Positions 1 through 64,000 of a DNA stretch of 64,000 nucleotides are shown in pieces. The stretch's first letter is position 1; every line of letters begins with the position of its first letter. The position numbers and the translations under genes were made by a program. The notes beneath the pieces were generated by a model. The model did not search any database, had not been told where the DNA came from, and saw only the letters and a program-made list of their open reading frames with translations. The stretch comes from Phyllobacterium myrsinacearum (GTDB lineage Bacteria; Pseudomonadota; Alphaproteobacteria; Rhizobiales; Rhizobiaceae): contig NZ_JACGXN010000001.1 of the NCBI RefSeq assembly GCF_014138285.1, positions 361,314 to 425,313 of the forward strand, written 5' to 3'.

Positions 1-309
1 CTGCCGTTGCCCCCCCGCCAACAGCCAAGAAGCCGCCCAGATTGACAGCGCCCTTGTCGATTTTGCTTTTCTCACCGAAAACGCCTGCAAAACCGCCAAC
101 GCCACCGGTCGCGTCACCGCTCCACGCTGTCACGCCGTTGACGGTGACGTCCTCGACCTTGCCTTCGGTCTCCACCTCCAACTTACCGCCATTGTTGACG
201 GTGACGATGCCTGCCGTTGCCCCCCCGCCAACAGCCAAGAAGCCGCCCAGATTGACAGCGCCCTTGTCGATTTTGCTTTTCTCACCGAAAACGCCTGCAA
301 AACCGCCAA
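1..309. repeat. 210-bp direct repeat inside the adhesin gene
   Basis: Bases 1-99 recur without change at 211-309, an offset of 210 bp or exactly 70 codons. More diverged copies of the same unit continue to about 1385. The unit matches the protein repeat of the adhesin and keeps the reading frame. Confidence 0.9.
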
Positions 310-2302
310 TGCCGCCCTTCCCCTCACTGTTCCACGCTGTCACGCCGTTGACAGTGACGTCCTCGACCTTGCCTTCTGTCGTCACTCTCAGCCTGCCACC
401 ATTTTCAACGATGACAGTGCCTGCCGTTGCGTCATCATAGACCTTCAACAAGCCGCCCAGATTGACGATACCCTTGTCGATTCTGCTTTTCTTACCGGAA
501 ATGGTTGCAACACCGCCAATGCCACCCTTCCCCTCACTGTTCCACGCTGTCAGGCCGTTGACGGTGACATTCTTGACCGTGCTTCCTGTCGTCACCTCCA
601 GCTCACCGCCATTGTCGACGGTAACGTTATCTGCCGTTGATTTGGTCGCAATTTGCATCAAACCATCTTTTTCGACAGTGCCCTTGCCGAGCTTACCAGC
701 GATATAAGCAAAACCTCCATTCACGGCGAGGTTATCAATTTCACCGTCTTCTATGACATTCAGGTTGCCACCTGCATTGACCAGGATATCCCCCGCCGTT
801 GCTTTTTTGGAAACTATCATGGCGCCGTCCAAATTGATCGTTCCCTTGTCGATCCGGCTTCCCACACCCGAGACTTTCGCAAGGCCGTTGACGGTGACAT
901 TAGTCACCTTGCCTTTATTCATTACCAACAGCTCACCGCCATTTTCGATGGCGACAGTGCCTGCAGTTCCCTTGTTAACAGTCAAGAAACCGCCCAACTT
1001 GACGGTACCCTTGTCGATCTTGCTCTCCTCATCCATGACGACTGCAATACCGCCAATGCCGCCCTCCCCGTCGCCGTCCCACGCTGTCACGCCGCTAATG
1101 GTGACATCCTCGACCGTGCTTCCTGTCGTCACCTGCAGCTCGCCGCCATTGTTGACAGTGACAGTGCCCGCCGTTGCCTTATGGAGAACACCCAACAGGC
1201 CGCCAAGCTCGACGATACCCTTGTTGATTCTGCTCTTCGCACCGGAAACCACTGCAATGCCGCCAACGCCACCAGTGAAGTCACCGTTCCACGCTGTCAC
1301 GCCATTGACGGTGACATCCTCGACCGTGCTTCCTGTCGTCACCACCAGCTCACCGCCATTGTTGACGATGACAGTGCCTGCCGTTGCCTCGTTTTCTACC
1401 CTCAGCAAGCCGCCCAGATTGACGGTACCCTTGCCGATCTTGCTTTTTCCACCGGTAACCAACGCCTCGCCGCCCAAGCGCGTCTGATCCTTCTGATCCT
1501 TTACTCCAGCTACTTCAGCTCGCGTGCCGTTGACGATAACCTCATTAGCCGTTGCGCCGGATTGAACCAACAACTCTGATCCATCACCCGGGCCAACTAC
1601 AATCGTTCCGGTCGCCTTGGCTTTTTCGCCCTCAAGCGACAAAGTTCCCACGATACCCTTCGCAGCGCCACCTTTCCTGTTTTCCACGACACCATTCCTG
1701 ATCTCACCTTTGACTACAGCCGCGCCAAGCACGGTGATGTCGCGTATCAGTTCATCCGCCTTGAATGTCCGCCACGGTTCGTGAGCAGTGACTTCCACGT
1801 CTTCGGCAGGCGGCGCCGGGTCAGTCTCCGGCGACGCGGTTGGAGCGATCTTCGTTGGTGCGGGTGATTGTGCGGTTGGTGCAGGGGCGTCAGCTTTCTT
1901 CTCAACCGCCTTAAGGTGAGCCTCTGCTGCAAGCTTAGCTAATCTATTGTATTCTGCGACCTTGGCTGTTTTTTCCTTAAAAGCAGCGTCGTCGTCAGTC
2001 TTCTTCTTGGCAGCGGTCTCGGCAACCTGCTGTTTCCTTTTCGCCTCAGCGGCGGCGTACTCGGTTTCGAAAACTACCTTAAGCGCAGCGTCGTCGTCAG
2101 TCTTCTTCTTGGCAGCGTTGAGCTTATCCGTGAGCACAGGAGTGGTGCCAGTCGCAGGCGGCGTTTCAGGATCCGCCAATACCATCGTGCCGGAACCGGC
2201 CAGCAGCATAGCCGTGCAGGCGCTGCACAGGAGATGGTTGCGGAGGGTGGAAATGCGGTTTGGACGTGCGGATGCAGCCGCAGCTATGGCGTGAAAAGGC
2301 AT
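1..2302 (-). CDS. AIDA-like repeat adhesin / autotransporter passenger, N-terminal part
   Basis: The reverse strand is open from an ATG at 2302, with a GGGAG ribosome site 9 bases upstream, to the window edge: 767 codons with no stop. The protein starts with a long basic then hydrophobic leader ending near ...GTMVLA-DPE, typical of an exported protein. It continues with a charged Lys/Asp/Ala stretch in which a KKKTDDDAA block occurs twice, then a Pro/Ala linker. From about residue 305 it is built of roughly 70-residue repeats with cores like TAGTVIVNNGGELVV and VEDVTVNGVTAW, as in passenger strand-loop-strand repeats of AIDA-type autotransporters. Such proteins form a surface beta-helix. No beta-barrel is visible because the C-terminus lies outside, so secretion by type V is inferred. 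Confidence 0.8.
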   Translation of the reverse strand, partial: MPFHAIAAAASARPNRISTLRNHLLCSACTAMLLAGSGTMVLADPETPPATGTTPVLTDKLNAAKKKTDDDAALKVVFETEYAAAEAKRKQQVAETAAKKKTDDDAAFKEKTAKVAEYNRLAKLAAEAHLKAVEKKADAPAPTAQSPAPTKIAPTASPETDPAPPAEDVEVTAHEPWRTFKADELIRDITVLGAAVVKGEIRNGVVENRKGGAAKGIVGTLSLEGEKAKATGTIVVGPGDGSELLVQSGATANEVIVNGTRAEVAGVKDQKDQTRLGGEALVTGGKSKIGKGTVNLGGLLRVENEATAGTVIVNNGGELVVTTGSTVEDVTVNGVTAWNGDFTGGVGGIAVVSGAKSRINKGIVELGGLLGVLHKATAGTVTVNNGGELQVTTGSTVEDVTISGVTAWDGDGEGGIGGIAVVMDEESKIDKGTVKLGGFLTVNKGTAGTVAIENGGELLVMNKGKVTNVTVNGLAKVSGVGSRIDKGTINLDGAMIVSKKATAGDILVNAGGNLNVIEDGEIDNLAVNGGFAYIAGKLGKGTVEKDGLMQIATKSTADNVTVDNGGELEVTTGSTVKNVTVNGLTAWNSEGKGGIGGVATISGKKSRIDKGIVNLGGLLKVYDDATAGTVIVENGGRLRVTTEGKVEDVTVNGVTAWNSEGKGGIGGFAGVFGEKSKIDKGAVNLGGFLAVGGGATAGIVTVNNGGKLEVETEGKVEDVTVNGVTAWSGDATGGVGGFAGVFGEKSKIDKGAVNLGGFLAVGGGATA

Positions 2303-2652
2303 GAAATATGACTCCCAATATAAATATCAGTCAAAAAACAAAAGTACCGTCAAAAAGACGAATCGAAATAAAATGCAATGTGAATTCATAGATTCATAGG
2401 GCAGAGCAAAGTTCAAGCGATCATTTGAAAAAACACATGCCGTTTTTGCCTGGTGTGGCAAAGAAACAATAGTATCATACATCTAAAGTTGTATGGATTG
2501 TTTGTTTACCATCTTAGGTAGCGCACATTGCGAAACACAGCGCGTGGATGAGCCGGCCAAGGTTGAACGTCAGTCCTGATATGCAGGCTCCGGTTGCACA
2601 GACAGCCCTTTCCAGCACGACGTCTCCACGATCACCGCGTGTCCTCCCACCT
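2303..2652. other. Gene-free stretch upstream of the adhesin
   Basis: No convincing coding frame. It holds the adhesin ribosome site and presumably its promoter. Bases 2310-2520 are clearly more AT-rich than the surroundings, as is usual for regulated surface-protein promoters. I could not assign -35/-10 boxes with confidence. Confidence 0.5.
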
Positions 2653-3024
2653 TTAGCCGGGCTGGGGTGTGGGATCAAAGAACCGGTGGCCCGGCTTATC
2701 CTTGTCACGGGTGCGTTTGTCTTTGGCAACGCGCTCATAGCGCACGCCCGGAAAAATCATGATCTGTGCGGGTGTCGACCGCGGCTCGGAACTGGTTGCC
2801 ATGCGCTCGCGCATGGCGCTGCTTGGAAAGGTAATGACAAACCCCATTTCATCCATCCGTTTGGCTCGTTGATCTCCTTGATACGCAACGCGCATGCTGG
2901 TCTTGGGCTCATGCTGGTCTATGCATCCGGCCAAAGCGCCGGATAACGTGGCTGCCTTGCTCCCCATGGGGGTGCGGACCGATCCCGATCCGCTCGCGCG
3001 CGACTGTTTCGCGCATAATTTCAT
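2653..3024 (-). CDS. Conserved hypothetical protein, 123 aa
   Basis: The ATG at 3024 is preceded by AGGGG seven bases upstream, which supports a real start. The protein is basic and polar, with no signal peptide or membrane segment. It has a recognisable block near residues 86-100 (PAQIMIFPGVRYER) followed by a Lys/Arg/Asp-rich tail. I recall similar blocks in short Brucellaceae hypothetical proteins but cannot name a family. It is divergent from the DUF2336 gene and lies between it and the adhesin. Function unknown. Confidence 0.6.
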   Translation of the reverse strand: MKLCAKQSRASGSGSVRTPMGSKAATLSGALAGCIDQHEPKTSMRVAYQGDQRAKRMDEMGFVITFPSSAMRERMATSSEPRSTPAQIMIFPGVRYERVAKDKRTRDKDKPGHRFFDPTPQPG

Positions 3025-3117
3025 TAGACACCCCTAGGGTTAACGGATTGCTAACGCTTCATGGCTCATTTTAGCCATTGTCTGGTAGCGTTGTGCGTAA
3101 TCGAGTGGAGTGTGTTC

Positions 3118-4092
3118 GTGAAGTATCCTGAGTTTCGGGCACTTGAAGACCGCAATGGCGGCAGCAAGGCTGACGATCTCCTGACCGCATCGATTACCGC
3201 CTTCTGCTGCGTCGCAAGGCCAGCAAAGAGCGATGCCCGGCAGCTTGAGGATCTTGCCGTTCCGCTGCTCGCCCTCGCCTCGCCGCGCGTGCGCCGTCAT
3301 GCCGCCGCCGCCCTTTCCGAAATGCCCCATGCGCCCAAACGCCTGATTCTGGCGCTGGCCGAAGATGACGTGGATATTTCCGCGCCGCTGCTGTTGCGCT
3401 CGCCAGTGCTCAAGTCAGACGATCTCATCGACCTTATCCAGCACAGGGGGATCGGCCATGCCCGCGCCATCGCCCGGCGGCACATCGAAGACCCAATGCT
3501 TTTGCAGACCCTGCGCCATTTTCACGACCCGGCCATCGACCGCGCCCTGGCGCTGCAAGACGGACTGCCCGTCAGCGAGAAGGAAAACCCCTTGGACCTT
3601 ACGGAAACCGAATCGCCGCGCCTGCGCGAAACCCGCGAAGCCCTGCGCGCGCTGATGCGCGAATCCGATACCGGCCTTTCCACGGATCAGGCATTGGCCG
3701 ATGCGCTGATCGATGCCGCCCTGCTCGACCAGACCCACGCGTTCCGCGCTGCCTTTACCAAGGCGCTTGATCTCGACAGTGAAACGGCCGAGCGCATCAT
3801 CGGCCATGGCCTCAATGCGGAGCTGACCATTGCCCTTGCCTCGCTCGGCCTTTCGGCAGAAGCGGCGCATCTGGTTCTGACCGGGCTGTTCGGTCTCGTG
3901 CACAAGGACCTGCATTCGCTGCGCCTGTTCGTGCTGTCCTACCGGCAGATCGATCAGGACAAGGCGCAGGTGACGATCCAGCGCTGGAAGACCGCGGAAA
4001 ACTCGCAGAAGCTGCGGCAGAAACTGCGGGAGATGGCGGCGGATTTCGAGCGCGGCGGCAGTGCTTCGGCGTCGAACCGCAAGGTCTCCTGA
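3118..4092 (+). CDS. DUF2336 domain-containing protein
   Basis: About 324 residues, almost wholly alpha-helical and Leu/Ala-rich, with HEAT-like spacing (for example LASPRVRRHAAAALSEMP and LSTDQALADALIDAALLD). This matches DUF2336, a family common in Rhizobiales with no firmly known biochemical role. No signal peptide or membrane segment is seen, so it is probably cytoplasmic. The GTG at 3118 is chosen because GTGGAG lies seven bases upstream. An in-frame ATG at 3061 would add 19 residues but has no good ribosome site. It is convergent with the DUF1491 gene, which ends 6 bases away. Confidence 0.75.
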   Translation: MKYPEFRALEDRNGGSKADDLLTASITAFCCVARPAKSDARQLEDLAVPLLALASPRVRRHAAAALSEMPHAPKRLILALAEDDVDISAPLLLRSPVLKSDDLIDLIQHRGIGHARAIARRHIEDPMLLQTLRHFHDPAIDRALALQDGLPVSEKENPLDLTETESPRLRETREALRALMRESDTGLSTDQALADALIDAALLDQTHAFRAAFTKALDLDSETAERIIGHGLNAELTIALASLGLSAEAAHLVLTGLFGLVHKDLHSLRLFVLSYRQIDQDKAQVTIQRWKTAENSQKLRQKLREMAADFERGGSASASNRKVS

Positions 4093-4098
4093 CGCCGT

Positions 4099-4446
4099 CT
4101 AGTCTGCGGCGAGCGGAAACAGGTCGCTGCGGTCGCCCCGATAATCCTCGATTTCGACAATCCACAGATCCCGGTCCCAGCGCTTCTGCTTTTCCAGATC
4201 CGCGTCCACGTCGCTTTCCGCAACGGCGGACTTCAGCAGGGAGAACAGCCGCTCGTCGGGCTTGGTCTCGTCATAGACCATCTGCGGCGCCGGACCGAAC
4301 AGGTCATAGGTGCCATCAGGATTGCGGAATTTGATGAAGATCGCCCCGGCTTCCGCTGCGCCCTTGTTGCCGAGGGCGGCAAAGGCGCCGGTGCCATTGA
4401 TGCGGCGCACCAGCGCTGAAACCCAGAATTCCGATGTCAGACGCAT
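4099..4446 (-). CDS. DUF1491 family protein
   Basis: 115 residues starting MRLTSEFWVSALVRRI, followed by a GAIFIKFRNPDG block and an RDLWIVEIEDYRGD segment, the layout of DUF1491. This is a small cytoplasmic alphaproteobacterial family without known function. The length equals the usual family size. It is downstream of and co-directional with the peptidoglycan-binding gene (25 bp gap), so it may be the last gene of the kinase operon. Confidence 0.85.
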   Translation of the reverse strand: MRLTSEFWVSALVRRINGTGAFAALGNKGAAEAGAIFIKFRNPDGTYDLFGPAPQMVYDETKPDERLFSLLKSAVAESDVDADLEKQKRWDRDLWIVEIEDYRGDRSDLFPLAAD

Positions 4447-4471
4447 GTTTGGCTGCCTTTGATCAACATGA

Positions 4472-5359
4472 TCAATTGATCAGGCCGATTTCCTGCATCT
4501 TGGCAAGCAGTTTCGCATCGGGCTCGCCTGTCACAGGCAGCTTGAACAGGTTCTGGAATTCCGTGATCGCCGTCTTGGTGCTGGCGCCGACCTTGCCGTC
4601 AATCTCCACCTTGTCGTTGCCGAACGCGCGCAGGCCCGCCTGAATGCGGACGATCTCCGCCGGGGCAAGGCTGCTGCCTGCGGGCTGTTTGGCCGCGCTT
4701 GATGGCATCTTGTCAGCGGGTGTGGCCGATATGGTCTGAACGGTTGCCTTCTCCTCGCCGTGATCCGGCTTGGCAGCGGGTATCGCGATGCTGGCGGTGG
4801 TGTCACTGGCATTGCCGACGGCGGGCTGGGTCTCGATGCCCATATCCGCCGATGCCTTGCGATAGGCTTCGATGGCGGCCCGGGTTCCCTTGCCGGCAAG
4901 TCCGTCGACGGCGCCGTTGTAGAAGCCGAGCGCCAGCAGCTTCTGCTGCATCTTTGCCACTTCGGCATCGCCTCCGGGTGCGAGCACGGGATCGCCATTG
5001 ATGGCGGCGGCAACGGGATCGGGATTGCTCTGCGGCACCGGAACTGAGTTCACCCTGCGGACCGGCGCATCAACCGCGCTCTGCTTCTGCGGCGTGCCAA
5101 AAACGCTGCCATCATGTTTGATGGGCTTGAACACCAGTTCCGGCCGCGTGCGGAAAAACACGCCATCATGGCCCTGCGGCTGGTACCACAGCGCATTGGC
5201 GGAGATGAAACCAAGGGTGACGAGAAAGGCTGTCGCACCCCCGGTTATCGTGGGGTTGCGGGCAATCACTCCGCCCAGACCGATGGCTATACTGGCCATA
5301 CGGCCGCGCTTGGGAGCACGGCGCTTCCTGCTGTCAGGCCGATTTGCGGGCTTCCGCAT
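4472..5359 (-). CDS. Membrane-anchored peptidoglycan-binding domain protein
   Basis: 295 residues. A short Arg/Lys-rich cytoplasmic N-terminus is followed by one hydrophobic segment (ITGGATAFLVTLGFISANAL) and then a periplasmic part with two peptidoglycan-binding type 1 repeats (VAKMQQKLLALGFYNGAVDG and VRIQAGLRAFGNDKVEIDGK). They are separated by a Pro/Ala/Lys linker. The start at 5359 is fixed by GGGAGGTTCCC directly upstream. The first 26 bases overlap the end of the histidine kinase gene, pointing to translational coupling. It may link the kinase to the cell wall, which is inference. Confidence 0.85.
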   Translation of the reverse strand: MRKPANRPDSRKRRAPKRGRMASIAIGLGGVIARNPTITGGATAFLVTLGFISANALWYQPQGHDGVFFRTRPELVFKPIKHDGSVFGTPQKQSAVDAPVRRVNSVPVPQSNPDPVAAAINGDPVLAPGGDAEVAKMQQKLLALGFYNGAVDGLAGKGTRAAIEAYRKASADMGIETQPAVGNASDTTASIAIPAAKPDHGEEKATVQTISATPADKMPSSAAKQPAGSSLAPAEIVRIQAGLRAFGNDKVEIDGKVGASTKTAITEFQNLFKLPVTGEPDAKLLAKMQEIGLIN

Positions 5360-7145
5360 GGGAACCTCCCTCACTGTCGCTGTCCGCTCTGAATTCGACG
5401 ATGTTGACCGGATCGACCGGAACCGGATCGATGCGCGGACCGGCGAGTGGAATAAGAACATGCACCACCGTGCCCTGACCGGGACGGCTGCGAATATCCA
5501 TCTGGCCACCGTGCAGGCCGATCAGGCCCTTGACGGTTGCAAGACCAAGGCCCGTGCCTTCATGCTTGCGGGTGTAATCATTCTGCACCTGCCGGAAGGG
5601 CTGGCCGAGTGTCAGCAGATCCGCTTCGGCGATGCCGATGCCCGTATCACTGACGGAGAAAGCCAGCATATCATCACGCACGCCCGCATCGATGGTGACG
5701 ACGCCGCCGCTTTCGGTGAACTTGACGGCGTTGGACACCAGATTGATGAGCACCTGCTGGAGGGCGCGCTGGTCAGCAACGACAGCGCCAATGTGCTTGC
5801 TGACGCGGTCGCACAGCGTGACATTCTTTTGCGACGCCTGATGCGCCATCATGTCATGCACCATGGTCACCGCGTCCTTGAAGGCGAAGGTCTCGGCCAT
5901 GATCGGATAGGTTCCGGCCTCGATCTTCGATACGTCGAGGATCGCATTGACCACGGAAAGCAGATGCGTGCCGGACTGGTGCACCAGTTCGACATACTCG
6001 CGCTGGCGGGAATCCGGCAGCTTGCCGCAGATTTCCTGCAGCAGCACATCGGAAAAACCGATGATGGAATTGAGCGGGGTGCGCAGTTCATGGCTGACGG
6101 AGGCGAGGAAGCGGCCTTTGGTAATCTCGGCCGTTTCGACCTGCGTGCGGGCCGCATCCAGCGCAAAGCGGTCAGCAACCACATTGGAAATATCCGTTGC
6201 CACGACAACGAAACCATTGTCCCGGCTGTGGGGGACACCGGACAGGCGATAGGTGGCAAAGCGCACCGCATGGCCTGCTTTCGCGGTGTCACTGGCCGCA
6301 ACGCAGCGCAGTTTCACCTCGGCGGATACACCGACCACACCATCGCGCAAGTCCGACAGGAAGGAAAGGAAGTGTACGCGATCGGATACGTGCACACGAT
6401 CGAGCAAGGCTGTGCCGATCAGCAGGCTGCGGGCCATGCCGAAATGCTCCTGCGCCTTATAGGAGAGTGCTGTGATCATGCCGTCGCGGCCAAGACCGAT
6501 TACCACGCCATCAATGGCGCTCTCGAGATCAGCCACCCGGTCGTCGCGGCGCGCTTCCTGGCCGCGTGCCACCAGCGCGCTGGCGCAGCGGACAAGCAGC
6601 GACGCGCCGTAACCCAGCGAGGCGAGCAGCGAGAACGCTGTCAGGGTGACATTGCCACCCATCCACATCGACACGCCGAAGAGAACGGCAAGAACGCCAA
6701 CGGCGATACTGCCGGATGCCATCAATGATTTCCGCGAGCGGTAGACAAACCAGGCTTCGAGCGGGATCGCGGCGCCCATGATCCAGAGCAGGAGATTGGC
6801 GGAAGGTGCCGTGACGCTGATCAGGCCAATGGCAATTCCATAGGATGCGAGTGCAGCCAGACCGATCATCGTGCTGTTGCGGACAAGCGAAAGCGTGCCG
6901 CAAAAGATCATCGGCAGGGCAAAAACACCGACGCCGAGGCTGAGCATGCCACCAGCTTCACTGAACAATGTGTGGCTGGTGGCCAGAGCAACCGCCAGTA
7001 AAATCGGCATAACCAGAAAGGCGCCGGCCATGCGGGCGTCCCTGTCGCGCTCGGCAGAGCCGGCAACAGATGTGCTTACCCAGTGCTTGCAATGGCGCCG
7101 GTAGGCATCAGCAATTTCGGGTAGTGTGACGGAATGAATCGGCAC
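5334..7145 (-). CDS. Membrane-bound sensor histidine kinase (DivJ/PleC-like group)
   Basis: 603 residues. Several membrane segments occupy about residues 40-185, then a PAS-like region (SAIDGVVIGLGRDGMI, about 210-320). A HisKA dimerisation domain carries the phospho-accepting His near residue 354 (SVSHELRTPLNSIIGFSDVL). A HATPase domain shows the N box (NLVSNAVKF), G1 (DTGIGIA) and G2 (HEGTGLGLATVKGL). The layout and HisKA sequence resemble the DivJ/PleC/PdhS cell-cycle kinases of alphaproteobacteria, but I cannot assign one. The start is GTG with AGGAAA upstream. No cognate response regulator lies nearby, as is usual for that group. The gene overlaps the peptidoglycan-binding gene. Confidence 0.85.
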   Translation of the reverse strand: MPIHSVTLPEIADAYRRHCKHWVSTSVAGSAERDRDARMAGAFLVMPILLAVALATSHTLFSEAGGMLSLGVGVFALPMIFCGTLSLVRNSTMIGLAALASYGIAIGLISVTAPSANLLLWIMGAAIPLEAWFVYRSRKSLMASGSIAVGVLAVLFGVSMWMGGNVTLTAFSLLASLGYGASLLVRCASALVARGQEARRDDRVADLESAIDGVVIGLGRDGMITALSYKAQEHFGMARSLLIGTALLDRVHVSDRVHFLSFLSDLRDGVVGVSAEVKLRCVAASDTAKAGHAVRFATYRLSGVPHSRDNGFVVVATDISNVVADRFALDAARTQVETAEITKGRFLASVSHELRTPLNSIIGFSDVLLQEICGKLPDSRQREYVELVHQSGTHLLSVVNAILDVSKIEAGTYPIMAETFAFKDAVTMVHDMMAHQASQKNVTLCDRVSKHIGAVVADQRALQQVLINLVSNAVKFTESGGVVTIDAGVRDDMLAFSVSDTGIGIAEADLLTLGQPFRQVQNDYTRKHEGTGLGLATVKGLIGLHGGQMDIRSRPGQGTVVHVLIPLAGPRIDPVPVDPVNIVEFRADSDSEGGSHAEARKSA

Positions 7146-7520
7146 CAGTTTTTTCCTGCTTTCCGTGAGAGCCGGCCGGGGCCGAAAGCATCACGGTCAT
7201 TTCAATGTCGCCGTTAACCTTCGCAGACGAGGCTTTAAGGAAAGGATAAAACCCGGGCGCCAGATGCCCTGCGCAACCGGTTTCGGGCGAATGTGAGGGG
7301 GCTTTTCAATGCATGGTAAATGAAGGGTTTCGGGTTGCCGCCCATTTTCCCGTCGAATCGGGAAACCGGCTTTTTCGCCGCCAAGATTTCTTAATCCTTG
7401 GTTTCTATGATCACTCAAATGCAAAACCGCGTCTCAACGGGTTTTTGCCGGGTCTGTGGCAATGTCTCAGCGTAGGTGGCTCCTGGGAAGCCGCTTCTGT
7501 GTTGGCAGAGGATATCTGAA
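7146..7520. other. Intergenic region between kinase and DUF5330 genes
   Basis: A divergent promoter region of 375 bp without a convincing gene. A perfect 7-bp hairpin TTTCCCG-TCGAAT-CGGGAAA lies at about 7347-7366. The ribosome site AGAGGA of the DUF5330 gene is near 7507. Confidence 0.45.
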
Positions 7521-8012
7521 ATGTTCTTCCTGATCAGGTTTGCGATCAAGTTCTGCTTCTGGATGTTTTTGATCTCGCTGTTCATTCCAGGCGGGTCAAA
7601 AGACAATCCGCAAGGCACCGCCCAGCCCGGCCCGCTCGAGGCATTCTTTGCTGCGCGCGAGACGATCAGTGATCTCAGCCAGTTCTGCACACGCAATCCC
7701 AATGCATGCGAAACCGGCAAAGCCGCGCTGAACAATGCCGGCGTTCGCGCCAGTGAGGTTGCCAAAGTCGGCTATCAGTATCTCGACACCCAGCTGGGCA
7801 ACAAGACAAACAGCGCTGATGCAGCCGTTGCCGCGGCGCATGAAGAGGCGGACACCAATGCGGCGGCGGCCAGCGCATCTGACAAGAGCGACCTGATCAA
7901 GTCGAAGCTGCGCGAGATGGCACTGCGCGAAATCCTTGATGCGGCTATCCGCCAGCGCGAACAGGCCAGTACCGTCGACAACAAGACGACAGGTACAATT
8001 GCGAAGAAGTAG
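7521..8012 (+). CDS. DUF5330 domain-containing protein
   Basis: 163 residues. An N-terminal hydrophobic helix (IRFAIKFCFWMFLISLFI) acts as signal anchor, followed by a segment with ARETISDLSQFCTRNPNACETG, typical of DUF5330 proteins of Rhizobiales. The C-terminal half is Ala/Asp/Lys-rich and helical. The ATG at 7521 follows AGAGGA at good spacing. An upstream in-frame start at 7476 lacks one. Probably a periplasm-facing membrane protein of unknown function. Confidence 0.75.
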   Translation: MFFLIRFAIKFCFWMFLISLFIPGGSKDNPQGTAQPGPLEAFFAARETISDLSQFCTRNPNACETGKAALNNAGVRASEVAKVGYQYLDTQLGNKTNSADAAVAAAHEEADTNAAAASASDKSDLIKSKLREMALREILDAAIRQREQASTVDNKTTGTIAKK

Positions 8013-8087
8013 CCCTGCGACAGGAAAAACGGTGACGTCAGGCGTTCCCGTCACTATATGTGCCTCATAACAGCAGAGACTGGATCT

Positions 8088-8528
8088 ATGGCACAGACAA
8101 TTGACGACATCATCGCGGATTTTGACTTTCTCGACGATTGGGAAGACCGCTACCGTTACGTCATCGATCTTGGCCGCGAGTTGAAGCCCTATCCGGATGC
8201 TGCCCGCGACGCGGCGCACAAGGTCAATGGCTGTGTCAGCCAGGTCTGGCTGAAAAGCACACTCGGTGACGGTGCTGACCCGATGATCGAGTTTGTCGGC
8301 GATTCCGATGCGCATATCGTACGGGGCCTCGTCGCCATCATGATGGTGCTTTATTCCGGCAAGAAGGCATCGGAAATTCTTGCTGTCGATCCGGAAGCCG
8401 TCCTGAAAAAACTGGGCCTCATCGAAAACCTCACGCCGCAGCGTTCCAACGGCTTGCGTTCTATGGTCGCCCGTATCCGCAACGAGGCGCAGACGGCCCT
8501 GGGATCAGCCAGCGCCACGCAGCACTGA
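8088..8528 (+). CDS. sufE: Cysteine desulfuration protein SufE
   Basis: 146 residues matching SufE/CsdE along the whole length. The sulfur-accepting cysteine is Cys49 in KVNGCVSQVWL, and the family pattern IDDIIADFDFLDDWEDRYRY opens the protein. SufE takes persulfide sulfur from the desulfurase SufS and passes it to the SUF Fe-S scaffold in the cytoplasm. In many Rhizobiales sufE stands apart from the suf operon, as it does here. Downstream it meets the DUF6456 gene tail to tail, 103 bp away. Confidence 0.93.
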   Translation: MAQTIDDIIADFDFLDDWEDRYRYVIDLGRELKPYPDAARDAAHKVNGCVSQVWLKSTLGDGADPMIEFVGDSDAHIVRGLVAIMMVLYSGKKASEILAVDPEAVLKKLGLIENLTPQRSNGLRSMVARIRNEAQTALGSASATQH

Positions 8529-8631
8529 GGACGCAAGACTCCGGTGCTGTTCCCTCACCGCGGCATTCCGGACAGTGCGTGGTTCGTGGGATGCAACCAC
8601 TCCCCCATCCCTTATTTTCATCTGCCGCGCT

Positions 8632-9438
8632 CTACCGCACGATCGAAGGGCGATAATCGTCCGCCCCCCAATGAATAATGCGTGGATTTTGTCGTGATGG
8701 GGATGGTGGACAATAGTGCCGGTCGAGCGCTGCCAGCGCCGTTTTGAGAATCAGCTTGGCGGAGCGTACCGGCCACTGCCGCTCACGCTCGACGATCTCG
8801 AGGCCCTTCAGGAAACAGCAGACATCGACCAGCACGCCGGAAAGTTCCGGCCCGACGGCTTCCAGTGCCCGTTCCACCCGATGCCGCGCTGCCAGTGCGG
8901 CATCGGTGATCTCCAAAACACCATTGCCGGAGCGATGGCTTGCGCCCGTTCCCGCGGCACTCCAGTTGACGCCAAGAGCGGGCATGAGATTGCCCAGCGT
9001 ATAGTCGTTGCGCAGCCGCTCACCCGCCTTGAAGGCGGCTTCACTGATCAGCGGCCTGCCGGATGAATCCCTGCGCTTGTGCAACAGGCCGAGCGGAGAC
9101 TCCCCATCATTGCGGCGTACGCGTGCCGGGCCATTTTTGTCATCCACGACAATGACCGCCTCGCTGCGGTGCTGGGCGGCGTAGATATCCGCTCCGCTAT
9201 CGGCCCGGCGCAGAAATGCCCTGCCCGTATCGGTAATTACCACTCTGCTTGCATTTGACGCAGCCAGTCCCTGCCGCAGAGCGTGTTCGAGTGCCGAGCG
9301 TTCTACAGAGATTGCCCCGCCACCACGGCTTTCCAGCATCATTTTACCATTTCCCGCTGCAGCGGCCGCGGCCTGCGACTTCAGGAGGAAGCACAACAAT
9401 CTGCGCAGCCCCGCGCTGTTCTTGCGAGGATCGGTCAT
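8632..9438 (-). CDS. DUF6456 domain-containing protein
   Basis: 268 residues. The C-terminal half carries the DUF6456 signature: a GESPLGLLHKR block, then FKAGERLRNDYTLGNLMP, a helical region LSGVLVDVCCFLKGLE and RQWPVRSAKLILKTALAALD. The N-terminal half is less conserved. The family is restricted to alphaproteobacteria and may bind DNA (winged-helix-like), though this is not established. Its ATG overlaps the stop of the upstream DnaA-like gene as ATGA, so the two are translated together. Confidence 0.8.
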   Translation of the reverse strand: MTDPRKNSAGLRRLLCFLLKSQAAAAAAGNGKMMLESRGGGAISVERSALEHALRQGLAASNASRVVITDTGRAFLRRADSGADIYAAQHRSEAVIVVDDKNGPARVRRNDGESPLGLLHKRRDSSGRPLISEAAFKAGERLRNDYTLGNLMPALGVNWSAAGTGASHRSGNGVLEITDAALAARHRVERALEAVGPELSGVLVDVCCFLKGLEIVERERQWPVRSAKLILKTALAALDRHYCPPSPSRQNPRIIHWGADDYRPSIVR

Positions 9439-9890
9439 CGGCGCACCATGCCGCTGCTGATGAACGCTGCCCTCAGGATATTCTCTATGGTTTGGATAAT
9501 GCGATCAAATTCCGGCTCATCACGCATATCCTCGATGAGATGGCAGGCATGATGAACCGTGCTGCGGTCACGTCCGAAGGCGCGTCCAACCTCCGACATG
9601 CTCAGCGACAGCGCGACATGGGCCGCATACATCCCGATCTGCCGGACACGTGCCACCGACCGCTCGCAACGGGAGTGCGAACGAAGGTCACGGCCGCTCA
9701 CATTAAAGAAGCTCGACAGTATATCGATCACACTGTCGCAAACCTGATAGAGACGCTCATCCAGCGGCTCGTCATCATCCGGTATATAGGGCTTGATCGC
9801 CTTTTGCCGTGAACGACCCTGACGAAGAATATCGATCACCGCGCGCGCCTCGGCGGCGGAGCGGATCACATGGGGGAAATTCTCGGACAT
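9435..9890 (-). CDS. Small DNA-binding protein with DnaA domain-IV-like helix-turn-helix
   Basis: 151 residues. The second half matches the origin-binding C-terminal domain of DnaA (Bac_DnaA_C): VSGRDLRSHSRCERSVARVRQ, then MSEVGRAFGRDRSTVHHACH, which is the DnaA signature helix with minor changes. The AAA+ ATPase domain is absent, so this is a stand-alone DnaA-box-type reader and not an initiator. Its own promoter carries a 29-bp inverted repeat and a near match to a DnaA box (CGTGGATAA, 9944-9952). Autoregulation is inference. It is coupled to the DUF6456 gene. Confidence 0.85.
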   Translation of the reverse strand: MSENFPHVIRSAAEARAVIDILRQGRSRQKAIKPYIPDDDEPLDERLYQVCDSVIDILSSFFNVSGRDLRSHSRCERSVARVRQIGMYAAHVALSLSMSEVGRAFGRDRSTVHHACHLIEDMRDEPEFDRIIQTIENILRAAFISSGMVRR

Positions 9891-9908
9891 TGTCGCTCCA
9901 CTTCATTT

Positions 9909-9937
9909 ATAGGAATATCTTCTTATATTATTCCTAT
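9909..9937. promoter_or_regulatory. Inverted repeat upstream of the DnaA-like gene
   Basis: ATAGGAATA and its exact reverse complement TATTCCTAT are separated by 11 bases, 19-47 bp ahead of the start codon of the DnaA-like gene. A shorter related pair, TAGGA...TCCTA, lies near 10020-10035, just upstream of the rightward gene. Position and symmetry suggest an operator. The binding protein is unknown. Confidence 0.5.
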
Positions 9938-10087
9938 CAAGGTCGTGGATAAGTTTTGCCCCTATAGCGCATTAACATGCTGTTTTAGAAGCGATATTTC
10001 TTTCCGCATGAATTAAATCTAGGACTCTTATCCTACAAATAACAAACCGACACATAATGGTTCCATCCCCATATCAAGGATGGAAAC

Positions 10088-10390
10088 ATGGCCCATATCG
10101 AATGGATAAAAGAGCGGGAGGCTTTTCTGGCTGCCAGAGAAGCAGAGCGCAACACAACGCGTCAGCGCATCGCCCTGCAAATTCTCTGCGGTGATGATCT
10201 TGACGCGATGACGACGTGCAGCACAGCGGACAAACTAAGCTATTGCCGGCGGTTGAAGCGGCTGATCGAGAGAGAAAGGATCAAGGGTGGCAAAGGGCAC
10301 TGGAGCTATGACCTGAACCGTCACATTGGCCTCAAACAGGCTCTGGACACATTAAAGAAATCCATACAGATAACGGATCTCCAGGCATAA
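10088..10390 (+). CDS. Conserved hypothetical protein, 100 aa
   Basis: A short basic cytoplasmic protein beginning MAHIEWIKEREAFLAAREAE. It has a central block with two Cys (LCGDDLDAMTTCSTADKLSYC) and a helical, Lys-rich C-terminal half. AAGGATGG precedes the ATG. I recognise it only as a type of small Rhizobiales hypothetical protein. It is convergent with mucR and shares the terminator with it. Confidence 0.65.
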   Translation: MAHIEWIKEREAFLAAREAERNTTRQRIALQILCGDDLDAMTTCSTADKLSYCRRLKRLIERERIKGGKGHWSYDLNRHIGLKQALDTLKKSIQITDLQA

Positions 10391-10402
10391 ACGCATAAAA
10401 GA

Positions 10403-10426
10403 AAACGGCGCCCGAAGGCGCCGTTT
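10403..10426. terminator. Bidirectional terminator between the 100-aa gene and mucR
   Basis: A perfect 10-bp stem AAACGGCGCC-CGAA-GGCGCCGTTT with a tetraloop. A/T tracts on both sides let it serve both convergent genes. Confidence 0.85.
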
Positions 10427-10447
10427 GCGGATTGTCTGAAGCTGCTG

Positions 10448-10885
10448 TCAAGCGGCCTTCTTACGCTTGCGGCCGAGGCCCATGTTCTTGGCCAGACGCG
10501 AACGAGCAGCGGCGTAGTTTGGTGCAACCATAGGATAAGAAGCATCCAGGTCCCATTTTTCGCGGTACTGTTCAGGGGTAAGACCATAATGAGTCATCAG
10601 GTGACGCTTCAAAGACTTGAACTTCTTGCCGTCTTCGAGGCACACAATGTAATCATCCGCTACGGATTTCTTCGGATTGATTGCAGGTTTTGGCTTTTCC
10701 TGAATCGCGACGACTGCTTCTGCACCACTACCGACCCGACCAAGAGCAGCGTGAACGTCAGCAATAAGCGTTGGAAGATCTCCAGATGGCACCGAATTGT
10801 TGCTTACATAAGCAGCAACCAATTCAGCTGTAAGTTCCAAAAGAACATCACCAGCAGCTGTGTTTGAATTGTCGAATGTTGTCAT
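10448..10885 (-). CDS. mucR: MucR/Ros family transcriptional regulator
   Basis: 145 residues, the full family length. The N-terminal half (about 1-60) is the oligomerisation region of MucR. The zinc-finger domain follows ([20 protein letters not shown]) and then the conserved tail [20 protein letters not shown]. Ligand positions are Cys82, Asp85, His95 and His99. The second Cys of Ros is replaced by Asp, as in MucR proteins. MucR is an H-NS-like repressor of AT-rich promoters controlling surface, motility and virulence or symbiosis genes. ATG 10885 is preceded by AAGGA, and a TTG lies one codon earlier. The AT-rich 0.8 kb upstream is a likely MucR target itself. Confidence 0.92.
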
Positions 10886-11694
10886 CAAAGTCCAAATCCT
10901 TCATCTAATTTGAAAACTGGGTATTACTCGGGAAAGCAAGCAGTATAAATCTGCGAATATCAGAAATCCTGACACTGATGGCGACACTGTATTCAGGATA
11001 GAGCTCAAATTGTCAAATCAATACTTCACAAAAAAAAGAAATATTTGTAATTTTTCCTTGATATAGAATTTACTTAAGCCTTCTCGGCGATTGAGGCAAG
11101 AAAGCCAAAATCCGATTACACATGAGATAACATAAATGTTCACACGTGAACATCCGTACAACACCACTAAGACCAAAAATGGCAAAAATGAGGAACCAAT
11201 CCTCATTTCACAAGCATTCTATAATAACGGATATTGCTGAATGCAGTCTCGAAACCTACGATAGAACATCCCATGACAATATTGACCTAGTTCTGTTTTT
11301 GACCAAAGGGACAATTTACGCGCGATAAGGGCGGGAAAACCAAAGAAAACACGTCCTTTCCGAGGAGAAAACCTCTCGAAATTGCCAGCGGTCATTCCTT
11401 CGCATCCCCGGACCCAGCCATTTGGGTAAACAACGCCAGTATTGTTACAAGAAGTTGTGTGCAACAATTCATTTGGGGCGATGGTTGTTTCACTGGTGAA
11501 ATGCCCCACATGGGATACGAAGAATGCCTTGGCATCACACGCACCGGCTGCGGTTTGGCCGCCTTTGTCCTGCGGCCTTTGCAGGATTGACGAATCCTTT
11601 GCAGATGTGATCATCGTATGCTTCGGCGGGAACCCGTTATGCTGAGAACAATCTGCGGCGGTCCCGTCCCACTCACTGTATCCGAAAGTATTTC
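10886..11694. other. AT-rich gene-free stretch upstream of mucR
   Basis: About 0.8 kb, conspicuously AT-rich at 10890-11330, without a gene I can defend. The longest frame (11219-11614, minus) lacks a ribosome site and any family feature. The stretch contains the 18-bp palindrome at 11136-11153. Its left part should hold the mucR promoter, and the right end the start region of ptrB. Confidence 0.6.
11136..11153. promoter_or_regulatory. 18-bp palindrome in the mucR upstream region
   Basis: ATGTTCAC-AC-GTGAACAT: two perfect 8-base arms around a 2-base centre, about 250 bp from the mucR start. It has the form of a dimeric repressor or activator site, with no recognisable gene immediately next to it. 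Confidence 0.5.
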
Positions 11695-13800
11695 ATGACC
11701 AAGACATCCCGTTTTGCCACCCTTCCCGCCCCGCAATCCGTCAAACATCCCGTTTCAGACACGCGTCACGGCATTACCCGCGTGGACGATTATGCCTGGA
11801 TGCGCGCCGAGAACTGGCAGGAAGTCTTCAAGGACCCCACAGTGCTTGACCCGGCGATCCGTAGCCATCTGGAAGCGGAAAACGCCTATCAATCGGCGCT
11901 GATGTCCGACACCAAAGCGCTGCAGGCCAAGCTTTTTGACGAGATGAAGGGGCGCATCAAGGAAGACGACTCATCTGTCCCGTCAAAGGACGGGCCCTAT
12001 GCGTACGGCACGTCCTACAAGACGGGCGGTCAGCATCCGCGCTTTTTCCGCACGCCTCGTGACGGCGGTGCGGAGACCATGTTGCTCGACGGCGATCTGG
12101 AGGGTGATGGCAAGGCCTATTTCAGCCTCGGTTCTGCCGACCATTCTCCTGACCACGGGAAAATGATCTGGGGGTTTGACGATAAGGGGTCCGAATTCTA
12201 CACGCTGAAGGTGCGCGACCTGACAACGCTGAGCGACGCGACCGACGTGGTCAGCGATACATCGGGCGGCGGCGTCTGGAACGCCCAGTCCAACGGATTT
12301 TACTACACGAGGGTTGATGCCAATCACCGTCCCTCACGCCTGTTTTACCACGAGCTCGGCCAGCCCGAGAGTGCGGATCGCCTTATCCATGAAGAGAAGG
12401 ATGCGGGCTTCTTCCTGGGTGTTGGCGGCAGTTCGCTTGACGATTTCATCTTCATCGATTGCCATGACCACGAAACCTCGGAAGTCTGGCTTCTTGACGC
12501 CACAGATGCAGCTTCGGAACCCAAGCTCGTCGCAGCGCGTCAGCCCGGTGTGGAATACAGCCTGACCGAAGGCGGCGATGTTTTCTACATCCTGACCAAT
12601 GCGGATGGTGCCAAGGATTTCAAGATCATGAGCACACCTGTCATGACGCCAGAACCGGAAAACTGGACCGAAGTGGTCGCCCACAAGGCTGGCCGCCTGC
12701 TGCTCGGTCACGGTGCATACAAGGACCATCTGGTCTGGCTGGAGCGGGAGAACAGCCTGCCGCGCATCATGATCCGCAATCGTCATTCAGGCGAAGAACA
12801 TGCCATTGCCTTTGATGAGGAGGCATTCTCGCTGGGTCTGCAGGGCAGCCCTGAATATGACAGCGAGGTCATCCGCTTCTCCTATTCGTCGATGACCACG
12901 CCCTCGCAGCTTTATGATTACAATATGCGTACACGCGAGCGAACATTGCTCAAGACGCAGGAAGTGCCGTCCGGCCATAATCCGGACGATTATGTCACCC
13001 GCCGCTTGTTGGCCCCGGCAGCGGACGGTGAAACCGTGCCGGTCTCCATCGTCTATCATCGCGACACCAAGCTCGATGGCTCGGCGCCCGCACTGCTTTA
13101 TGGCTATGGGTCCTACGGTTCGACCATTCCTGCCAGTTTCAGCACCACGTGCCTGTCGCTGGTCGACCGCGGCTTCATCTATGCGATTGCCCATATTCGT
13201 GGCGGCAAGGACAAAGGCTATGCCTGGTATGACAATGGCAAACGCCTGCACAAGAAGAACACGTTTACCGATTTCATCGCTGCGGCGCGGCATCTTGTTG
13301 CCGAAGGCTTCACCAGCCACGACCGTATCATCGCCCAAGGCGGGTCTGCCGGCGGGATGCTTATGGGAGCAGTCGCGAACATGGCGCCGGAAGCCTTTGG
13401 CGGGATCATCGCCGAAGTACCGTTCGTCGATGTCATCAACACGATGCTTGATGATACTTTGCCGCTTACCCCGCCCGAATGGACCGAATGGGGCAATCCG
13501 ATCACCTCGCCCGTCGACTATGCCTACATGGCGTCCTATTCGCCCTATGACAATGTGGGCGGCAAAGCCTATCCACCTATTCTCGCCGTTGCCGGTCTGA
13601 CCGATCCCCGCGTCACCTACTGGGAGCCGGCGAAATGGGTTGCGAAACTGCGCGAACTCAAGACCGACGATAACCCGGTCCTCTTCCGCATCAACATGGA
13701 TGCGGGCCATGGCGGCGCCTCAGGCCGCTTCTCCCGTCTGGAAGAAGTTGCCTATGTCTATGCCTATGCCCTCAAGCTGGTTGGCAAAACAGCGATCTGA
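11695..13800 (+). CDS. ptrB: Oligopeptidase B (S9A prolyl-oligopeptidase family)
   Basis: 701 residues with the two-part layout of S9A peptidases. The N-terminal seven-blade propeller runs from about 75 to 410 (it starts with HPVSDTRHGITRVDDYAWMR, typical of PtrB). The C-terminal alpha/beta hydrolase domain has the nucleophile Ser551 in AQGGSAGGML, the Asp in AGLTDPRVTYWEPAKW and the His in MDAGHGGASGR. It cleaves short peptides after Arg or Lys. No signal peptide is visible, so it is cytoplasmic or released by an unknown route. It is a single-gene unit with no neighbour of related function. Confidence 0.93.
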   Translation: MTKTSRFATLPAPQSVKHPVSDTRHGITRVDDYAWMRAENWQEVFKDPTVLDPAIRSHLEAENAYQSALMSDTKALQAKLFDEMKGRIKEDDSSVPSKDGPYAYGTSYKTGGQHPRFFRTPRDGGAETMLLDGDLEGDGKAYFSLGSADHSPDHGKMIWGFDDKGSEFYTLKVRDLTTLSDATDVVSDTSGGGVWNAQSNGFYYTRVDANHRPSRLFYHELGQPESADRLIHEEKDAGFFLGVGGSSLDDFIFIDCHDHETSEVWLLDATDAASEPKLVAARQPGVEYSLTEGGDVFYILTNADGAKDFKIMSTPVMTPEPENWTEVVAHKAGRLLLGHGAYKDHLVWLERENSLPRIMIRNRHSGEEHAIAFDEEAFSLGLQGSPEYDSEVIRFSYSSMTTPSQLYDYNMRTRERTLLKTQEVPSGHNPDDYVTRRLLAPAADGETVPVSIVYHRDTKLDGSAPALLYGYGSYGSTIPASFSTTCLSLVDRGFIYAIAHIRGGKDKGYAWYDNGKRLHKKNTFTDFIAAARHLVAEGFTSHDRIIAQGGSAGGMLMGAVANMAPEAFGGIIAEVPFVDVINTMLDDTLPLTPPEWTEWGNPITSPVDYAYMASYSPYDNVGGKAYPPILAVAGLTDPRVTYWEPAKWVAKLRELKTDDNPVLFRINMDAGHGGASGRFSRLEEVAYVYAYALKLVGKTAI

Positions 13801-13979
13801 TTCAAAGGCATGTCCGCACCTCCTGCCGTTCGCTTTATCCTGCGGGCGGCAAGGTGGTAGCGGAGATGTGTTTGATGCCGCATCGCATTGCGGTTACATG
13901 AGTCCCGATTTCGGCTATAAAAGCGCCAGGCGCTTGTGGGGAAGCAACCTTAGACTTGATTCACTGCGGAGGTTTTACG

Positions 13980-14318
13980 ATGAAACGAAGCGCTCTTGTC
14001 CTCATGTTCGGTCTCGGATTCGTGGCCCAACCCGTGCTCTCGGTCATGGACATGGCCGAGGTGCAGGCGGCAGTGCGCAAGAATGTCAGCGAATATGCCG
14101 GCGAGCGTTGCAACACACCACCCCGCGGTTCGGGTGTTATTGTCGGTCAGTACAGTGGAACGACGGATAACCCGATCATCTCCATGGGCGGTGACAATGT
14201 TCCCGTATCAGCCTATCGCTGCTTCAGGTCCATGGAAGAGTGTCAGGGCTGGCTCTATACGATGCGCAGCAAGTACACCGACGGGATCTCCGTGCTGATC
14301 AACTGCAAAAAGCACTAG
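13980..14318 (+). CDS. Small secreted protein of unknown function
   Basis: 112 residues. A signal peptide (MKRSALVLMFGLGFVAQPVLS) is followed by an acidic helix and a Gly/Ser/Cys-containing region with four Cys (ERCNTP, YRCFRSMEECQGW, INCKKH). This suggests a disulfide-stabilised periplasmic protein. The ATG at 13980 has GGAGG eight bases upstream. It is tail to tail with the monooxygenase gene. I do not recognise the family. Confidence 0.7.
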   Translation: MKRSALVLMFGLGFVAQPVLSVMDMAEVQAAVRKNVSEYAGERCNTPPRGSGVIVGQYSGTTDNPIISMGGDNVPVSAYRCFRSMEECQGWLYTMRSKYTDGISVLINCKKH

Positions 14319-14332
14319 ATTACGGCCCGGGC

Positions 14333-15436
14333 TCAAAGCTCGCCGCTCACCCGTTTCCTCACCACTTCCAGACTGTCCTCGGCCGAGCCAGCCGCGAAGG
14401 CTTCCATTGCTTGACCGGCAGAAACTTTGGCACGCACGAACATGGCCGCCTCGTACGCCCGCACCGCCGAAGCTTGATCTCCGTTTCCCGTCAGAGCATC
14501 GGCAAGGTCCGCAGCGTCCCGCAACGCGAGGTTCGCGCCCTCGCCAGCCGGTGGCATGAGATGCGCCGCGTCGCCAATCAGTGTCACGCCTGCGCGATTT
14601 TCCCAGCTATGCCCGACAGGCAGGGCGTAGATTGGCCACGGCCGCACATCGTCCTCCCCCGCGTGTAAAAGCTGAAGCAGTTTGTTGTCCCAGTCGGCGA
14701 AATGCGCCAGAAGACTAGCTTTCGTCTCCACCAAGAATGCCTCCTCCTGACGCGGCAAGGCTGCATAAACGCGGATATGTGCATTGGCATTGCGTTGGGC
14801 AAAAATCGACCTGCCGTCCCCCTTGGCAACGGCCGTACCTCGTCCAACCAGCGCAGCGACCTCCGGGTGGCGCGTATCGGCGTCATCGATGGAAAGTTCA
14901 TACATGGTCAGCCCCATATGCCCGGGCCTGATATCGGACACCAATGGACGCACTTTTGACCATGCACCGTCGGCACCGACGACAAAATCAAACTGCTCAA
15001 CGGCGCCGTTTTCAAAACGCAGTTCAGTAGCACCGTCTTCCAATTGGACGGCCTGGCTGAGCCTGTGTCCCCAGCGGATCGCATCCTGCGGAATGGACTG
15101 CACCAGCAGGTCACGCAACTGGCTTCGATCAATCTCCGGGCGATCGCCCTCGGAAGCGTCATTGCCGTAAACAAGCGTACCGTGTTTGTCGTAGAGCCGC
15201 ATGCCTTGATCTTCATAGCGGGCAAACTTTTGGAACTCCGCAAACAATCCCGCGCGTTTCATCGCATATTGTCCGGTCTCGGGGTGAAGGTCGAGCATAC
15301 CGCCCTGCGGCCTGTGCAAGGGTGATTCATCCCGTTCGAACACCGTGAACGGCACACCCTTCAAATAAAGCATGCGCGCAAGCAACAGCCCGGAGGGGCC
15401 CCCGCCAACAATCGCAATTCCTGTATTCTTTGACAT
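14333..15436 (-). CDS. FAD-dependent monooxygenase, TetX-like
   Basis: 367 residues of the aromatic-hydroxylase fold: Rossmann FAD motif GIAIVGGGPSGLLLARML at the N-terminus, the DG motif FVVGADGAWSKVR near the middle, and the GD motif VTLIGDAAHLMPPAGEGANL near the C-terminus. The GGMLDLHPETGQYAMKRAG segment is typical of TetX-like class A flavoprotein monooxygenases. These hydroxylate aromatic or polyketide substrates such as tetracycline. Here the substrate is unknown. It starts at ATG 15436 with GAGAG upstream. It is divergent from a MarR gene with a long palindrome between them, so substrate-induced derepression is likely. Confidence 0.85.
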   Translation of the reverse strand: MSKNTGIAIVGGGPSGLLLARMLYLKGVPFTVFERDESPLHRPQGGMLDLHPETGQYAMKRAGLFAEFQKFARYEDQGMRLYDKHGTLVYGNDASEGDRPEIDRSQLRDLLVQSIPQDAIRWGHRLSQAVQLEDGATELRFENGAVEQFDFVVGADGAWSKVRPLVSDIRPGHMGLTMYELSIDDADTRHPEVAALVGRGTAVAKGDGRSIFAQRNANAHIRVYAALPRQEEAFLVETKASLLAHFADWDNKLLQLLHAGEDDVRPWPIYALPVGHSWENRAGVTLIGDAAHLMPPAGEGANLALRDAADLADALTGNGDQASAVRAYEAAMFVRAKVSAGQAMEAFAAGSAEDSLEVVRKRVSGEL

Positions 15437-15460
15437 TTTGATAGTCTCTCTGATAAATAA

Positions 15461-15495
15461 CATAGGGTCCTATTATTATATCATAGGACCCTATG
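15461..15495. promoter_or_regulatory. Palindromic operator between TetX-like monooxygenase and MarR regulator
   Basis: CATAGGGTCCTA at 15461-15472 and its exact complement TAGGACCCTATG at 15484-15495 are separated by 11 AT-rich bases. It lies in the 73-bp divergent promoter, where it would cover both promoters. The 12-base arms are unusually perfect for a MarR site. Confidence 0.8.
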
Positions 15496-15509
15496 CAAGG
15501 AGAATCAGC

Positions 15510-15959
15510 ATGACAGATCCAGACCCGCGGCAAACCCCGTCTTTCCTCATCAAGCAGGCTGCGCGGGAATTGATGCGCCAAGGCGAGGAACGCCTGCGGC
15601 CGCTTGGGCTTGGCGCTGCCTATCTTCCGGTTCTGGTGGCTTTGAAGAACGGCGAAGCCTCGACACAGGCGGATCTCGCCCGCCTGCTGCGTGTCGAACA
15701 GCCCTCAATGGCCCAGGTGCTTGGCCGGATGGAACGCGATGGATTTATTCAGCGCAAGGCCGATCCGGCCCACAGGCGGAGTCAGATCATCGAATTGACG
15801 CCGCTGGCATTCGAGCGCCTTCCCCTGGCCTATGCGGCCCTCAACGAGGGCAACATCCTGGCGATGACGGATTTTTCCGCCGATGAAGCGGCGCAGTTCG
15901 TGGCTTTCCTCAACCGGGTGAATGCCAACCTTCGCAGCGAGGTCGAGACAGTCAGGTAG
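15510..15959 (+). CDS. MarR family transcriptional regulator
   Basis: 149 residues. The winged-helix domain is visible in LVALKNGEASTQADLARLLR, then VEQPSMAQVLGRMERDGFIQ and the wing RKADPAHRRSQIIELTP, framed by dimerisation helices. AAGGAG lies seven bases before ATG 15510. Divergent placement opposite a flavin monooxygenase with a shared palindrome is the standard MarR arrangement. It most likely represses both genes and is released by the monooxygenase substrate. The effector is not predictable. It is tail to tail with the ABC binding protein gene. Confidence 0.9.
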   Translation: MTDPDPRQTPSFLIKQAARELMRQGEERLRPLGLGAAYLPVLVALKNGEASTQADLARLLRVEQPSMAQVLGRMERDGFIQRKADPAHRRSQIIELTPLAFERLPLAYAALNEGNILAMTDFSADEAAQFVAFLNRVNANLRSEVETVR

Positions 15960-16928
15960 TCAGGAAGGTTGCCCCTTCCAGACGATGTCGCTGATAACAA
16001 GCTTCTTCGGGATGATCTTCAGATCATAGAACTCATCGGCCAGGGCCTGCTGATAGGCGATGGCCTCTGGGGTGATGGCGGCCACATCGCCGAGCCGAAC
16101 GCCTTTACGTGTCAGCGTAATCCTCTGGATATCCTCAGGCACGCCGGTAATTTTTGACAGGGCAACAACGGTTTCGTCCAGGTTATCCTGTGCCGCGCGG
16201 CCGACCTTCGCCAGCTCATCGAGCACTTCGCTCAGGATATCGCCATGGGCAGCGGTAAAATCGCCGTTGCTGAGAAAATAGGACCAGCTGTCGACAATGC
16301 CCCGGCCCGTTGCCAGAACACGCGTCTCCGGCCGCTTTTCGGCGATGGCCAGATAGGGATCCCAGATTGACCACGCATCGATCTGGCCTGAAGCAAAGGC
16401 TGCGGCGGCATCGGGCGGAGAAAGGTCTGATGCCTTTATGTCATTCACGGTCAGGCCCGCCGTCCGCAACGCTTTGACCGTAAAATTATGCGCGCTCGAG
16501 CCTCGCTTGAAGGCAACGCGCTTACCCCTCAGGTCAGCAAGCGTTCTGACGGGCGAATCCTTTCGTACGAGAATGGCCGAGCCATCCGGCGAACCTTTGT
16601 AGGTTCCGGCATAGACCAGATTTCCACCGGCAGCCTGGGCAAAGAGCGGCGGCACGTCGCCGGTCGGTCCGAAATCGACTGCACCAGCACCAAGAGCTTC
16701 CAGCAGCGGCGGTCCTGACGAAAATTCGGCCCAGCTCACGCCAACGCCCCGTGCTTCAAAGCGTTTCTCCAGCGCGCCTGTGCCTTTGGCCAATGCCAGA
16801 ACACCGCCCTTTTGCCAGCCGATACGCAGGGTCTTGAGCGGGTCGGCAGTTGCGCGGGCGGTCAAGGGCACAAGCGCCGTAACGGCGGCCGTACCAAGCA
16901 GGGCGAGAGTCTGTCTGCGGTTCAACAT
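15960..16928 (-). CDS. Aliphatic sulfonate/taurine-type ABC transporter substrate-binding protein
   Basis: 322 residues with a Tat-like leader (LNRRQTLALLGTAAVTALV) and the SsuA/NitT-TauT type periplasmic binding fold: LRIGWQKGGVLALAKGTGAL, GAVDFGPTGDVPPLFAQAAG, KDSPVRTLADLRGKRVAFKR and WSIWDPYLAIAEK. ATG 16928 is preferred because AAAGGA lies eight bases upstream. In-frame ATGs at 16937 and 16946 are too close to or ahead of it. It binds sulfonates or similar sulfur compounds for import. No permease or ATPase gene is adjacent, so it is an orphan component. The stop directly abuts the MarR stop. Confidence 0.85.
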   Translation of the reverse strand: MLNRRQTLALLGTAAVTALVPLTARATADPLKTLRIGWQKGGVLALAKGTGALEKRFEARGVGVSWAEFSSGPPLLEALGAGAVDFGPTGDVPPLFAQAAGGNLVYAGTYKGSPDGSAILVRKDSPVRTLADLRGKRVAFKRGSSAHNFTVKALRTAGLTVNDIKASDLSPPDAAAAFASGQIDAWSIWDPYLAIAEKRPETRVLATGRGIVDSWSYFLSNGDFTAAHGDILSEVLDELAKVGRAAQDNLDETVVALSKITGVPEDIQRITLTRKGVRLGDVAAITPEAIAYQQALADEFYDLKIIPKKLVISDIVWKGQPS

Positions 16929-17112
16929 CGATGCCATCCTTTCCATCTCGTGCGTGCTGCCACGGGCAGGCGCCTTGCATCACAGGATGGGGTAAACAAC
17001 CGATCGGATCGACGTCATAGATATTGAACAATGCACCGCATCGGGAAAATCATTCCTCCGCGCCCCGGGGAGAATGAAATGATTTGACCCCGGAACTGCC
17101 GGACTTGGCGTC

Positions 17113-18036
17113 TCAAGGCTTGGGAAAACCATTCGGATGGGCGGGAATGGCCTTCAAATAGGCGGCAATCGCTTCGCGGTCAGCAGGCTCCAGATGCGCC
17201 ATGTTCAGCACCACATCGGTCATGGAACCGCCGAGCGAGTCGAAATCCGGCGTGAAACCGCTTTCCAGCGCATACGTGATGTCTTTCTCAGACCAGCTGT
17301 CGATACCGCCCTCGCCGCCCGTGATATTGGGAACGACACCCTTGCCCTCGGGAGCCTTTGCGCCTGCGAGCCAACGTGTCTTGTCAAGGCCGCCAATGGC
17401 ATTGCGCGGTGTATGGCATTCGCCGCAGTGACCGGGACCTTCCACCAGATACTGGCCGCGTTTGATCGCATCCGTGGCATCGGCAATGGTCAGCACCGGA
17501 TCGGATGACAGATAGAGCCGTTTCCACAAACCCAATCCCCGGCGAATCGTGAACGGAAAACTCAACCGATGATCCGCCGCGACATTGTCCGATGGTGGAA
17601 GCGTTTTCAAATAGGCGTAGAGATCGGCGATATCCTGCACCTGCATGCGCGCATAGGACGTGTAGGGAAACGCAGGATAATAGTGCCGCCCGTCCGGTGA
17701 CACACCGCTGAGCATGGCATTGGCAAGATCTTCAAATGACCATTTGCCAATGCCTTTGTCGGAAGGAGAAATATTGGGGGTGACGAACGTACCGAATGGA
17801 GTGACCAGTTCGTGGCCACCGGCAAGGACCAGTCGCGCATCGCCACTGGCGCCCGGAGCCGCATGGCAGGAGGCACAGCCTCCCGCCCAGAAGACGCTTT
17901 CTCCACGCTTTGCATCGCCCGGAGCAGCAGTTGCCAGCTTTGCGGGATCAACCCGCGCTGGCGCCGTCAGGAACCAGAAACCGGCTCCCCCGGCAATTGC
18001 AACCACAATGATGAGCAGCAACAGCTTGCGGATCAA
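17113..18036 (-). CDS. Membrane-anchored di-heme c-type cytochrome
   Basis: 307 residues. An N-terminal hydrophobic anchor (LLLLIIVVAIAGGAGFWFL) is followed by two cytochrome c domains with heme motifs CASCH (about residue 54) and CGECH (about 206). Axial Met candidates lie near NAMLSG and SMTDVV. The layout resembles the cytochrome subunits of alcohol/aldehyde dehydrogenases, which carry electrons in the periplasm, but no dehydrogenase gene is adjacent. The start is TTG at 18036 with GGGGGAG upstream. It follows the c556-type gene after 23 bp and is probably co-transcribed. Confidence 0.85.
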   Translation of the reverse strand: MIRKLLLLIIVVAIAGGAGFWFLTAPARVDPAKLATAAPGDAKRGESVFWAGGCASCHAAPGASGDARLVLAGGHELVTPFGTFVTPNISPSDKGIGKWSFEDLANAMLSGVSPDGRHYYPAFPYTSYARMQVQDIADLYAYLKTLPPSDNVAADHRLSFPFTIRRGLGLWKRLYLSSDPVLTIADATDAIKRGQYLVEGPGHCGECHTPRNAIGGLDKTRWLAGAKAPEGKGVVPNITGGEGGIDSWSEKDITYALESGFTPDFDSLGGSMTDVVLNMAHLEPADREAIAAYLKAIPAHPNGFPKP

Positions 18037-18059
18037 TGTGTCTCCCCCAGTTTATTCAA

Positions 18060-18512
18060 TCAGTTCTTCTTGATGCGGTAGGTCTGATGGCATGCGCCGC
18101 AATTCTGTGACACCTGCGCAAAGGCAAGCTTGAAGCTGGCAAGATCCTGCGGCTTGGCTGCCGCAGCAGCGGTTGCATCAGCCTTGTACTTGTTGACGGC
18201 AGCAACGAAACCGGCATTGTCTTCCCATATTTTGGGTGACGCGGTGGTCTCACCGCCGGTTTCGCTGCCGACCGGAAAGAGTTTTGCCGGATCAATCTTC
18301 TGCGCATCGTCGTTCAGCTTGTTGAGCGCTGCCAGCACAGCTGCTGCATCGAACGGCTTTTCGCCTTTTGCAATGGGGGCGAGACTGCCCACGGCTTTGC
18401 CCTGATCCTTCATCAGCGCCTGCCGGTCAGCAATCGGATCTGCACCGGCCGCAGCCGAAAACACCGCAAGGGCCAGCAAAGGCGCCGCAGCAAAAGCAAT
18501 CCGTCTCTTCAT
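18060..18512 (-). CDS. Cytochrome c' / c-556 family protein
   Basis: 150 residues: signal peptide (MKRRIAFAAAPLLALAVF...AGA), a four-helix-bundle body and the heme motif CGACH near the C-terminus (QNCGACHQTYRIKKN). The C-terminal heme is diagnostic of the class II cytochrome c family. Met34 in DRQALMKDQGKAVG is the candidate sixth ligand, which would make it c-556-like (low spin). It is a periplasmic electron carrier, first gene of a likely two-gene operon with the di-heme cytochrome. Confidence 0.88.
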   Translation of the reverse strand: MKRRIAFAAAPLLALAVFSAAAGADPIADRQALMKDQGKAVGSLAPIAKGEKPFDAAAVLAALNKLNDDAQKIDPAKLFPVGSETGGETTASPKIWEDNAGFVAAVNKYKADATAAAAAKPQDLASFKLAFAQVSQNCGACHQTYRIKKN

Positions 18513-18601
18513 GAATGTCTCCCAACTCTCGTGGCTTCAAATAATGTGGCTTCAAGGGTTTCCATGTGCACTCTAGAGTAAACATCCCGGATTGCACCCG
18601 C

Positions 18602-18627
18602 GTCATACGATCACATTTTCGTATGAC
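18602..18627. promoter_or_regulatory. Inverted repeat upstream of the cytochrome operon
   Basis: GTCATACGA-N8-TCGTATGAC: perfect 9-base arms about 90 bp upstream of the cytochrome c-556 start. A further CATACGA half-copy follows at 18641-18647. Probably an operator, possibly part of a terminator complex with the hairpin to its right. Confidence 0.5.
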
Positions 18628-18646
18628 AGATAGTGGCTCGCATACG

Positions 18647-18675
18647 AAAAACCCCGGTTTTGAGCCGGGGTTTTT
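18647..18675 (-). terminator. Rho-independent terminator of the Arg/Tyr-rich secreted protein gene
   Basis: Stem AAAAACCCCGG / CCGGGGTTTTT with a 7-base loop. On the minus strand it lies 9 bp past the stop of the leftward gene, followed by a T run. Confidence 0.88.
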
Positions 18676-18683
18676 CTATCTCG

Positions 18684-19031
18684 TTAGATACGGCGCCATC
18701 TGCGATCATGGCGATGATGCCAGTATGGACGATCCCACCGGCGATCATAGCGATGATAGGAACGGCGGTCCCAGCGACGGTCCCACCGGCGATCATGACG
18801 CCGGTCCCATCTGCGGTCCCAGCGGCGATCATAACGATGCCAGCGGCGATCATAACGACGATCATAGTCGCGATAGTACTGAACCGTCTGCAGGCTGGTA
18901 TTTGCAGCGGCTGGCCCCGTTGCCGTGATGGGTTTCTCGACAGTCATCGGCGCGGCGGAAACCGGTCCAGCTACTCCGAGGGCTCCGATCGACATCACGA
19001 CGGCAAAAAGAGCTGAAATCAACTTTTTCAT
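18684..19031 (-). CDS. Secreted low-complexity protein rich in Asp-Arg-Arg-Trp/Tyr repeats
   Basis: 115 residues. A signal peptide (MKKLISALFAVVMSIGALG...SAA) is followed by a short linker and a C-terminal half made almost entirely of RRWDRRWDRR-type tandem repeats with Tyr and His. ATG 19031 follows TGGAGG. Such small Arg/Tyr/Trp-rich periplasmic proteins are common in Rhizobiales (BA14K-like and related), with no agreed function. The strong positive charge suggests binding to envelope polymers or nucleic acid, which is inference. The repeat DNA gives long shadow frames on the other strand. Confidence 0.8.
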   Translation of the reverse strand: MKKLISALFAVVMSIGALGVAGPVSAAPMTVEKPITATGPAAANTSLQTVQYYRDYDRRYDRRWHRYDRRWDRRWDRRHDRRWDRRWDRRSYHRYDRRWDRPYWHHRHDRRWRRI

Positions 19032-19187
19032 AGTGCCTCCAGTGAAAAGCATGGTGAGTGAAACATGCATTTCGACGTTTTAAGTCCCTAGAGAATAGAC
19101 TTAAGTCTAATCCCATGAACCAGAGATGAATAATCAATATGGCGGCGCAAAGGCATACGGGGAAAGCCTGATCACATATAAAAACGA

Positions 19188-19222
19188 GCCGTGCGAATGC
19201 GTGAAAACACCATTCGCACGGC
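19188..19222. terminator. Terminator downstream of ampC
   Basis: Perfect 12-bp stem GCCGTGCGAATG / CATTCGCACGGC with an 11-base loop. It has a T run on the plus side and an A run on the other side, so it can stop leftward ampC transcription. Confidence 0.85.
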
Positions 19223-19273
19223 CCTTTTTGGCGATGACCGGAGGATCAGGCCGCACCGGTTGAACAGGGCGAG

Positions 19274-20440
19274 CTATTCATTCGTACCGAGCGCCGAGAA
19301 TATCTCGTGTGCGATGCGGACTCTGTCTTCATTGGGGTAGTTTTTATTTGCCAGAATGACGATACCCAGCCGCTTTTCAGGCACAAAGGCGACGTACCCG
19401 CCGAAACCATTCGTCGACCCTGTCTTGTTGATAAGCACGTCATCACGCGGGGCCTGCGGCGGCGTGATGGCCGTAACGGATATGGGCTTGAGCATGTCAC
19501 TGGAATTGCTCTGCTGCAGGGTGTTGAGATCGACAGGATAGGCATACTGCTCCCATATCAGATCCTGGGTCATCGGCCCCACCTTGAAATAGCCCGTATG
19601 GGTATCGGTTATGGCTTGCTGAAGTTTTCCGCCGAGCTTGTGCATGGCCATGTTCGCTTCCACGAAATGGATCAGATCGGTGGCTGTGGTTTTAACACCA
19701 TAAGCTTCCGATGACAGGACGGCCTTGCTCACGCGGGCCGGTTCATCCTTCCTCGTATAGCCTTGGGCATATTCCGCCATTTTGCTCTCGGGCACGTCAA
19801 TATAAGTGCTGGTCAATCCGAGCGCGGGGAACAGATCGCCTTCCATCAACGCGGCAAAGTCCTTGTTCATGGCCTTGGCTGCAATGAAACCCAGCATCCC
19901 GATACTCGGATTGGCGTAGGTTCTGTATGCCCCGGCCTTGTAGGCCGGTTTCCATGTCTGGAAATAGCGCATCATCTGGGCGTCGTCTTTGACATCATCC
20001 GGGACCTGCAACGGGAAACCGCCCGGTGTATGTGTTCCGAGATGAAGGAGGCTGACATCGCCAAATGCAGTACCCTGCATCGATGGCAGATACTTGCTCG
20101 TCTTGTCAGAGAGCGAAAGCTGGCCGTTTGCCTGCGCCAGTGATGCCAGCGTTGCGACGAAGGTTTTGCTGATTGACCCGATTTCAAAGAGTGTGTCCGG
20201 CTTGACCGGAATGCCGGTTTCCTTCGAGGCTATCCCATAGTCGAATATGTAGGGCTTTCCATCGACGGTGATACCGACGGCCATTCCCGGAATATTGTAT
20301 TTTTCCATCATCGGCCTGATCGCCGCGTCCACGACAGTCCTGACCTTGTTCCCCTGTTCGTTGGCCGCATGGCCGGCGATCGTTGACGTAGCCGTGGCAA
20401 GCAGGACACACGTCAATACGCGGGTTGCTTTGGAGATCAT
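19274..20440 (-). CDS. ampC: Class C beta-lactamase (AmpC, OCH-type)
   Basis: 388 residues, full length for class C. A signal peptide ends near GHA-ANE. The catalytic Ser and Lys are in FEIGSISKTF (Ser89, Lys92), the Tyr-x-Asn element is YANPS (about residue 175), and the KTG triad is in LINKTGSTNGFGG near the C-terminus. Phrases such as FEIGSISKTF, PGGFPLQVPD and LINKTGSTNGFG resemble the Ochrobactrum OCH enzymes as I remember them. It hydrolyses cephalosporins in the periplasm. GGAAGCC precedes the ATG. A divergent ampR lies 156 bp away, so expression is probably inducible through cell-wall recycling fragments. Confidence 0.95.
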   Translation of the reverse strand: MISKATRVLTCVLLATATSTIAGHAANEQGNKVRTVVDAAIRPMMEKYNIPGMAVGITVDGKPYIFDYGIASKETGIPVKPDTLFEIGSISKTFVATLASLAQANGQLSLSDKTSKYLPSMQGTAFGDVSLLHLGTHTPGGFPLQVPDDVKDDAQMMRYFQTWKPAYKAGAYRTYANPSIGMLGFIAAKAMNKDFAALMEGDLFPALGLTSTYIDVPESKMAEYAQGYTRKDEPARVSKAVLSSEAYGVKTTATDLIHFVEANMAMHKLGGKLQQAITDTHTGYFKVGPMTQDLIWEQYAYPVDLNTLQQSNSSDMLKPISVTAITPPQAPRDDVLINKTGSTNGFGGYVAFVPEKRLGIVILANKNYPNEDRVRIAHEIFSALGTNE

Positions 20441-20596
20441 GTGTGGGGCTTCCTTTGCTGATCAAGGGATACGGCGAGGTATAAGCTTCCTGCCGTCTCC
20501 CGCATTCATTCTGATGACCGGCATCTATTTATTCTCCTGTAAGGCCGTGTCAAAACATGATATCTCGGGCCAGACATAAGAAAAACTAGGCCATCC
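20441..20596. promoter_or_regulatory. Divergent ampC-ampR promoter region
   Basis: 156 bp between the two start codons, the standard place for the AmpR operator. I can see AT-rich stretches near 20480-20580 but could not fix the exact LysR-type T-N11-A box, so only the region is claimed. Confidence 0.6.
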
Positions 20597-21466
20597 ATGG
20601 TTCGACCCTTTCTCCCGCTCAATGGCCTGAGGGCCTTCGAGGCATCCGCACGGCATCTGAGTTTCACCCGCGCTGCCATCGAGTTGTGCGTGACGCAGGC
20701 CGCCGTGAGCCAGCAGGTCAAAAGCCTCGAAATGCGATTGGGCGTACCGCTTTTTCAACGCCTGCCACGAGGGCTTAAGATTACTGCCGAGGGCGAAGCA
20801 CTTTTACCCGTGGTGACAGGCTCCTTCGATCACATGGCAGACACCCTCGAGCGCATCGAGGGCGGCCATGTCCGCGAGTTGCTGTTTCTGGGTGCCGTCG
20901 GAACATTTGCCGTCGGCTGGCTTCTGCCCAGACTGCCGGACTTCCAACGCCAGTTTCCCTTTGTCGATATCAGGCTGTCGACCAATAACAACCGCGTTGA
21001 TATGGCGGCCGAAGGACTGGATTTTGCCATTCGCTTTGGCAACGGTGCCTGGCACGGCACCGATGCGACCCGCTTGTTCGAGGCCCCGCTGTCCCCGCTC
21101 TGCGTTCCGGAACTGGCGCAAACGTTGCGCGAGCCTGCTGATCTTGCCAATCACACGCTGCTCAGAAGCTACCGAACGGATGAATGGAACACATGGTTCT
21201 CGGCGGCGGGCACACCGGCGACACCGCAATTGAACAGGGCGATCGTGTTCGATTCCTCCCTCGGCATGATGGAAGCGGCCCTGCAGGGAATCGGCGTGGC
21301 ACTGGCGCCACCCCTGATGTTCTCGCGGCACCTGGTGGCAGGCGCTGTCGAACAGCCATTCCAGACGTCAATCTCTTTGGGGAGCTACTGGCTGACGCGG
21401 CTGCAGTCGCGTTCGCTGACGCCAGCGATGGCCGCTTTCGCAGAATGGATTGTTTCACAGAAGTGA
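20597..21466 (+). CDS. ampR: LysR family regulator AmpR
   Basis: 289 residues. The winged helix-turn-helix covers about residues 6-65 (PLNGLRAFEASARHLSFTRA, then VTQAAVSQQVKSLEMRLG). The effector domain has AmpR-typical segments (AAEGLDFAIRFGNGAWHGTD and FDSSLGMMEAALQGIGVALA). The GNGxWxG motif is a hallmark of the AmpR/GcvA subgroup. It is divergent from ampC. By established knowledge AmpR is a repressor when bound to UDP-MurNAc-pentapeptide and an activator when bound to anhydro-muropeptides. Confidence 0.92.
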   Translation: MVRPFLPLNGLRAFEASARHLSFTRAAIELCVTQAAVSQQVKSLEMRLGVPLFQRLPRGLKITAEGEALLPVVTGSFDHMADTLERIEGGHVRELLFLGAVGTFAVGWLLPRLPDFQRQFPFVDIRLSTNNNRVDMAAEGLDFAIRFGNGAWHGTDATRLFEAPLSPLCVPELAQTLREPADLANHTLLRSYRTDEWNTWFSAAGTPATPQLNRAIVFDSSLGMMEAALQGIGVALAPPLMFSRHLVAGAVEQPFQTSISLGSYWLTRLQSRSLTPAMAAFAEWIVSQK

Positions 21467-21588
21467 TGACGCGGATCTGACCTCACACCTCCAACCGAAA
21501 ATGTCCATCGCCATGTATCATCCTGCAGTTCTGGGATGTCAGGCAATCGGGTAGACTTCTTCATGCTGGTGAGTCGAAGGAAGAGCCC

Positions 21589-22473
21589 GTGAAGAAAAAA
21601 CGCGCCGACCACGTATGGGATGTTCCGCCTTCGGCGCGCGGCAAGCCTGCACGGCTGACGGTTGCGACATGCCAGTTTCCGGTCTCGCACGATATCAGTG
21701 CCAATCTTACCCATATGCTGGATCTTGTTGCCAGTGCCTCTTCCGCTGGCGCGGACGTGGTGCATTTTCCCGAATGCGCCCTCTCCGGCTATGGCGCCGC
21801 GACATGGCCGTCCTGGGACGATTTTGAATGGGCAACGTTGAATTCCGCCATGGACCGGATTGCCGAAGCTGCCCGCGCCCATGCGATCTGGATTGTCACC
21901 GGTTCGGTCCACTGGGACCCTGCCCATGTGCGGCCCACCAATTCGCTGTTCGTCTTTGATGACAAGGGTGCAATTGCCGGACGTTATGACAAACGCCGCT
22001 GTTCGACCAACGATCTGCGCGCCTTTGCGCCGGGCACCACGCCGCTGACCGTCGATATCAAGGGCGTGCGCTGCGGATTTCTCATTTGCCTCGACTGGGC
22101 TTTCCCGGAGCTCTGGCAGGAGCATGCCGGGAAAGTCGAGATGGTCTTCCACTCCTGTTATACGGACAACGTTTCGCGCGACCGGATCGAGGCCCACACG
22201 ATCCAGCCTTTGATTCAGGGCTATGCCTGGCTTAATCAGTACGCCATCAGTTCCTCAAACTCGTGCCGGCCGCGCCAGAATTTTCCCAGTTTCTGGATCG
22301 AGCGCACCGGCCATCGGGGTGGCACCGCGACGCCCGATGCAACCGGTCTTATCCTGAATGCTCTCACTGATGACCCTGAACTCGATGCCTTTTGTGAGCG
22401 GGTGCTTGAATTCCGCCGCTCGGCAAGTGACGGCAGCCTTTATGCGCCGTATCTGGAAGCCAACAAGACGTGA
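21589..22473 (+). CDS. Nitrilase-superfamily carbon-nitrogen hydrolase
   Basis: 294 residues with the Glu-Lys-Cys triad of the CN-hydrolase fold: Glu in VHFPECALSGYG, Lys in AGRYDKRRCSTND and Cys in CGFLICLDWAFPELW. The start is GTG at 21589 with GAAGGAAGAG upstream. It is an amidase- or carbamylase-like enzyme releasing ammonia from an amide or nitrile. The substrate cannot be read from sequence. It stands alone between ampR and the WYL-type regulator. Cytoplasmic, no signal peptide. Confidence 0.85.
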   Translation: MKKKRADHVWDVPPSARGKPARLTVATCQFPVSHDISANLTHMLDLVASASSAGADVVHFPECALSGYGAATWPSWDDFEWATLNSAMDRIAEAARAHAIWIVTGSVHWDPAHVRPTNSLFVFDDKGAIAGRYDKRRCSTNDLRAFAPGTTPLTVDIKGVRCGFLICLDWAFPELWQEHAGKVEMVFHSCYTDNVSRDRIEAHTIQPLIQGYAWLNQYAISSSNSCRPRQNFPSFWIERTGHRGGTATPDATGLILNALTDDPELDAFCERVLEFRRSASDGSLYAPYLEANKT

Positions 22474-22532
22474 TGCAGCCACTGCCAAAATATGGCATGA
22501 TCTGACAACACACTCTTTCATCCGAGTCCGTC

Positions 22533-23225
22533 TTGTCCCGATCCCAACGCCTTCTCGACCTTATTCAGACCATGCGGCGCTACCGCCGTCCGGTCAGCGG
22601 CAGGGTGCTCGCCGAGGAAACCGGCATCAGCATTCGTACGCTCTATCGTGATATCGCGACTTTGCAGGCACAGGGCGCCGATATCGAGGGCGAGCCTGGA
22701 CTTGGCTATGTCCTGCGCCCCGGCTTCATGCTGCCGCCCCTGATGTTCACCGAGGAAGAGATCGAGGCGCTGGTGCTCGGCTCCCGCTGGGTGTCCAAAC
22801 AGCCTGATAACCGGCTCTCCACTGCAGCACGCGATGCCCTCAACAAAATCGCAGCCGTCCTGCCGGACGACCTGCGTGACAATGTTGACGCTTCTACCCT
22901 TCTCGTTGGTCCCAGGGAAAACCACACAACCGAAGGGGTCGACCTGGCCAGTGTGCGCAAGGCGATCCGCAGCGAGCGCAAGCTCGACATCACCTATCGC
23001 GACCTCAACGGCAGCGAATCCAGCCGGCTGATCTGGCCCTTTGCACTGGGCTTCTTCGACAAGGTCCGCGTCATCATCGCGTGGTGTGAGTTGCGTCAGG
23101 ATTTCCGGCATTTTCGCACCGACCGGTTGTCGCGGCTTGCGGTAACGGACATCCGCTATCCCAAGCGTCGCCAAATCCTTCTGAAAGAATGGCGTGACAA
23201 GCAAGGGATTGCGCAACCAGATTGA
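22533..23225 (+). CDS. YafY-type regulator (HTH_11 plus WYL domain)
   Basis: 230 residues. The N-terminal winged HTH is seen in SRSQRLLDLIQTMRRYRRPV, then TGISIRTLYRDIATLQAQGA. The C-terminal ligand-sensing WYL domain is at about 140-225 (RSERKLDITYRDLNGSESSR, then LIWPFALGFFDKVRVIIAWC). It starts at TTG 22533, the only initiation codon before the HTH begins. It is followed after 69 bp by VOC and EVE genes in the same direction, a combination seen repeatedly in alphaproteobacteria. It probably controls that pair. Confidence 0.88.
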   Translation: MSRSQRLLDLIQTMRRYRRPVSGRVLAEETGISIRTLYRDIATLQAQGADIEGEPGLGYVLRPGFMLPPLMFTEEEIEALVLGSRWVSKQPDNRLSTAARDALNKIAAVLPDDLRDNVDASTLLVGPRENHTTEGVDLASVRKAIRSERKLDITYRDLNGSESSRLIWPFALGFFDKVRVIIAWCELRQDFRHFRTDRLSRLAVTDIRYPKRRQILLKEWRDKQGIAQPD

Positions 23226-23294
23226 TCGCTACTGCCAGAAACTGGCAGCATGTCGTTCTATGTTGCTCCTGTCACAACTTGAAGGAGACATATT

Positions 23295-23678
23295 ATGGCC
23301 AACCCGAATCTCATGATTCTCTATGTTGCCGATGCACCCGCCAGCCGCACCTTCTACGCGGATCTGCTCAAGCGCGAGCCACTTGAGGAAACGATCAATT
23401 TTGCCATGTTTGCCCTTGATTCCGGGCTTCTGCTCGGCGTGTGGGCGCGCGAGAAGGTAGAACCCGCAGTAACCAGCATCAGCTCAGGCACCGAACTCGT
23501 GTTCAGCGTGGAGACGGATGGTGAAGTCAACGCGACCCATAAAGATTGGGCAGCGCGCGGTCTGCGGATTGTCCAGGCCCCGGTACACATGGATTTCGGT
23601 TATACTTTTGTTGCGCTGGACCTTGACGGTCACCGCCTGCGGATGTTTGCGGCAACCCCTGAAGGAGCAGCCCAATGA
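23295..23678 (+). CDS. VOC (glyoxalase/bleomycin-resistance fold) family protein
   Basis: 127 residues with the paired beta-alpha-beta-beta-beta modules of the VOC fold: [20 protein letters not shown] opens it and [20 protein letters not shown] closes it. AAGGAG lies just ahead of the ATG. The metal and ligand positions are not clear enough to tell an enzyme from a binding protein. It overlaps the next gene by ATGA, so the two are coupled. Confidence 0.85.
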
Positions 23679-24109
23679 GCGGGCATTGGATCGCAGTTGC
23701 TTCGGCGGAACATGTCCGCCGCGGGCTGCAGGAAGGCTTTATGCAGGTCTGTCATGGCAAGGAAGGTCCGCTCAAGCGTATCAAACCGGGTGACGGGGTA
23801 ATCTATTATTCGCCCACCGAGATATTGGGTGGCAAGGACCGCCTGCAGGCGTTTACCGCCATCGGCCTGGTGCAGGAGGACGAAGCCTACCGCTTCGACA
23901 TGGGTGGAGGGTTTGTGCCATGGCGCCGCAATATCGACTGGTTCGATGCAACGGAAGCGGAAATCCGGCCGCTTCTGGACGGGCTGAGTTTCACCAGGGG
24001 AAGGGAGAACTGGGGTTACCAGTTCCGCTTTGGCGTTCTTGCCATAAACCCGGAGGATTTTGACCTCATCGCGGGGGCAATGAATGCCCGCGTGCCACAG
24101 CGGGCATGA
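23675..24109 (+). CDS. EVE domain-containing protein
   Basis: 144 residues covering one EVE domain (PUA-like fold): [20 protein letters not shown], then [11 protein letters not shown], a middle [12 protein letters not shown] and a C-terminal [16 protein letters not shown] domains bind modified bases in nucleic acids. In bacteria many are linked to restriction or RNA modification, but here the neighbours are a WYL regulator and a VOC protein, so the role is open. The start overlaps the VOC stop. Confidence 0.88.
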
Positions 24110-24112
24110 TCA

Positions 24113-25396
24113 TCAAGGATGATTCATCGCCCCGGATGGTGTGAGATGACGGGTTGCAGCCCAGAAAATCAACGCGAGCATACTGATGCCGGCACCTGAA
24201 AGACAGACGCCGGTCCACCCCGCATAGGCGTAGATCAACGTTGACCCCAGCGAGCCGATTGCACTGCCGATGGAATAGAAGATCATGTAACCGGCCGTCA
24301 GTCGGCTCTGTGCTTCCGGACGCACACGATAAATCAGGCTCTGGTTGGAAACGTGAACCGCCTGCAGGGCAAAATCGATGGTCACGACGCCGATGACGAG
24401 AAACCAGAGCGACGATTGCATGAACGCCACCGGTATCCACGACAGGAGCATGATTGTCAGCGCGGCGCCTGTCGTGCGCTGGGCATAGCCCCGGTCAGCC
24501 CATCCGCCTGCCCTTGATGCTGCCAGTGCGCCAGCGGCACCGGCAAGGCCGAACAACCCTATTTCAGTGTGTGAAAGCAAAAAAGGCGGAGCGCTCAACG
24601 GCAACACGAGCGGGGTCAAGAGCATCGTGATATCGGCGAAGATAAACATGGCGATGATGGCGCGGACGCGCAGCACCGGTTCTTCGATGAACAGCAGGAA
24701 AACAGACTTGATCAGCTTCGGATAGGTAATTTTGACGCGCTTCACTTCATTGCGCGGCAGAAAGTGAAACAGCAAGACTGCGATGACCAGTGTCAGGACC
24801 GCAGAAACCGCATAGACTGATCGCCAGCCTGCAATGTCAGACATTGTACCGGCAATGGTGCGGGCGAGAAGGATGCCGATGACGATGCCGCTGGTGACGA
24901 TACCGACCACCCGTCCCCGCTCATGCGGCTTTGCCAGACCGGCGGCATAGGCGACCAGCGCCTGCGTCACAACGGCCAGCAGGCCGATGGACGCCATGGC
25001 CACAAGCAGGGCGAGAGATGTCGGGGCAAAACAAACAACCAGCAGGGCCAATGCGGAAAGTATTGACTGGCCAGCAATCAACCGGCGGCGGTCGATAAGG
25101 TCCCCCAGAGGCACGATGAACAGCAGGCCAAGCCCGTAACCAACCTGCGAAATCGAGACGATAATGCCGATGGTCGCATGGCTCATGCCAAAGCTGTCGG
25201 CGATCGCATCAAGCAGAGGTGGAGCAAAGTAGACATTCGCCACAGCCAATCCGCAAGCCACAGCGAACAAAAGTGCCAGAGGACGTGAGAATTCTATAGG
25301 CTTTAATGCGTCTAAGGGCGTTTTTTCGGTAACTTCACCCCCATAGACCGCTTGTCCGCCGCCTATGACCAGATTATCGTTCTGTTCAAGCTTCAT
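24113..25396 (-). CDS. Major facilitator superfamily efflux transporter
   Basis: 427 residues with about twelve membrane segments. The MFS motif A is at the loop after helix 2 (IVPLGDLIDRRRLIAGQSIL) and a related motif is at WADRGYAQRT after helix 8. An unusual 35-residue polar N-terminal tail precedes helix 1. ATG 25396 is preceded by GGGGGA. It is divergent from an HxlR-type regulator with a clear palindrome in between, which suggests drug or redox-linked induction. The substrate is unknown. Confidence 0.88.
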   Translation of the reverse strand: MKLEQNDNLVIGGGQAVYGGEVTEKTPLDALKPIEFSRPLALLFAVACGLAVANVYFAPPLLDAIADSFGMSHATIGIIVSISQVGYGLGLLFIVPLGDLIDRRRLIAGQSILSALALLVVCFAPTSLALLVAMASIGLLAVVTQALVAYAAGLAKPHERGRVVGIVTSGIVIGILLARTIAGTMSDIAGWRSVYAVSAVLTLVIAVLLFHFLPRNEVKRVKITYPKLIKSVFLLFIEEPVLRVRAIIAMFIFADITMLLTPLVLPLSAPPFLLSHTEIGLFGLAGAAGALAASRAGGWADRGYAQRTTGAALTIMLLSWIPVAFMQSSLWFLVIGVVTIDFALQAVHVSNQSLIYRVRPEAQSRLTAGYMIFYSIGSAIGSLGSTLIYAYAGWTGVCLSGAGISMLALIFWAATRHLTPSGAMNHP

Positions 25397-25416
25397 CGCA
25401 TCCCCCGCGAATGTAG

Positions 25417-25467
25417 TTGCAAATTAAAACCCATTGCCTCATAGCTCCATTGGTTTTATATTGCAAC
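25417..25467. promoter_or_regulatory. Inverted repeat between MFS and HxlR genes
   Basis: GTTGCAAATTAAAACC (25417-25432) and GGTTTTATATTGCAAC (25452-25467) are reverse complements at 14 of 16 positions, 19 bases apart, in the 132-bp divergent promoter. Likely HxlR operator. Confidence 0.7.
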
Positions 25468-25528
25468 CACCCTTCGCGGAGGATTCATAAGATGAGCACT
25501 GCACTGCGACCAAAAAAGGGGGACTACA

Positions 25529-25972
25529 ATGGTCAAGCGAACGAGCCACAAGGATGATCCATGCCCGGTGGCAAGGCCACTGGATGCGATCGGAGACTGG
25601 TGGTCACTGCTGATAATACGCGACGCGTTTGAGGGATCGCGGCGTTTTGGGGAATTCCAGAGAAGCCTTGGCCTGGCCAAGAACATCTTGTCGACGCGGC
25701 TGCGCAATCTCGTTGCCCACGAGATCTTTACGGTGGAGCCCTGTGCGGATGGCAGCGCCTACAATGAATATGTCCTGACCGATAAGGGTCGCGGCCTATT
25801 CCCGCTGCTTGTTGCCTTGCGGCAATGGGGTGAGGAATATTATTCCGACAGCTACCAGGGTACAGTTCAACTGGTCGACCGTGAGACGGGCCGGCCCGTG
25901 CGTCGGCTGGAGCTGCGCTCCGATGACGGCCGCCTGCTCGGCCCGGATGATACGGTGGTTGTCGGACACTAG
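25529..25972 (+). CDS. HxlR family transcriptional regulator
   Basis: 147 residues: winged helix of the HxlR type with the Cys near the N-terminus (DDPCPVARPLDAIGDWWSLL), IIRDAFEGSRRFGEFQRSLG, AKNILSTRLRNLVAHEIFTV and LTDKGRGLFPLLVALRQWGE. HxlR proteins sense aldehydes, quinones or other electrophiles, often through that Cys. It is divergent from the MFS gene. The stop codon TAG (25970-25972) lies inside the CTAG end of a palindromic repeat element, so the original C-terminus may have been altered by insertion. Confidence 0.9.
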   Translation: MVKRTSHKDDPCPVARPLDAIGDWWSLLIIRDAFEGSRRFGEFQRSLGLAKNILSTRLRNLVAHEIFTVEPCADGSAYNEYVLTDKGRGLFPLLVALRQWGEEYYSDSYQGTVQLVDRETGRPVRRLELRSDDGRLLGPDDTVVVGH

Positions 25973-26047
25973 TGGAACGAATTTGACATTCGCATCCCAT
26001 TTGACATCACGCGAAACAAGCGAATGTCAAATTCAAAGTTCCACTAG
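25969..26047. repeat. Palindromic repeat element, copy A
   Basis: 79 bp. Outer arms CTAGTGGAAC / GTTCCACTAG are perfect, inner arms GAATTTGACATTCGC / GCGAATGTCAAATTC are perfect, with AAA unpaired between them on the right side and a 26-base loop. TA flanks both ends inside CTAG. The left end supplies the stop codon of the HxlR gene. Confidence 0.92.
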
Positions 26048-26060
26048 AATTATAGACTTG

Positions 26061-26137
26061 CTAGTGGTCCTTTGATTCTGACATTTGCCTGAATGGCCTG
26101 TATCAAAGGGTTGCAAATGTCAGAATCGGACCACTAG
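26061..26137. repeat. Palindromic repeat element, copy B
   Basis: 77 bp, same design as copy A but inverted: CTAGTGGTCC-TTT-GATTCTGACATTTGC on the left and GCAAATGTCAGAATC-GGACCACTAG on the right, all arms perfect, with a 24-base loop. The unpaired triplet TTT sits on the left. It starts 13 bp after copy A. Confidence 0.92.
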
Positions 26138-26177
26138 CGGCGAAAAGCCGCCGGCAGGCCTTTAATCCGATCACACT

Positions 26178-26209
26178 GAAAACGGCCTCGTGGATACGGG
26201 GCCATTTTC
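26178..26209. terminator. Terminator-like hairpin after the repeat pair
   Basis: GAAAACGGCCTCG / CGGGGCCATTTTC pair at 11 of 13 positions around a 6-base loop, with a T-rich right side. It could end transcripts coming from the HxlR gene. Confidence 0.6.
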
Positions 26210-26258
26210 TTTGGCACACCGGCCCCTTGGCAGTTCCGAGTCATAGTCTACAAATGCA

Positions 26259-26277
26259 ATTGCAAATCATTTGCAAT
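26259..26277. promoter_or_regulatory. Perfect 19-bp Fur/Mur-type box upstream of the Irr-like gene
   Basis: ATTGCAAAT-C-ATTTGCAAT: 9-base arms and a single central base. It resembles the TGCAAAT/ATTTGCA boxes recognised by alphaproteobacterial Fur/Mur. It lies 66 bp ahead of the ATG at 26343, in promoter position. Confidence 0.75.
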
Positions 26278-26342
26278 AATACTTGACGATGTCCTTGTTC
26301 TTCGTATTCTGTGGCGGCCTTACGAGAAGAACGGACCTTCAG

Positions 26343-26924
26343 ATGCTTTTCATACCCGATAATGTTCGCCGCCGCCTGCTCACAGAACGGGATCAACATC
26401 CGGGCACTGCTGTTACGGTCAGGGATCGTATCAAGAATGCGGGCCTGAGACCGACAAAACAGCGTCTGGCGCTGGGTCATATCCTGTTTAAGGAACAGCA
26501 GGGCCATACAACAGCTGATCAGCTTCACCGGGAGACGGTCAGATCGGGTGCGCGCATGTCGCTTGCGACAGTTTACAATACGCTCAACCAGTTTGCCGAT
26601 GCCGGGCTTCTCTCGAGGGTCAATCTCGATGGCGAACAGAGCTATTTCGACATCAACACCAGCAACCACCACCACTTCCATCTGCAGGCGACGGGACTCC
26701 TGATCGATATTCCAGCGGAGGAACTGACCTTCGGAAAATTGCCCTCCCCGCCGGACGGTTACAGAATATCCAAGATCGATGTACTGATCGGGCTCGAACC
26801 AGTTATCGAAGCAGACTGCCCTCTCTCGGTCGCGTGTACGGTTTGCGGCGGACGCGAGGAAGCGGAGAGCGGCTGCGCAGGACCAAAGCCGCATACGTGG
26901 AATGAAAAAAGGCCCCGTCAATGA
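26343..26924 (+). CDS. Fur superfamily regulator, Irr-like
   Basis: 193 residues from ATG 26343 (in-frame starts at 26283/26289 lie almost on the operator and lack a ribosome site). The DNA-binding half has AGLRPTKQRLALGHILFKEQ and MSLATVYNTLNQFADAGLLS. The dimer half has YFDINTSNHHHFHLQ with the three-His motif and LPSPPDGYRISKIDVLI, as in Irr, the heme- and iron-responsive regulator of Rhizobiales. After the normal Irr end there is an extra tail of about 35 residues with four Cys (DCPLSVACTVCGG and ESGC), which is unusual. It is convergent with sodB, suggesting a role in iron or oxidative stress. Confidence 0.8.
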   Translation: MLFIPDNVRRRLLTERDQHPGTAVTVRDRIKNAGLRPTKQRLALGHILFKEQQGHTTADQLHRETVRSGARMSLATVYNTLNQFADAGLLSRVNLDGEQSYFDINTSNHHHFHLQATGLLIDIPAEELTFGKLPSPPDGYRISKIDVLIGLEPVIEADCPLSVACTVCGGREEAESGCAGPKPHTWNEKRPRQ

Positions 26925-26953
26925 CAAGGCCTCTTTCACTGTTCAAAGAAAGC

Positions 26954-27553
26954 TTATTTGGCTTTTTCGTAGAGTTCGAGAACATAATCCCAGTTGATGA
27001 GACTGTCGACGAACGCTTCGAGATACTTCGGACGGGCATTGCGGTAATCGATGTAGTAGGAATGTTCCCAGACATCGACGCCGAGGATCGGCGTTGCGCC
27101 ATGAACCAGCGGGTTTTCGCCGTTTGGTGTCTTGGAGATTTCAAGCTTGCCGTCCTTGACGGAGAGCCAAGCCCAACCGGAGCCGAACTGAGTGGTACCG
27201 GCAGCGATGAAATCGGTGCGGAATTTGTCGTAGCCGCCCAGATCCGATTCAACGGCCTTTTCCAGAGCGCCCGGAAGCTTCTTGCCGCCGCCGTTCTTCT
27301 TCAGCCAATGCCAGAAATGCAGATGGTTGTAATGCTGGCCGGCATTGTTGAAAAGACCGGCGTTCTTGCCATAGGACTGCTTGACGATCTCTTCAAGCGA
27401 GAGATTTTCAAGACCGGCTTCGGCAGCCAGTTTGTTGCCGTTGTCAACATAAGCCTTGTGATGCTTGTCATGATGATATTCCAGCGTCTCGCGCGACATG
27501 AAGGGGGCGAGTGCGTCGTAATCATACGGCAGTGCGGGCAGTTCGAAAGCCAT
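26954..27553 (-). CDS. sodB: Superoxide dismutase, Fe/Mn family
   Basis: 199 residues, full length. Metal ligands are seen at His27 (EYHHDKHH), His77 (HYNHLHFWHWL), and Asp and His in GVDVWEHSYYIDYRN. It dismutates superoxide to oxygen and peroxide in the cytoplasm. The residue pattern fits the Fe-type common in Rhizobiales, but Fe versus Mn cannot be decided by eye. GGAG lies eight bases before ATG 27553. It ends 29 bp from the Irr-like gene, tail to tail, with a weak AGGCC/GGCCT hairpin between. Confidence 0.95.
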   Translation of the reverse strand: MAFELPALPYDYDALAPFMSRETLEYHHDKHHKAYVDNGNKLAAEAGLENLSLEEIVKQSYGKNAGLFNNAGQHYNHLHFWHWLKKNGGGKKLPGALEKAVESDLGGYDKFRTDFIAAGTTQFGSGWAWLSVKDGKLEISKTPNGENPLVHGATPILGVDVWEHSYYIDYRNARPKYLEAFVDSLINWDYVLELYEKAK

Positions 27554-27718
27554 GGAAGTCTCCTCTTCGATTCAATCTGTGATCGGGATTGGCACCGGAT
27601 GTTCCCCGTTGCGGGGTGATGGCCAATCCTGACAAAACCTGCGTTCGTTACATAGGTCCGTATTTCCCCGGGGGCAATGCGGAACGGATCAATATTTCGG
27701 TTTGACCCCGATTCAGCG

Positions 27719-28597
27719 TTAAATTTTCGGCGTGGAGTGGGCGAACTCCCAATACAGCTCCCTCGCCTTCTTCGCGATCGGACCCGGCTGAAGGTCGCGA
27801 CCTTCAATACGGGTAACGGGCACAACCTTCGAATGGTTCCCGGTGGAAAAAATCTCATCGGCTGTCAGGAAGTCCTGAACCGTCAGCGTGGCCTGCGTTG
27901 TGCGGAAACCATAATCGGCCAATACGTCAATGGTACGAGCACGGGTGATCCCCGAAAGGAACGTGCCATTGGGCGCCGGTGTAAAAATATGACCGTCCTT
28001 GACCATGAAAATATTGGAGCTTCCAGTCTCGGCAACGTTGCCCAGCATGTCCAGGACAAGCGTATTGTCGAAACCGCGCGATCTGGCCTCTAGAATGGCG
28101 CGACCATTGTTCGGATAGAGACAGCCAGCCTTCGCATTGGTCGGCATAGTCTCGAAACTCGGGCGGCGGAAGGGTGAGACTGTCACGGAGAAACCCGTTG
28201 GCTCCTGCATGGGGGATTCGTAAAGGCTGAGGCAAAAGCGTGTCGAATCCGGATCCGCAGGTACGCCCATGTAGCCGCCATGCTCGGCCCAGTACATCGG
28301 CCGGATGTAGACGGCAGTCTTCCCATCGAATTTCTTCAGGCCGTCGCGGGCGAGACCGGCAATTTCCTCGGCACTCATGGTCGGGTCAAGACCAAGGGCA
28401 ATTGCCGATGCGTTGACGCGTGCACAGTGCCGGTCAAGGTCCGGTGAAACGCCTTCAAACCAGCGTCCACCGTCGAAAACCGATGACCCCAGCCACATGG
28501 CGTGACTGCGCGGCCCGATCAGCGGCACGTTTCCTTCGTGCCAGTCGCCTTCGACATAGGTCCAGGTGGTTGATTGTGCTGCTGTATTGACTGCCAT
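27719..28597 (-). CDS. ilvE: Branched-chain amino acid aminotransferase (class IV PLP enzyme)
   Basis: 292 residues. The fold-type IV pattern is present: the PLP Lys lies in MPTNAKAGCLYPNNGRAILE, the phosphate-binding region follows in VAETGSSNIFMVKDG, and TFLSGITRARTIDVL follows. The short length and the residues around GGYMGVPADP fit the branched-chain/D-amino-acid group. It transfers amino groups between Leu/Ile/Val and 2-oxoglutarate in the cytoplasm. Class IV enzymes are hard to separate by eye, so D-amino-acid transaminase remains possible. Confidence 0.88.
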   Translation of the reverse strand: MAVNTAAQSTTWTYVEGDWHEGNVPLIGPRSHAMWLGSSVFDGGRWFEGVSPDLDRHCARVNASAIALGLDPTMSAEEIAGLARDGLKKFDGKTAVYIRPMYWAEHGGYMGVPADPDSTRFCLSLYESPMQEPTGFSVTVSPFRRPSFETMPTNAKAGCLYPNNGRAILEARSRGFDNTLVLDMLGNVAETGSSNIFMVKDGHIFTPAPNGTFLSGITRARTIDVLADYGFRTTQATLTVQDFLTADEIFSTGNHSKVVPVTRIEGRDLQPGPIAKKARELYWEFAHSTPKI

Positions 28598-28742
28598 GAG
28601 AGTGATTCCGTCGCTGTGTGTCTGTTGCGCTATCGAAGGGTTATTCGATCATAAGGTCAATGCTTCTGGCGTGAAGGGAAGCAATTTACGGCAAGCAAAG
28701 CGCTCCAATCGGCACTTTTTGAGGGCTAAACAGGCACCTCCG

Positions 28743-28817
28743 GTGGAACGAATTTGACATTCGCATCCCATTTGACATCACGCAGGGCGCGCAAATGTCA
28801 GAATCAGGGGTCCACTA
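28743..28817. repeat. Palindromic repeat element, copy C (hybrid arms)
   Basis: The left part (GTGGAACGAATTTGACATTCGC and 19 loop bases) is identical to copy A. The right arm (GCAAATGTCAGAATC...GGTCCACTA) is instead of the copy B type. The arms therefore pair imperfectly. The left TA end is lost. Confidence 0.85.
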
Positions 28818-29013
28818 CCACTTTTGGTGAATTGCGCTGACGAACGTTGCAGACCACAAATCACATTACAGCCTGACACCGGTGTCATTTCCGGCCTTCA
28901 CAAGCTGTAAAAGCCTCCGCGTCAGTATTTCCCTCACCCCCGGCTCGGTGCGGATGGCAGGCAGGTCCCGTTCGCGGGGCCTGCCCTTCTTCTCGCGAGA
29001 AGGAACAGCAAAC

Positions 29014-29043
29014 AAAAAAGGCCGGAGAATCGCATCTCCGGCC
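29014..29043 (-). terminator. Rho-independent terminator of the L,D-transpeptidase gene
   Basis: Perfect 9-bp stem GGCCGGAGA / TCTCCGGCC with a 6-base loop and six T on the minus strand, 27 bp past the stop of the leftward gene. Confidence 0.9.
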
Positions 29044-29069
29044 GGTGTTGTCCGTGTGTTTTCGAATGA

Positions 29070-29780
29070 TTACATAACCAGGATAGGCGTCTTGTTCGGG
29101 ACGCGATCATAGAGATCGATAATATCCTGGTTGATCAGCCGCACGCAGCCGGAAGATACGGCCTTGCCGATGGACCACCATTCCGGCGAACCGTGCAGAC
29201 GATAAAGCGTATCCTGGCCATTCTGGAAGATGTAAAGCGCGCGGGCACCGAGCGGATTGGTCAATCCGGGCTGCATGCCGCCGTTGCGGGCGCTGTACTG
29301 TACCAGCTCAGGCTGACGGGCAACCATCTCATCCGGCGGAGTCCAGGTTGGCCAATGGCGCTTCCACTGGATAACGGCGCGGCCGGACCAGGCAAAACCT
29401 TCGCGACCGATGCCGACGCCGTAGCGGATCGCCTGACCGCCTTCACGAACCAGATAGAGGAATTTGTTCTGGGTATCGACAACGATCGTGCCCGGCTGTT
29501 CGCCGGTTGGATCCTGCACGATCTGACGCAGATAGCGCTTGTCCATTCTCTTGATGGGAATAGCAGGCAGTTGGAAGCCGTCATCCTCCCGCGCCGCATA
29601 CATGGCATCGTAGGAACCAAAGGCAGGATCGACATCGGCCTGCGGCGCCAGCGGCCTGCCATTATCGTCGACCTGAATAACCGGCATATCCGGGATGGCG
29701 GCACATCCGGCAAGGCCGACGGCCGCCGTTGCGGTCAATGCAGTCAGGAAACCGCGGCGGGAAATCGTGTTTTGCATCAT
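29070..29780 (-). CDS. L,D-transpeptidase (YkuD family), Tat/lipoprotein leader
   Basis: 236 residues. The leader NTISRRGFLTALTATAAVGL carries a twin-arginine motif and is followed by a lipobox-like LAGC. The YkuD catalytic domain runs from about residue 95 to the end with the conserved HGSPEWWSIGK and the active-site motif AVSSGCVRLINQD (Cys nucleophile). Such enzymes cross-link peptidoglycan or attach outer membrane proteins to it. In Rhizobiales there are many paralogs, and they are associated with polar growth. Single-gene unit with its own terminator. Confidence 0.92.
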   Translation of the reverse strand: MMQNTISRRGFLTALTATAAVGLAGCAAIPDMPVIQVDDNGRPLAPQADVDPAFGSYDAMYAAREDDGFQLPAIPIKRMDKRYLRQIVQDPTGEQPGTIVVDTQNKFLYLVREGGQAIRYGVGIGREGFAWSGRAVIQWKRHWPTWTPPDEMVARQPELVQYSARNGGMQPGLTNPLGARALYIFQNGQDTLYRLHGSPEWWSIGKAVSSGCVRLINQDIIDLYDRVPNKTPILVM

Positions 29781-30008
29781 TGAACCAATTTAACGGTGGG
29801 AGATAGGTTGCGAGATAACATGGATCGGGTTTACCACCCCTAAACGCACATAAATTGTGGCAGCGAACCGTTGGCAATAGGGCGTAAACAAGGCGGCCAG
29901 GCGAGTGTTGCCGAGCCGCAACAGAAACGCCCTGCCCCCAGTGCTTTGGTCGTTCAACCGGTGATAAACAATTTGTGAGGCCATATCCCGATCGCTTTGC
30001 TGCACGAC

Positions 30009-30905
30009 TCACCTGTCATCATAGCGGAAATCCGACACCCCCGGCAGTCCGGCAATATCCTTCAAAGATATACCTGCCGACTTGCCCCTGACATAACGGT
30101 CCATGAAAGCCAGACTCGTCTCGACGATCCGTTTGCGCGTGAACAAGCCAAGGTCTGTCCATGTCAAATGGCCGGCACCGGTGAATTCGACATAGTATTT
30201 CGGTCCCTTCGACAGGTCATAGCCACCGCCCGGCCTTCTCACCTTGGGCGTTACAAAGATATCCCGCGTTCCGCCCTGATACATTACCGGTGCACTCAGA
30301 TGCTGCAAGGCATTAGTCTTCAGATAGGGGCCGACATAGGGAGACAGGGCGAGCGTCGCTTTGACCCCATTCACACGCCAGCTTGGCCAGGCACCGCTCA
30401 TACCCAGTACCGTATAACCGCCGAGCGAATGGCCAACGAGGCCCATCTCGTTCCAGTTGATCTTGCTGTCCCACTGCTTCTGGCTCTTCAGGGCGGAAAT
30501 GACTTTCCTGAAATCATCGGCCCGGTTGCGGAAAGTGGTGTCCATCCAGCGTTCCGGCTTGCGCAATGCAACCTGCGGCTTGTCCCAGATGTTCTGGTCA
30601 CCATTGTTGCAGGTCGCATCATGATGGTTCGGCGCAAAGACGATGTAGCCCGCATCCGCAAAGGCGCGCATGAGAAACTTGGATTGGGTCGAGCAACCAT
30701 GAAAGCCGTGGGAGAAGAAAATGACGGGCTGGCGCGCGATCGTCCGCTGGTCCGGTTCCCATACGTGGACATGGACACCCCCGATAACCTCTTCGCTGTC
30801 CTTGGCAAAGGCTGTTCCGGCAACAGCGGCAAGAGCAGCCAGCGCAACGGTCGCGATTCGAAAAAACCTTTGAGCGAGGGGCACGGATGATATTGCTGTT
30901 TTCAT
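30009..30905 (-). CDS. Secreted alpha/beta hydrolase (platelet-activating-factor acetylhydrolase / dienelactone-like)
   Basis: 298 residues from ATG 30905: a signal peptide ending at GTAFA-KDS, the oxyanion region VIFFSHGFHGCSTQSKF, the nucleophile elbow MGLVGHSLGGYTVLG (Ser), Asp in QGGTRDIFVTP and His in TGAGHLTWTDL. The AGYIVFAPNHHDATC block is typical of PAF-AH-like/dienelactone hydrolases. An upstream extension in the same frame reaches 31157 but would run through the neighbouring terminator, so it is not used. Periplasmic esterase of unknown substrate. Confidence 0.85.
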   Translation of the reverse strand: MKTAISSVPLAQRFFRIATVALAALAAVAGTAFAKDSEEVIGGVHVHVWEPDQRTIARQPVIFFSHGFHGCSTQSKFLMRAFADAGYIVFAPNHHDATCNNGDQNIWDKPQVALRKPERWMDTTFRNRADDFRKVISALKSQKQWDSKINWNEMGLVGHSLGGYTVLGMSGAWPSWRVNGVKATLALSPYVGPYLKTNALQHLSAPVMYQGGTRDIFVTPKVRRPGGGYDLSKGPKYYVEFTGAGHLTWTDLGLFTRKRIVETSLAFMDRYVRGKSAGISLKDIAGLPGVSDFRYDDR

Positions 30906-31034
30906 TTTGCTTTGTCCGGATTGATCGATGGCGTTCAGGTTCGTCCATCGCTGAACGTCAGCCAACATCCTTTTGTTGCGAATGAAATTGGAAAACACAA
31001 TCGGATACCGGCGGATTTGGGGCGCGCAATACAA

Positions 31035-31068
31035 AAAGCCGGCACTGCGTTCCCGCAGCGCCGGCTTT
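31035..31068 (-). terminator. Terminator of the HerA-like ATPase gene
   Basis: Stem AAAGCCGGCACTGCG / CGCAGCGCCGGCTTT, 14 of 15 paired with a TTCC loop, and a T run on the minus strand, 16 bp after the stop. Confidence 0.9.
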
Positions 31069-31083
31069 CGCATATTGTTTCCA

Positions 31084-32619
31084 TCAGCGGCGGCTAAGGC
31101 TCCCGAGAATGCCACGTACCAATGCGCGGCCAAGTGAGCTTCCCACCGAACGGACAACGGATTTCATGGCTGCTTCCGCTACGGTCTGGCGGGCTCGAGG
31201 CTGACCACCGCGCGGGCCCGGCTTGCGGCTGCCACCGCCCAGAATGTCCGGCAGGCTCCAGCCGCTTGTGCTGTCAGCCTCCTGCCCTTGCGCAGTCTCG
31301 GTTTCCGTCTGCACCTGCGCCGCCTTCTTCTGCAGGAGCTCATAGGCGGATTCGCGGTCGATCATTTCGTCATATTGGCCGGCAACGGGGCTGCCACTGA
31401 TCAGTTTCTGCCGCTCGTCCGGTGTCAGCGGCCCTATGCGGCCTGCCGGCGGGCGAATGAGCGTGCGCTGCACGATGGAAGGCACGCCCTTGTCAGCCAG
31501 TGTCGAGACCAGCGCTTCACCCGTGGCCAGATTGGTGATCGCAGCGAATGTATTGAAATCCGGGTTGGCCCGGAATGTATCGGCGGCCGTCTTCACCGCA
31601 TTCTGCTCGCGCGGCGTATAAGCGCGCAGCGCATGCTGCAGGCGATTACCAAGCTGCGCCAGCACTGTTTCCGGCACATCGAGCGGATTCTGCGAGATGA
31701 AGTACACGCCCACGCCTTTCGAACGGATCAGGCGAACCACCTGCTCCACACGGTCCAAGAGAGCTTTCGGCGCTTCGTTGAAAAGGAGATGCGCCTCATC
31801 GAAGAAAAAGACGAGCCGCGGTTTTTCGGGATCGCCGATTTCAGGCAGCTCCTCGAACAGCTCGGACAGCAGCCAGAGCAGGAATGTCGAATACAGCCGC
31901 GGATTCATCATCAGCTTGTCGGCTGCCAGCACACTGACCACACCGCGGCCATTAGTATTGGTACGCATGATATCGGCAATCTTGAGCGCCGGTTCGCCAA
32001 AGAATTTTGTGCCGCCCTGCTGTTCAAGCACCAGAAGCGAGCGCTGGATCGCACCCACGGATGGCTTGGTTACGTTGCCGTAGCGCGCGGAAATCTCCTC
32101 GGCACGCTCGGCAATATTGACCAGCAGGGATTGCAGGTCCTTCATGTCGAGCAGCAGCAGCCCCTCTTCATCGGCGATCTTGAACGCGATGTTCATGATG
32201 CCTTCCTGTGCGTCGGTGAGGTTCATCAGGCGCGACAGCAGCAAAGGTCCCATTTCGGAAATGGTGGCGCGGATCGGATGGCCCTGCTCGCCGAAAATAT
32301 CCCAGAAGATCACCGGTGAGGCATCGAGTTCGTAGGGATCGAGCTTCACATCGGCTGCACGCTTGACGAGAAAGTCCTTCTCCTCGCCCTTGGCGCCGAT
32401 GCCGGACAGGTCGCCCTTGATATCGGCACAGAAAACCGGAACGCCAGCGCGCGAAAATCCTTCGGCCAGAACCTGCAACGTGACAGTCTTGCCCGTACCC
32501 GTCGCGCCGGTGATCAACCCGTGCCTGTTGCCGTATTTCAGCAGCAGGGCTTCCGCCTGCTGATAGCTGTCATCGGGCTTGCGGCTCGCACCAAGGAAGA
32601 TTCTGTCGTCAGCTGCCAT
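31084..32619 (-). CDS. HerA-like helicase/ATPase (DUF853 family)
   Basis: 511 residues: Walker A in LITGATGTGKTVTLQVLAEG near residue 40, then DIKGDLSGIGAKG typical of DUF853. Walker B is in PRLVFFFDEAHLLFNEAPK, followed by a sensor region VGVYFISQNPLDVPETVLAQ and RLQHALRAYTPRE. The C-terminal 90 residues are Gly/Arg-rich and less conserved. The family belongs to the HerA/FtsK ATPases (E. coli YjgR type). Its function is unproven. No NurA-like nuclease or other defence gene is adjacent, so a defence role is not supported here. Confidence 0.9.
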   Translation of the reverse strand: MAADDRIFLGASRKPDDSYQQAEALLLKYGNRHGLITGATGTGKTVTLQVLAEGFSRAGVPVFCADIKGDLSGIGAKGEEKDFLVKRAADVKLDPYELDASPVIFWDIFGEQGHPIRATISEMGPLLLSRLMNLTDAQEGIMNIAFKIADEEGLLLLDMKDLQSLLVNIAERAEEISARYGNVTKPSVGAIQRSLLVLEQQGGTKFFGEPALKIADIMRTNTNGRGVVSVLAADKLMMNPRLYSTFLLWLLSELFEELPEIGDPEKPRLVFFFDEAHLLFNEAPKALLDRVEQVVRLIRSKGVGVYFISQNPLDVPETVLAQLGNRLQHALRAYTPREQNAVKTAADTFRANPDFNTFAAITNLATGEALVSTLADKGVPSIVQRTLIRPPAGRIGPLTPDERQKLISGSPVAGQYDEMIDRESAYELLQKKAAQVQTETETAQGQEADSTSGWSLPDILGGGSRKPGPRGGQPRARQTVAEAAMKSVVRSVGSSLGRALVRGILGSLSRR

Positions 32620-32861
32620 GTGGATTGATCCTCTTCACTGCGGTGTCTCTGCCTTCCGATATAAAGGCCCGATGCCGGAGGGACAATGCCTTAGTCGTTC
32701 AAGCATCGATATGATTAAAAAGCTTCGCAGAAAGTGCTGACGTTTTCGTGTCATCTTCGCATGCCACATTTGGGCAACATTTGGTCATTCGCCGCTCGAA
32801 AGACAGCATGCCCGCTGGTCCAGATTGACGCAGTGGCTTGCAAGGCAAACAATATCCGCAT

Positions 32862-32877
32862 ATTACGTAAACGTAAT
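32862..32877. promoter_or_regulatory. 16-bp palindrome upstream of the 120-aa gene
   Basis: ATTACGT-AA-ACGTAAT with perfect arms, ending 25 bp before the ATG at 32903. Resembles TTACGT-type MerR-family operators (LiuR-like), which is a resemblance only. Confidence 0.6.
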
Positions 32878-32902
32878 TCATGACAGACGGGAGATTAGGC
32901 TC

Positions 32903-33265
32903 ATGGACGAACTTATCGCGCGTATTACCGCCAATGTCGGCACCGATCCAGAGACGGCACGCAAGGCCGTTGGCCTGATTCTGGCGTTTCTTGAAAAGGA
33001 AGGCCCTGCAAAGGCATCCGAGCTGATCAGCAGCATTCCGGGTGCAGATGCAGCCATTGCCGATGCTAAAGACGGCGGCGGTTTCCTGTCGGGCCTGATG
33101 CCAGGCGTCATGGGCCTCGGCTCCAAGCTGATGGGCGCAGGACTCGGCATGAGCGAGATCTCCGGCATTTCCAAGGAAACCATTGCCTTTGCCCGTGAAA
33201 AGGCTGGCAGCGAAGCGGTTGACGAAGTCGTCAACTCGATTCCGGGCCTCAGCCAGTTCGTCTAA
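32903..33265 (+). CDS. Conserved hypothetical protein, 120 aa
   Basis: The protein begins MDELIARITANVGTDPETAR, a helical segment resembling the DUF2267/YidB-type bundle. A glycine- and methionine-rich middle follows (GFLSGLMPGVMGLGSKLMGA) that could insert into or lie on a membrane, then a helical C-terminus. GGGAG lies before ATG 32903. No catalytic motif. It is followed after 5 bp by a small secreted protein gene, so the two form an operon under the TTACGT palindrome. Confidence 0.75.
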   Translation: MDELIARITANVGTDPETARKAVGLILAFLEKEGPAKASELISSIPGADAAIADAKDGGGFLSGLMPGVMGLGSKLMGAGLGMSEISGISKETIAFAREKAGSEAVDEVVNSIPGLSQFV

Positions 33266-33270
33266 GACGC

Positions 33271-33585
33271 ATGGCTCAGCCACTTGAAAACGCCATCTCA
33301 AACGCGCGCCCTTTGGCGCGCGTTTTTGCTTGTGCGCTTGGCTTGGGTTTGCTGTTGACCGGTCCGGCGCTCGCGGAAGTTCGTCTCGGCAAGAATGTCC
33401 GCATCTTCGGACATGACTTTTCCCACCGGACCTACAAGCGCGTCGAGATCGAAACCACGCACAAGCGACCGCCATGGTATGGCTGCCGCATCTTCAACAA
33501 GGGATCGGTCTACCAGGGCAAGGCCATCCGTGAACGGACAGAGATCTGTAATTTGAAGCCTGTGCCGCGGGCGAAGCGGCGATAG
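33271..33585 (+). CDS. Small secreted basic protein
   Basis: 104 residues. An N-terminal leader with hydrophobic core (VFACALGLGLLLTGPALA) and cleavage after ALA is followed by about 70 basic residues with two Cys (WYGCRIFNK, TEICNLKP). This suggests one disulfide in the periplasm. Five bases separate it from the previous gene. Family not recognised. Confidence 0.65.
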   Translation: MAQPLENAISNARPLARVFACALGLGLLLTGPALAEVRLGKNVRIFGHDFSHRTYKRVEIETTHKRPPWYGCRIFNKGSVYQGKAIRERTEICNLKPVPRAKRR

Positions 33586-33693
33586 CATCTTCGGACATAG
33601 TTGCTGCAAAACCATGGTTCGTGGTTTTGCAGCCCAAAAAACCCTCCCCATCACCCCCGGCCAAACCAAAGGGATGATGGAGAAGGATGGACT

Positions 33694-35166
33694 TCACGCC
33701 GTCTTGCTTGCCGGGACCGTCACGAGATTGACCAGCACCGCTACTGCGATATTGGCTGCCAGAGCCAGAAGCCCGATATAGACGGTAAACGGTGCACCAC
33801 CAAGGCTCAGAGCCTGCAACGGCTTCAAGCCATTGATCCAGACCAGATAGGTACCACCCACGAAGCCGACGAGCCAGCCCGCCAGCAGTCCGGGGGCGCG
33901 GAACCACTTGGAATAGAGGCCGAAGACCAGCGCCGGAAGCGTTTGCAGAATCCAGATGCCGCCGAGCAATTGCAGATCCAGCGCGAACTGTGTCGGCAGG
34001 AATGCGATCACCAGCAGCGCGCCGATCTTGACGACCAGCGACGTTATCTTGGCGACCTTCGCCTCCCCCGCATCCGTCACTTGAGGATTGACATAGGCTT
34101 TCCAGAAATTGCGGGTGAAGAGGTTGGAGGCACCGATGCTCATCACCGCCGCAGGCACCAGCGCACCGATGGCAATGGCGGCAAAGGCAAAACCCGCAAA
34201 CCAGCTCGGGAACAATGTCTGGAACAGCGCCGGAACAACCTGGTTCGGACTGGAGACATTGAGATGCGCGGCATGACCCATGTAACCAAGCAGGGCAAGC
34301 AGGCCGAGGAGCAGCGTATAGGCCGGCAGCATCACCGCATTCTTGCGGATGGTATTGCCGCTGTTCGAGGCGAAAATGCCGGTCAGCGTGTGCGGATACA
34401 TGAAGGCCGCCAATGCCGAACCAAGAGCAAGGGTTGCATAGGCCACGTACTGGTTGCCGCCGAGAAGCAGATCGCCTGAGCCTTTCGCCTTGAAGGCCGC
34501 GTCCGCCGACGCGAACACGTTGGCATAACCGCCAAGTTTCGAGGGAATCAGAGCAACGGCAGCGATCACCGCGATATAGATCATGATGTCCTTGACGAAG
34601 GCGATCAGCGCGGGGGCGCGCAGGCCCGCCGAATAGGTGTAGAGCGCCAGAATGATGAAGGCGACCGCCAACGGCAACTCCCCGGTCAATCCCAACGCCT
34701 GGAGCACGGCGGCCATACCGACCAGCTGCAGCGCGATATAGGGCATGGTTGCAATCACGCCGGTCAGCGCAACCGCCAGTTCCAGCCCACGCGATCCATA
34801 TTGCCCGAACACCACGTCACCGGCGGTGACATATCCATTGTCCTTGGCCCGCTTCCACAGGAGCGGCATAACCATGAAGACGAAAGGATAGACGATGATC
34901 GTATAGGGCAGCGCGAAGAAACCGTAGGCACCGACAGCGTAGACCAGCGCCGGAACCGCGATGACCGTATAGGCCGTATAAAAATCACCGCCAACGAGAA
35001 ACCATGTGATCCACGTGCCGAAATTACGGCCGCCCAGACCCCATTCATCGATATGCGCCATGTTTTTGGGCGCACGCCAGCGTGAAGCAACGAAACCAAG
35101 CACGGTAACAAGGGCAAAGAAGAAAACGAAAACCGAGACGGCCACCGGATCAAGACTAGTCGTCAT
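33694..35166 (-). CDS. mctP: Monocarboxylate permease, sodium:solute symporter family
   Basis: 490 residues with about thirteen membrane segments of the SSS fold: FVASRWRAPKNMAHIDEWGL, GGRNFGTWITWFLVGGDFYT, PALIAFVKDIMIYIAVIAAV and VPAAVMSIGASNLFTRNFWK. It matches MctP of rhizobia, which takes up lactate, pyruvate, propionate and alanine. ATG 35166 lies inside the end of the DUF3311 gene (11-base overlap), so the two are coupled. The two-component regulators MctSR known in rhizobia are not present in this window. Confidence 0.88.
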   Translation of the reverse strand: MTTSLDPVAVSVFVFFFALVTVLGFVASRWRAPKNMAHIDEWGLGGRNFGTWITWFLVGGDFYTAYTVIAVPALVYAVGAYGFFALPYTIIVYPFVFMVMPLLWKRAKDNGYVTAGDVVFGQYGSRGLELAVALTGVIATMPYIALQLVGMAAVLQALGLTGELPLAVAFIILALYTYSAGLRAPALIAFVKDIMIYIAVIAAVALIPSKLGGYANVFASADAAFKAKGSGDLLLGGNQYVAYATLALGSALAAFMYPHTLTGIFASNSGNTIRKNAVMLPAYTLLLGLLALLGYMGHAAHLNVSSPNQVVPALFQTLFPSWFAGFAFAAIAIGALVPAAVMSIGASNLFTRNFWKAYVNPQVTDAGEAKVAKITSLVVKIGALLVIAFLPTQFALDLQLLGGIWILQTLPALVFGLYSKWFRAPGLLAGWLVGFVGGTYLVWINGLKPLQALSLGGAPFTVYIGLLALAANIAVAVLVNLVTVPASKTA

Positions 35167-35353
35167 AGCGCACACTCCGGTAGACGATCCACGTTACGAA
35201 CGCGGTCAGCGGCACAAAAGCCAGCTGGTACCAGTAGAAGAAAGGGAAGCCGAACAATTCAGGTTCACGCGAATTATAAAAGGGAACCCAGAGCAGTCCG
35301 ATGTAAGGAATCACAAGCAGCCACAATATGGCCCTTTTTGAACCTTTTTCCAT
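35156..35353 (-). CDS. DUF3311 small membrane protein
   Basis: 65 residues with two membrane helices (ILWLLVIPYIGLLWVPFY and AFVPLTAFVTWIVYRSV) around an RxPELFGFPFFYWYQ loop, the DUF3311 pattern. Such proteins regularly precede sodium:solute symporters of this type and are thought to be accessory subunits. ATG 35353 is chosen over an upstream in-frame codon because it matches the usual family start. It overlaps mctP. Confidence 0.9.
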   Translation of the reverse strand: MEKGSKRAILWLLVIPYIGLLWVPFYNSREPELFGFPFFYWYQLAFVPLTAFVTWIVYRSVRYDD

Positions 35354-35693
35354 GGATATGTCCTCTTGAAATTGAACTTGAGGCAAGATGAAACCAAAGA
35401 GTTTCATTAATAGGCCACGTTATCGTTTGCGCAAGACGCGATTGATACGGGCAGCGCCCGGATTTGGGTTCAAATGCGCATTATCAACAACGTTCTTATC
35501 CGGTCTGTGGCAATTCGTGATCACCATACGCTTGAGACATAAACAAATTAGTAACCAAGATTCTTCATGCTCCCGGGCAGTCGGCAATTGACGCCAGACA
35601 CGCGTTCTTCGTGCCTGATGGTTGAGTATTGGCCGTGGCGACCCCCCTTTGGGGCACGTCGCAGGTTTGAGTAAGCGTTTGGAAAAAGAGTAA
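35354..35693. other. Divergent promoter region of the mctP operon and the DUF2778 gene
   Basis: 340 bp without a credible coding frame and without a strong palindrome or hairpin. It should carry the promoters of both flanking transcripts. Confidence 0.5.
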
Positions 35694-37160
35694 ATGGCGT
35701 TCGCGACCGATACATTCAGTCAGGGTGGCACCTTTAATAGTTTGGCTTTCCGCTTGGGCAAATCTCGCGGGTCGCTTGTCAGCGCGATTGCCATTGGCGT
35801 CGGCATTGCTGCGACTGTCTGGATACTGGCAACAGTCAGCACGACGCAGAAAATGGTCAGCTCCCTCGCATCGGGACCCAGCATCGTCCGGCAGGGTGTC
35901 CACGCATTCGAAACCATCGCCCTTGTTAATCCGCGTGAGCCTGTGGTGCGCAGACAGAGCACCGCCGCACTGGCAATGCTCAATCCCGATTTGAAGCACC
36001 GCATTCCGCACGGCACGACCATCGCCGCGAAAAGCAACGGCATGGCGGATCGTGTCATTGTCACGCATGACGACGCCTTCGCCGAACCTGCCTCGGCCCT
36101 CGTCCTGATTGAAACCTCTCCGTTGCCCGAATCTACGGTAACTGCGCTTCTCAATACGCCGTCCGGCCCGATCGACGACAGCGCGCGGAATGCAATCCAA
36201 TCCGCTTTGGCCAACGGTACCTTGGCGCTTGCAGCCGATGGCCAGAGACTTGATATCAAGCCGGTGGGTTCCATTCCGCTGCCCGAAGATGCACCTGTGA
36301 GAAAGAACCTCGAAGTTGCCGCAGCGGGCGCAGCCCTCGCCTCGGCACCCGACAATCCGTTCAACGCCCAGCCTGATCTGGTGGATGTCCGCCGGCATGA
36401 ACCCGAGATCCCGCTGCTGGCAAGCTACGCCCCGTCGGCGACCGAGAGCAACCCGATGATGGGACCGCTTGCGCCGGATCTGGAAGCCTCTGTCCCTGTC
36501 CCAGAGAACGCGCCGGACCGCAACACAGCCGGCGTTGCGCCGGATGATGGCGCTTCTTCCGATGACGATCAGGACTCGATCGATGTTCCCCTCCCGACAC
36601 GGCGGCCGAAACTTGCGACAGAAAGCTTCCCGCCAGCACCGATGGCGCCTGCAAACAAGCGCCCCGACGTGAAGCTCGCGTCGATACGCCCGAATGACGC
36701 CGCCATTGAAAGCATGCCCGGCTCGAGAGGCTTGGGCTCGCTGTTCGGTTCGCGCAATCGCGTTGCTGTCTATGATATCTCCGCCCGCACGGTTTATCTG
36801 CCCAATGGCGAACGTCTTGAGGCGCATTCGGGCCTTGGCCACATGCTGGACAATCCCCGCTACACACGGGAACCCAATCGCGGCCCGACGCCGCCGCACA
36901 CCTATGATCTTACGATGCGGGAACAGTTGTTCCATGGCGTTGCGGCGATCCGTCTGACACCTATTGACGGCAGAAATGCTTTTGGCCGCAACGGCCTTCT
37001 TGCCCACACCTATATGCTCGGACCGCGGGGCGATTCGAACGGTTGCGTGGTTTTCAAGGATTACCGTCGCTTCCTGAAGGCTTTCCAGAGAGGCGAAGTC
37101 ACACGACTCATGGTCGTCAACAGTATGTCATCGGCATCATCACGCATTGCGACGCGCTGA
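35694..37160 (+). CDS. DUF2778 (Tlde1-like) membrane-anchored L,D-transpeptidase-fold protein
   Basis: 488 residues. One membrane helix near residues 32-50 (SAIAIGVGIAATVWILATV) is followed by a long Pro/Asp/Ala-rich, probably disordered region to about 350. The C-terminal DUF2778 domain has AVYDISARTVYLPNGERLEA, HTYDLTMREQLFHGV, then GLLAHTYMLGPRGDSNGCVV with the His and Cys of the catalytic pair. In Salmonella Tlde1 this fold is a type VI effector that edits peptidoglycan. In Rhizobiales such anchored forms occur without any secretion system nearby, as here, so a cell-wall enzyme is more likely. Confidence 0.82.
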   Translation: MAFATDTFSQGGTFNSLAFRLGKSRGSLVSAIAIGVGIAATVWILATVSTTQKMVSSLASGPSIVRQGVHAFETIALVNPREPVVRRQSTAALAMLNPDLKHRIPHGTTIAAKSNGMADRVIVTHDDAFAEPASALVLIETSPLPESTVTALLNTPSGPIDDSARNAIQSALANGTLALAADGQRLDIKPVGSIPLPEDAPVRKNLEVAAAGAALASAPDNPFNAQPDLVDVRRHEPEIPLLASYAPSATESNPMMGPLAPDLEASVPVPENAPDRNTAGVAPDDGASSDDDQDSIDVPLPTRRPKLATESFPPAPMAPANKRPDVKLASIRPNDAAIESMPGSRGLGSLFGSRNRVAVYDISARTVYLPNGERLEAHSGLGHMLDNPRYTREPNRGPTPPHTYDLTMREQLFHGVAAIRLTPIDGRNAFGRNGLLAHTYMLGPRGDSNGCVVFKDYRRFLKAFQRGEVTRLMVVNSMSSASSRIATR

Positions 37161-37437
37161 TTCTGCAGTCTGATCGAAGTAACGCCTGCATCTACGGAAT
37201 CGCCTGGGAGGATCCAGCGGGATTTTCCGGAGGTTTCATGAAGAACTGTTAACGCACGCCCAGAAACAATCGCAGATTCCGGCGCTTGTCACTGTATCGT
37301 CAGCCATGATTTTCAAACAAATAAACATGAGATTCTTATTAATCTACGGGTTTTCTGTCTTCAATTTTTGTTGCACAGTGCGGTAAGAACAACAAAAAAT
37401 TTTAATCTTTGGACCAACGTGTCTTACAGGAGAAACC

Positions 37438-38229
37438 ATGGGCCCGAGTGATTTTGGATTTTCCGCCGCTGCCCGTGCCGGGATGATGCAGGAAGCCTAC
37501 AGGCAACAGGACGAATTCAACCGGCAGCGGCAGGAGGTCCAGAATTATGCTTCCTCCATCAATGACAAGCGAACCGACTGGAACCTGATCGATGCCAAGG
37601 AGTATGGGGTTTCAGTCAGCACGCCGGTAGCCAAACTGGGTGTCAGTCTCGGGCGCATAACCATTCCCATGATCAACAGGAAAACCGGTGAACAGACAAC
37701 GTTCACAGGAGGCGGTCTGGGCGGAACGATAGGGATCACGTTCGGCTTCAGTGTCCTCAGCGTCAAGGTCAAGGATTTCAAGGTCAAAGGGTCCAACGAG
37801 CTGGCAAAACTGCCTTCCACCGGCGAACCGATCGGACCGGTGCCGGGAACACCGCTGATTGACGGCGAGATCGGAGTGCCGATTTTCAAGGGACCCTACT
37901 GGAAAGATTCAGACGGGCTGGACCAGTTCCGCGGCGCTGTCGGCATTACAACCGGCACTCTGATGACACCAAGCCGCGAGTCGATTGGCATTTTCAATCT
38001 GGTTTCCAACCTGTTCAAGGATCCCAAATCGCTGATCCCGAAAACGCACAATCTGGTGGCTCTGACATTCTACAACTGGAAAGCCGTGCCATTCCTGCTC
38101 AATCCGCCGACTACGGTTATGGCGAATCGCTATATCGAGGCTATTGCGCTGTGCACCAAGGAAGGCCATGGCGGCAATCTTGCGGGTATTCAGGGTAAGC
38201 AGGCCTTTTTCCTGGTTTCCAAGGATTGA
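37438..38229 (+). CDS. Hypothetical protein, 263 aa
   Basis: Starts MGPSDFGFSAAARAGMMQEA with a GGAG site seven bases ahead (CAGGAGAAACC). The N-terminal 50 residues are Gln/Arg-rich and helical. The body is beta-rich with Gly runs (TFTGGGLGGTIGITFGFSVL) and ends with SKD. No signal peptide and no recognised motif. It lies downstream of the DUF2778 gene with a 277-bp gap that includes AT-rich DNA, so it probably has its own promoter. It is followed by a long palindrome. Function unknown. Confidence 0.65.
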   Translation: MGPSDFGFSAAARAGMMQEAYRQQDEFNRQRQEVQNYASSINDKRTDWNLIDAKEYGVSVSTPVAKLGVSLGRITIPMINRKTGEQTTFTGGGLGGTIGITFGFSVLSVKVKDFKVKGSNELAKLPSTGEPIGPVPGTPLIDGEIGVPIFKGPYWKDSDGLDQFRGAVGITTGTLMTPSRESIGIFNLVSNLFKDPKSLIPKTHNLVALTFYNWKAVPFLLNPPTTVMANRYIEAIALCTKEGHGGNLAGIQGKQAFFLVSKD

Positions 38230-38255
38230 CGCTCTCCGGAGCCTGTCGAGCGGGT

Positions 38256-38328
38256 TAGGTCGTATAGCCATAAATCTGATTGAAATGGTATGAGGCCATT
38301 TCCATCAGATTTATGGGGGTACGGCCTA
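38256..38328. repeat. 73-bp palindrome overlapping the Sel1 gene stop
   Basis: TAGGTCGTATAG...CCATAAATCTGATTGAAATGG on the left pairs with CCATTTCCATCAGATTTATGG...GGTACGGCCTA on the right, with a 7-base loop and few mismatches. TA stands at both ends. The right-hand CTAG holds the stop codon of the leftward Sel1 gene. It differs in sequence from copies A-D but has the same architecture. Confidence 0.88.
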
Positions 38329-40674
38329 GTTACCCGCACCCATTGTTGACAGTTTCAAACGGGCTTTGGCATGGCCCTGCCTTGCTGCCTTCAGATACCA
38401 TTTGATCGCCTCCGTCCTGTCCGGGTTCAAGCCGCTTCCCTCTTCATAGACAAGTCCCATGCTGTATTGAGCCTTGGCATTGCCAAGCTCTCCGGCCTTG
38501 CGGAACCATTTGGTTGCTTCGCTTGTGTCCTTGGCCACCCCTTGTCCGGATGCAAACATTACGCCAAGGCGATATTGTGCGTCGGCAGAACCCTGTGCTG
38601 CTGCTTTGCGGAACCAGCTGGCCGCTTCAACCTTATCTTCGGTGACGCCTTGTCCGCGTGCATACATAAGACCGAGTTTGTACTGTGCATCGGAATTGCC
38701 TTGCTCGGCCGCCCTGCGAAACCATTTCAGTGCTTCGGCACGATCCGGCGTGATGCCCATGAGTATCGGATCAGACCTCCCGAACGTTGTCGCGGATACG
38801 GTGAAGCTCTGTGCAACCGTCTTCAACCAGATGGCAGCCTCTGTTTGGCCCTGCACCGTGTCTTTTCGTTCATAATACAGCACACCGAGCCTGTATTGAG
38901 CGTCCACCTGGTCTTGTTCAGCTGCCTTGCGATACCACTTCAAGGCTTCAACCGGATTTTTCAGAACGCCTTCGCCGTGTTCATACATGTAGCCGAGACT
39001 GTACTGCGCATCGGCATAGCCTTGTTCGGCAGATTTGCGATACCATTTGGCAGATTCAAACAGGCTCTTTAGAATTCCCTCACCACGGTAATATTTGTAA
39101 CCGAGATTGTTTTGCGCGACAGCGCTCCCTTTATCGGCAGCCTTTCGGTACCAATCGATAGCAAGGCGCAAGTCCTTCGGAACACCGTTTCCTTCATCAT
39201 ATAACCTGCCAAGATTGTTTTGTGCCTTGGCATTTCCTTGGTTCGCCGCCTTCTGATACCACTTCAACGCAGACTGGTAGTCCGGTTTCGCGGGGTCTCC
39301 GGCAGCGTCGAGATACCCGAGACCAAACTGGGCATCGTCAAATCCCCGCTCTGCCGCTTTGCCGTACCAGCGGCGTGCTTTGGCGAGGTCCCGGGTTACA
39401 CCTTCGCCATTTTGGTATTTCAACCCAAGCCTGGTTTGAGCCGAACCGTTTCCTTGCTCGGCTGCCTTGCGATAAAATCTGATGGCTTCCGTATAATCCT
39501 GAGCGACACCCTCTCCCAGATCGTAGAGATAGCCAAGATTATATTGTGCATCCGAGTTGTTTTGCTCCGTTGCTTTGCGGTACCATTTTGCGGCTTCGGC
39601 CATGTCCTGGGCAACACCAGATCCATAATAGTACGAGTCGCCAAGGTTGTTTTGCGCTGCGACATGGCCCTGATCGGCGGCTTTGCGATACCATCCGGCG
39701 GCTTCGGCCTTGTCCGCTGCTACACCCTCGCCCCTGTCGTACATGTTACCGAGGTTGTTCTGCGCGAAACTGTTTCCCTGCTCAGCGGCCTTGCGATACC
39801 ACTCGGCGGCCCGTGCTGCATCCTTGCCCACTCCATACCCGTGGGAATACATGACGCCAAGATTGTTCTGCGCTTTTGCATACCCTTGCTCGGCAGCTTT
39901 GCGGTACCAGCGGACGGCCTCGAGATCACTTTTCTCAACACCCGTTCCCTCAGCGTACATACTGCCAAGGTTATACTGCCCGTCGGCCAGGTCCTGCTCC
40001 GCAGCTTTCCGGTACCAATGAACCGCTTCAGCCAGATTCTTGACGACGCCTTGACCAAACTCATACTTCAGACCCAGATTCGACTGGGCATTCGCATTGC
40101 CTTGATCGGCCGCCTTGCGGTACCATTTGACAGCCGCAACGTAGTCCCGCCGAATGCCTGTACCATTGTCGTACATGACGCCAAGACTATTCTGCCCTTC
40201 GGCCAATCCTTGCCCGGCCGCCTTCCGATACCATCGGACCGCTTCCGTACTATCCTGTTCAATGCCCGTACCGTTATCGTACATATCAGCGAGATAGCTT
40301 TGCGCCTTGGCGTAACCCTGCTCGGCCGCCTTGCGATACCAGCGGACAGCCTCGGCCTTGTCTTGTGCGATGCCGGAACCATGCTCGTACAGTACCCCCA
40401 GATCAAGCTGAGCCTTGGCCATGCCCTGATCAGCCGCCTTGCGATACCATTTTGCCGCTTCGGCATCGTTCTCGGGTACCAGGCCACCTTCATCATAGCG
40501 GCTGCCAAGCTTGTGTTGTGCGCTAGCATCTCCCTTCTCGGCCATACCAAGCAGAAGGTCGATTTCCGTTGGGTATGCGCCATTTTTAAACGGGCCGGCT
40601 GCCTCGTTCGCACAGGCATGCGCGCTCAGGCCAAACAGAAATCCAGACACCAGTAAAAGTCTGCCGCCCCGCAT
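38326..40674 (-). CDS. Secreted Sel1-repeat (tetratricopeptide-like) protein, about 20 repeats
   Basis: 782 residues from ATG 40674 (AAGGGG upstream). The signal peptide RLLLVSGFLFGLSAHACA is followed by about twenty 36-residue Sel1 units of the form AQNNLGxxYxxGxGVxxDxxEAxxWYRKAAEQG. The sixteenth unit is degenerate, with an insertion around TVAQSFTVSATTFGRSDP. Sel1 proteins form solenoid scaffolds for protein-protein contacts, and exported ones in Rhizobiales act in surface polysaccharide or stress pathways (ExoR-like). No partner gene is adjacent. The C-terminal codons lie in a palindromic repeat. Confidence 0.92.
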   Translation of the reverse strand: MRGGRLLLVSGFLFGLSAHACANEAAGPFKNGAYPTEIDLLLGMAEKGDASAQHKLGSRYDEGGLVPENDAEAAKWYRKAADQGMAKAQLDLGVLYEHGSGIAQDKAEAVRWYRKAAEQGYAKAQSYLADMYDNGTGIEQDSTEAVRWYRKAAGQGLAEGQNSLGVMYDNGTGIRRDYVAAVKWYRKAADQGNANAQSNLGLKYEFGQGVVKNLAEAVHWYRKAAEQDLADGQYNLGSMYAEGTGVEKSDLEAVRWYRKAAEQGYAKAQNNLGVMYSHGYGVGKDAARAAEWYRKAAEQGNSFAQNNLGNMYDRGEGVAADKAEAAGWYRKAADQGHVAAQNNLGDSYYYGSGVAQDMAEAAKWYRKATEQNNSDAQYNLGYLYDLGEGVAQDYTEAIRFYRKAAEQGNGSAQTRLGLKYQNGEGVTRDLAKARRWYGKAAERGFDDAQFGLGYLDAAGDPAKPDYQSALKWYQKAANQGNAKAQNNLGRLYDEGNGVPKDLRLAIDWYRKAADKGSAVAQNNLGYKYYRGEGILKSLFESAKWYRKSAEQGYADAQYSLGYMYEHGEGVLKNPVEALKWYRKAAEQDQVDAQYRLGVLYYERKDTVQGQTEAAIWLKTVAQSFTVSATTFGRSDPILMGITPDRAEALKWFRRAAEQGNSDAQYKLGLMYARGQGVTEDKVEAASWFRKAAAQGSADAQYRLGVMFASGQGVAKDTSEATKWFRKAGELGNAKAQYSMGLVYEEGSGLNPDRTEAIKWYLKAARQGHAKARLKLSTMGAGN

Positions 40675-41131
40675 GAAATCCCCTTGAAACTGCTTTTGCA
40701 GTACCCCCATTCTATAATGCATGCCGAATTGGACTTCGGAAAGACAGTAATCATCAAAATTTCCAAGTAATCTTTTGTCGTTGCATACCATAGTGAAGGA
40801 GATTGAAAGCTGTTCCCGCGAATGCTATGGGAGAACCAGCTCAATTCAGGAAAGGAGGGCTGCGCATGAATACGTTCTTCCGGCATCATCGCCAGCGTGG
40901 CCCCGTCAACGCCCTGCAGATACGTTTGCAGGGCTGACCGGAAACAGCTTTTCCATACCCATTCCAGGTCTGCCCTTCGTGGTCGCGCAGCGCCAAGCTC
41001 AATTGTTCGAGCCGCTTTGCGCATCATCACAACCCACCGAGCCAGGATGATCATTTGATCATCGCGTGCACTATACGACAGCATGAGAGAATTGCGTCGT
41101 TGCACACGGCCCGGCAGACCAGAGATTGAAC
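40675..41131. other. Intergenic region between Sel1 and ABC-F genes
   Basis: 457 bp between divergent genes. A minus-strand frame spans most of it (40626-41138), but it overlaps both neighbours and has no ribosome site. A short GCCCTGCAGATACGTTTGCAGGGC hairpin lies near 40912-40935. No gene is claimed. Confidence 0.5.
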
Positions 41132-42661
41132 ATGGCACTCATCAATGTAAGAAACCTTGGCGTTACCCTTGGAGCCCCGCTTTTTATAAATCTCAACCTC
41201 GTTGTCGGCGCTGGTGATCGAATCGGCATCGTGGCCGCCAATGGTCGCGGCAAATCCACCCTTTTGCGCTGCCTCGCGGGAACGCTTGATTCGACCACAG
41301 GCGACATAACGCGCGCACGCGGCCTGCGCATCGGCTATGTCGAACAGACCGTACCGGACAATCTGCTCAACACATCATTCTACGACATGGTGCTGCAGGC
41401 CCTGCCCGCCGAGCAGAAGGAGACGGAAAGCTGGCGCGTCGACGTTGTGCTGGCCTCGCTCGATGTGCCGGACGCATTGTACGAGCGTACGCTCGCCCAG
41501 CTCAGCGGCGGCTGGCAACGGCTTGCCCTGCTTGCCCACGTCTGGGTCACCGATCCGGATGTGCTTTTGCTGGATGAGCCCACCAACCATCTTGACCTTG
41601 CCAAGATCGCGCAACTGGAAGACTGGCTCAACAATCTGCCGCGCGATGTGCCGGTGGTGATCTGCAGCCATGACAGGGCCTTTCTTGATGCAACCACCAA
41701 CAGGACCCTGTTCCTGCGGCCGGAAAACTCCCATGCCTTTGCGTTGCCCTATACAAGGGCGCGGGTAGCGCTGGATGAGTTCGATGCGGCCGAAGCACGC
41801 CGCTACGAGCGCGACATGAAGGTGGCGCAGCAATTGCGCCAGCAGGCGGCCAAGCTCAACAATATCGGTATCAATTCCGGCAGCGACCTGCTGGTTGTCA
41901 AGACAAAGCAACTGAAGGAGCGAGCGGAAAAGCTGGAAGATGCCGCGCGTCCCGCGCATCTGGAGCGCTCTGCCGGAGCGATCAGGCTTGCCAATAGCGG
42001 CACGCACGCAAAGGTGCTGGTGACACTCGATGATGCCTCCGTCGAGACGCCGGATGGAACGCCATTGTTCAAGACCGGCAGGAAATGGATCTGTCAGGGC
42101 GACCGGATCGTGCTTCTGGGTGCCAATGGCACGGGTAAATCACGTCTCGTCGGCATGATCAGGCGCGCGATCACCGAACCGCTGACCTCACCGGAAACCG
42201 TCAAGGCGACGCCTTCGCTCGTCCTTGGCTATGGCGACCAGGCACTTGCCGACCTGCCGGATCGGGACACGCCGTTCGACACGATCAGCCGGCGCTTCGA
42301 TATTGGCGACCAGCGCACGCGCACCCTTTTGGCCGGCGCCGGGCTTGGCATCGATATCCAGAACAAGCCGAACAGCGTGCTATCGGGTGGACAGAAGGCG
42401 CGGTTGGGCATGCTGGTGCTGCGGCTTGCCAATCCGAACTTCTACCTGCTGGATGAACCGACCAACCATCTGGATATTGACGGGCAGGAAGCGCTGGAGT
42501 CCGAATTGATGGCGCATGAGGCAAGCTGTCTGCTGGTCTCGCACGACCGCAGCTTTGTCCGGGCCGTCGGCAACCGGTTCTGGCTGATCGAGAAACGCCG
42601 TCTCGTGGAGGTGGAAAGCCCGGAAGCGTTTCTTGCTTCCGTCAGCGGCACCGCATCCTGA
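41132..42661 (+). CDS. ABC-F family ATPase
   Basis: 509 residues with two ABC cassettes and no membrane segments. Cassette 1 has Walker A AANGRGKSTLL, signature LAQLSGGWQRLALL and Walker B DVLLLDEPTNHLDL. Cassette 2 has GANGTGKSRLV, LSGGQKARLGML and NFYLLDEPTNHLDI. The linker of about 80 residues is helical and charged (RYERDMKVAQQLRQQAAKLN). ABC-F proteins act on the ribosome, in translation rescue or antibiotic protection. The start is ATG 41132; a TTG two codons earlier is less likely. Unusual: position 3 of Walker A is Arg (GRGKS), and cassette 2 has GKSR instead of GKST. Confidence 0.9.
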   Translation: MALINVRNLGVTLGAPLFINLNLVVGAGDRIGIVAANGRGKSTLLRCLAGTLDSTTGDITRARGLRIGYVEQTVPDNLLNTSFYDMVLQALPAEQKETESWRVDVVLASLDVPDALYERTLAQLSGGWQRLALLAHVWVTDPDVLLLDEPTNHLDLAKIAQLEDWLNNLPRDVPVVICSHDRAFLDATTNRTLFLRPENSHAFALPYTRARVALDEFDAAEARRYERDMKVAQQLRQQAAKLNNIGINSGSDLLVVKTKQLKERAEKLEDAARPAHLERSAGAIRLANSGTHAKVLVTLDDASVETPDGTPLFKTGRKWICQGDRIVLLGANGTGKSRLVGMIRRAITEPLTSPETVKATPSLVLGYGDQALADLPDRDTPFDTISRRFDIGDQRTRTLLAGAGLGIDIQNKPNSVLSGGQKARLGMLVLRLANPNFYLLDEPTNHLDIDGQEALESELMAHEASCLLVSHDRSFVRAVGNRFWLIEKRRLVEVESPEAFLASVSGTAS

Positions 42662-42703
42662 TATCAATTCCGGGCCGCCTCACAGAGACGGCCCGGAACT
42701 CTT

Positions 42704-44659
42704 TCAGTGGGCGTGCGCGGCATGGGCCGTGACAATGGCATCCGCTTCCTTGCCGTAAAGCTCCTCGAAGTGATCGAAGGCCTTGGAAAAACTGCCGATG
42801 CCCTGCGTAGCCGAGCGCAAGGCGCGCGCCAGCTCATCCAGTGAACTGCCGGGAATCATTGCCCGGAAAACATCCCAACCCTTGGTATTGTCGTCCCGGT
42901 CGAAACCAAGCACCTGCCCCTTGAAGGCGGAAACGATGGGCACGAGATTGCCTGAGTAGACTGACGGAATGTGAATCTCGATGCGGAAGACCGGCTGCAT
43001 CAACACGGCCGCCGCTTCCGAAAGTGCTTGCCGGACGCCCATTTTCGCCGCGGCCCGGAAGGCGAATTCCGAACTGTCGACCGAGTGATGCTGGCCATCA
43101 GTCAGCATGACGCCGACATCAATGACGGGAAGGCCCAGCGGTCCCCGTTCCATCGCCTCGCGCGAACCTGCTTCCACCGCAGGTATGTAATTGCGCGGTA
43201 CCGCCCCGCCCTTGACGGTTTCTGCGAAGGAGAAACCCTCGCCCCGTCCGTTGGGATGCACGCTCAGTTTCACGTCGGCAAACTGGCCGGCACCGCCCGT
43301 CTGCTTACGATGGCGGTAGTGAATCTCGGCCGGTTTGGAAATGGTTTCCCTGTAGACCGGGCTGGGCATACGATCACTGACATTGACGTGGAACACCTCG
43401 GACAGGGTTTTGCACAGATCACGCAGATGCACCGGCCCCTGGGCACTGACAAGCTGCGCCCCGGTGCCCTCTTCCTGCGCAACCCTGAGCCCGCGATCCG
43501 TTTCCACCAGTTTCGCCAATGTTTCAGAGAGTTTTGTCTCGTCCCGTTCGCTTTCGGGAACGAGGATACGCTCCAGCATCGGCGTTGGCGGCATCGTCCA
43601 TTCCGGCGCCGCTATAACGCCATCCAACGTCAACAGCGCAGGCACCGGCAGATGATCTGATTTGACCGTGCTGAAAACATCACCTGGTGCAGCGGTTCCT
43701 GACGCCGTGGGACGGCCGGTTCCAGGGTCCTGCACCGGCCCGAGACGTCCGCCGCCAAGCAAAGCCCCCTGCTTTAGGCCGTCTTTCAGAGCCCGGATCA
43801 GTACAGTCTTGCCGATATTCTGGCGGTGATAGGCGTGAAAGCTGATCGCCGCCAGTGCATTTTCCGGCGTGCTGCTGGCAGCGGCAAGACGCTTGCGCAG
43901 AGCGTCAACCGGCGGCGCTTCATGGCGCAGCGCCTTCATCAGCCGCAGTATGCCGTTGCTGTGGCTGGCTGCCCCGAGCAGGACCGGAATAATCTTGTTC
44001 TCTCGCAGAACACGCGATGAAATGGCAAAGACCGCATCGCTGGGCGGTTCACGATCTTCAATCAGTTCTTCCAGCAGCCAGTCATCGAATTCAGACAGAT
44101 GTTCCAACAGCTCGGCACGCGCCTCGTGTTCGCGCTCAAGCTCGCTTTCCGGTATTTCGATCAGGGCGGATGTCTGGCCCTCGCGATAGCGCCAGGCCCG
44201 TTCCGAAATCAGATCGCACGTGCCGACAACCTTGTCGCCCTCACGGATTGGTATCTGCCGCAGAACAAGGGAATGGCTGCAATAACCCTGCAGAGCCGCA
44301 ATCACATCCCGCACGCGGCCTCTCGGCTCATCGATGCGATTGACAAAGAGGATACATGGCGTTCCAGACGCTTCAATAACTTTGAGGTAAGGAGCGGCCA
44401 GCACCGCTTCTTCCGGGGCCGGAGAAACGCAAAGAATACAGGCGTCACTCGCCATAAGTGCATCTTGCGCATGGGCAAGGGCTTCATTTGCCCCCGGGGT
44501 ATCCAGCGCGCACCATATTTCTTTTCCGAAGGTGAATTCCGTCAGATTAAGCCCGTAGGGCGAGACCGACTTCTTTGGCGCGCCCTCCAGCGCGCCGAGT
44601 TTTTCCACGAGTGTGGATTTTCCGGTCTGCGAGGGTCCAAGTACCGTAAAGCAGCGCAT
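42704..44659 (-). CDS. Elongation factor G-like GTPase (EF-G paralog)
   Basis: 651 residues with all EF-G domains but shorter than true EF-G (about 695). The G domain has G1 GPSQTGKSTLVEKLG, G3 DTPGANEALAHAQDALMASD and G4 as NRID. The C-terminal domains carry HRKQTGGAGQFADVKLSVHP, KGGAVPRNYIPAVEAGSREA and EIHIPSVYSGNLV. The catalytic His of EF-G (DTPGH) is replaced by Ala and the effector loop is shortened, as in the EF-G-like family of alpha- and actinobacteria, whose role is unknown. GGGGAGGA precedes ATG 44659. Confidence 0.88.
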   Translation of the reverse strand: MRCFTVLGPSQTGKSTLVEKLGALEGAPKKSVSPYGLNLTEFTFGKEIWCALDTPGANEALAHAQDALMASDACILCVSPAPEEAVLAAPYLKVIEASGTPCILFVNRIDEPRGRVRDVIAALQGYCSHSLVLRQIPIREGDKVVGTCDLISERAWRYREGQTSALIEIPESELEREHEARAELLEHLSEFDDWLLEELIEDREPPSDAVFAISSRVLRENKIIPVLLGAASHSNGILRLMKALRHEAPPVDALRKRLAAASSTPENALAAISFHAYHRQNIGKTVLIRALKDGLKQGALLGGGRLGPVQDPGTGRPTASGTAAPGDVFSTVKSDHLPVPALLTLDGVIAAPEWTMPPTPMLERILVPESERDETKLSETLAKLVETDRGLRVAQEEGTGAQLVSAQGPVHLRDLCKTLSEVFHVNVSDRMPSPVYRETISKPAEIHYRHRKQTGGAGQFADVKLSVHPNGRGEGFSFAETVKGGAVPRNYIPAVEAGSREAMERGPLGLPVIDVGVMLTDGQHHSVDSSEFAFRAAAKMGVRQALSEAAAVLMQPVFRIEIHIPSVYSGNLVPIVSAFKGQVLGFDRDDNTKGWDVFRAMIPGSSLDELARALRSATQGIGSFSKAFDHFEELYGKEADAIVTAHAAHAH

Positions 44660-44775
44660 TCGCGTCCTCCCCTGCTACGATCAAAGTCTCGCAGACAGGA
44701 TGCCTCAACACGGCCAAAAGCGCCAGAGTGGCGATGTTTTTCTTGATCTGCCGGCACGTTTCCAGCAGCAGAAAA

Positions 44776-44807
44776 GAAACAGGCCGGATTTGCATCCGGC
44801 CTGTTTC
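44776..44807. terminator. Terminator of the cold shock gene
   Basis: Perfect 14-bp stem GAAACAGGCCGGAT / ATCCGGCCTGTTTC with a TTGC loop, 52 bp past the cold shock gene stop. Confidence 0.88.
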
Positions 44808-44859
44808 ATTCTGATCTGTCATCGTGGACCACCCGAGGGTGATCCCGCTGGCAACCGCT

Positions 44860-45069
44860 TTAAGCGGCGCTCAGCTGATCCGCTGACATTTTGCCCGACT
44901 TCTTGTCGCGCACCAGTTCGTAATTGATTTTCTGGCCGTCGTTGAGATCACGCAGACCTGCGCGTTCAACTGCAGAGATGTGTACGAATACATCTGCACC
45001 GCCATCTTCAGGCTGAATGAAGCCGAAGCCCTTTGTAGAATTAAACCATTTAACTGTGCCTGTGGCCAT
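44860..45069 (-). CDS. cspA: Cold shock domain protein (CspA family)
   Basis: 69 residues from ATG 45069 (GGAGG upstream in the leader): [20 protein letters not shown] with the RNP1 motif KGFGFI and RNP2 motif [10 protein letters not shown] single cold shock domain, an RNA chaperone binding single-stranded nucleic acid. The long gene-free leader (45070-45312) fits post-transcriptional control by temperature. An upstream in-frame ATG at 45117 would add 16 non-conserved residues. Confidence 0.95.
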
Positions 45070-45312
45070 AATGAACCTCCGTAGGGCAGATGTATCGAGA
45101 CGCCGCGCAAAGTGCACGACGCACCCTTGTAACGATTTTTTATAGAAGCCGTAAAGCCCATATACGTGAAAGTGTTAACGTGTCTTGCAACTGTTTTATT
45201 ACAATGGCACGCCAAGGCCCGATTTCGCAACCTTTGCCGGGGCCTGTGGCCTTGCGCTCGCGGTGCGTCCGGGCCATGAGTGGCCGCAATGTTTCGGTCG
45301 TCGGATAAACAC

Positions 45313-46521
45313 ATGCAGAGCAAACAAATCGCAATCATCGGTGGCGGACCCGCAGGCCTCATGGCTGCAGAGGTATTGTCCGCCGCTGGGCATGGTGTGA
45401 CAGTTTACGATGCAATGCCAACCGTCAGCCGCAAATTTCTGCTGGCGGGAAAATCCGGCCTGAACATCACCCATTCGGAAGACTACAGCCGTTTCGTCAA
45501 CCGTTTCGGCGCTGCGTCAGCCCGTTTGCGCCCGGCTCTTGATCGTTTTACCCCCGCGCACGTGCAAGACTGGGCCGCAGGGCTTGGCACCGAAACATTC
45601 ACGGGTTCATCCGGCCGGGTATTTCCGAGGGCAATGAAAGCCTCACCGCTGCTGCGCGCATGGTTGCGCCGGCTTGAAGCGCAGGGAGTGACCATTCTGA
45701 CCCGGCATCGCTGGACGGGCTTTGCGGGAAACGGCTTTACATTCGAAACACCTGACGGGACAAAAATCATTGAATGTGACGCGGCGCTGCTGGCGCTTGG
45801 CGGAGCCAGCTGGCCACGACTCGGGTCGGATGGAGCATGGTCCCAGCCGTTGAGCGAGAGCGGCGTCGAGGTCAACACGCTGCGTCCGGCCAATTGCGGT
45901 TTCGACGCGGACTGGGATGACAGTTTCAGGGAACGGTTTGCCGGTGAACCGGTGAAATCCGTGACTGCCACATCCGGTGCGGGTACGTTTTCCGGCGAGT
46001 TCGTCATCACGCAGACGGGGGTGGAGGGCAGCCTGATATACGCCCATGCGGCCAGCCTGCGTGATCAGATGGCAAGCGAGGGCAGCGCCGCACTCAAACT
46101 TGACCTTGCACCGGGACGAACGGTCGAGCGGTTGGCACGCGATCTGGCACGGCAGGACAGCAAGGCAAGTTTTGCCAACCGCCTGCGCAAGGGCGCGGGG
46201 ATCGACGGTGTGAAATCCGCCTTGCTGCGGCGCTTTGCGGAAGCGGCCGATCTCACCGATCCGGAGCGTCTTGCGATATGTATAAAGACGCTGCCACTCA
46301 CCCTGTTGCGCCCTCGCCCCATCGCGGAAGCCATTTCCTCGGCAGGTGGCGTTGCCTGGGATTCCGTCGACGATGGCTACATGCTGAAGGCGGTTCCCGG
46401 CGTTTTCGTCGCCGGGGAAATGCTGGATTGGGAGGCGCCTACCGGGGGCTATCTCCTCACAGCCTGCCTCGCTACCGGCCGAGCTGCGGCGGAAGGCATG
46501 GAAGCCTGGTTGAACCGGTAG
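45313..46521 (+). CDS. NAD(P)/FAD-dependent oxidoreductase, HI0933/TIGR03862-like flavoprotein
   Basis: 402 residues. The FAD-binding motif IAIIGGGPAGLMAAEVL is at the N-terminus, then the family block RKFLLAGKSGLNITHSEDYS, FTGSSGRVFPRAMKASPLLR and the C-terminal GEMLDWEAPTGGYLLTACLA. These match HI0933-type flavoproteins of unknown substrate. The start is ATG 45313; the longer frame from 45280 lacks a ribosome site. It is tail to tail with an MFS gene 27 bp away. Confidence 0.87.
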   Translation: MQSKQIAIIGGGPAGLMAAEVLSAAGHGVTVYDAMPTVSRKFLLAGKSGLNITHSEDYSRFVNRFGAASARLRPALDRFTPAHVQDWAAGLGTETFTGSSGRVFPRAMKASPLLRAWLRRLEAQGVTILTRHRWTGFAGNGFTFETPDGTKIIECDAALLALGGASWPRLGSDGAWSQPLSESGVEVNTLRPANCGFDADWDDSFRERFAGEPVKSVTATSGAGTFSGEFVITQTGVEGSLIYAHAASLRDQMASEGSAALKLDLAPGRTVERLARDLARQDSKASFANRLRKGAGIDGVKSALLRRFAEAADLTDPERLAICIKTLPLTLLRPRPIAEAISSAGGVAWDSVDDGYMLKAVPGVFVAGEMLDWEAPTGGYLLTACLATGRAAAEGMEAWLNR

Positions 46522-46548
46522 ACCGTTTTTCCGACCAAACTCCGGCTG

Positions 46549-47733
46549 TCAGCGCCCGATCTCGTTCGCCACCATCGAAGGGGCGCTCCCGAGCCAGGCA
46601 CGCCGCATGGCAAGCGCCAGCTCCGCCAACCCGCATATCAGGATCAAAAGCAAAAGTCCGCTCTTGCCCGCGTGGACCAGCATCCACCCGCCGAGCGATG
46701 GGAAGCCGAATATTCCGACAAAGTAAGACAGGACGAACCACGTCAGTGCAGCTGGGCGATGTTCGGCAGGTGAGTCATTGACCGCCTGAGTCTGAATGAT
46801 CGAGTAGACGAGCCCATAACCGATCCCGAGCAGAAGTGCGGCGAGCATGTGAAACACGGGACTCACCGGCACTGCAAACATGGCAATGATACCAAGGACC
46901 ATGATGAAAAGGAGGACTTGCGCGCTGGTTTCCCTGGGCGCCCGGTTAACCAGCGGTGCGAGCAGCCAGCGTGACAGGACCACCGTAACCGCATAAATGG
47001 CAAAGAACGTGCTTGCGTGTGCCGCCGTACCAGCCACCAGCGCGGTCTGAAATGTCAGGATGCCGGAAAAGACGCAGGCGCCAAGGGCAACCATGACAAT
47101 GGGATAAATCGCTGCCGTACGGCTGATGGCAGGAAAATCGCGTAGCCAGCGGCGCGATCCGCTGGCCGGGCGCACTGCCGCAGCCACCCGCTCGAATGCC
47201 GCAAGCAGGACCGCGGCAACAACGGCAATGCCGCCGACAATCAGGAATGTCGTGACTGTCGGGAAGTGCAGCGTGCGAATGGCGAAGTCGGCCAAAATGG
47301 GACTGCCGCCGATGCCCGCCATCTGGAATGCGCCAAACCGGTTGAACCAGAGCGCGCGATCCGCATCATTCGTTCTTTCAATAACCGCCATGGGCGCTGC
47401 AAGATAAAATGCGCCCCAGCCCAGACCGATAAGAAATCCGCCAACGGCGATCAGCGGCGTGATCGCCGTCAGCATCGTAAAGAAAACAAATCCCGCAGCG
47501 ACACTCAAAGCACCGCAGGCTGCCAGATTTGCAGCGCCTATCCGGCCGGAAAACCAGCCAACAAGCGGGACGCCGACGAATGTGCCAATCATCGCGGCCG
47601 CAAGTGCCAGCCCCGTATCGACTTCATTGCCGCCGAGCGTGTGGAAATAATCGTTGAGCAGAAATGTGGCGCCATAACCGGCAGCCGTCAACAAAGTGCC
47701 CAGAAACAGAAACATTGCAGTGGTGAGGCGCAT
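46549..47733 (-). CDS. Major facilitator superfamily transporter
   Basis: 394 residues with about twelve membrane helices, motif A-like loop VPLVGWFSGRIGAANLAACG after helix 2 and PLVNRAPRETS after helix 8. Substrate unknown. It is divergent from a MocR-type regulator gene, 105 bp apart, with paired GGTCCA motifs between, so it is probably the regulator's target. Confidence 0.87.
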   Translation of the reverse strand: MRLTTAMFLFLGTLLTAAGYGATFLLNDYFHTLGGNEVDTGLALAAAMIGTFVGVPLVGWFSGRIGAANLAACGALSVAAGFVFFTMLTAITPLIAVGGFLIGLGWGAFYLAAPMAVIERTNDADRALWFNRFGAFQMAGIGGSPILADFAIRTLHFPTVTTFLIVGGIAVVAAVLLAAFERVAAAVRPASGSRRWLRDFPAISRTAAIYPIVMVALGACVFSGILTFQTALVAGTAAHASTFFAIYAVTVVLSRWLLAPLVNRAPRETSAQVLLFIMVLGIIAMFAVPVSPVFHMLAALLLGIGYGLVYSIIQTQAVNDSPAEHRPAALTWFVLSYFVGIFGFPSLGGWMLVHAGKSGLLLLILICGLAELALAMRRAWLGSAPSMVANEIGR

Positions 47734-47796
47734 GGTTTTATCTCATATACGGAGGAAAAGTGGCTTTATAAAAACCGTAATCCCGCGTAAAATACA

Positions 47797-47824
47797 GGTC
47801 CACTTTACACTAACGAGATGGACC
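47797..47824. promoter_or_regulatory. GGTCCA inverted pair between MFS and MocR genes
   Basis: GGTCCA at 47797-47802 and its complement TGGACC at 47819-47824, 16 bases apart, both followed by AC. GGTCC/GGACC half-sites are common in MocR-family operators. It sits directly at the regulator start region. Confidence 0.5.
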
Positions 47825-47838
47825 ACTTGGGAGAAGAA

Positions 47839-49374
47839 ATGGCAGTTCCCCGTAAAGTGCGCCGGCGTGAAAGTCCGGTGCATTCATTCCAGCCGTTCAT
47901 TGACAGGACCAAGGCCTCCCCCGTGGTGCGCCAACTGTATCTGTCGCTTCGCAAGGCGATTCTGACCGGCCAGATACCTCCCGCGTCGCGCCTGCCTTCA
48001 ACGCGACTCGCCAGCATGGAATGGGAGCTTTCGCGCGGCGTGGTTGCGGAGGCTTATGACATCCTCATCACCGAGGGTTATGCGCACGGCGTACATGGCG
48101 CCGGTACATTCGTTGCAACCAGCATTCCCGCGCAGCACGAGAAGCCCGAAAAACCCCGGCAGCAGAAACAGGCGGAACGCACCATTTCCAGTGCGGCCCG
48201 GAACGCCCTTGCTTGTGCAGGCAGCTTTGATACCAGTACGCAGGTGCCATTCGTCACCGGGCGCGTGGTGCACGACGAACGAACGAGCGCCCTGCTTCGC
48301 AGGCTTTCGGCACGTCATCTGAATTTCAGCCGCGACCACTACCGCCATGTACAGGGCCAGGAAAACCTGCGCGAAGCCATCGTGGCCTACCTGACGGCTT
48401 CGCGCAGCGTCCGTTGCGATGCCAGCCAGATTTTCATCACCTCAGGCACACAACAGGCCATTGATCTGGTGGCTCGAACCCTGGTGACACCGGGTGACCG
48501 GATTTTGACGGAAGACCCGTGTTATCCCGGCGCGCGTCATGCATTCGCGCTGAATGGCGCTGAACTGGCCGGAGTAGAGGTCGACGAAAACGGCTTGCAG
48601 ACTTCGTTGCTGCCGCAGCTGTCCGACGGGGTCCGGGCGATTTATGTTACACCGTCCCATCAATATCCCGCAGGCGCGGCCATGTCGCTGCCGCGGCGTC
48701 TTGCGTTGCTCAATTGGGCGCGGGATAATCACAGCTGGATCATCGAGGACGATTACGACAGTGAGTTCCGTTATAATGGCCGACCGCTGGCATCACTTCA
48801 GGGGCTGGATGAAAATGATCGCGTCATTTATCTCGGCACGTTCAGCAAGGCGCTCCTGCCCAGTTTCCGTGTGGGCTATGCCGTTGTGCCGCGTGATCTC
48901 GTCCCGGCGTTTGCCGCCGTACGCCCCTTCCTTGACCGCTTCCCGCCTCCCTTCCAGCAAAGCGTCCTGGCTGATTTCCTGACGGAGGGCTATTTTTCCA
49001 GCCATCTGCGGCGCCTGCGGGAAAGCTACCGCAAATCGCGCGACCTGCTGGTTGCAACGCTGCAAGAGCAGGTTGCCGATCATCTGACGGTCACGCTCCC
49101 GCATCAGGGCATTCATCTTGTCGGCCGCAGCACCGGAACGTGGCAGGGAGACCATTTGGTTGCATCCGCCTGTGCGGCTCGTGGCGTCAAGGTGATGCCG
49201 GTTTCACCAATGCATGTTTCCACGAAGCCGCGCGACGGGCTGCTTCTGGGTTTTTCCGCGCTGACATCAGGCGAAGCGGAATCCGCCACGGCACGGCTGC
49301 GGGCAGCACTCGATGAGGTGGCTCGAACGGGTGCCGGCTCAATGCAGCCCTTGCAGAAGATGATCACGCCCTGA
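47839..49374 (+). CDS. MocR family regulator (GntR HTH fused to aminotransferase fold)
   Basis: 511 residues from ATG 47839 (GGGAG six bases upstream). The GntR winged helix is at about 30-95 (LYLSLRKAILTGQIPPASRL, then LPSTRLASMEWELSRGVVAE). A fold-type I aminotransferase domain follows with FITSGTQQAIDLVARTL, EDPCYPGARHAF, IIEDDYDSEFRYNG and the PLP Lys in YLGTFSKALLPSFRVGYAVV. It is the PdxR/GabR-like class, which senses PLP-linked metabolites. Divergent from an MFS gene. The ligand is unknown. Confidence 0.92.
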   Translation: MAVPRKVRRRESPVHSFQPFIDRTKASPVVRQLYLSLRKAILTGQIPPASRLPSTRLASMEWELSRGVVAEAYDILITEGYAHGVHGAGTFVATSIPAQHEKPEKPRQQKQAERTISSAARNALACAGSFDTSTQVPFVTGRVVHDERTSALLRRLSARHLNFSRDHYRHVQGQENLREAIVAYLTASRSVRCDASQIFITSGTQQAIDLVARTLVTPGDRILTEDPCYPGARHAFALNGAELAGVEVDENGLQTSLLPQLSDGVRAIYVTPSHQYPAGAAMSLPRRLALLNWARDNHSWIIEDDYDSEFRYNGRPLASLQGLDENDRVIYLGTFSKALLPSFRVGYAVVPRDLVPAFAAVRPFLDRFPPPFQQSVLADFLTEGYFSSHLRRLRESYRKSRDLLVATLQEQVADHLTVTLPHQGIHLVGRSTGTWQGDHLVASACAARGVKVMPVSPMHVSTKPRDGLLLGFSALTSGEAESATARLRAALDEVARTGAGSMQPLQKMITP

Positions 49375-49447
49375 GTCGTCGTTGGCTGCGACAGCCTGTC
49401 TTGCCACTGGCAGCGCACAGGGTCTGGATATCCGGATAAGTCGGCAA

Positions 49448-49609
49448 TCAGGCCCTGTTCAGGACGAGCAATTTCATCCGCATACGCCGACGTATGCGGC
49501 GCATGGTCGCCAACAGATGCGCCTGGGCAGGCTCGCTGCGCCCATACGCCTGAACAACAATCTTGCTTTTGTAATTTTGCGGATCGACGTAAGTAATCTT
49601 TGCTCGCAC
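49448..49609 (-). CDS. Small basic protein, 53 aa
   Basis: The GTG at 49609 is preceded by AGGAG nine bases upstream, and the frame runs 53 codons to TGA. The translation starts VRAKITYVDPQNYKSKIVVQ and ends in an Arg-rich helix (MRRIRRRMRMKLLVL). It is strongly basic and could bind RNA or DNA. A 7-bp inverted repeat (GCATACG/CGTATGC) lies inside the Arg-rich part. No family recognised. The good ribosome site and clean end make it a probable gene. Confidence 0.55.
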   Translation of the reverse strand: MRAKITYVDPQNYKSKIVVQAYGRSEPAQAHLLATMRRIRRRMRMKLLVLNRA

Positions 49610-49902
49610 AACAGTGGTCTCCTCACAGAGTCTTTTGACATTTTATGAGAGACGCTTCTTATGCTCTTTTCTGTTGAACTTTAGAATAGCTCTATTGAGA
49701 GTAACCTTAACGGCGTTTCTGAAAGTAAAACTTGAAGTAATTATATGCAAAATTTGGAGAGACCCGACGGCATCTGATATTTTGAAGGACAGACGACCAT
49801 CGAGTCTCGTGCTGGCCCCACGACAAACCAGCATCGCCATGTTGATGCTCAGACCTTGCCGGGTCAAATTACAAATCGGCAATGATGCCTTTAAGGCTCG
49901 AT
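49610..49902. other. AT-rich stretch between two small genes
   Basis: About 290 bp, AT-rich at 49620-49760, with overlapping weak frames on both strands (49643-49882 minus, 49614-49919 plus) that lack ribosome sites and family features. Probably the promoter of the basic 53-aa gene. Confidence 0.45.
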
Positions 49903-50019
49903 CTAGAGAAACAGTTTGAATGCAACCGGGATCGCAACGCCAATCATGAAGATTGCCAAAGCACAGGTGCGGCAGACAAAATCAGTCCAGATACTGTCGT
50001 TGTCGTTATCACTTAGCAT
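49903..50019 (-). CDS. Small single-pass membrane protein, 38 aa
   Basis: ATG 50019 with GAAGG upstream. The translation opens MLSDNDNDSIWTDFVCRTCA and ends with a hydrophobic helix (LAIFMIGVAIPVAFKLFL). The acidic head, CxxC-like Cys-Arg-Thr-Cys and a single membrane helix suggest a small regulatory or metal-binding membrane protein. No family recognised. Confidence 0.5.
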   Translation of the reverse strand: MLSDNDNDSIWTDFVCRTCALAIFMIGVAIPVAFKLFL

Positions 50020-50206
50020 GGGACCAGCCTTCAAATTCAACGAGGGTTAAATGCCCTCCAAGCCCCCAAGGATAAGCTTGCATGCTTAACGACGCGTAAA
50101 TGCGGCTTCAGACGTCCGGCCAAAGAACCGGCAAGGCAAAAGCTCCCCGATCCAACGAATAAGGCCCATAGCCGTATTTGCGTTGCAGTCTCAAGATGCG
50201 AACGCT

Positions 50207-50602
50207 CTATCCGCGGGCTTTGTCGACGCTCCAGCTTCCTGGGCCTGCAGCAGCCAGATAGAGGAAGACAAAGCAGAACAGCACGGCGCTTTCGCCGTGG
50301 TTGATAATCGGGAAAAAGCCCTGCGGCGCATGGGCCATCCAATAGGCCACCGCCATCTCGCCCGAAAGCAGGAACGCCACAGGCCGCGTGAAAAGACCCA
50401 ATGCGAGAAGTATGCCGCCGACAAGCTCAAGGATAGCTGCGACGCCGATCAGTGACATCAGATTGGGGCTCGGGTCCATCGCCATGGGATAGCCGAACAG
50501 TTTTGAGGTGCCATGCGCCACAAACAGCAACGCCGTAATGATGCGGAGGACCGACAACAGCCGCGGCGCCCACACCGTTTCAAGTTCAACTCGAGAGATC
50601 AT
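50207..50602 (-). CDS. DoxX family membrane protein
   Basis: 131 residues with four membrane helices and the DoxX pattern: LLSVLRIITALLFVAHGTSK, then LIGVAAILELVGGILLALGL and AFLLSGEMAVAYWMAHAPQG. It ends shortly after FCFVFLYLAAAGPGSWSVD. DoxX-like proteins are linked to quinone or sulfur redox and stress in the inner membrane. The function of this branch is not proven. Single gene. Confidence 0.9.
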   Translation of the reverse strand: MISRVELETVWAPRLLSVLRIITALLFVAHGTSKLFGYPMAMDPSPNLMSLIGVAAILELVGGILLALGLFTRPVAFLLSGEMAVAYWMAHAPQGFFPIINHGESAVLFCFVFLYLAAAGPGSWSVDKARG

Positions 50603-51029
50603 GTTGCCTCGCTAAGAACGTTGGAGGCTAGAGAATGTCTGGCTTCACTGTGAAACGCAATGCCAACCGGCCGACGGCGCGCGCAATCAACGCGCCGTCC
50701 ACACACATCTTATGCGTTGAATACAGAAGCTGTGAGGCTCGACACCGGCCATTGCATGTCACTACCATGGAGAGCACCGAGCCTCTGCTGACAGTATACG
50801 ATCCGGGGCACTTTCGTCTTTGGGGGACCAGGTATCAACAGATCGCTCACTTACCATCAGCATGCTTACATTTATCCTGCAGGCTATCCTGTCAACGAAA
50901 TAGCGTAATATACCCAGAAATGTCCGGTAAATATCCTGTGACTTTATCCGGGAAATGTATGTACGAAGAACATATGTTCAAGAGCTTGAAACCCTGTGCA
51001 TTTGCCATGATTTTTGAGTGCCCGTACCC
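50603..51029. other. Gene-free stretch between DoxX and SDR genes
   Basis: 427 bp. A plus-strand frame (50635-51111) runs into the SDR gene on the other strand and shows no family feature. Bases 50860-50960 are AT-rich with imperfect TCCGGTAAAT / TTTATCCGG symmetry. I see no gene. Confidence 0.5.
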
Positions 51030-51794
51030 CTACGTGCGGTTAATGGATACGCCGCCATCCACCAGCATGGCCGAACCAGTGGTAAAGCTTGAGGCTTCCG
51101 AGGCAAGATAAAGCGCGGAACGGGCGATTTCGATCGGCTGGGCTCGGCGCTTCAAGGCATGCATGCCGTCAACAAAGGCACGTTTTTCCGGCGTGTCCAC
51201 CCACGCCTCCGCCAGCGGAGTAGCCGTCCCGCCCGGCAGCAGGGCATTGACGCGGATACCCTGCGGACCAAACTCCACTGCCAGCGCCTGCATCAAGCCG
51301 ATAAGGCCAGCCTTGCTGGCTGCGTAGGCGGCGGTCCCGGGCATACCCGCGGTGTACCCCACGAATGTCGACGTAAAGATCAACGAGCCGCCGCCACGCC
51401 TTTGCATGGCCGGTAGCTGGTATTTTGCCCCAAGGAAAGCCGCCGTCAGGTTGACATCGAGGGTCCGCTGCCAGCCGGCAAGCGAAACATCGGGCGTTGG
51501 ACCCATCTCGCCATTGGTGCCGGCATTGTTGAAAGCAATATCCAGCCCGCCGAACTTCTCTTCGGCCAAATCCACCAAAGCCTTGGCATAGGTCTCCTCG
51601 CTGACATCACCAGCCAGCGCGATAGCCTTGCCGCCATCCAAGGTGATCTCCGCTACAAGTTTATCCAATTCCTCCCCGCGGCGCGCCGCGACAACAACGC
51701 TTGCACCCTCGCGGGCAAACAGTTTGGCCGTTTCATAGCCAATACCCGAACTTGCACCGGTGACGATGGCGGTTTTCCCGATCAGACTGTTCAT
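51030..51794 (-). CDS. Short-chain dehydrogenase/reductase (SDR)
   Basis: 254 residues, classical SDR: cofactor motif KTAIVTGASSGIGYETAKLF, NNAGTNGEMG after strand 4, catalytic Ser in LIFTSTFVGYTAGMPG, and the active-site pair in AAYAASKAGLIGLMQ (Tyr, Lys). The C-terminal TTGSAMLVDGGVSINRT is typical. The Arg after strand 2 (AARRGEELDKL) suggests NADP(H). The substrate is unknown. It is divergent from the GNAT gene. Confidence 0.92.
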   Translation of the reverse strand: MNSLIGKTAIVTGASSGIGYETAKLFAREGASVVVAARRGEELDKLVAEITLDGGKAIALAGDVSEETYAKALVDLAEEKFGGLDIAFNNAGTNGEMGPTPDVSLAGWQRTLDVNLTAAFLGAKYQLPAMQRRGGGSLIFTSTFVGYTAGMPGTAAYAASKAGLIGLMQALAVEFGPQGIRVNALLPGGTATPLAEAWVDTPEKRAFVDGMHALKRRAQPIEIARSALYLASEASSFTTGSAMLVDGGVSINRT

Positions 51795-51939
51795 TTTTCT
51801 GCCTCTCGAATCTCATAGGGCGGACATGCCGATGGGCATCCGCGAGACCATTGATGGTCACAGTTGCTGCGGCGCGCCCACCCGAAACCTGCAGCGGCCA
51901 ATGCTTGACGGCATCAGGCATCACTTCCATAATCACGAC

Positions 51940-52482
51940 ATGCAACCAGAGACTCCCCGGCTTCGACTACGCCCCTGGCGTCCGCAAGATCGTGCGCCGT
52001 TCTTTGCACTCAACAGCGAACCTGCCGTCCGGCGTTACCTCATGCCGCTGACGCGCGAGGGTTCCGACGCCATGCTTGACCGCATCGATGCGCAGTTTGC
52101 CGAAAATGGCTGGGGGTTCTGGGCATTGGAAGAACGCCAGAGCGGTGCGTTGATTGGTATGTGCGGGCTCGCTCATATCCCCTGGAAAGCATTCTTTACC
52201 CCGGCGGTGGAAATTGGCTGGCGGCTTTCGACACCGTGGCAGGGCAAGGGCCTTGCCCGCGAAGCGGCGGAAGCCGTGCTGAATTACGGGTTCCAGACGC
52301 TGAAACTTGATCGCATCGTCAGCTTCACCACGCCCGCCAACACTGCATCCTGGGGCCTGATGCAACGGCTGGGCATGCACAAAACGGGCGAATTCGACCA
52401 TCCAAACTTGCCGAAAGACCATCCGCTGTGCCGCCATGTGCTCTATGAAATGAGTGCTCCGCCGGCAGGAGAAACGACATGA
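51940..52482 (+). CDS. GNAT family N-acetyltransferase (RimJ/RimL-like)
   Basis: 180 residues: MQPETPRLRLRPWRPQDRAP opens as in RimJ/RimL-type acetyltransferases. The acetyl-CoA loop is in STPWQGKGLAREAAEAVLNY, and DRIVSFTTPANTASWGLMQR with LGMHKTGEFDHP closes the fold. The start at 51940 is the first codon matching the family. The gene overlaps the next small gene by ATGA. It transfers acetyl to an amine, with target unknown. Confidence 0.9.
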   Translation: MQPETPRLRLRPWRPQDRAPFFALNSEPAVRRYLMPLTREGSDAMLDRIDAQFAENGWGFWALEERQSGALIGMCGLAHIPWKAFFTPAVEIGWRLSTPWQGKGLAREAAEAVLNYGFQTLKLDRIVSFTTPANTASWGLMQRLGMHKTGEFDHPNLPKDHPLCRHVLYEMSAPPAGETT

Positions 52483-52658
52483 GCAATGAACAGACCTGTC
52501 ATGTGAGCGTGCGGCAGAAGAACGATACGAGCTGGTACTACGTGCTTACGGTTGATGGTGAGGCTGGTCCGCAGATCGGCCCCTACAAGACCGAGCAGGA
52601 AGCGCAGGCCGCCGGCGAAAAAGAACTTGCCGATCTTGATCTCAGCACGGATGAATAG
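52479..52658 (+). CDS. Small conserved-type protein, 59 aa
   Basis: The ATG at 52479 overlaps the GNAT stop (ATGA), so it is translated by coupling. The translation begins MSNEQTCHVSVRQKNDTSWY and continues YVLTVDGEAGPQIGPYKTEQ, ending in an acidic tail. The layout resembles a small beta-sheet protein of the DUF1508-like type, but I cannot assign it. It is followed by the methyltransferase gene 40 bp on, in one apparent operon. Confidence 0.75.
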   Translation: MSNEQTCHVSVRQKNDTSWYYVLTVDGEAGPQIGPYKTEQEAQAAGEKELADLDLSTDE

Positions 52659-52698
52659 CCGGGAATACCGGCACGCCGCCCAACAGCAAGGATTGTCC

Positions 52699-53556
52699 AT
52701 GTCTGACCCTGAAGTCACCGAGTCTGAAACCGGAACGCCGGGTGTCTGGGACGACAGCCGGTCGCATAACTGGATTACTCTGCAAGGCCCGTTGGAGCGT
52801 ATGCTTGCGCCCATCGGTGAACAGGCGATCAAGGCTCTTGCGCCCCAAAAAGGTGAAACCTTTCTGGATGTTGGGTGCGGCTGCGGTCACACCGCACTGG
52901 CACTTGCCCGCGCGGTTGGTCCCGATGGCAGTGTGACGGGCGTTGATGTTTCTCCTTCCATGCTTGCCGCTGGTCGCAGCCACGCCTCAGATGAAGGCTT
53001 GGGTAACCTCCATTTCGTCGAGGCCAATGCTCAGACACATACGTTCGAACCCGCTCAGTTTGACGGGCTGTTCTCGCGCTTTGGCGTGATGTTCTTTGAT
53101 GATCCCGTTGCCGCGTTCACCAATCTGGGAAAGGCGCTGAAGCCTGGCGGACGACTTGCCTTCGCTTGCTGGCGGGACCGGCGAGAGGTTGAATGGTTCG
53201 AAATGCCGATTCAGGTTGCAAATGCCAACGGCGTTCCCGCACCCGATCTGCCGGGGACAGGTCCGGGTGCCTTTGCCTTCGCAAAGCCGGAGCGCCTTCA
53301 CAAGGTTCTTGCAGCGGCTGGCTTTACGGATATTGACGTTACCCCGCTCGATCTCAAGACCGGCGGCGGTGATAGCGATGAAGTCCTCAGCATTCTGCAC
53401 ATCGGCTTTGTCGGTGAACACATCAAGCAGTTCCCGGACAGGGAGGATGGCGCCTGGGACGCTGTGCGGCAGGCACTTGAGGCTTATCAAACGCCGGACG
53501 GTGTGTTCATCGGCACGGGCACATGGATCGTGACCGCCCGCCGCACGCAGGTGTGA
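52699..53556 (+). CDS. Class I SAM-dependent methyltransferase
   Basis: 285 residues. Motif I is TFLDVGCGCGHTALALARAV, motif II is GSVTGVDVSPSMLAAG, then FDGLFSRFGVMFFDDPVAAF and LKPGGRLAFACWRDRREVEW. This is the UbiE/MerA-like branch that methylates small molecules. ATG 52699 fits the family start (MSDPEVTESETGTPGVWDDS). Third gene of the GNAT/59-aa/methyltransferase run. Substrate unknown. Confidence 0.9.
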   Translation: MSDPEVTESETGTPGVWDDSRSHNWITLQGPLERMLAPIGEQAIKALAPQKGETFLDVGCGCGHTALALARAVGPDGSVTGVDVSPSMLAAGRSHASDEGLGNLHFVEANAQTHTFEPAQFDGLFSRFGVMFFDDPVAAFTNLGKALKPGGRLAFACWRDRREVEWFEMPIQVANANGVPAPDLPGTGPGAFAFAKPERLHKVLAAAGFTDIDVTPLDLKTGGGDSDEVLSILHIGFVGEHIKQFPDREDGAWDAVRQALEAYQTPDGVFIGTGTWIVTARRTQV

Positions 53557-53697
53557 ACGCCGCAGCTTTTGACATTGCCGCCTCTTTGGGCAAATTTCCT
53601 GTCCCCGCGATTCGAAAAGCAGACCTCACGGTTTGATTCCTCAACATCGCTGCCAAGGGCACTGTCCGTCGGCAGATATAGAAGGCCGACCCCATCC

Positions 53698-54087
53698 ATG
53701 AAAAAGCCAGCGCTCATGTTCGCGATCTTTGCCCTTTCCCTGCAATCCGCATCGGCGATGGACACGCGGATGGAGGCCGGTCTAGAGAAACTCGATCTGC
53801 AGACACGACTGGAACAGCGTTGCGATGTCGAAGCGATGGAACGCATCCGCAAGGATCAGAACGGCTATAATCCGGACAAGGTGCTCGCTTACGCTTTTGC
53901 TGACCCAAAGGTGGATCAGCATGCAATCAAGTCACGCGGGGCAGCCTTTCGCAGCCGCGGTGAATGGTATCATCTGGCGTTCAAATGCATGACGAACGAA
54001 GACAATATGGAAATTGTTGCCTTCAAATATCGCATTGGCGACAAGGTTCCCAAGAATGAGTGGAATCAGCATTATCTGGTTCCGTGA
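53698..54087 (+). CDS. DUF930 domain-containing secreted protein
   Basis: 129 residues: signal peptide MKKPALMFAIFALSLQSASA, then the DUF930 core LDLQTRLEQRCDVEAMERIR, YAFADPKVDQHAIKSRGAAF and GEWYHLAFKCMTNEDNMEIV, with two conserved Cys. A periplasmic protein found in Rhizobiales. Its function is not known. ATG 53698 gives the proper signal peptide. The frame extends upstream without features. Confidence 0.85.
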   Translation: MKKPALMFAIFALSLQSASAMDTRMEAGLEKLDLQTRLEQRCDVEAMERIRKDQNGYNPDKVLAYAFADPKVDQHAIKSRGAAFRSRGEWYHLAFKCMTNEDNMEIVAFKYRIGDKVPKNEWNQHYLVP

Positions 54088-54185
54088 GTCTTCAGACACT
54101 TTCTTGAATCTGGAAGCACCCGCGGAACAAATAGCCTGATCCGTCGTTTCAATCGTCGTGAATGTTCACAACGGAGGGAATTGAT

Positions 54186-54437
54186 ATGGGAACTGCAGGC
54201 GTGGGCTGGATTGCGGCCATTATTATCGGCGGCTTGGCCGGGTGGCTGGCGGAAATGTTCATGAAGAGCGACCACGGTATCTTCATGAATATCATTCTGG
54301 GTATTGTCGGCGCGGTCCTTGCCAATGCCATCCTGTCAGTGTTCGGCGTCATACTCACGGGCTGGATCGGCTATCTCATTGCCGGCTTTATCGGCGCCTG
54401 TATCCTGATCGCCGTCGGGCGCGCGGTTCGCCGCTGA
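54186..54437 (+). CDS. GlsB/YeaQ/YmgE family stress-response membrane protein
   Basis: 83 residues with three membrane helices and the family pattern: GWIAAIIIGGLAGWLAEMFM, GIFMNIILGIVGAVLANAIL, GWIGYLIAGFIGACILIAVG. ATG 54186 follows GGAGGG. Small inner-membrane protein of the transglycosylase-associated family, usually induced by stress. It has its own terminator. Confidence 0.92.
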   Translation: MGTAGVGWIAAIIIGGLAGWLAEMFMKSDHGIFMNIILGIVGAVLANAILSVFGVILTGWIGYLIAGFIGACILIAVGRAVRR

Positions 54438-54447
54438 TATTTTCCGG

Positions 54448-54469
54448 CCGGCTGCGTCACCGCAGCCGG
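54448..54469 (+). terminator. Terminator of the GlsB-type gene
   Basis: Perfect 9-bp stem CCGGCTGCG / CGCAGCCGG with a TCAC loop, followed by ACCGTTTTCC. Confidence 0.82.
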
Positions 54470-54487
54470 ACCGTTTTCCTCAGCATC

Positions 54488-54808
54488 TCAGCCGTTTACC
54501 GAAGCAACAACCCGGCACATTCCGTTGCGCGTGGTGCTTTCCGGCGCTACCCATTCCGGATGAATGATGAATACAACATCAATGCGGCTGCCCTTGCCCG
54601 ATTTACGGACGACCAAACGCAATTTTGGCGGAACGCTGGCTCCCGATCCCTCCTGAAAGGCAGAAACTGCTCCCAGCGATTTATCAACCGATACACCCGG
54701 GAAGCCTTCGACAGCCGCGCCCTGAGCGACGTTGGTCAAGGCCGTTTTAGGATCGAGCTTCGGGAGAATAATTCTTGTCGATCCAATGTTGGACATGCTT
54801 GCATTCAC
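54488..54808 (-). CDS. Possible small protein, 106 aa
   Basis: An open frame from GTG 54808 (ATG four codons later) to 54488. It has no Cys except one near the end and contains a basic beta-rich part (KLRLVVRKSGKGSRIDVVFI) and a C-terminal MCRVVASVNG. No ribosome site is clear and no family is recognised. It occupies an otherwise empty gap between the GlsB-type gene and the next gene, convergent with the first. Kept as tentative. Confidence 0.35.
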   Translation of the reverse strand: MNASMSNIGSTRIILPKLDPKTALTNVAQGAAVEGFPGVSVDKSLGAVSAFQEGSGASVPPKLRLVVRKSGKGSRIDVVFIIHPEWVAPESTTRNGMCRVVASVNG

Positions 54809-54856
54809 AGCAGCGACACGATTGATTAGCTCGGTAAACGTTTGCAGGGGACAAAC

Positions 54857-55351
54857 ATGAGTTTGTTGGCATGGACCGATGAACGCTGGTACACGCTGCG
54901 CAGCGGGTATCGTGACCTCTACAATCCATCCGAGGCACTTCAGGCGCTGGAGCAGGGTGATTTCACCCTCGCCTGGGAGGAATTATGGGACAACCTGCTG
55001 TACAAGCGGGATGTGGATACGGCCGCCTATGCCTCCGTTCCCGAGATTGTCCGGATCGCCTGGCAGCTCAAGCTCAACGACTGGAACGCTTTTGCCCTTG
55101 TTGCAACCATTGAAGAAGCGCGGCTGAACAACGATCGCAATCCGCCGGTTCCGGACTGGCTGATGGACGACTATGAACGGGCATGGATCGACATGGCCAC
55201 ACTCGCGTTGCAAATCTATCCGAAAGCCGAAGATCCTGCGTTGGTGACGAGCCTCTTGTCTGTCCTCGCCTTTGCCAAGGGAAAGACGTCGATTGGCACG
55301 TTTGCAATCAATCTGACTGAGGATGCGCAGAACGATCTGCTGGAATCGTAA
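54857..55351 (+). CDS. Hypothetical protein, 164 aa
   Basis: ATG 54857 follows AGGGGA. Soluble, acidic and helical, with MSLLAWTDERWYTLRSGYRD at the start, an EELWDNLLYKRDVDTAAYAS block and SVPEIVRIAWQLKLNDWNAF. The spacing suggests a HEAT/ARM-like helical repeat. No signal peptide and no catalytic motif. Similar unnamed proteins occur in proteobacteria, but the function is unknown. Confidence 0.75.
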   Translation: MSLLAWTDERWYTLRSGYRDLYNPSEALQALEQGDFTLAWEELWDNLLYKRDVDTAAYASVPEIVRIAWQLKLNDWNAFALVATIEEARLNNDRNPPVPDWLMDDYERAWIDMATLALQIYPKAEDPALVTSLLSVLAFAKGKTSIGTFAINLTEDAQNDLLES

Positions 55352-55482
55352 ATTCGGAGGAATTCCGGAGCCGCATCAAAAATGGCGGCCATACCGGTCC
55401 ATCCGGGGCAGTGTCATAAGCCGCCGTTAACCATGAAATGACACACTCTGGCCACAAGACATGTAGCCACGAGGGACGTTCG

Positions 55483-55983
55483 ATGCTTATCACTCGCCTG
55501 AGCAAAACCGCTTTTGTCGCGGCAATCGCCTTCTTCGCCACCCTGGTGGCCTTTGGCAATATCACCGATTACGGCTCCAACTTTGCCTTTGTCCAGCATG
55601 TGCTGCTGATGGATACGATCTTCCCGGATGCGACCATCAAATACCGGGCGATAAATAGCCCGGCACTACACAACGCCTTCTATATACTGATCATCGCAGC
55701 CGAGACTCTGACAGCTGTGCTTTGCTGGATCGGTACTTTCAACATGATCGGCCGCGTGGGCGGCGATGCCCGCGCATTCAACCGGTCGAAGAAATGGGCC
55801 ATTGGCGGTCTCGCGCTTGGCTTTCTGGTCTGGCAGGTGGCGTTTCTTTCGATCGGTGGCGAATGGTTCGGAATGTGGATGTCGCAGACCTGGAATGGCA
55901 TCGAATCAGCATTCCGCTTTTTCATCACGATCATCGCCGTGCTGATCTTCGTGACCATGCCGGATGGCGAAACCACGGACTAG
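55483..55983 (+). CDS. DUF2165 family integral membrane protein
   Basis: 166 residues with four membrane helices: FVAAIAFFATLVAFGNITDY, NAFYILIIAAETLTAVLCWI, WAIGGLALGFLVWQVAFLSI and AFRFFITIIAVLIFVTMPDG. The DYGSNFAFVQHVLLMDTIFP block after helix 1 is diagnostic of DUF2165. ATG 55483 has GAGGGA upstream; the in-frame ATG at 55438 adds a non-conserved tail. Function unknown. Confidence 0.88.
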   Translation: MLITRLSKTAFVAAIAFFATLVAFGNITDYGSNFAFVQHVLLMDTIFPDATIKYRAINSPALHNAFYILIIAAETLTAVLCWIGTFNMIGRVGGDARAFNRSKKWAIGGLALGFLVWQVAFLSIGGEWFGMWMSQTWNGIESAFRFFITIIAVLIFVTMPDGETTD

Positions 55984-56083
55984 AAGATCGGATTTGCCGC
56001 CGCGAAACCTAAAATTTTTGTAATGCCGGAACAGAGCTTGCGGTCCATGTATTGTGTCATGGTCAACAGCTCAGAGGATTGAA

Positions 56084-56329
56084 ATGAAAAACCTGATCAT
56101 CGCCACCGCGATTGCCCTCACATCAATTGTGGCTTTCAACGCCCCGTCGCAGGCGGCCCCGTTCTCCGGAACACTGGCACAAAGCGCTGAAACCGTTCGT
56201 CAGAACGTCGATTACCGGCCGGGTTACCGTCATCACAATCGCAAGGCGAATCGCCACTGCTTTGTCCGGACCGAACGCCACCGTGTTCATGGCCGGATCA
56301 TCGTCAAGAAGGTTCGTGTCTGCCGCTAG
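56084..56329 (+). CDS. Small secreted basic protein
   Basis: 81 residues: signal peptide MKNLIIATAIALTSIVAFNA ending near SQA-APF, then an Arg/His-rich tail (GYRHHNRKANRHCFVRTERH) with two Cys. AGAGGA precedes ATG 56084. Similar in style to other small Arg-rich periplasmic proteins of the window. Function unknown. It ends with a strong terminator. Confidence 0.72.
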   Translation: MKNLIIATAIALTSIVAFNAPSQAAPFSGTLAQSAETVRQNVDYRPGYRHHNRKANRHCFVRTERHRVHGRIIVKKVRVCR

Positions 56330-56346
56330 TATCCGGCAATAAACCG

Positions 56347-56379
56347 AAGCCCGGCATATCAATACTGCCGGGCTTTTTT
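56347..56379 (+). terminator. Rho-independent terminator
   Basis: Perfect 10-bp stem AAGCCCGGCA / TGCCGGGCTT with a 9-base loop and a run of six T, 18 bp past the small basic protein gene. Confidence 0.93.
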
Positions 56380-56490
56380 ACGTCTGAACTGTATTTTGTT
56401 GGGATAGCCGTGTTAGAAATTTGACCGCTCACCCGATTGCTGCCAAAAAACCAGTCCACTGTTACGTCAACGTCACAATGGAGATGCTTG

Positions 56491-56631
56491 ATGAGACACA
56501 AATGCCTTGTGATCGGCGTACTTGTCGTTCTGTTTGCCCTTCTAGGCACCCTCACCCTGTTTTCCAGAAAAGACTCAAGGCCTGGACAAATACCGCAGCA
56601 CTCCCTTCAGGATCCGCTGCGTACTCCCTGA
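56491..56631 (+). CDS. Small single-pass membrane protein, 46 aa
   Basis: ATG 56491 with GGAG seven bases upstream. The protein has a hydrophobic helix (CLVIGVLVVLFALLGTLTLF) and a polar tail rich in Pro and Gln. It lies 4 bp ahead of the next membrane protein gene, so the two are probably co-translated. Family unknown. Confidence 0.6.
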   Translation: MRHKCLVIGVLVVLFALLGTLTLFSRKDSRPGQIPQHSLQDPLRTP

Positions 56632-56635
56632 AACA

Positions 56636-56986
56636 ATGGCGCCCATGACAAGCATTCGTCTGAAATGGCTGGGATATGTCATACTTGTTGCGGTGATGCC
56701 GCTGGCCTTTCTGGCGGCCACGCTGCCGGTCAATGAATATAAGGCGCAAGGGATCGACGGCGTGGATTGCGACGGTCCGCTTCAGGTGCTTTTCTTTACC
56801 GTACCAATCCTGTTTGTGTACGGCACGGGTCTGGTCCTGAATGTGCGGGCTCTGCAAAAACCGGTCAATCTGGCTGTGGCGATAATATGTTTCGGCATGT
56901 GTCTGTTCGTCGGACTGAATGTGGCAGCGGCAGTACGCGAGCAGCAGCAGAAGAGCACAGTCGAAACCTGCAGCCGCGGGCTGTGA
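56636..56986 (+). CDS. Membrane protein of unknown function, 116 aa
   Basis: Three membrane helices (GYVILVAVMPLAFLAATLPV, VLFFTVPILFVYGTGLVLNV and LAVAIICFGMCLFVGLNVAA) with a periplasmic loop holding one Cys (GIDGVDCDGPLQ) and a C-terminal Cys. ATG 56636 is four bases after the preceding stop. No family recognised. Confidence 0.65.
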   Translation: MAPMTSIRLKWLGYVILVAVMPLAFLAATLPVNEYKAQGIDGVDCDGPLQVLFFTVPILFVYGTGLVLNVRALQKPVNLAVAIICFGMCLFVGLNVAAAVREQQQKSTVETCSRGL

Positions 56987-57071
56987 GCGCAGCTCAAGCC
57001 ACTTGCTTTCCAGCCACGGACGCGATTGGATTGATAACCGACGACCGCAATATCAATCAGGAAGATGACAA

Positions 57072-57386
57072 GTGGCATTCCAGTGCGATCTCCCCGCAAT
57101 ACCGACCGTTCAGCAGGATGACGACACCGTCCGTATAACCCGCTGGGATTTTCAACCGGGTGCGGTCACGGGCTGGCACGAGCATGGATGGCCCTACTTT
57201 GTTGTCATGCTCATGGATGGAACCCTGCGGATTCACAATGGAACCGATATAACCGATGTTCCTCTTGTTGCCGGCCAATCCTATCAGCGCCCGTCGGGTA
57301 TCAGGCATGACGTCATGAACGGTTCGCCACACCCGATAGCCTTTGTCGAGATTGAGATCAAAAAGCCCGAAGCGCTTGTCGCCTAG
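57072..57386 (+). CDS. Small cupin domain protein
   Basis: 104 residues, one cupin barrel: RITRWDFQPGAVTGWHEHGW carries the first motif (HxH with Gly), then PYFVVMLMDGTLRIHNG, and the second motif lies in YQRPSGIRHDVMNGSPHPIA. The His residues could bind one metal. Start at GTG 57072. The stop codon TAG (57384-57386) lies within the CTAG end of repeat copy D, so the C-terminus is set by that element. Substrate unknown. Confidence 0.82.
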   Translation: MAFQCDLPAIPTVQQDDDTVRITRWDFQPGAVTGWHEHGWPYFVVMLMDGTLRIHNGTDITDVPLVAGQSYQRPSGIRHDVMNGSPHPIAFVEIEIKKPEALVA

Positions 57387-57456
57387 CGGAACGAATTTGA
57401 TATTTGCATCCCATTAGACATTACGCAGGACATGCGAATGGCGGAATTGGACCGCC
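57383..57456. repeat. Palindromic repeat element, copy D (degenerate)
   Basis: CTAGCGGAACGAATTTGATA... matches the left arm and loop of copy A with few changes (40 of 44 bases by eye). The right arm (GCGAATGGCGGAATTGGACCGCC) has decayed further. The CTAG end provides the cupin gene stop. Confidence 0.8.
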
Positions 57457-57522
57457 AGGCGGAACTTCGGCTGATCTTCACTGTTAACCGTAATGGCCAT
57501 TTGATTCCAATGGAGACGCACC

Positions 57523-57885
57523 ATGAAAGTGGATGGTTCATGCCATTGCGGCAAGATCAAATTCGAAGCAGAGATAAATCCCGATTCGGTCACGATATGC
57601 CATTGTACCGATTGCCAGAGACTGACCGGAACAGCATTCCGCGTTAGCGTTCCCGCAACAGCAAGCAGCCTGCATTTCATCTCCGGCGAGCCCAGAACCT
57701 ACAGAAAAACGGCCGATAGCGGCAGGCAGCGGGTGCAGGGGTTTTGCGCCGATTGCGGCACGCCGATCTATTCCACCAGCACCGACCCGCATCCCTCTCG
57801 CTATGGTCTGCGCGTGGGGTGTCTGTCCCAGCGCACCCAGCTTGCACCCCGGCAGGAGGTATGGCTGCGATCTGCCCTTCCCTAG
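57523..57885 (+). CDS. GFA/CENP-V fold zinc protein
   Basis: 120 residues with the zinc ligands of the GFA family: CHCG at residues 7-10 (DGSCHCGKIKFEAEI), CHCTDCQRLTGTAFRV and FCADCGTPIYSTS. The fold is that of the glutathione-dependent formaldehyde-activating family, though most members are not shown to have that activity. A second GFA gene lies 1.5 kb downstream. Confidence 0.9.
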   Translation: MKVDGSCHCGKIKFEAEINPDSVTICHCTDCQRLTGTAFRVSVPATASSLHFISGEPRTYRKTADSGRQRVQGFCADCGTPIYSTSTDPHPSRYGLRVGCLSQRTQLAPRQEVWLRSALP

Positions 57886-58027
57886 TTGCCGGCGATGCCT
57901 TGCGAAATGTCCTTTGACCAGGAGGATGACTAACAGGTTATCCACAGCGGAGGTTTTTCAGTGCTTGGCATTACTGCCGTTTGCCGTAAAATCGGGGCTG
58001 CAAGTCAATAAGCACCAGGAGCAGACC

Positions 58028-58258
58028 GTGATCGATCCATCTGATGTCAATCGTGACGCAGAAACAATCGTACTCACCCTCGACGATAATCTGGCTTCGA
58101 CCGAGCACAAATATCCAAGTGTTGATCACGCGTGCATGGCAATCCCCCAGCTTCGGGATATATCCAGAATCTACATCAATGGTGATACACCCGTCGAGGC
58201 TACCGAATTCGTGCAACTGTGCGCCATACTAGACAAAGGGCCGGGCATTCGGTCCTGA
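58028..58258 (+). CDS. Hypothetical protein, 76 aa
   Basis: GTG 58028 is preceded by AGGAG six bases upstream. The frame also extends upstream to 57803 and an ATG at 57929, but those parts overlap the GFA gene or lack a site. Acidic soluble protein with LTLDDNLASTEHKYPSVDHA and RIYINGDTPVEATEFVQLCA. No family recognised. It ends at a small hairpin. Confidence 0.6.
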   Translation: MIDPSDVNRDAETIVLTLDDNLASTEHKYPSVDHACMAIPQLRDISRIYINGDTPVEATEFVQLCAILDKGPGIRS

Positions 58259-58265
58259 CGGCATT

Positions 58266-58290
58266 CTGCCGGTTTGATTCAATCCGGCAG
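58266..58290 (+). terminator. Hairpin after the 76-aa gene
   Basis: Perfect 7-bp stem CTGCCGG / CCGGCAG with an 11-base loop and a short T run (ATTTT) after it. A weak terminator. Confidence 0.6.
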
Positions 58291-58538
58291 CAGATTTTGG
58301 CGAGCACGTTTCAATTATGTTTCAATAGAGCATGTTTTCAAGCGTATCGGCAGCAGATCACGGACCTTCCATAAAGACCTGCACCAAAATACCAGACACG
58401 ATTGATAACGAAGCGGGGAGAATTGTGACTGCGAAGATACGCTCTATAGTTGAATTTTACTGGTGTTCCGTTGGAATTTAAGGAACCATTCGTCATTGAA
58501 CTTGTTTGCGTCAAATAGAGACGTTCGGAGTAAATGCG

Positions 58539-58916
58539 ATGTCTATCAAATCTTTTGTTGTCGCTGCAGTAATTGGGATTTCGGGCCTCGCCCTGTCAGG
58601 GTGCGTCGAAGGCAGTGGTTCCTATTATGAGGGATATGGCGGCTACGGTAATTATTATGGTGGTTATGGCGGGATTTATCAGTCGACCTTTTACGACGGT
58701 CCCCGTTATGGACGAAATTATTACCGGAGGGACTACAACCGGCGCGATTATGGCCGCCGCCACTGGAACCGGCGTGACAACGGTGTCATCGGCCGACCAG
58801 ATCGCGGTAATCGTCCCGGCTGGAGCGGACGTCCGCGTTCCGAATGGAGAGGCTCGGAAGGTCGTCGTCTGTATCTGAGATCGAATGAGGGTGGAACCGG
58901 CCGGTCGCATCAGTAA
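58539..58916 (+). CDS. Small lipoprotein rich in Gly, Tyr and Arg
   Basis: 125 residues. A lipoprotein leader with lipobox LSGC (SFVVAAVIGISGLALSGC) is followed by a Gly/Tyr block (YYEGYGGYGNYYGGYGG), then an Arg/Tyr/Asp block (RRDYNRRDYGRRHWNRRD) and a basic tail. CGGAG lies ahead of ATG 58539. Low-complexity envelope protein, similar in style to the Asp-Arg-Arg protein at 18.7-19.0 kb. Function unknown. Confidence 0.75.
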   Translation: MSIKSFVVAAVIGISGLALSGCVEGSGSYYEGYGGYGNYYGGYGGIYQSTFYDGPRYGRNYYRRDYNRRDYGRRHWNRRDNGVIGRPDRGNRPGWSGRPRSEWRGSEGRRLYLRSNEGGTGRSHQ

Positions 58917-59016
58917 GTCGCATCAGTAACCAGCTGGTAGCTGCGCCAGAAACTCACAGTACCACCCTGTTGCCCAGGTGCGCGCAACAGGGATCATGTT
59001 GTCTGGGAGCAAGACC

Positions 59017-59322
59017 ATGGCCTGGTATGTTTATGTCGCGCATTTTTTCGCCGGAGCATTCTTGGCCAATGCCGTGCCGCATCTTGTTTCCGGTGTCAGT
59101 GGCAGATCTTTTCGCACCCCCTTCGTTCGACTGCATGGCGGCACGGTAAGTTCCGCAACCACGAATATCGTGTGGGGATGGGTCAATCTCGCCCTCGCCT
59201 ATGTTCTGCTGGGCGGCGTTGGCCCATTCGCTTTTTCCGTCCTGCCGGACATACTAGTCACCGCTGCAGGTGGATTTGCGATGATGCTCCTGCTCTCTCG
59301 CATTTTTGCCAAAAGGTCTTAG
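59017..59322 (+). CDS. Small integral membrane protein
   Basis: 101 residues with three membrane segments: VYVAHFFAGAFLANAVPHLV, NIVWGWVNLALAYVLLGGVG and FSVLPDILVTAAGGFAMMLL. GGGAG lies before ATG 59017. The ANAVPHLVSGVSGRSFRTPF block recurs in unnamed alphaproteobacterial membrane proteins. Function unknown. It is followed 17 bp on by a GFA gene. Confidence 0.75.
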   Translation: MAWYVYVAHFFAGAFLANAVPHLVSGVSGRSFRTPFVRLHGGTVSSATTNIVWGWVNLALAYVLLGGVGPFAFSVLPDILVTAAGGFAMMLLLSRIFAKRS

Positions 59323-59339
59323 AAATTACGGAGGAACCG

Positions 59340-59699
59340 ATGATCGAAGCATCCTGTCATTGCGGCGCCATCCGTCTGGAACTTGCCGAACGCCCCGCCG
59401 TCCTCCAATCCTGCAACTGCTCTATCTGCCGGCGGATCGGCGGTCCCTGGGCTTATTATCATCCGAAACAGGTCGCCTTTGCCAAGGGAGCCGGAACCAC
59501 CGTCGGCTACATACAGGGCGACCGCACCTTGGAGATGCATCATTGCCCGACCTGCGGCTGTGTGACCCACTGGGAAAGCACTGACAAGGAGAATGCCGAC
59601 CGCATGGGCATCAATGCCGGGTTGATAGACCCCGCAGATATTGAAGGGCTGCCGCTTCGTCACTTCGACGGCGCCGACACCTGGACCTATCTCGACTAG
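59340..59699 (+). CDS. GFA/CENP-V fold zinc protein, second copy
   Basis: 119 residues with the zinc pattern IEASCHCGAIRLEL, QSCNCSICRRIGGPWAYYHP and HHCPTCGCVTHWEST. The TCGCVTHWE motif and NAGLIDP segment differ from the first GFA gene, so the two are not recent duplicates. GGAGGAACCG precedes ATG 59340. Probably in an operon with the small membrane protein. Confidence 0.9.
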   Translation: MIEASCHCGAIRLELAERPAVLQSCNCSICRRIGGPWAYYHPKQVAFAKGAGTTVGYIQGDRTLEMHHCPTCGCVTHWESTDKENADRMGINAGLIDPADIEGLPLRHFDGADTWTYLD

Positions 59700-59903
59700 C
59701 TGAAGAGGATCACCGCGCCCAATATCGTGGCGCTACATATTTTGTTTTATTGCGAAGCAGCATAACACCCCCTAAAGTTGGGAGAAAATATCGGGCTATG
59801 CGCGGTTTGCGTCATTCTGGCCCGAAAACCAACAGTTACGCCGGTTTTCTGCCGAAATGATCTTATGCGGCGGAAAGTTGGCGCGATTCGACCGGGAGTA
59901 AGC

Positions 59904-61343
59904 ATGGACGCGTCTATCCTAAAGGACACGGCGTTTGCGGCAGCAAACCACGAGGGCTGGGTGAAACTGGCGCAAAAGGCCCTGAAGGGTGCGGATTTCC
60001 ATGAGGCTCTCATCTCGCGGACAGACGACAATATTGCCATCGAGCCGCTTTATGAGCGCAGCAAGAAGGCAAGACTGACAACCCGCCGTGACCCGTCGCG
60101 GCCATGGCATATTGTGCAACGCATCGACGATCCGGACCCGGTCCGCGCCAACAGGCAGCTTCTGGAAGATCTGGAAAACGGTGCAACCGGCATTTCTCTC
60201 GTTTTCGAAGGTGCCCCCAACGCCTTTGGTTATGGTTTACCGTCAACGCGCGAAGCGGTCGATCAGGTGCTCCGCGGCGTACATCTGGATATGATCCACC
60301 TGCGCATGGATGTGCACCCGAAAAGCCGCGTCTGTGCCGACTGGTTCGTCGATTACATGCGTCCGCGCAACATCAACCCGAAAACATTGAGCTTCTCGCT
60401 GGGGATCGATCCGGCTGCGACGCTGGCTGGAACCGGTCGCCTGCGTATGACATTGGCCGCTCTGAAAGCCTCGCTGCCGCAATCGCTGGCCGGGTTCTTC
60501 TCCACCGACCTGCCGGGGATCGTGCTCGAAGCCGACGGCCGGGTTTATCACAATGCTGGTGCGACTGAAGCGCAGGAACTCGGTGCCATGCTGTCCATCG
60601 CGTCAGGACATTTCCGCCTGTTCGAGGAAGCGCGCCAGCCCATTGTCTATGCCGCACCGCATATCGGTTTTTCCATTGCCGTTGATCAGGATCAGTTTCT
60701 GTCCATTGCCAAGCTGCGGGCATTACGCCGCCTGTGGGCACGGCTGCAGGAAGCCTGCGGCATCAAACCGTCGACCGCGACCATTCACGCGGAAACGTCA
60801 ATGCGGATGATGACGAAGAAAGATTGCGAGACCAATACGCTGCGTACCACGATCGCAGCATTTGCGGCCGCGGTCGGCGGTGCCGACAGCCTCGCTATCC
60901 TGCCGCACACCATCACCCACGGCCTGCCAGACCCGTTTGCCCGGCGGCTGGCGCGCAACACCCAGCTCGTGCTTGCCGATGAGAGCAATCTTGCGTTTGT
61001 CGCCGATCCCGGCTGCGGCTCGGGTGCCATAGAGGCATTGACCACCGCGCTGTGCGAAGCCGCGTGGAAAGAATTCCAGATGCTGGAAAAGGAAGGTGGT
61101 ATCCTGCAAAGCCTGGTCGAAGATCGGTTCCAGAAGCGCATCATCGCGGCACGTGAGGAACGCAGTCAGGAATATTGTTCCGGCAAGCGTGCCATCATCG
61201 GAACGACACTTTTCCCTGCGAAACAGGAACGGGCGGTAACGGTGCTCGATGCGCCCCACATGCCCTTGCCTACGGATGGCGTGGTTCATTGCGAACCGCT
61301 GACCTTCCCGCGTATCGACGAAACATTGCAGGCTTCCGCATAA
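59904..61343 (+). CDS. mutA: Methylmalonyl-CoA mutase small (beta) subunit
   Basis: 479 residues, the TIM-barrel part of the mutase fold: [40 protein letters not shown] and [20 protein letters not shown], followed by [20 protein letters not shown]. The B12-binding C-terminal domain with DxHxxG is absent and, unlike the longer MutA of other bacteria (about 620 residues), not even a remnant is seen. The subunit pairs with the catalytic ScpA to convert methylmalonyl-CoA to succinyl-CoA. GGGAG precedes ATG 59904. Its stop overlaps the next start (TAATG). Confidence 0.9.
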
Positions 61344-63475
61344 TGAGAGTTCCCGATTTCACCCAGATCGACTGGCAAGAGCCCAAATCTGCCGCCAGCA
61401 AGCCGGAAGCTGCGGTTTGGAAGACGCCGGAAGGCATTCGCGTCAAACGCGCCTATGGCGACACGGCGCTGAAGGGCTTGCCGCATCTGGATACCTATCC
61501 GGGTTCCGCGCCGTTCATCCGCGGGCCCTACCCGACCATGTATGTCCAACAGCCCTGGACGATCCGCCAATATGCGGGTTTTTCCACGGCGGAAGAATCC
61601 AACGCCTTTTACCGGCGCAATCTGGCAGCGGGTCAAAAAGGACTTTCCGTCGCCTTCGATCTTGCAACTCACCGCGGCTATGACAGCGACCACCCGCGTG
61701 TGGCCGGTGACGTCGGCATGGCGGGTGTTGCCATCGATTCCATTCTCGACATGCAGCAGTTGTTTGACGGTATTCCGCTGGGCGAAATGACCGTGTCGAT
61801 GACCATGAACGGTGCGGTTCTTCCCATTCTGGCACTTTATATCGTCGCCGCCGAGGAACAGGGCGTTGACCAGAAACTGCTCGCCGGAACCATTCAGAAT
61901 GACATTCTGAAAGAGTTCATGGTGCGCAATACCTACATCTACCCGCCACAACCCTCGATGCGGATCATTTCGGACATTTTCTCCTACACCTCGCAGAATA
62001 TGCCGAAGTTCAACTCGATTTCGATTTCCGGCTATCACATGCAGGAAGCAGGCGCGACCGCCGATCTCGAGCTTGCTTACACGATTGCCGACGGCATCGA
62101 ATATGCCCGCGCCGGTGTTGCTGCCGGGCTCGACATCGATACGTTCGCCCCCCGCCTTTCCTTCTTCTGGGCCATCGGCATGAACTTCTTCATGGAAGTT
62201 GCCAAGATGCGCGCTGCACGCCTGCTCTGGGCTGTACTGCTGAAGAAGAACTTCAACCCGAAGGATGAGCGCTCGCTCTCCCTGCGCACTCATTCGCAAA
62301 CGTCGGGCTGGTCGCTCACCGCGCAGGATCCCTACAACAACATCATGCGCACCATGATCGAGGCCATGGCGTCGACGCAGGGCCACACCCAGTCATTGCA
62401 CACCAATTCATTCGATGAGGCACTGGCGCTACCGACCGACCATTCGGCCCGCATTGCGCGCAACACCCAGCTGATCCTGCAAAAAGAATCCGGCACAACA
62501 CGGATCATCGACCCATGGGGCGGTTCCGCCTATGTCGAACGCCTGACGCACGATCTTGCCACGCGTGCCCTCGCACATATCGAGGAAATCGAGACGCTGG
62601 GCGGCATGGCGAAAGCCATCGAACAGGGCATTCCCAAACTCCGTATCGAGGCGGCAGCGGCCAGAACCCAGGCACGCATCGATAGCGGGCAGCAACCGGT
62701 GATCGGCGTCAATTCCTATCGGCCAGTCACGGATGTCAAAATCGATGTTTTGAAGATCGACAATGCGGAGGTGCGTGCGCGCCAGCTGTCGAAGCTGCAG
62801 CAACTGAAGGGTACACGCGACGTTTCGGCCGTGGACAGCACATTGGCTACCCTGACCGGTGCAGCCAAATCCGGAACCGGCAATCTGCTCGACTTTGCCA
62901 TCAAGGCAGCCCGGGCCCGGGCAACGGTCGGTGAAATCTCGCTGGCGCTGGAAAAGGCCTATGGCCGCCATGTCGCTGATATCCGCACCATCTCCGGCGT
63001 CTATCGCAAGGAAGTCGGCAAGAGCGCGGTTATCGACCGGGTGCAGGCCAAGGCTGCCGCCTATGAAAAGCGGACGGGCGAAAAGCCGCGCATTCTCGTC
63101 GCCAAAATGGGTCAGGACGGCCACGACCGTGGCCAGAAGGTCATCGCGACGGCCTTCGGTGATCTCGGTTTCGATGTCATCGTCGGCGCAATGTTCCAGA
63201 CCCCGGATGAAGTGGCGGAACTGGCCATCGAAAGCAATGTCGACATTGTCGGCGTCTCCTCGCTGGCAGCCGGGCATCTCACACTTGTTCCCGAGCTGAA
63301 AGAAGCGCTGAAGCGGCGCGAGCGCGACGATATCCTGATCATTGTCGGCGGCGTCATCCCGCCTCAGGATTTTGACGCCGTGCTCAAGGCGGGAGCAGCG
63401 GCGATTTTCCCACCCGGTACGGTGATCGGCGAAGCGGCAGAAAAACTGATCGATACCTTGCTGGGTTCATTGTGA
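61343..63475 (+). CDS. scpA: Methylmalonyl-CoA mutase large (alpha) subunit
   Basis: 710 residues. The catalytic barrel has [51 protein letters not shown] and [20 protein letters not shown]. The C-terminal cobalamin domain has the DxHxxG ligand motif ([20 protein letters not shown]), [16 protein letters not shown] and [11 protein letters not shown]. It completes the propionyl-CoA to succinyl-CoA pathway using adenosylcobalamin. It starts at ATG 61343, overlapping mutA. The usual chaperone gene meaB is not in the window. Confidence 0.96.
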
Positions 63476-63476
63476 C

Positions 63477-64000
63477 ATGATTGTTTTATACACGCTTGAA
63501 GAAGACCACCTGATCGCCCGTCCTGCGAAGGTGGGTGATGCGTTGCCGGACAATACGGTGTGGATCGATCTTCTCAATCCAACCCACGATGAGGACGTCC
63601 AGACCGAGACATGGACCAAGACTACCATTCCGACCCGTGAAGACATGGTGGAAATCGAGGAATCCAGCCGGTTCTACACGGAGAACGGCGGACAATATCT
63701 CACCGCACCGATCCTCTATTTCACCGAGCATAAACACCACGCCATCAGCCCGATATCGTTCATCCTGACAGGGTCGTTTCTGGTTACCGTACGCTATGCG
63801 GAACCAAGGGCGTTCAGCCTTTATGTCAGCCGGGTGTCGAAGCCGGGTAATGGCCTGATTAATAACAGATGCAGCGGCGTCACTATTTTGCTCGGTATCG
63901 TCGAGGCCGTGACGGACCGGATTGCCGATATTCTCGAAGGCGTGGCGTCTGATATCGACCAGAACTCTCATACGATTTTCCGCCGTTCCGACAATGACAA
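63477..64000 (+). CDS. corA: CorA-type magnesium/cobalt transporter, N-terminal part
   Basis: The frame opens at ATG 63477, one base after the scpA stop, and is still open at the window edge (174 codons). It reads MIVLYTLEEDHLIARPAKVG, then WIDLLNPTHDEDVQTE, PTREDMVEIEESSRFYTEN and VTILLGIVEAVTDRIADILE, matching the cytoplasmic funnel domain of CorA. The membrane helices with the GMN motif lie beyond the edge. Confidence 0.88.
   Translation, partial: MIVLYTLEEDHLIARPAKVGDALPDNTVWIDLLNPTHDEDVQTETWTKTTIPTREDMVEIEESSRFYTENGGQYLTAPILYFTEHKHHAISPISFILTGSFLVTVRYAEPRAFSLYVSRVSKPGNGLINNRCSGVTILLGIVEAVTDRIADILEGVASDIDQNSHTIFRRSDND

Follow-up and report, generated by a model that had tools for sequence, protein, structure and literature searches.

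Among the described repeats, CIR and BIME-1 appear closest in layout to the element reported here, judged by their descriptions, and by the same kind of comparison RUP with IS630-Spn1 is the closest in mechanism. CIR repeats are known from Caulobacter and Brucella (Chen and Shapiro 2003, via PMC2229807). In the accessible text of PMC2229807 they are alphaproteobacterial repeats with two hairpin arms, a linker and TA ends, and on this description they resemble our element; they are shorter (~110 bp against ~165 bp) and carry GANTC at or near the loop, whereas here the GANTC site, GATTC/GAATC in hairpin B, lies in the stem. The same text calls the mechanism of CIR mobility unclear, with more information needed, and describes repeats other than CIR as lacking arms or linker, their stem-loop arising from pairing of the ends. 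RUP of Streptococcus pneumoniae, proposed there as a MITE of IS630-Spn1, is like our element small and intergenic, with a TA target and ends common to an IS630 element, but measures 107 bp (PMC2229807, accessible part). BIME-1/RIB of E. coli has, like the element, two opposed palindromes, and its IHF-interacting spacer would correspond to the IHF-like linker described below (PMC2817692, accessible part). Unlike the element, BIME-1/RIB is REP/RAYT based. To our knowledge, IS630-type ends and CTAG duplication are not among its features; Boccard and Prentki is a cited reference on these E. coli elements.

Within Hyphomicrobiales, Bru-RS1/Bru-RS2 of Brucella are also palindromic intergenic repeats, but of 103-106 bp (available portions of PMC10800456, PMC2266754 and PMC2267715). 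RIME of Rhizobium is, to go by the title of a reference, a mosaic intergenic repeat of the same order, and the available portions of PMC5082802 and PMC3733652 deal with rhizobial repeats other than this element. A literature search, which covered few subscription papers, returned no paper recognised as describing the element; novelty with respect to CIR, Bru-RS and RIME was judged by their descriptions, and possible identity with one of them is the main doubt about it.

The window, that is the whole 64,000-nucleotide stretch of the Phyllobacterium myrsinacearum genome analysed here, was found to carry the element between the gene of an HxlR-type regulator and the genes of a Fur-family regulator and a convergent Fe/Mn superoxide dismutase (window 25529-27553). 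The Fur-family regulator is presumably Irr. In some relatives the HxlR gene is followed by a different sequence downstream. The features of the element are as follows.

25969-26137, plus strand: complete element, 169 bp including the duplicated CTAG at both ends (sequence, genome matches, unit alignment, empty sites)
25969-25972, no strand: left CTAG target copy, the TAG of which terminates the HxlR-type regulator gene at 25529-25972 (sequence, relatives)
25969-26047, plus strand: hairpin A, outer arms 25969-25978/26038-26047, inner arms 25979-25993/26020-26034, loop 25994-26019 (sequence, fold, covariation)
26035-26037, plus strand: AAA, unpaired insert on the right side, inner arm of hairpin A (sequence, fold, arm spacing)
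26048-26060, plus strand: linker AATTATAGACTTG, 13 bp, IHF-like, this copy agreeing at 7 of the 9 specified positions (consensus match)
26061-26137, plus strand: hairpin B, outer arms 26061-26070/26128-26137, inner arms 26074-26088/26113-26127, loop 26089-26112 (sequence, fold, covariation)
26071-26073, plus strand: TTT, unpaired insert on the left side, inner arm of hairpin B (sequence, fold, arm spacing)
26134-26137, no strand: right CTAG target copy (sequence, relatives)

Each hairpin has CTAG at both ends, outer arms of 10 bp and inner arms of 15 nt that are 100% complementary in A and in B. On rereading of the sequence, the arm lengths, the AAA and TTT triplets and the 13-bp gap reported in the initial annotation proved exact to the base. 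That annotation had taken A and B for two family members in opposite orientation; as A, linker and B recur jointly as one unit, the sequence comparison shows instead a single element, with A as its left half, B as its right half and a common linker. No ORF of at least 50 aa lies inside the element according to the ORF list of the window, the overlapping ORFs all starting or ending outside.

Copies in the genome and in relatives

Searching the genome (5.97 Mb, 40 contigs) with the element region gave 32 matches grouped into 21 places, eight of the double-hairpin type (one without part of A, one strongly diverged) and 13 with single hairpins; a pattern search added one weak place (C1:1885209, 3 mismatches). 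The outer arm of A alone had 19 genome matches at up to 3 mismatches, against none for a reversed-pattern control. Two shorter copies were located elsewhere in the window.

28743-28817, plus strand: second copy, a single hairpin with an A-left outer arm and a B-inner-like right arm (genome matches, arm scoring)
57383-57458, plus strand: third copy, with an A-left and a B-right outer arm, its CTAG being the stop codon of ORF 57072-57386 (genome matches, arm scoring)

ORF 57072-57386 is small and looks cupin-like by eye. When the arms of the 13 single-hairpin copies of this genome were scored by type, seven copies came out best as two outer-type arms (A paired with A in one, A with B in six), and the other six have an inner or mixed arm.

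Matches were present in 14 of 20 genomes of the genus and in 21 of 121 of the family, the own genome being counted in both and at most six candidates per genome being scored in the family search. At 57 loci that the genus and family searches had returned, cutting by both outer arms yielded 51 full double units of 165-172 bp; the remaining six loci gave no unit, and the partial or diverged L013, L016, L043, L051 and L053 were left out of the cutting. Plasmids contributed five more, for a total of 56 units, and Sinorhizobium was absent among the seven plasmid records matched by the element. In the unit alignment the outer arms of A and B are related and inverted.

A pattern scan for the linker with its inner CTAGs disclosed 117 stretches in a collection of species genomes and no match in the viral contigs scanned. 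The genera among the 80 of 117 stretches listed are Phyllobacterium, Mesorhizobium, Pseudaminobacter, Martelella, Rhizobium and Agrobacterium vitis, and the metagenome assemblies among the same 80 are labelled Methylocystis, Bradyrhizobium, Asticcacaulis, Novosphingobium, Erythrobacteraceae and others. The orders labelled on the assemblies with the pattern are Hyphomicrobiales, Caulobacterales and Sphingomonadales, the last two from metagenome assemblies. In one Methylocystis metagenome assembly (loci L232, L234, L236, L248 and others) the pattern lies repeatedly near the end of the fetched stretch, as if a high copy number broke the assembly.

The copies bear on whether A and B might be two independent MITEs inserted side by side by chance, as the initial annotation implied. 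The CTAG at both ends of each hairpin and the existence of single hairpins would suit such an origin, but the pair recurs in the 51 full units from 57 loci and in the five plasmid units, and the linker with both inner CTAGs in the 117 collection stretches. For the window copy independent insertion is refuted and keeps next to no probability; the pair may have arisen in this way in the remote past. The numerous copies that the annotation had anticipated were found in the own genome and in relatives, and the short, gene-less sequence with inverted terminal repeats and dispersed copies agrees with its description as a non-autonomous miniature element (MITE).

Target site and relation to IS630 elements

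At C1:1185909 the own genome reads CTAG-element-CTAG, and two relatives (G013, G015) have exactly one CTAG in a gap-free alignment; a third (G008) has a deletion. At the window locus, G003 and G015 have one CTAG and G008 has TTAG, at the stop codon of the hxlR-type gene; the alignment has a 4-nt gap directly behind CTAG/TTAG in G015 and G008, and G003 is aligned only up to the CTAG. At a P. trifolii locus (L047), G001 is of the right length but reads GTAA; of eight relatives there, six fall 2 nt short of a single-CTAG site. At the Martelella plasmid site (L194), an R. leguminosarum plasmid is of the right length but reads CTGA. For the copies at L190 and L191, near-identity plasmid searches for empty sites returned only those records themselves. 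The region of the Martelella plasmid copy (L194, 1200-2100) matches group II intron reverse transcriptase/maturase genes of Rhizobium plasmids.

The single TA or CTAG expected in relatives was thus seen at two loci, and at two other sites the relative was without CTAG; the target duplication proposed in the initial annotation holds on the evidence of C1:1185909 and the window locus. Insertion appears to duplicate TA within CTAG, a duplication of TA and one of CTAG being indistinguishable in these data. CTAG is named as a preferred target of IS630 in the title of a reference in PMC2170065. In the window this tetranucleotide occurs 28 times against 240 expected from base composition (~8.6-fold under-represented), so that fewer possible target sites are offered.

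IS630 elements were delimited with a script scoring only TA and inverted repetition. Thirty-five loci were taken first, and 14 of these with 10 new ones made up the final 24, the rest having no convincing pair or being repeats. Well-delimited copies of 1122-1184 bp were obtained at 20 of the 24, among them repeated copies of a single element within one genome, and in all 20 the terminal TA has C before and G after it, i.e. a CTAG target. One of them belongs to the ISAr1 family by the annotation of its record, and the two proteins of the group that were scanned have DDE_3 and helix-turn-helix domains. This ISAr1-like group of IS630 (e.g. the pRiA4 copy, L197) has in common with our element the TAGTGG ends, the CTAG target and an equal terminal-repeat spacing at the tnp-3' end; it differs in being ~1150 bp long with a DDE_3 transposase gene, the element being gene-less. 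The transposase gene (L188 and L189, read from the sequence; L195-L199, from annotated gene ends) seems to close with ...H and then the TAG of the right-hand CTAG, in which case its stop codon would come from the target duplication.

Outer arms and IS630 ends agree best in three pairs, with 2 mismatches in 23 positions; in one of these both partners are on a plasmid of Martelella sp. NC18, which thus carries the element and an IS630 copy with one end 21/23 identical. In an unselected comparison of 56 outer and 53 inner arms per kind with 32 distinct ends of the 20 IS630 elements, at positions beyond TAGTGG, outer arms differed on average at 5.8 (A) and 4.1 (B) of 17 positions, against 8.6 and 8.8 for shuffled sequences, and inner arms at 9.9 (A) and 10.3 (B) of 17, against the same 8.6 and 8.8. 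Inner arms therefore resemble IS630 ends no better than chance. With nine motif-picked ends (of 29) the outer-arm means were as in the unselected set and the margin over shuffles was larger. The arms of the element and the nearest IS630 ends are similar, not identical.

In the own genome the ISAr1-like transposase piece had no match; one IS630-profile match lay above cut-off (C30, a partial gene) and two were weaker, and the C30 locus showed neither an arm match nor matching ends. In G018 a broken IS630 gene is preceded, ~70 bp before its start, by CTAGTGGAATGAATGTGACGGTCGA, with 3/25 mismatches relative to an A outer arm; the open piece of this gene has matches in 20 of 199 family genomes and in 621 plasmid records. 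Only G050 in the family was positive for both the element and the transposase piece, the searched sets being different. The IS630-family transposase with matching terminal repeats that the initial annotation had suggested looking for was found in other genomes and plasmids, not in the own genome; its assignment to the IS630/mariner type is borne out by outer ends that match IS630 ends in sequence and spacing and by the CTAG target. An IS21 origin, suggested by a TTGACATT motif, was rejected: among 60 loci of IS21 and IS630 profile matches in the genus, 11 weak arm matches were found against 7 in shuffled sequence, and two of the 11 are the same IS630 end in G018.

Taken together, the conserved unit, the single CTAG at two loci and the IS630-like ends indicate that the element is very probably one ~165-bp copy of an IS630-type MITE, presumably moved in trans by a transposase of the ISAr1-like group and inserted at TA within CTAG. 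The transposase would recognise both outer ends, excise the element and insert it at a new TA within CTAG, duplicating the target. In this genome the copies seem to be a relic population that lacks a helper of its own.

Hairpins, inner arms and linker

With DNA parameters the fold z-scores on both strands are -8.1 to -10.5, and none of 200 shuffles was as stable. In 41 aligned units 97.1% of the pairing cells are paired. Covariation was detected at 24 of 50 pairs, with 153 cells changed on both sides; shuffles gave 12 and 47, and a slid pairing no more than 8 and 24. The units of this set are related and were chosen by similarity, and the structure was derived from the same sequences. G-T and A-C cells number 42 and 32, or 33 and 32 when columns 26-27, the innermost two in hairpin A, are left out; being about equal, they give no sign of the favoured strand that a role of the RNA in one orientation would predict.

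Two of the three copies in the window are at a stop codon. For ORFs of at least 150 codons, 15 of 56 units lie at a stop codon against 9 of 67 other CTAG sites (Fisher p 0.07), and for ORFs of at least 100 codons 17 of 56 against 12 of 39 and 9 of 28 CTAG sites. Insertion preferring stop codons was rejected, as there was no excess over the CTAG background at 100 codons and a weak one at 150.

It is conceivable that the hairpins are kept for a role in RNA, as a terminator, a stabiliser of mRNA 3' ends or a small RNA, with mobility secondary. The strong covariation speaks for such a role, as do the stop-codon placement at 150 codons or more and the position of the window copy, flanked by the hxlR stop codon and by a terminator-like hairpin at 26184-26203 (1 such hairpin found against 0.6 expected by chance). 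The lack of strand preference and of any stop-codon excess at 100 codons argues against it; Rfam, too, returned only matches far below the gathering scores. We regard a role in RNA as unlikely.

The spacing within the arms was measured on 110 distinct units (123 minus 10 duplicates and three unparsed), 57 of them found through the conserved linker. From GTGG to the core the distance is 8-9 nt in all 220 outer arms (A, 8 nt in 107 and 9 in three; B, 8 in 110) and 11-13 nt in 219 of 220 inner arms (A, 110; B, 109, the last having 8). The extra 2-5 nt thus sit on the inner arm in 219 of the 220 measured, and the insert is of equal size in both hairpins of 94 of 110 units, a count uncorrected for relatedness of the units. 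Among 40 IS630 ends, measured on 46 nt each, the distance is 8 nt in 24, 12 and 13 nt in one each, and 14 are without a recognisable core. By this measure each terminal hairpin has as its inner strand a copy of the terminal repeat whose spacing is broken by 2-5 extra nucleotides.

The insert is also what bears on a mutational origin of the arm matching, by template switching that perfects palindromes, rather than by selection. In the alignment the arms match far better within a hairpin than between hairpins, as this process would produce; it should, however, also have corrected the unpaired insert, which is retained in all but one inner arm and mostly at the same size in both hairpins. Such an origin seems less probable still than a role in RNA.

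Conservation is higher in the linker (mean majority fraction 0.77) than in the loops (0.58). Of 53 linkers cut from the 56 units, 44 are of 13 nt (33 distinct) and nine of 14 nt. The IHF consensus is given as WATCAANNNNTTR in the available text of PMC5896051, which also describes IHF sites as frequent in bacterial transposable elements. Scoring the 33 distinct 13-nt linkers, with the 14-nt ones left out, at the nine specified positions of WATCARNNNNTTR gave at least 8 positions in 11 and at least 7 in 23, against 0.3% and 2.2% of shuffled sequences; the reversed consensus reached at least 7 in two of 33, and at other places in the element 8 positions were reached in up to six units each. The window copy scores 7/9 and the Martelella plasmid copy 5/9, and the sixth position of the linker is mostly T, contrary to the consensus. 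As a consensus match, the linker resembles an IHF site.

The layout of the element could also be that of a REP/BIME-like repeat moved by a RAYT/IS200-type Y1 transposase: BIME-1 has two opposed REPs and an IHF-interacting spacer (PMC2817692, accessible part), and the hairpins are bulged. Such an element does not predict CTAG duplication on insertion or IS630-like ends, and Y1_Tnp (PF01797) had no match in the own genome, five of 14 control genomes being positive. On the latter ground a RAYT origin was rejected, and the REP/BIME explanation as a whole is highly improbable.

For the IS630-type MITE, the 2-5 extra nucleotides would put the inner arms out of register for the two DNA-binding parts of the transposase; with only the outermost ends used, the whole double hairpin would move as a unit, and a bend at the IHF-like linker may assist in pairing the ends. 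Six of the 13 single-hairpin copies include an inner-type arm, so that inner ends or deletions also yield copies and the rule of outer ends is not absolute. We tentatively consider a self-organised foldback IS630-type MITE, with hairpin ends carrying mis-spaced inner decoys and an IHF site between them, in which the decoys would restrict the transposase to the outermost ends (or hide the ends when these are extruded) and the bend would pair them; we hold this specific form to be possible but rather doubtful.

Meaning for alphaproteobacterial repeats

Judged by comparison of sequences, the mechanism is ordinary and well supported, and the two-hairpin form is unusual and widespread. A two-arm alphaproteobacterial repeat is now tied to a probable transposase group and a target site, and to an end structure that lends itself to testing; the inner-arm insert and the IHF-like linker give precise predictions on the parts that the transposase would use. 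If the foldback reading is true, the layout of BIME-1/RIB would have evolved independently on a DDE transposon, and the movement of CIR-type repeats may also be explained. With the linker pattern present in assemblies labelled Hyphomicrobiales, Caulobacterales and Sphingomonadales, the finding may bear on many genomes.
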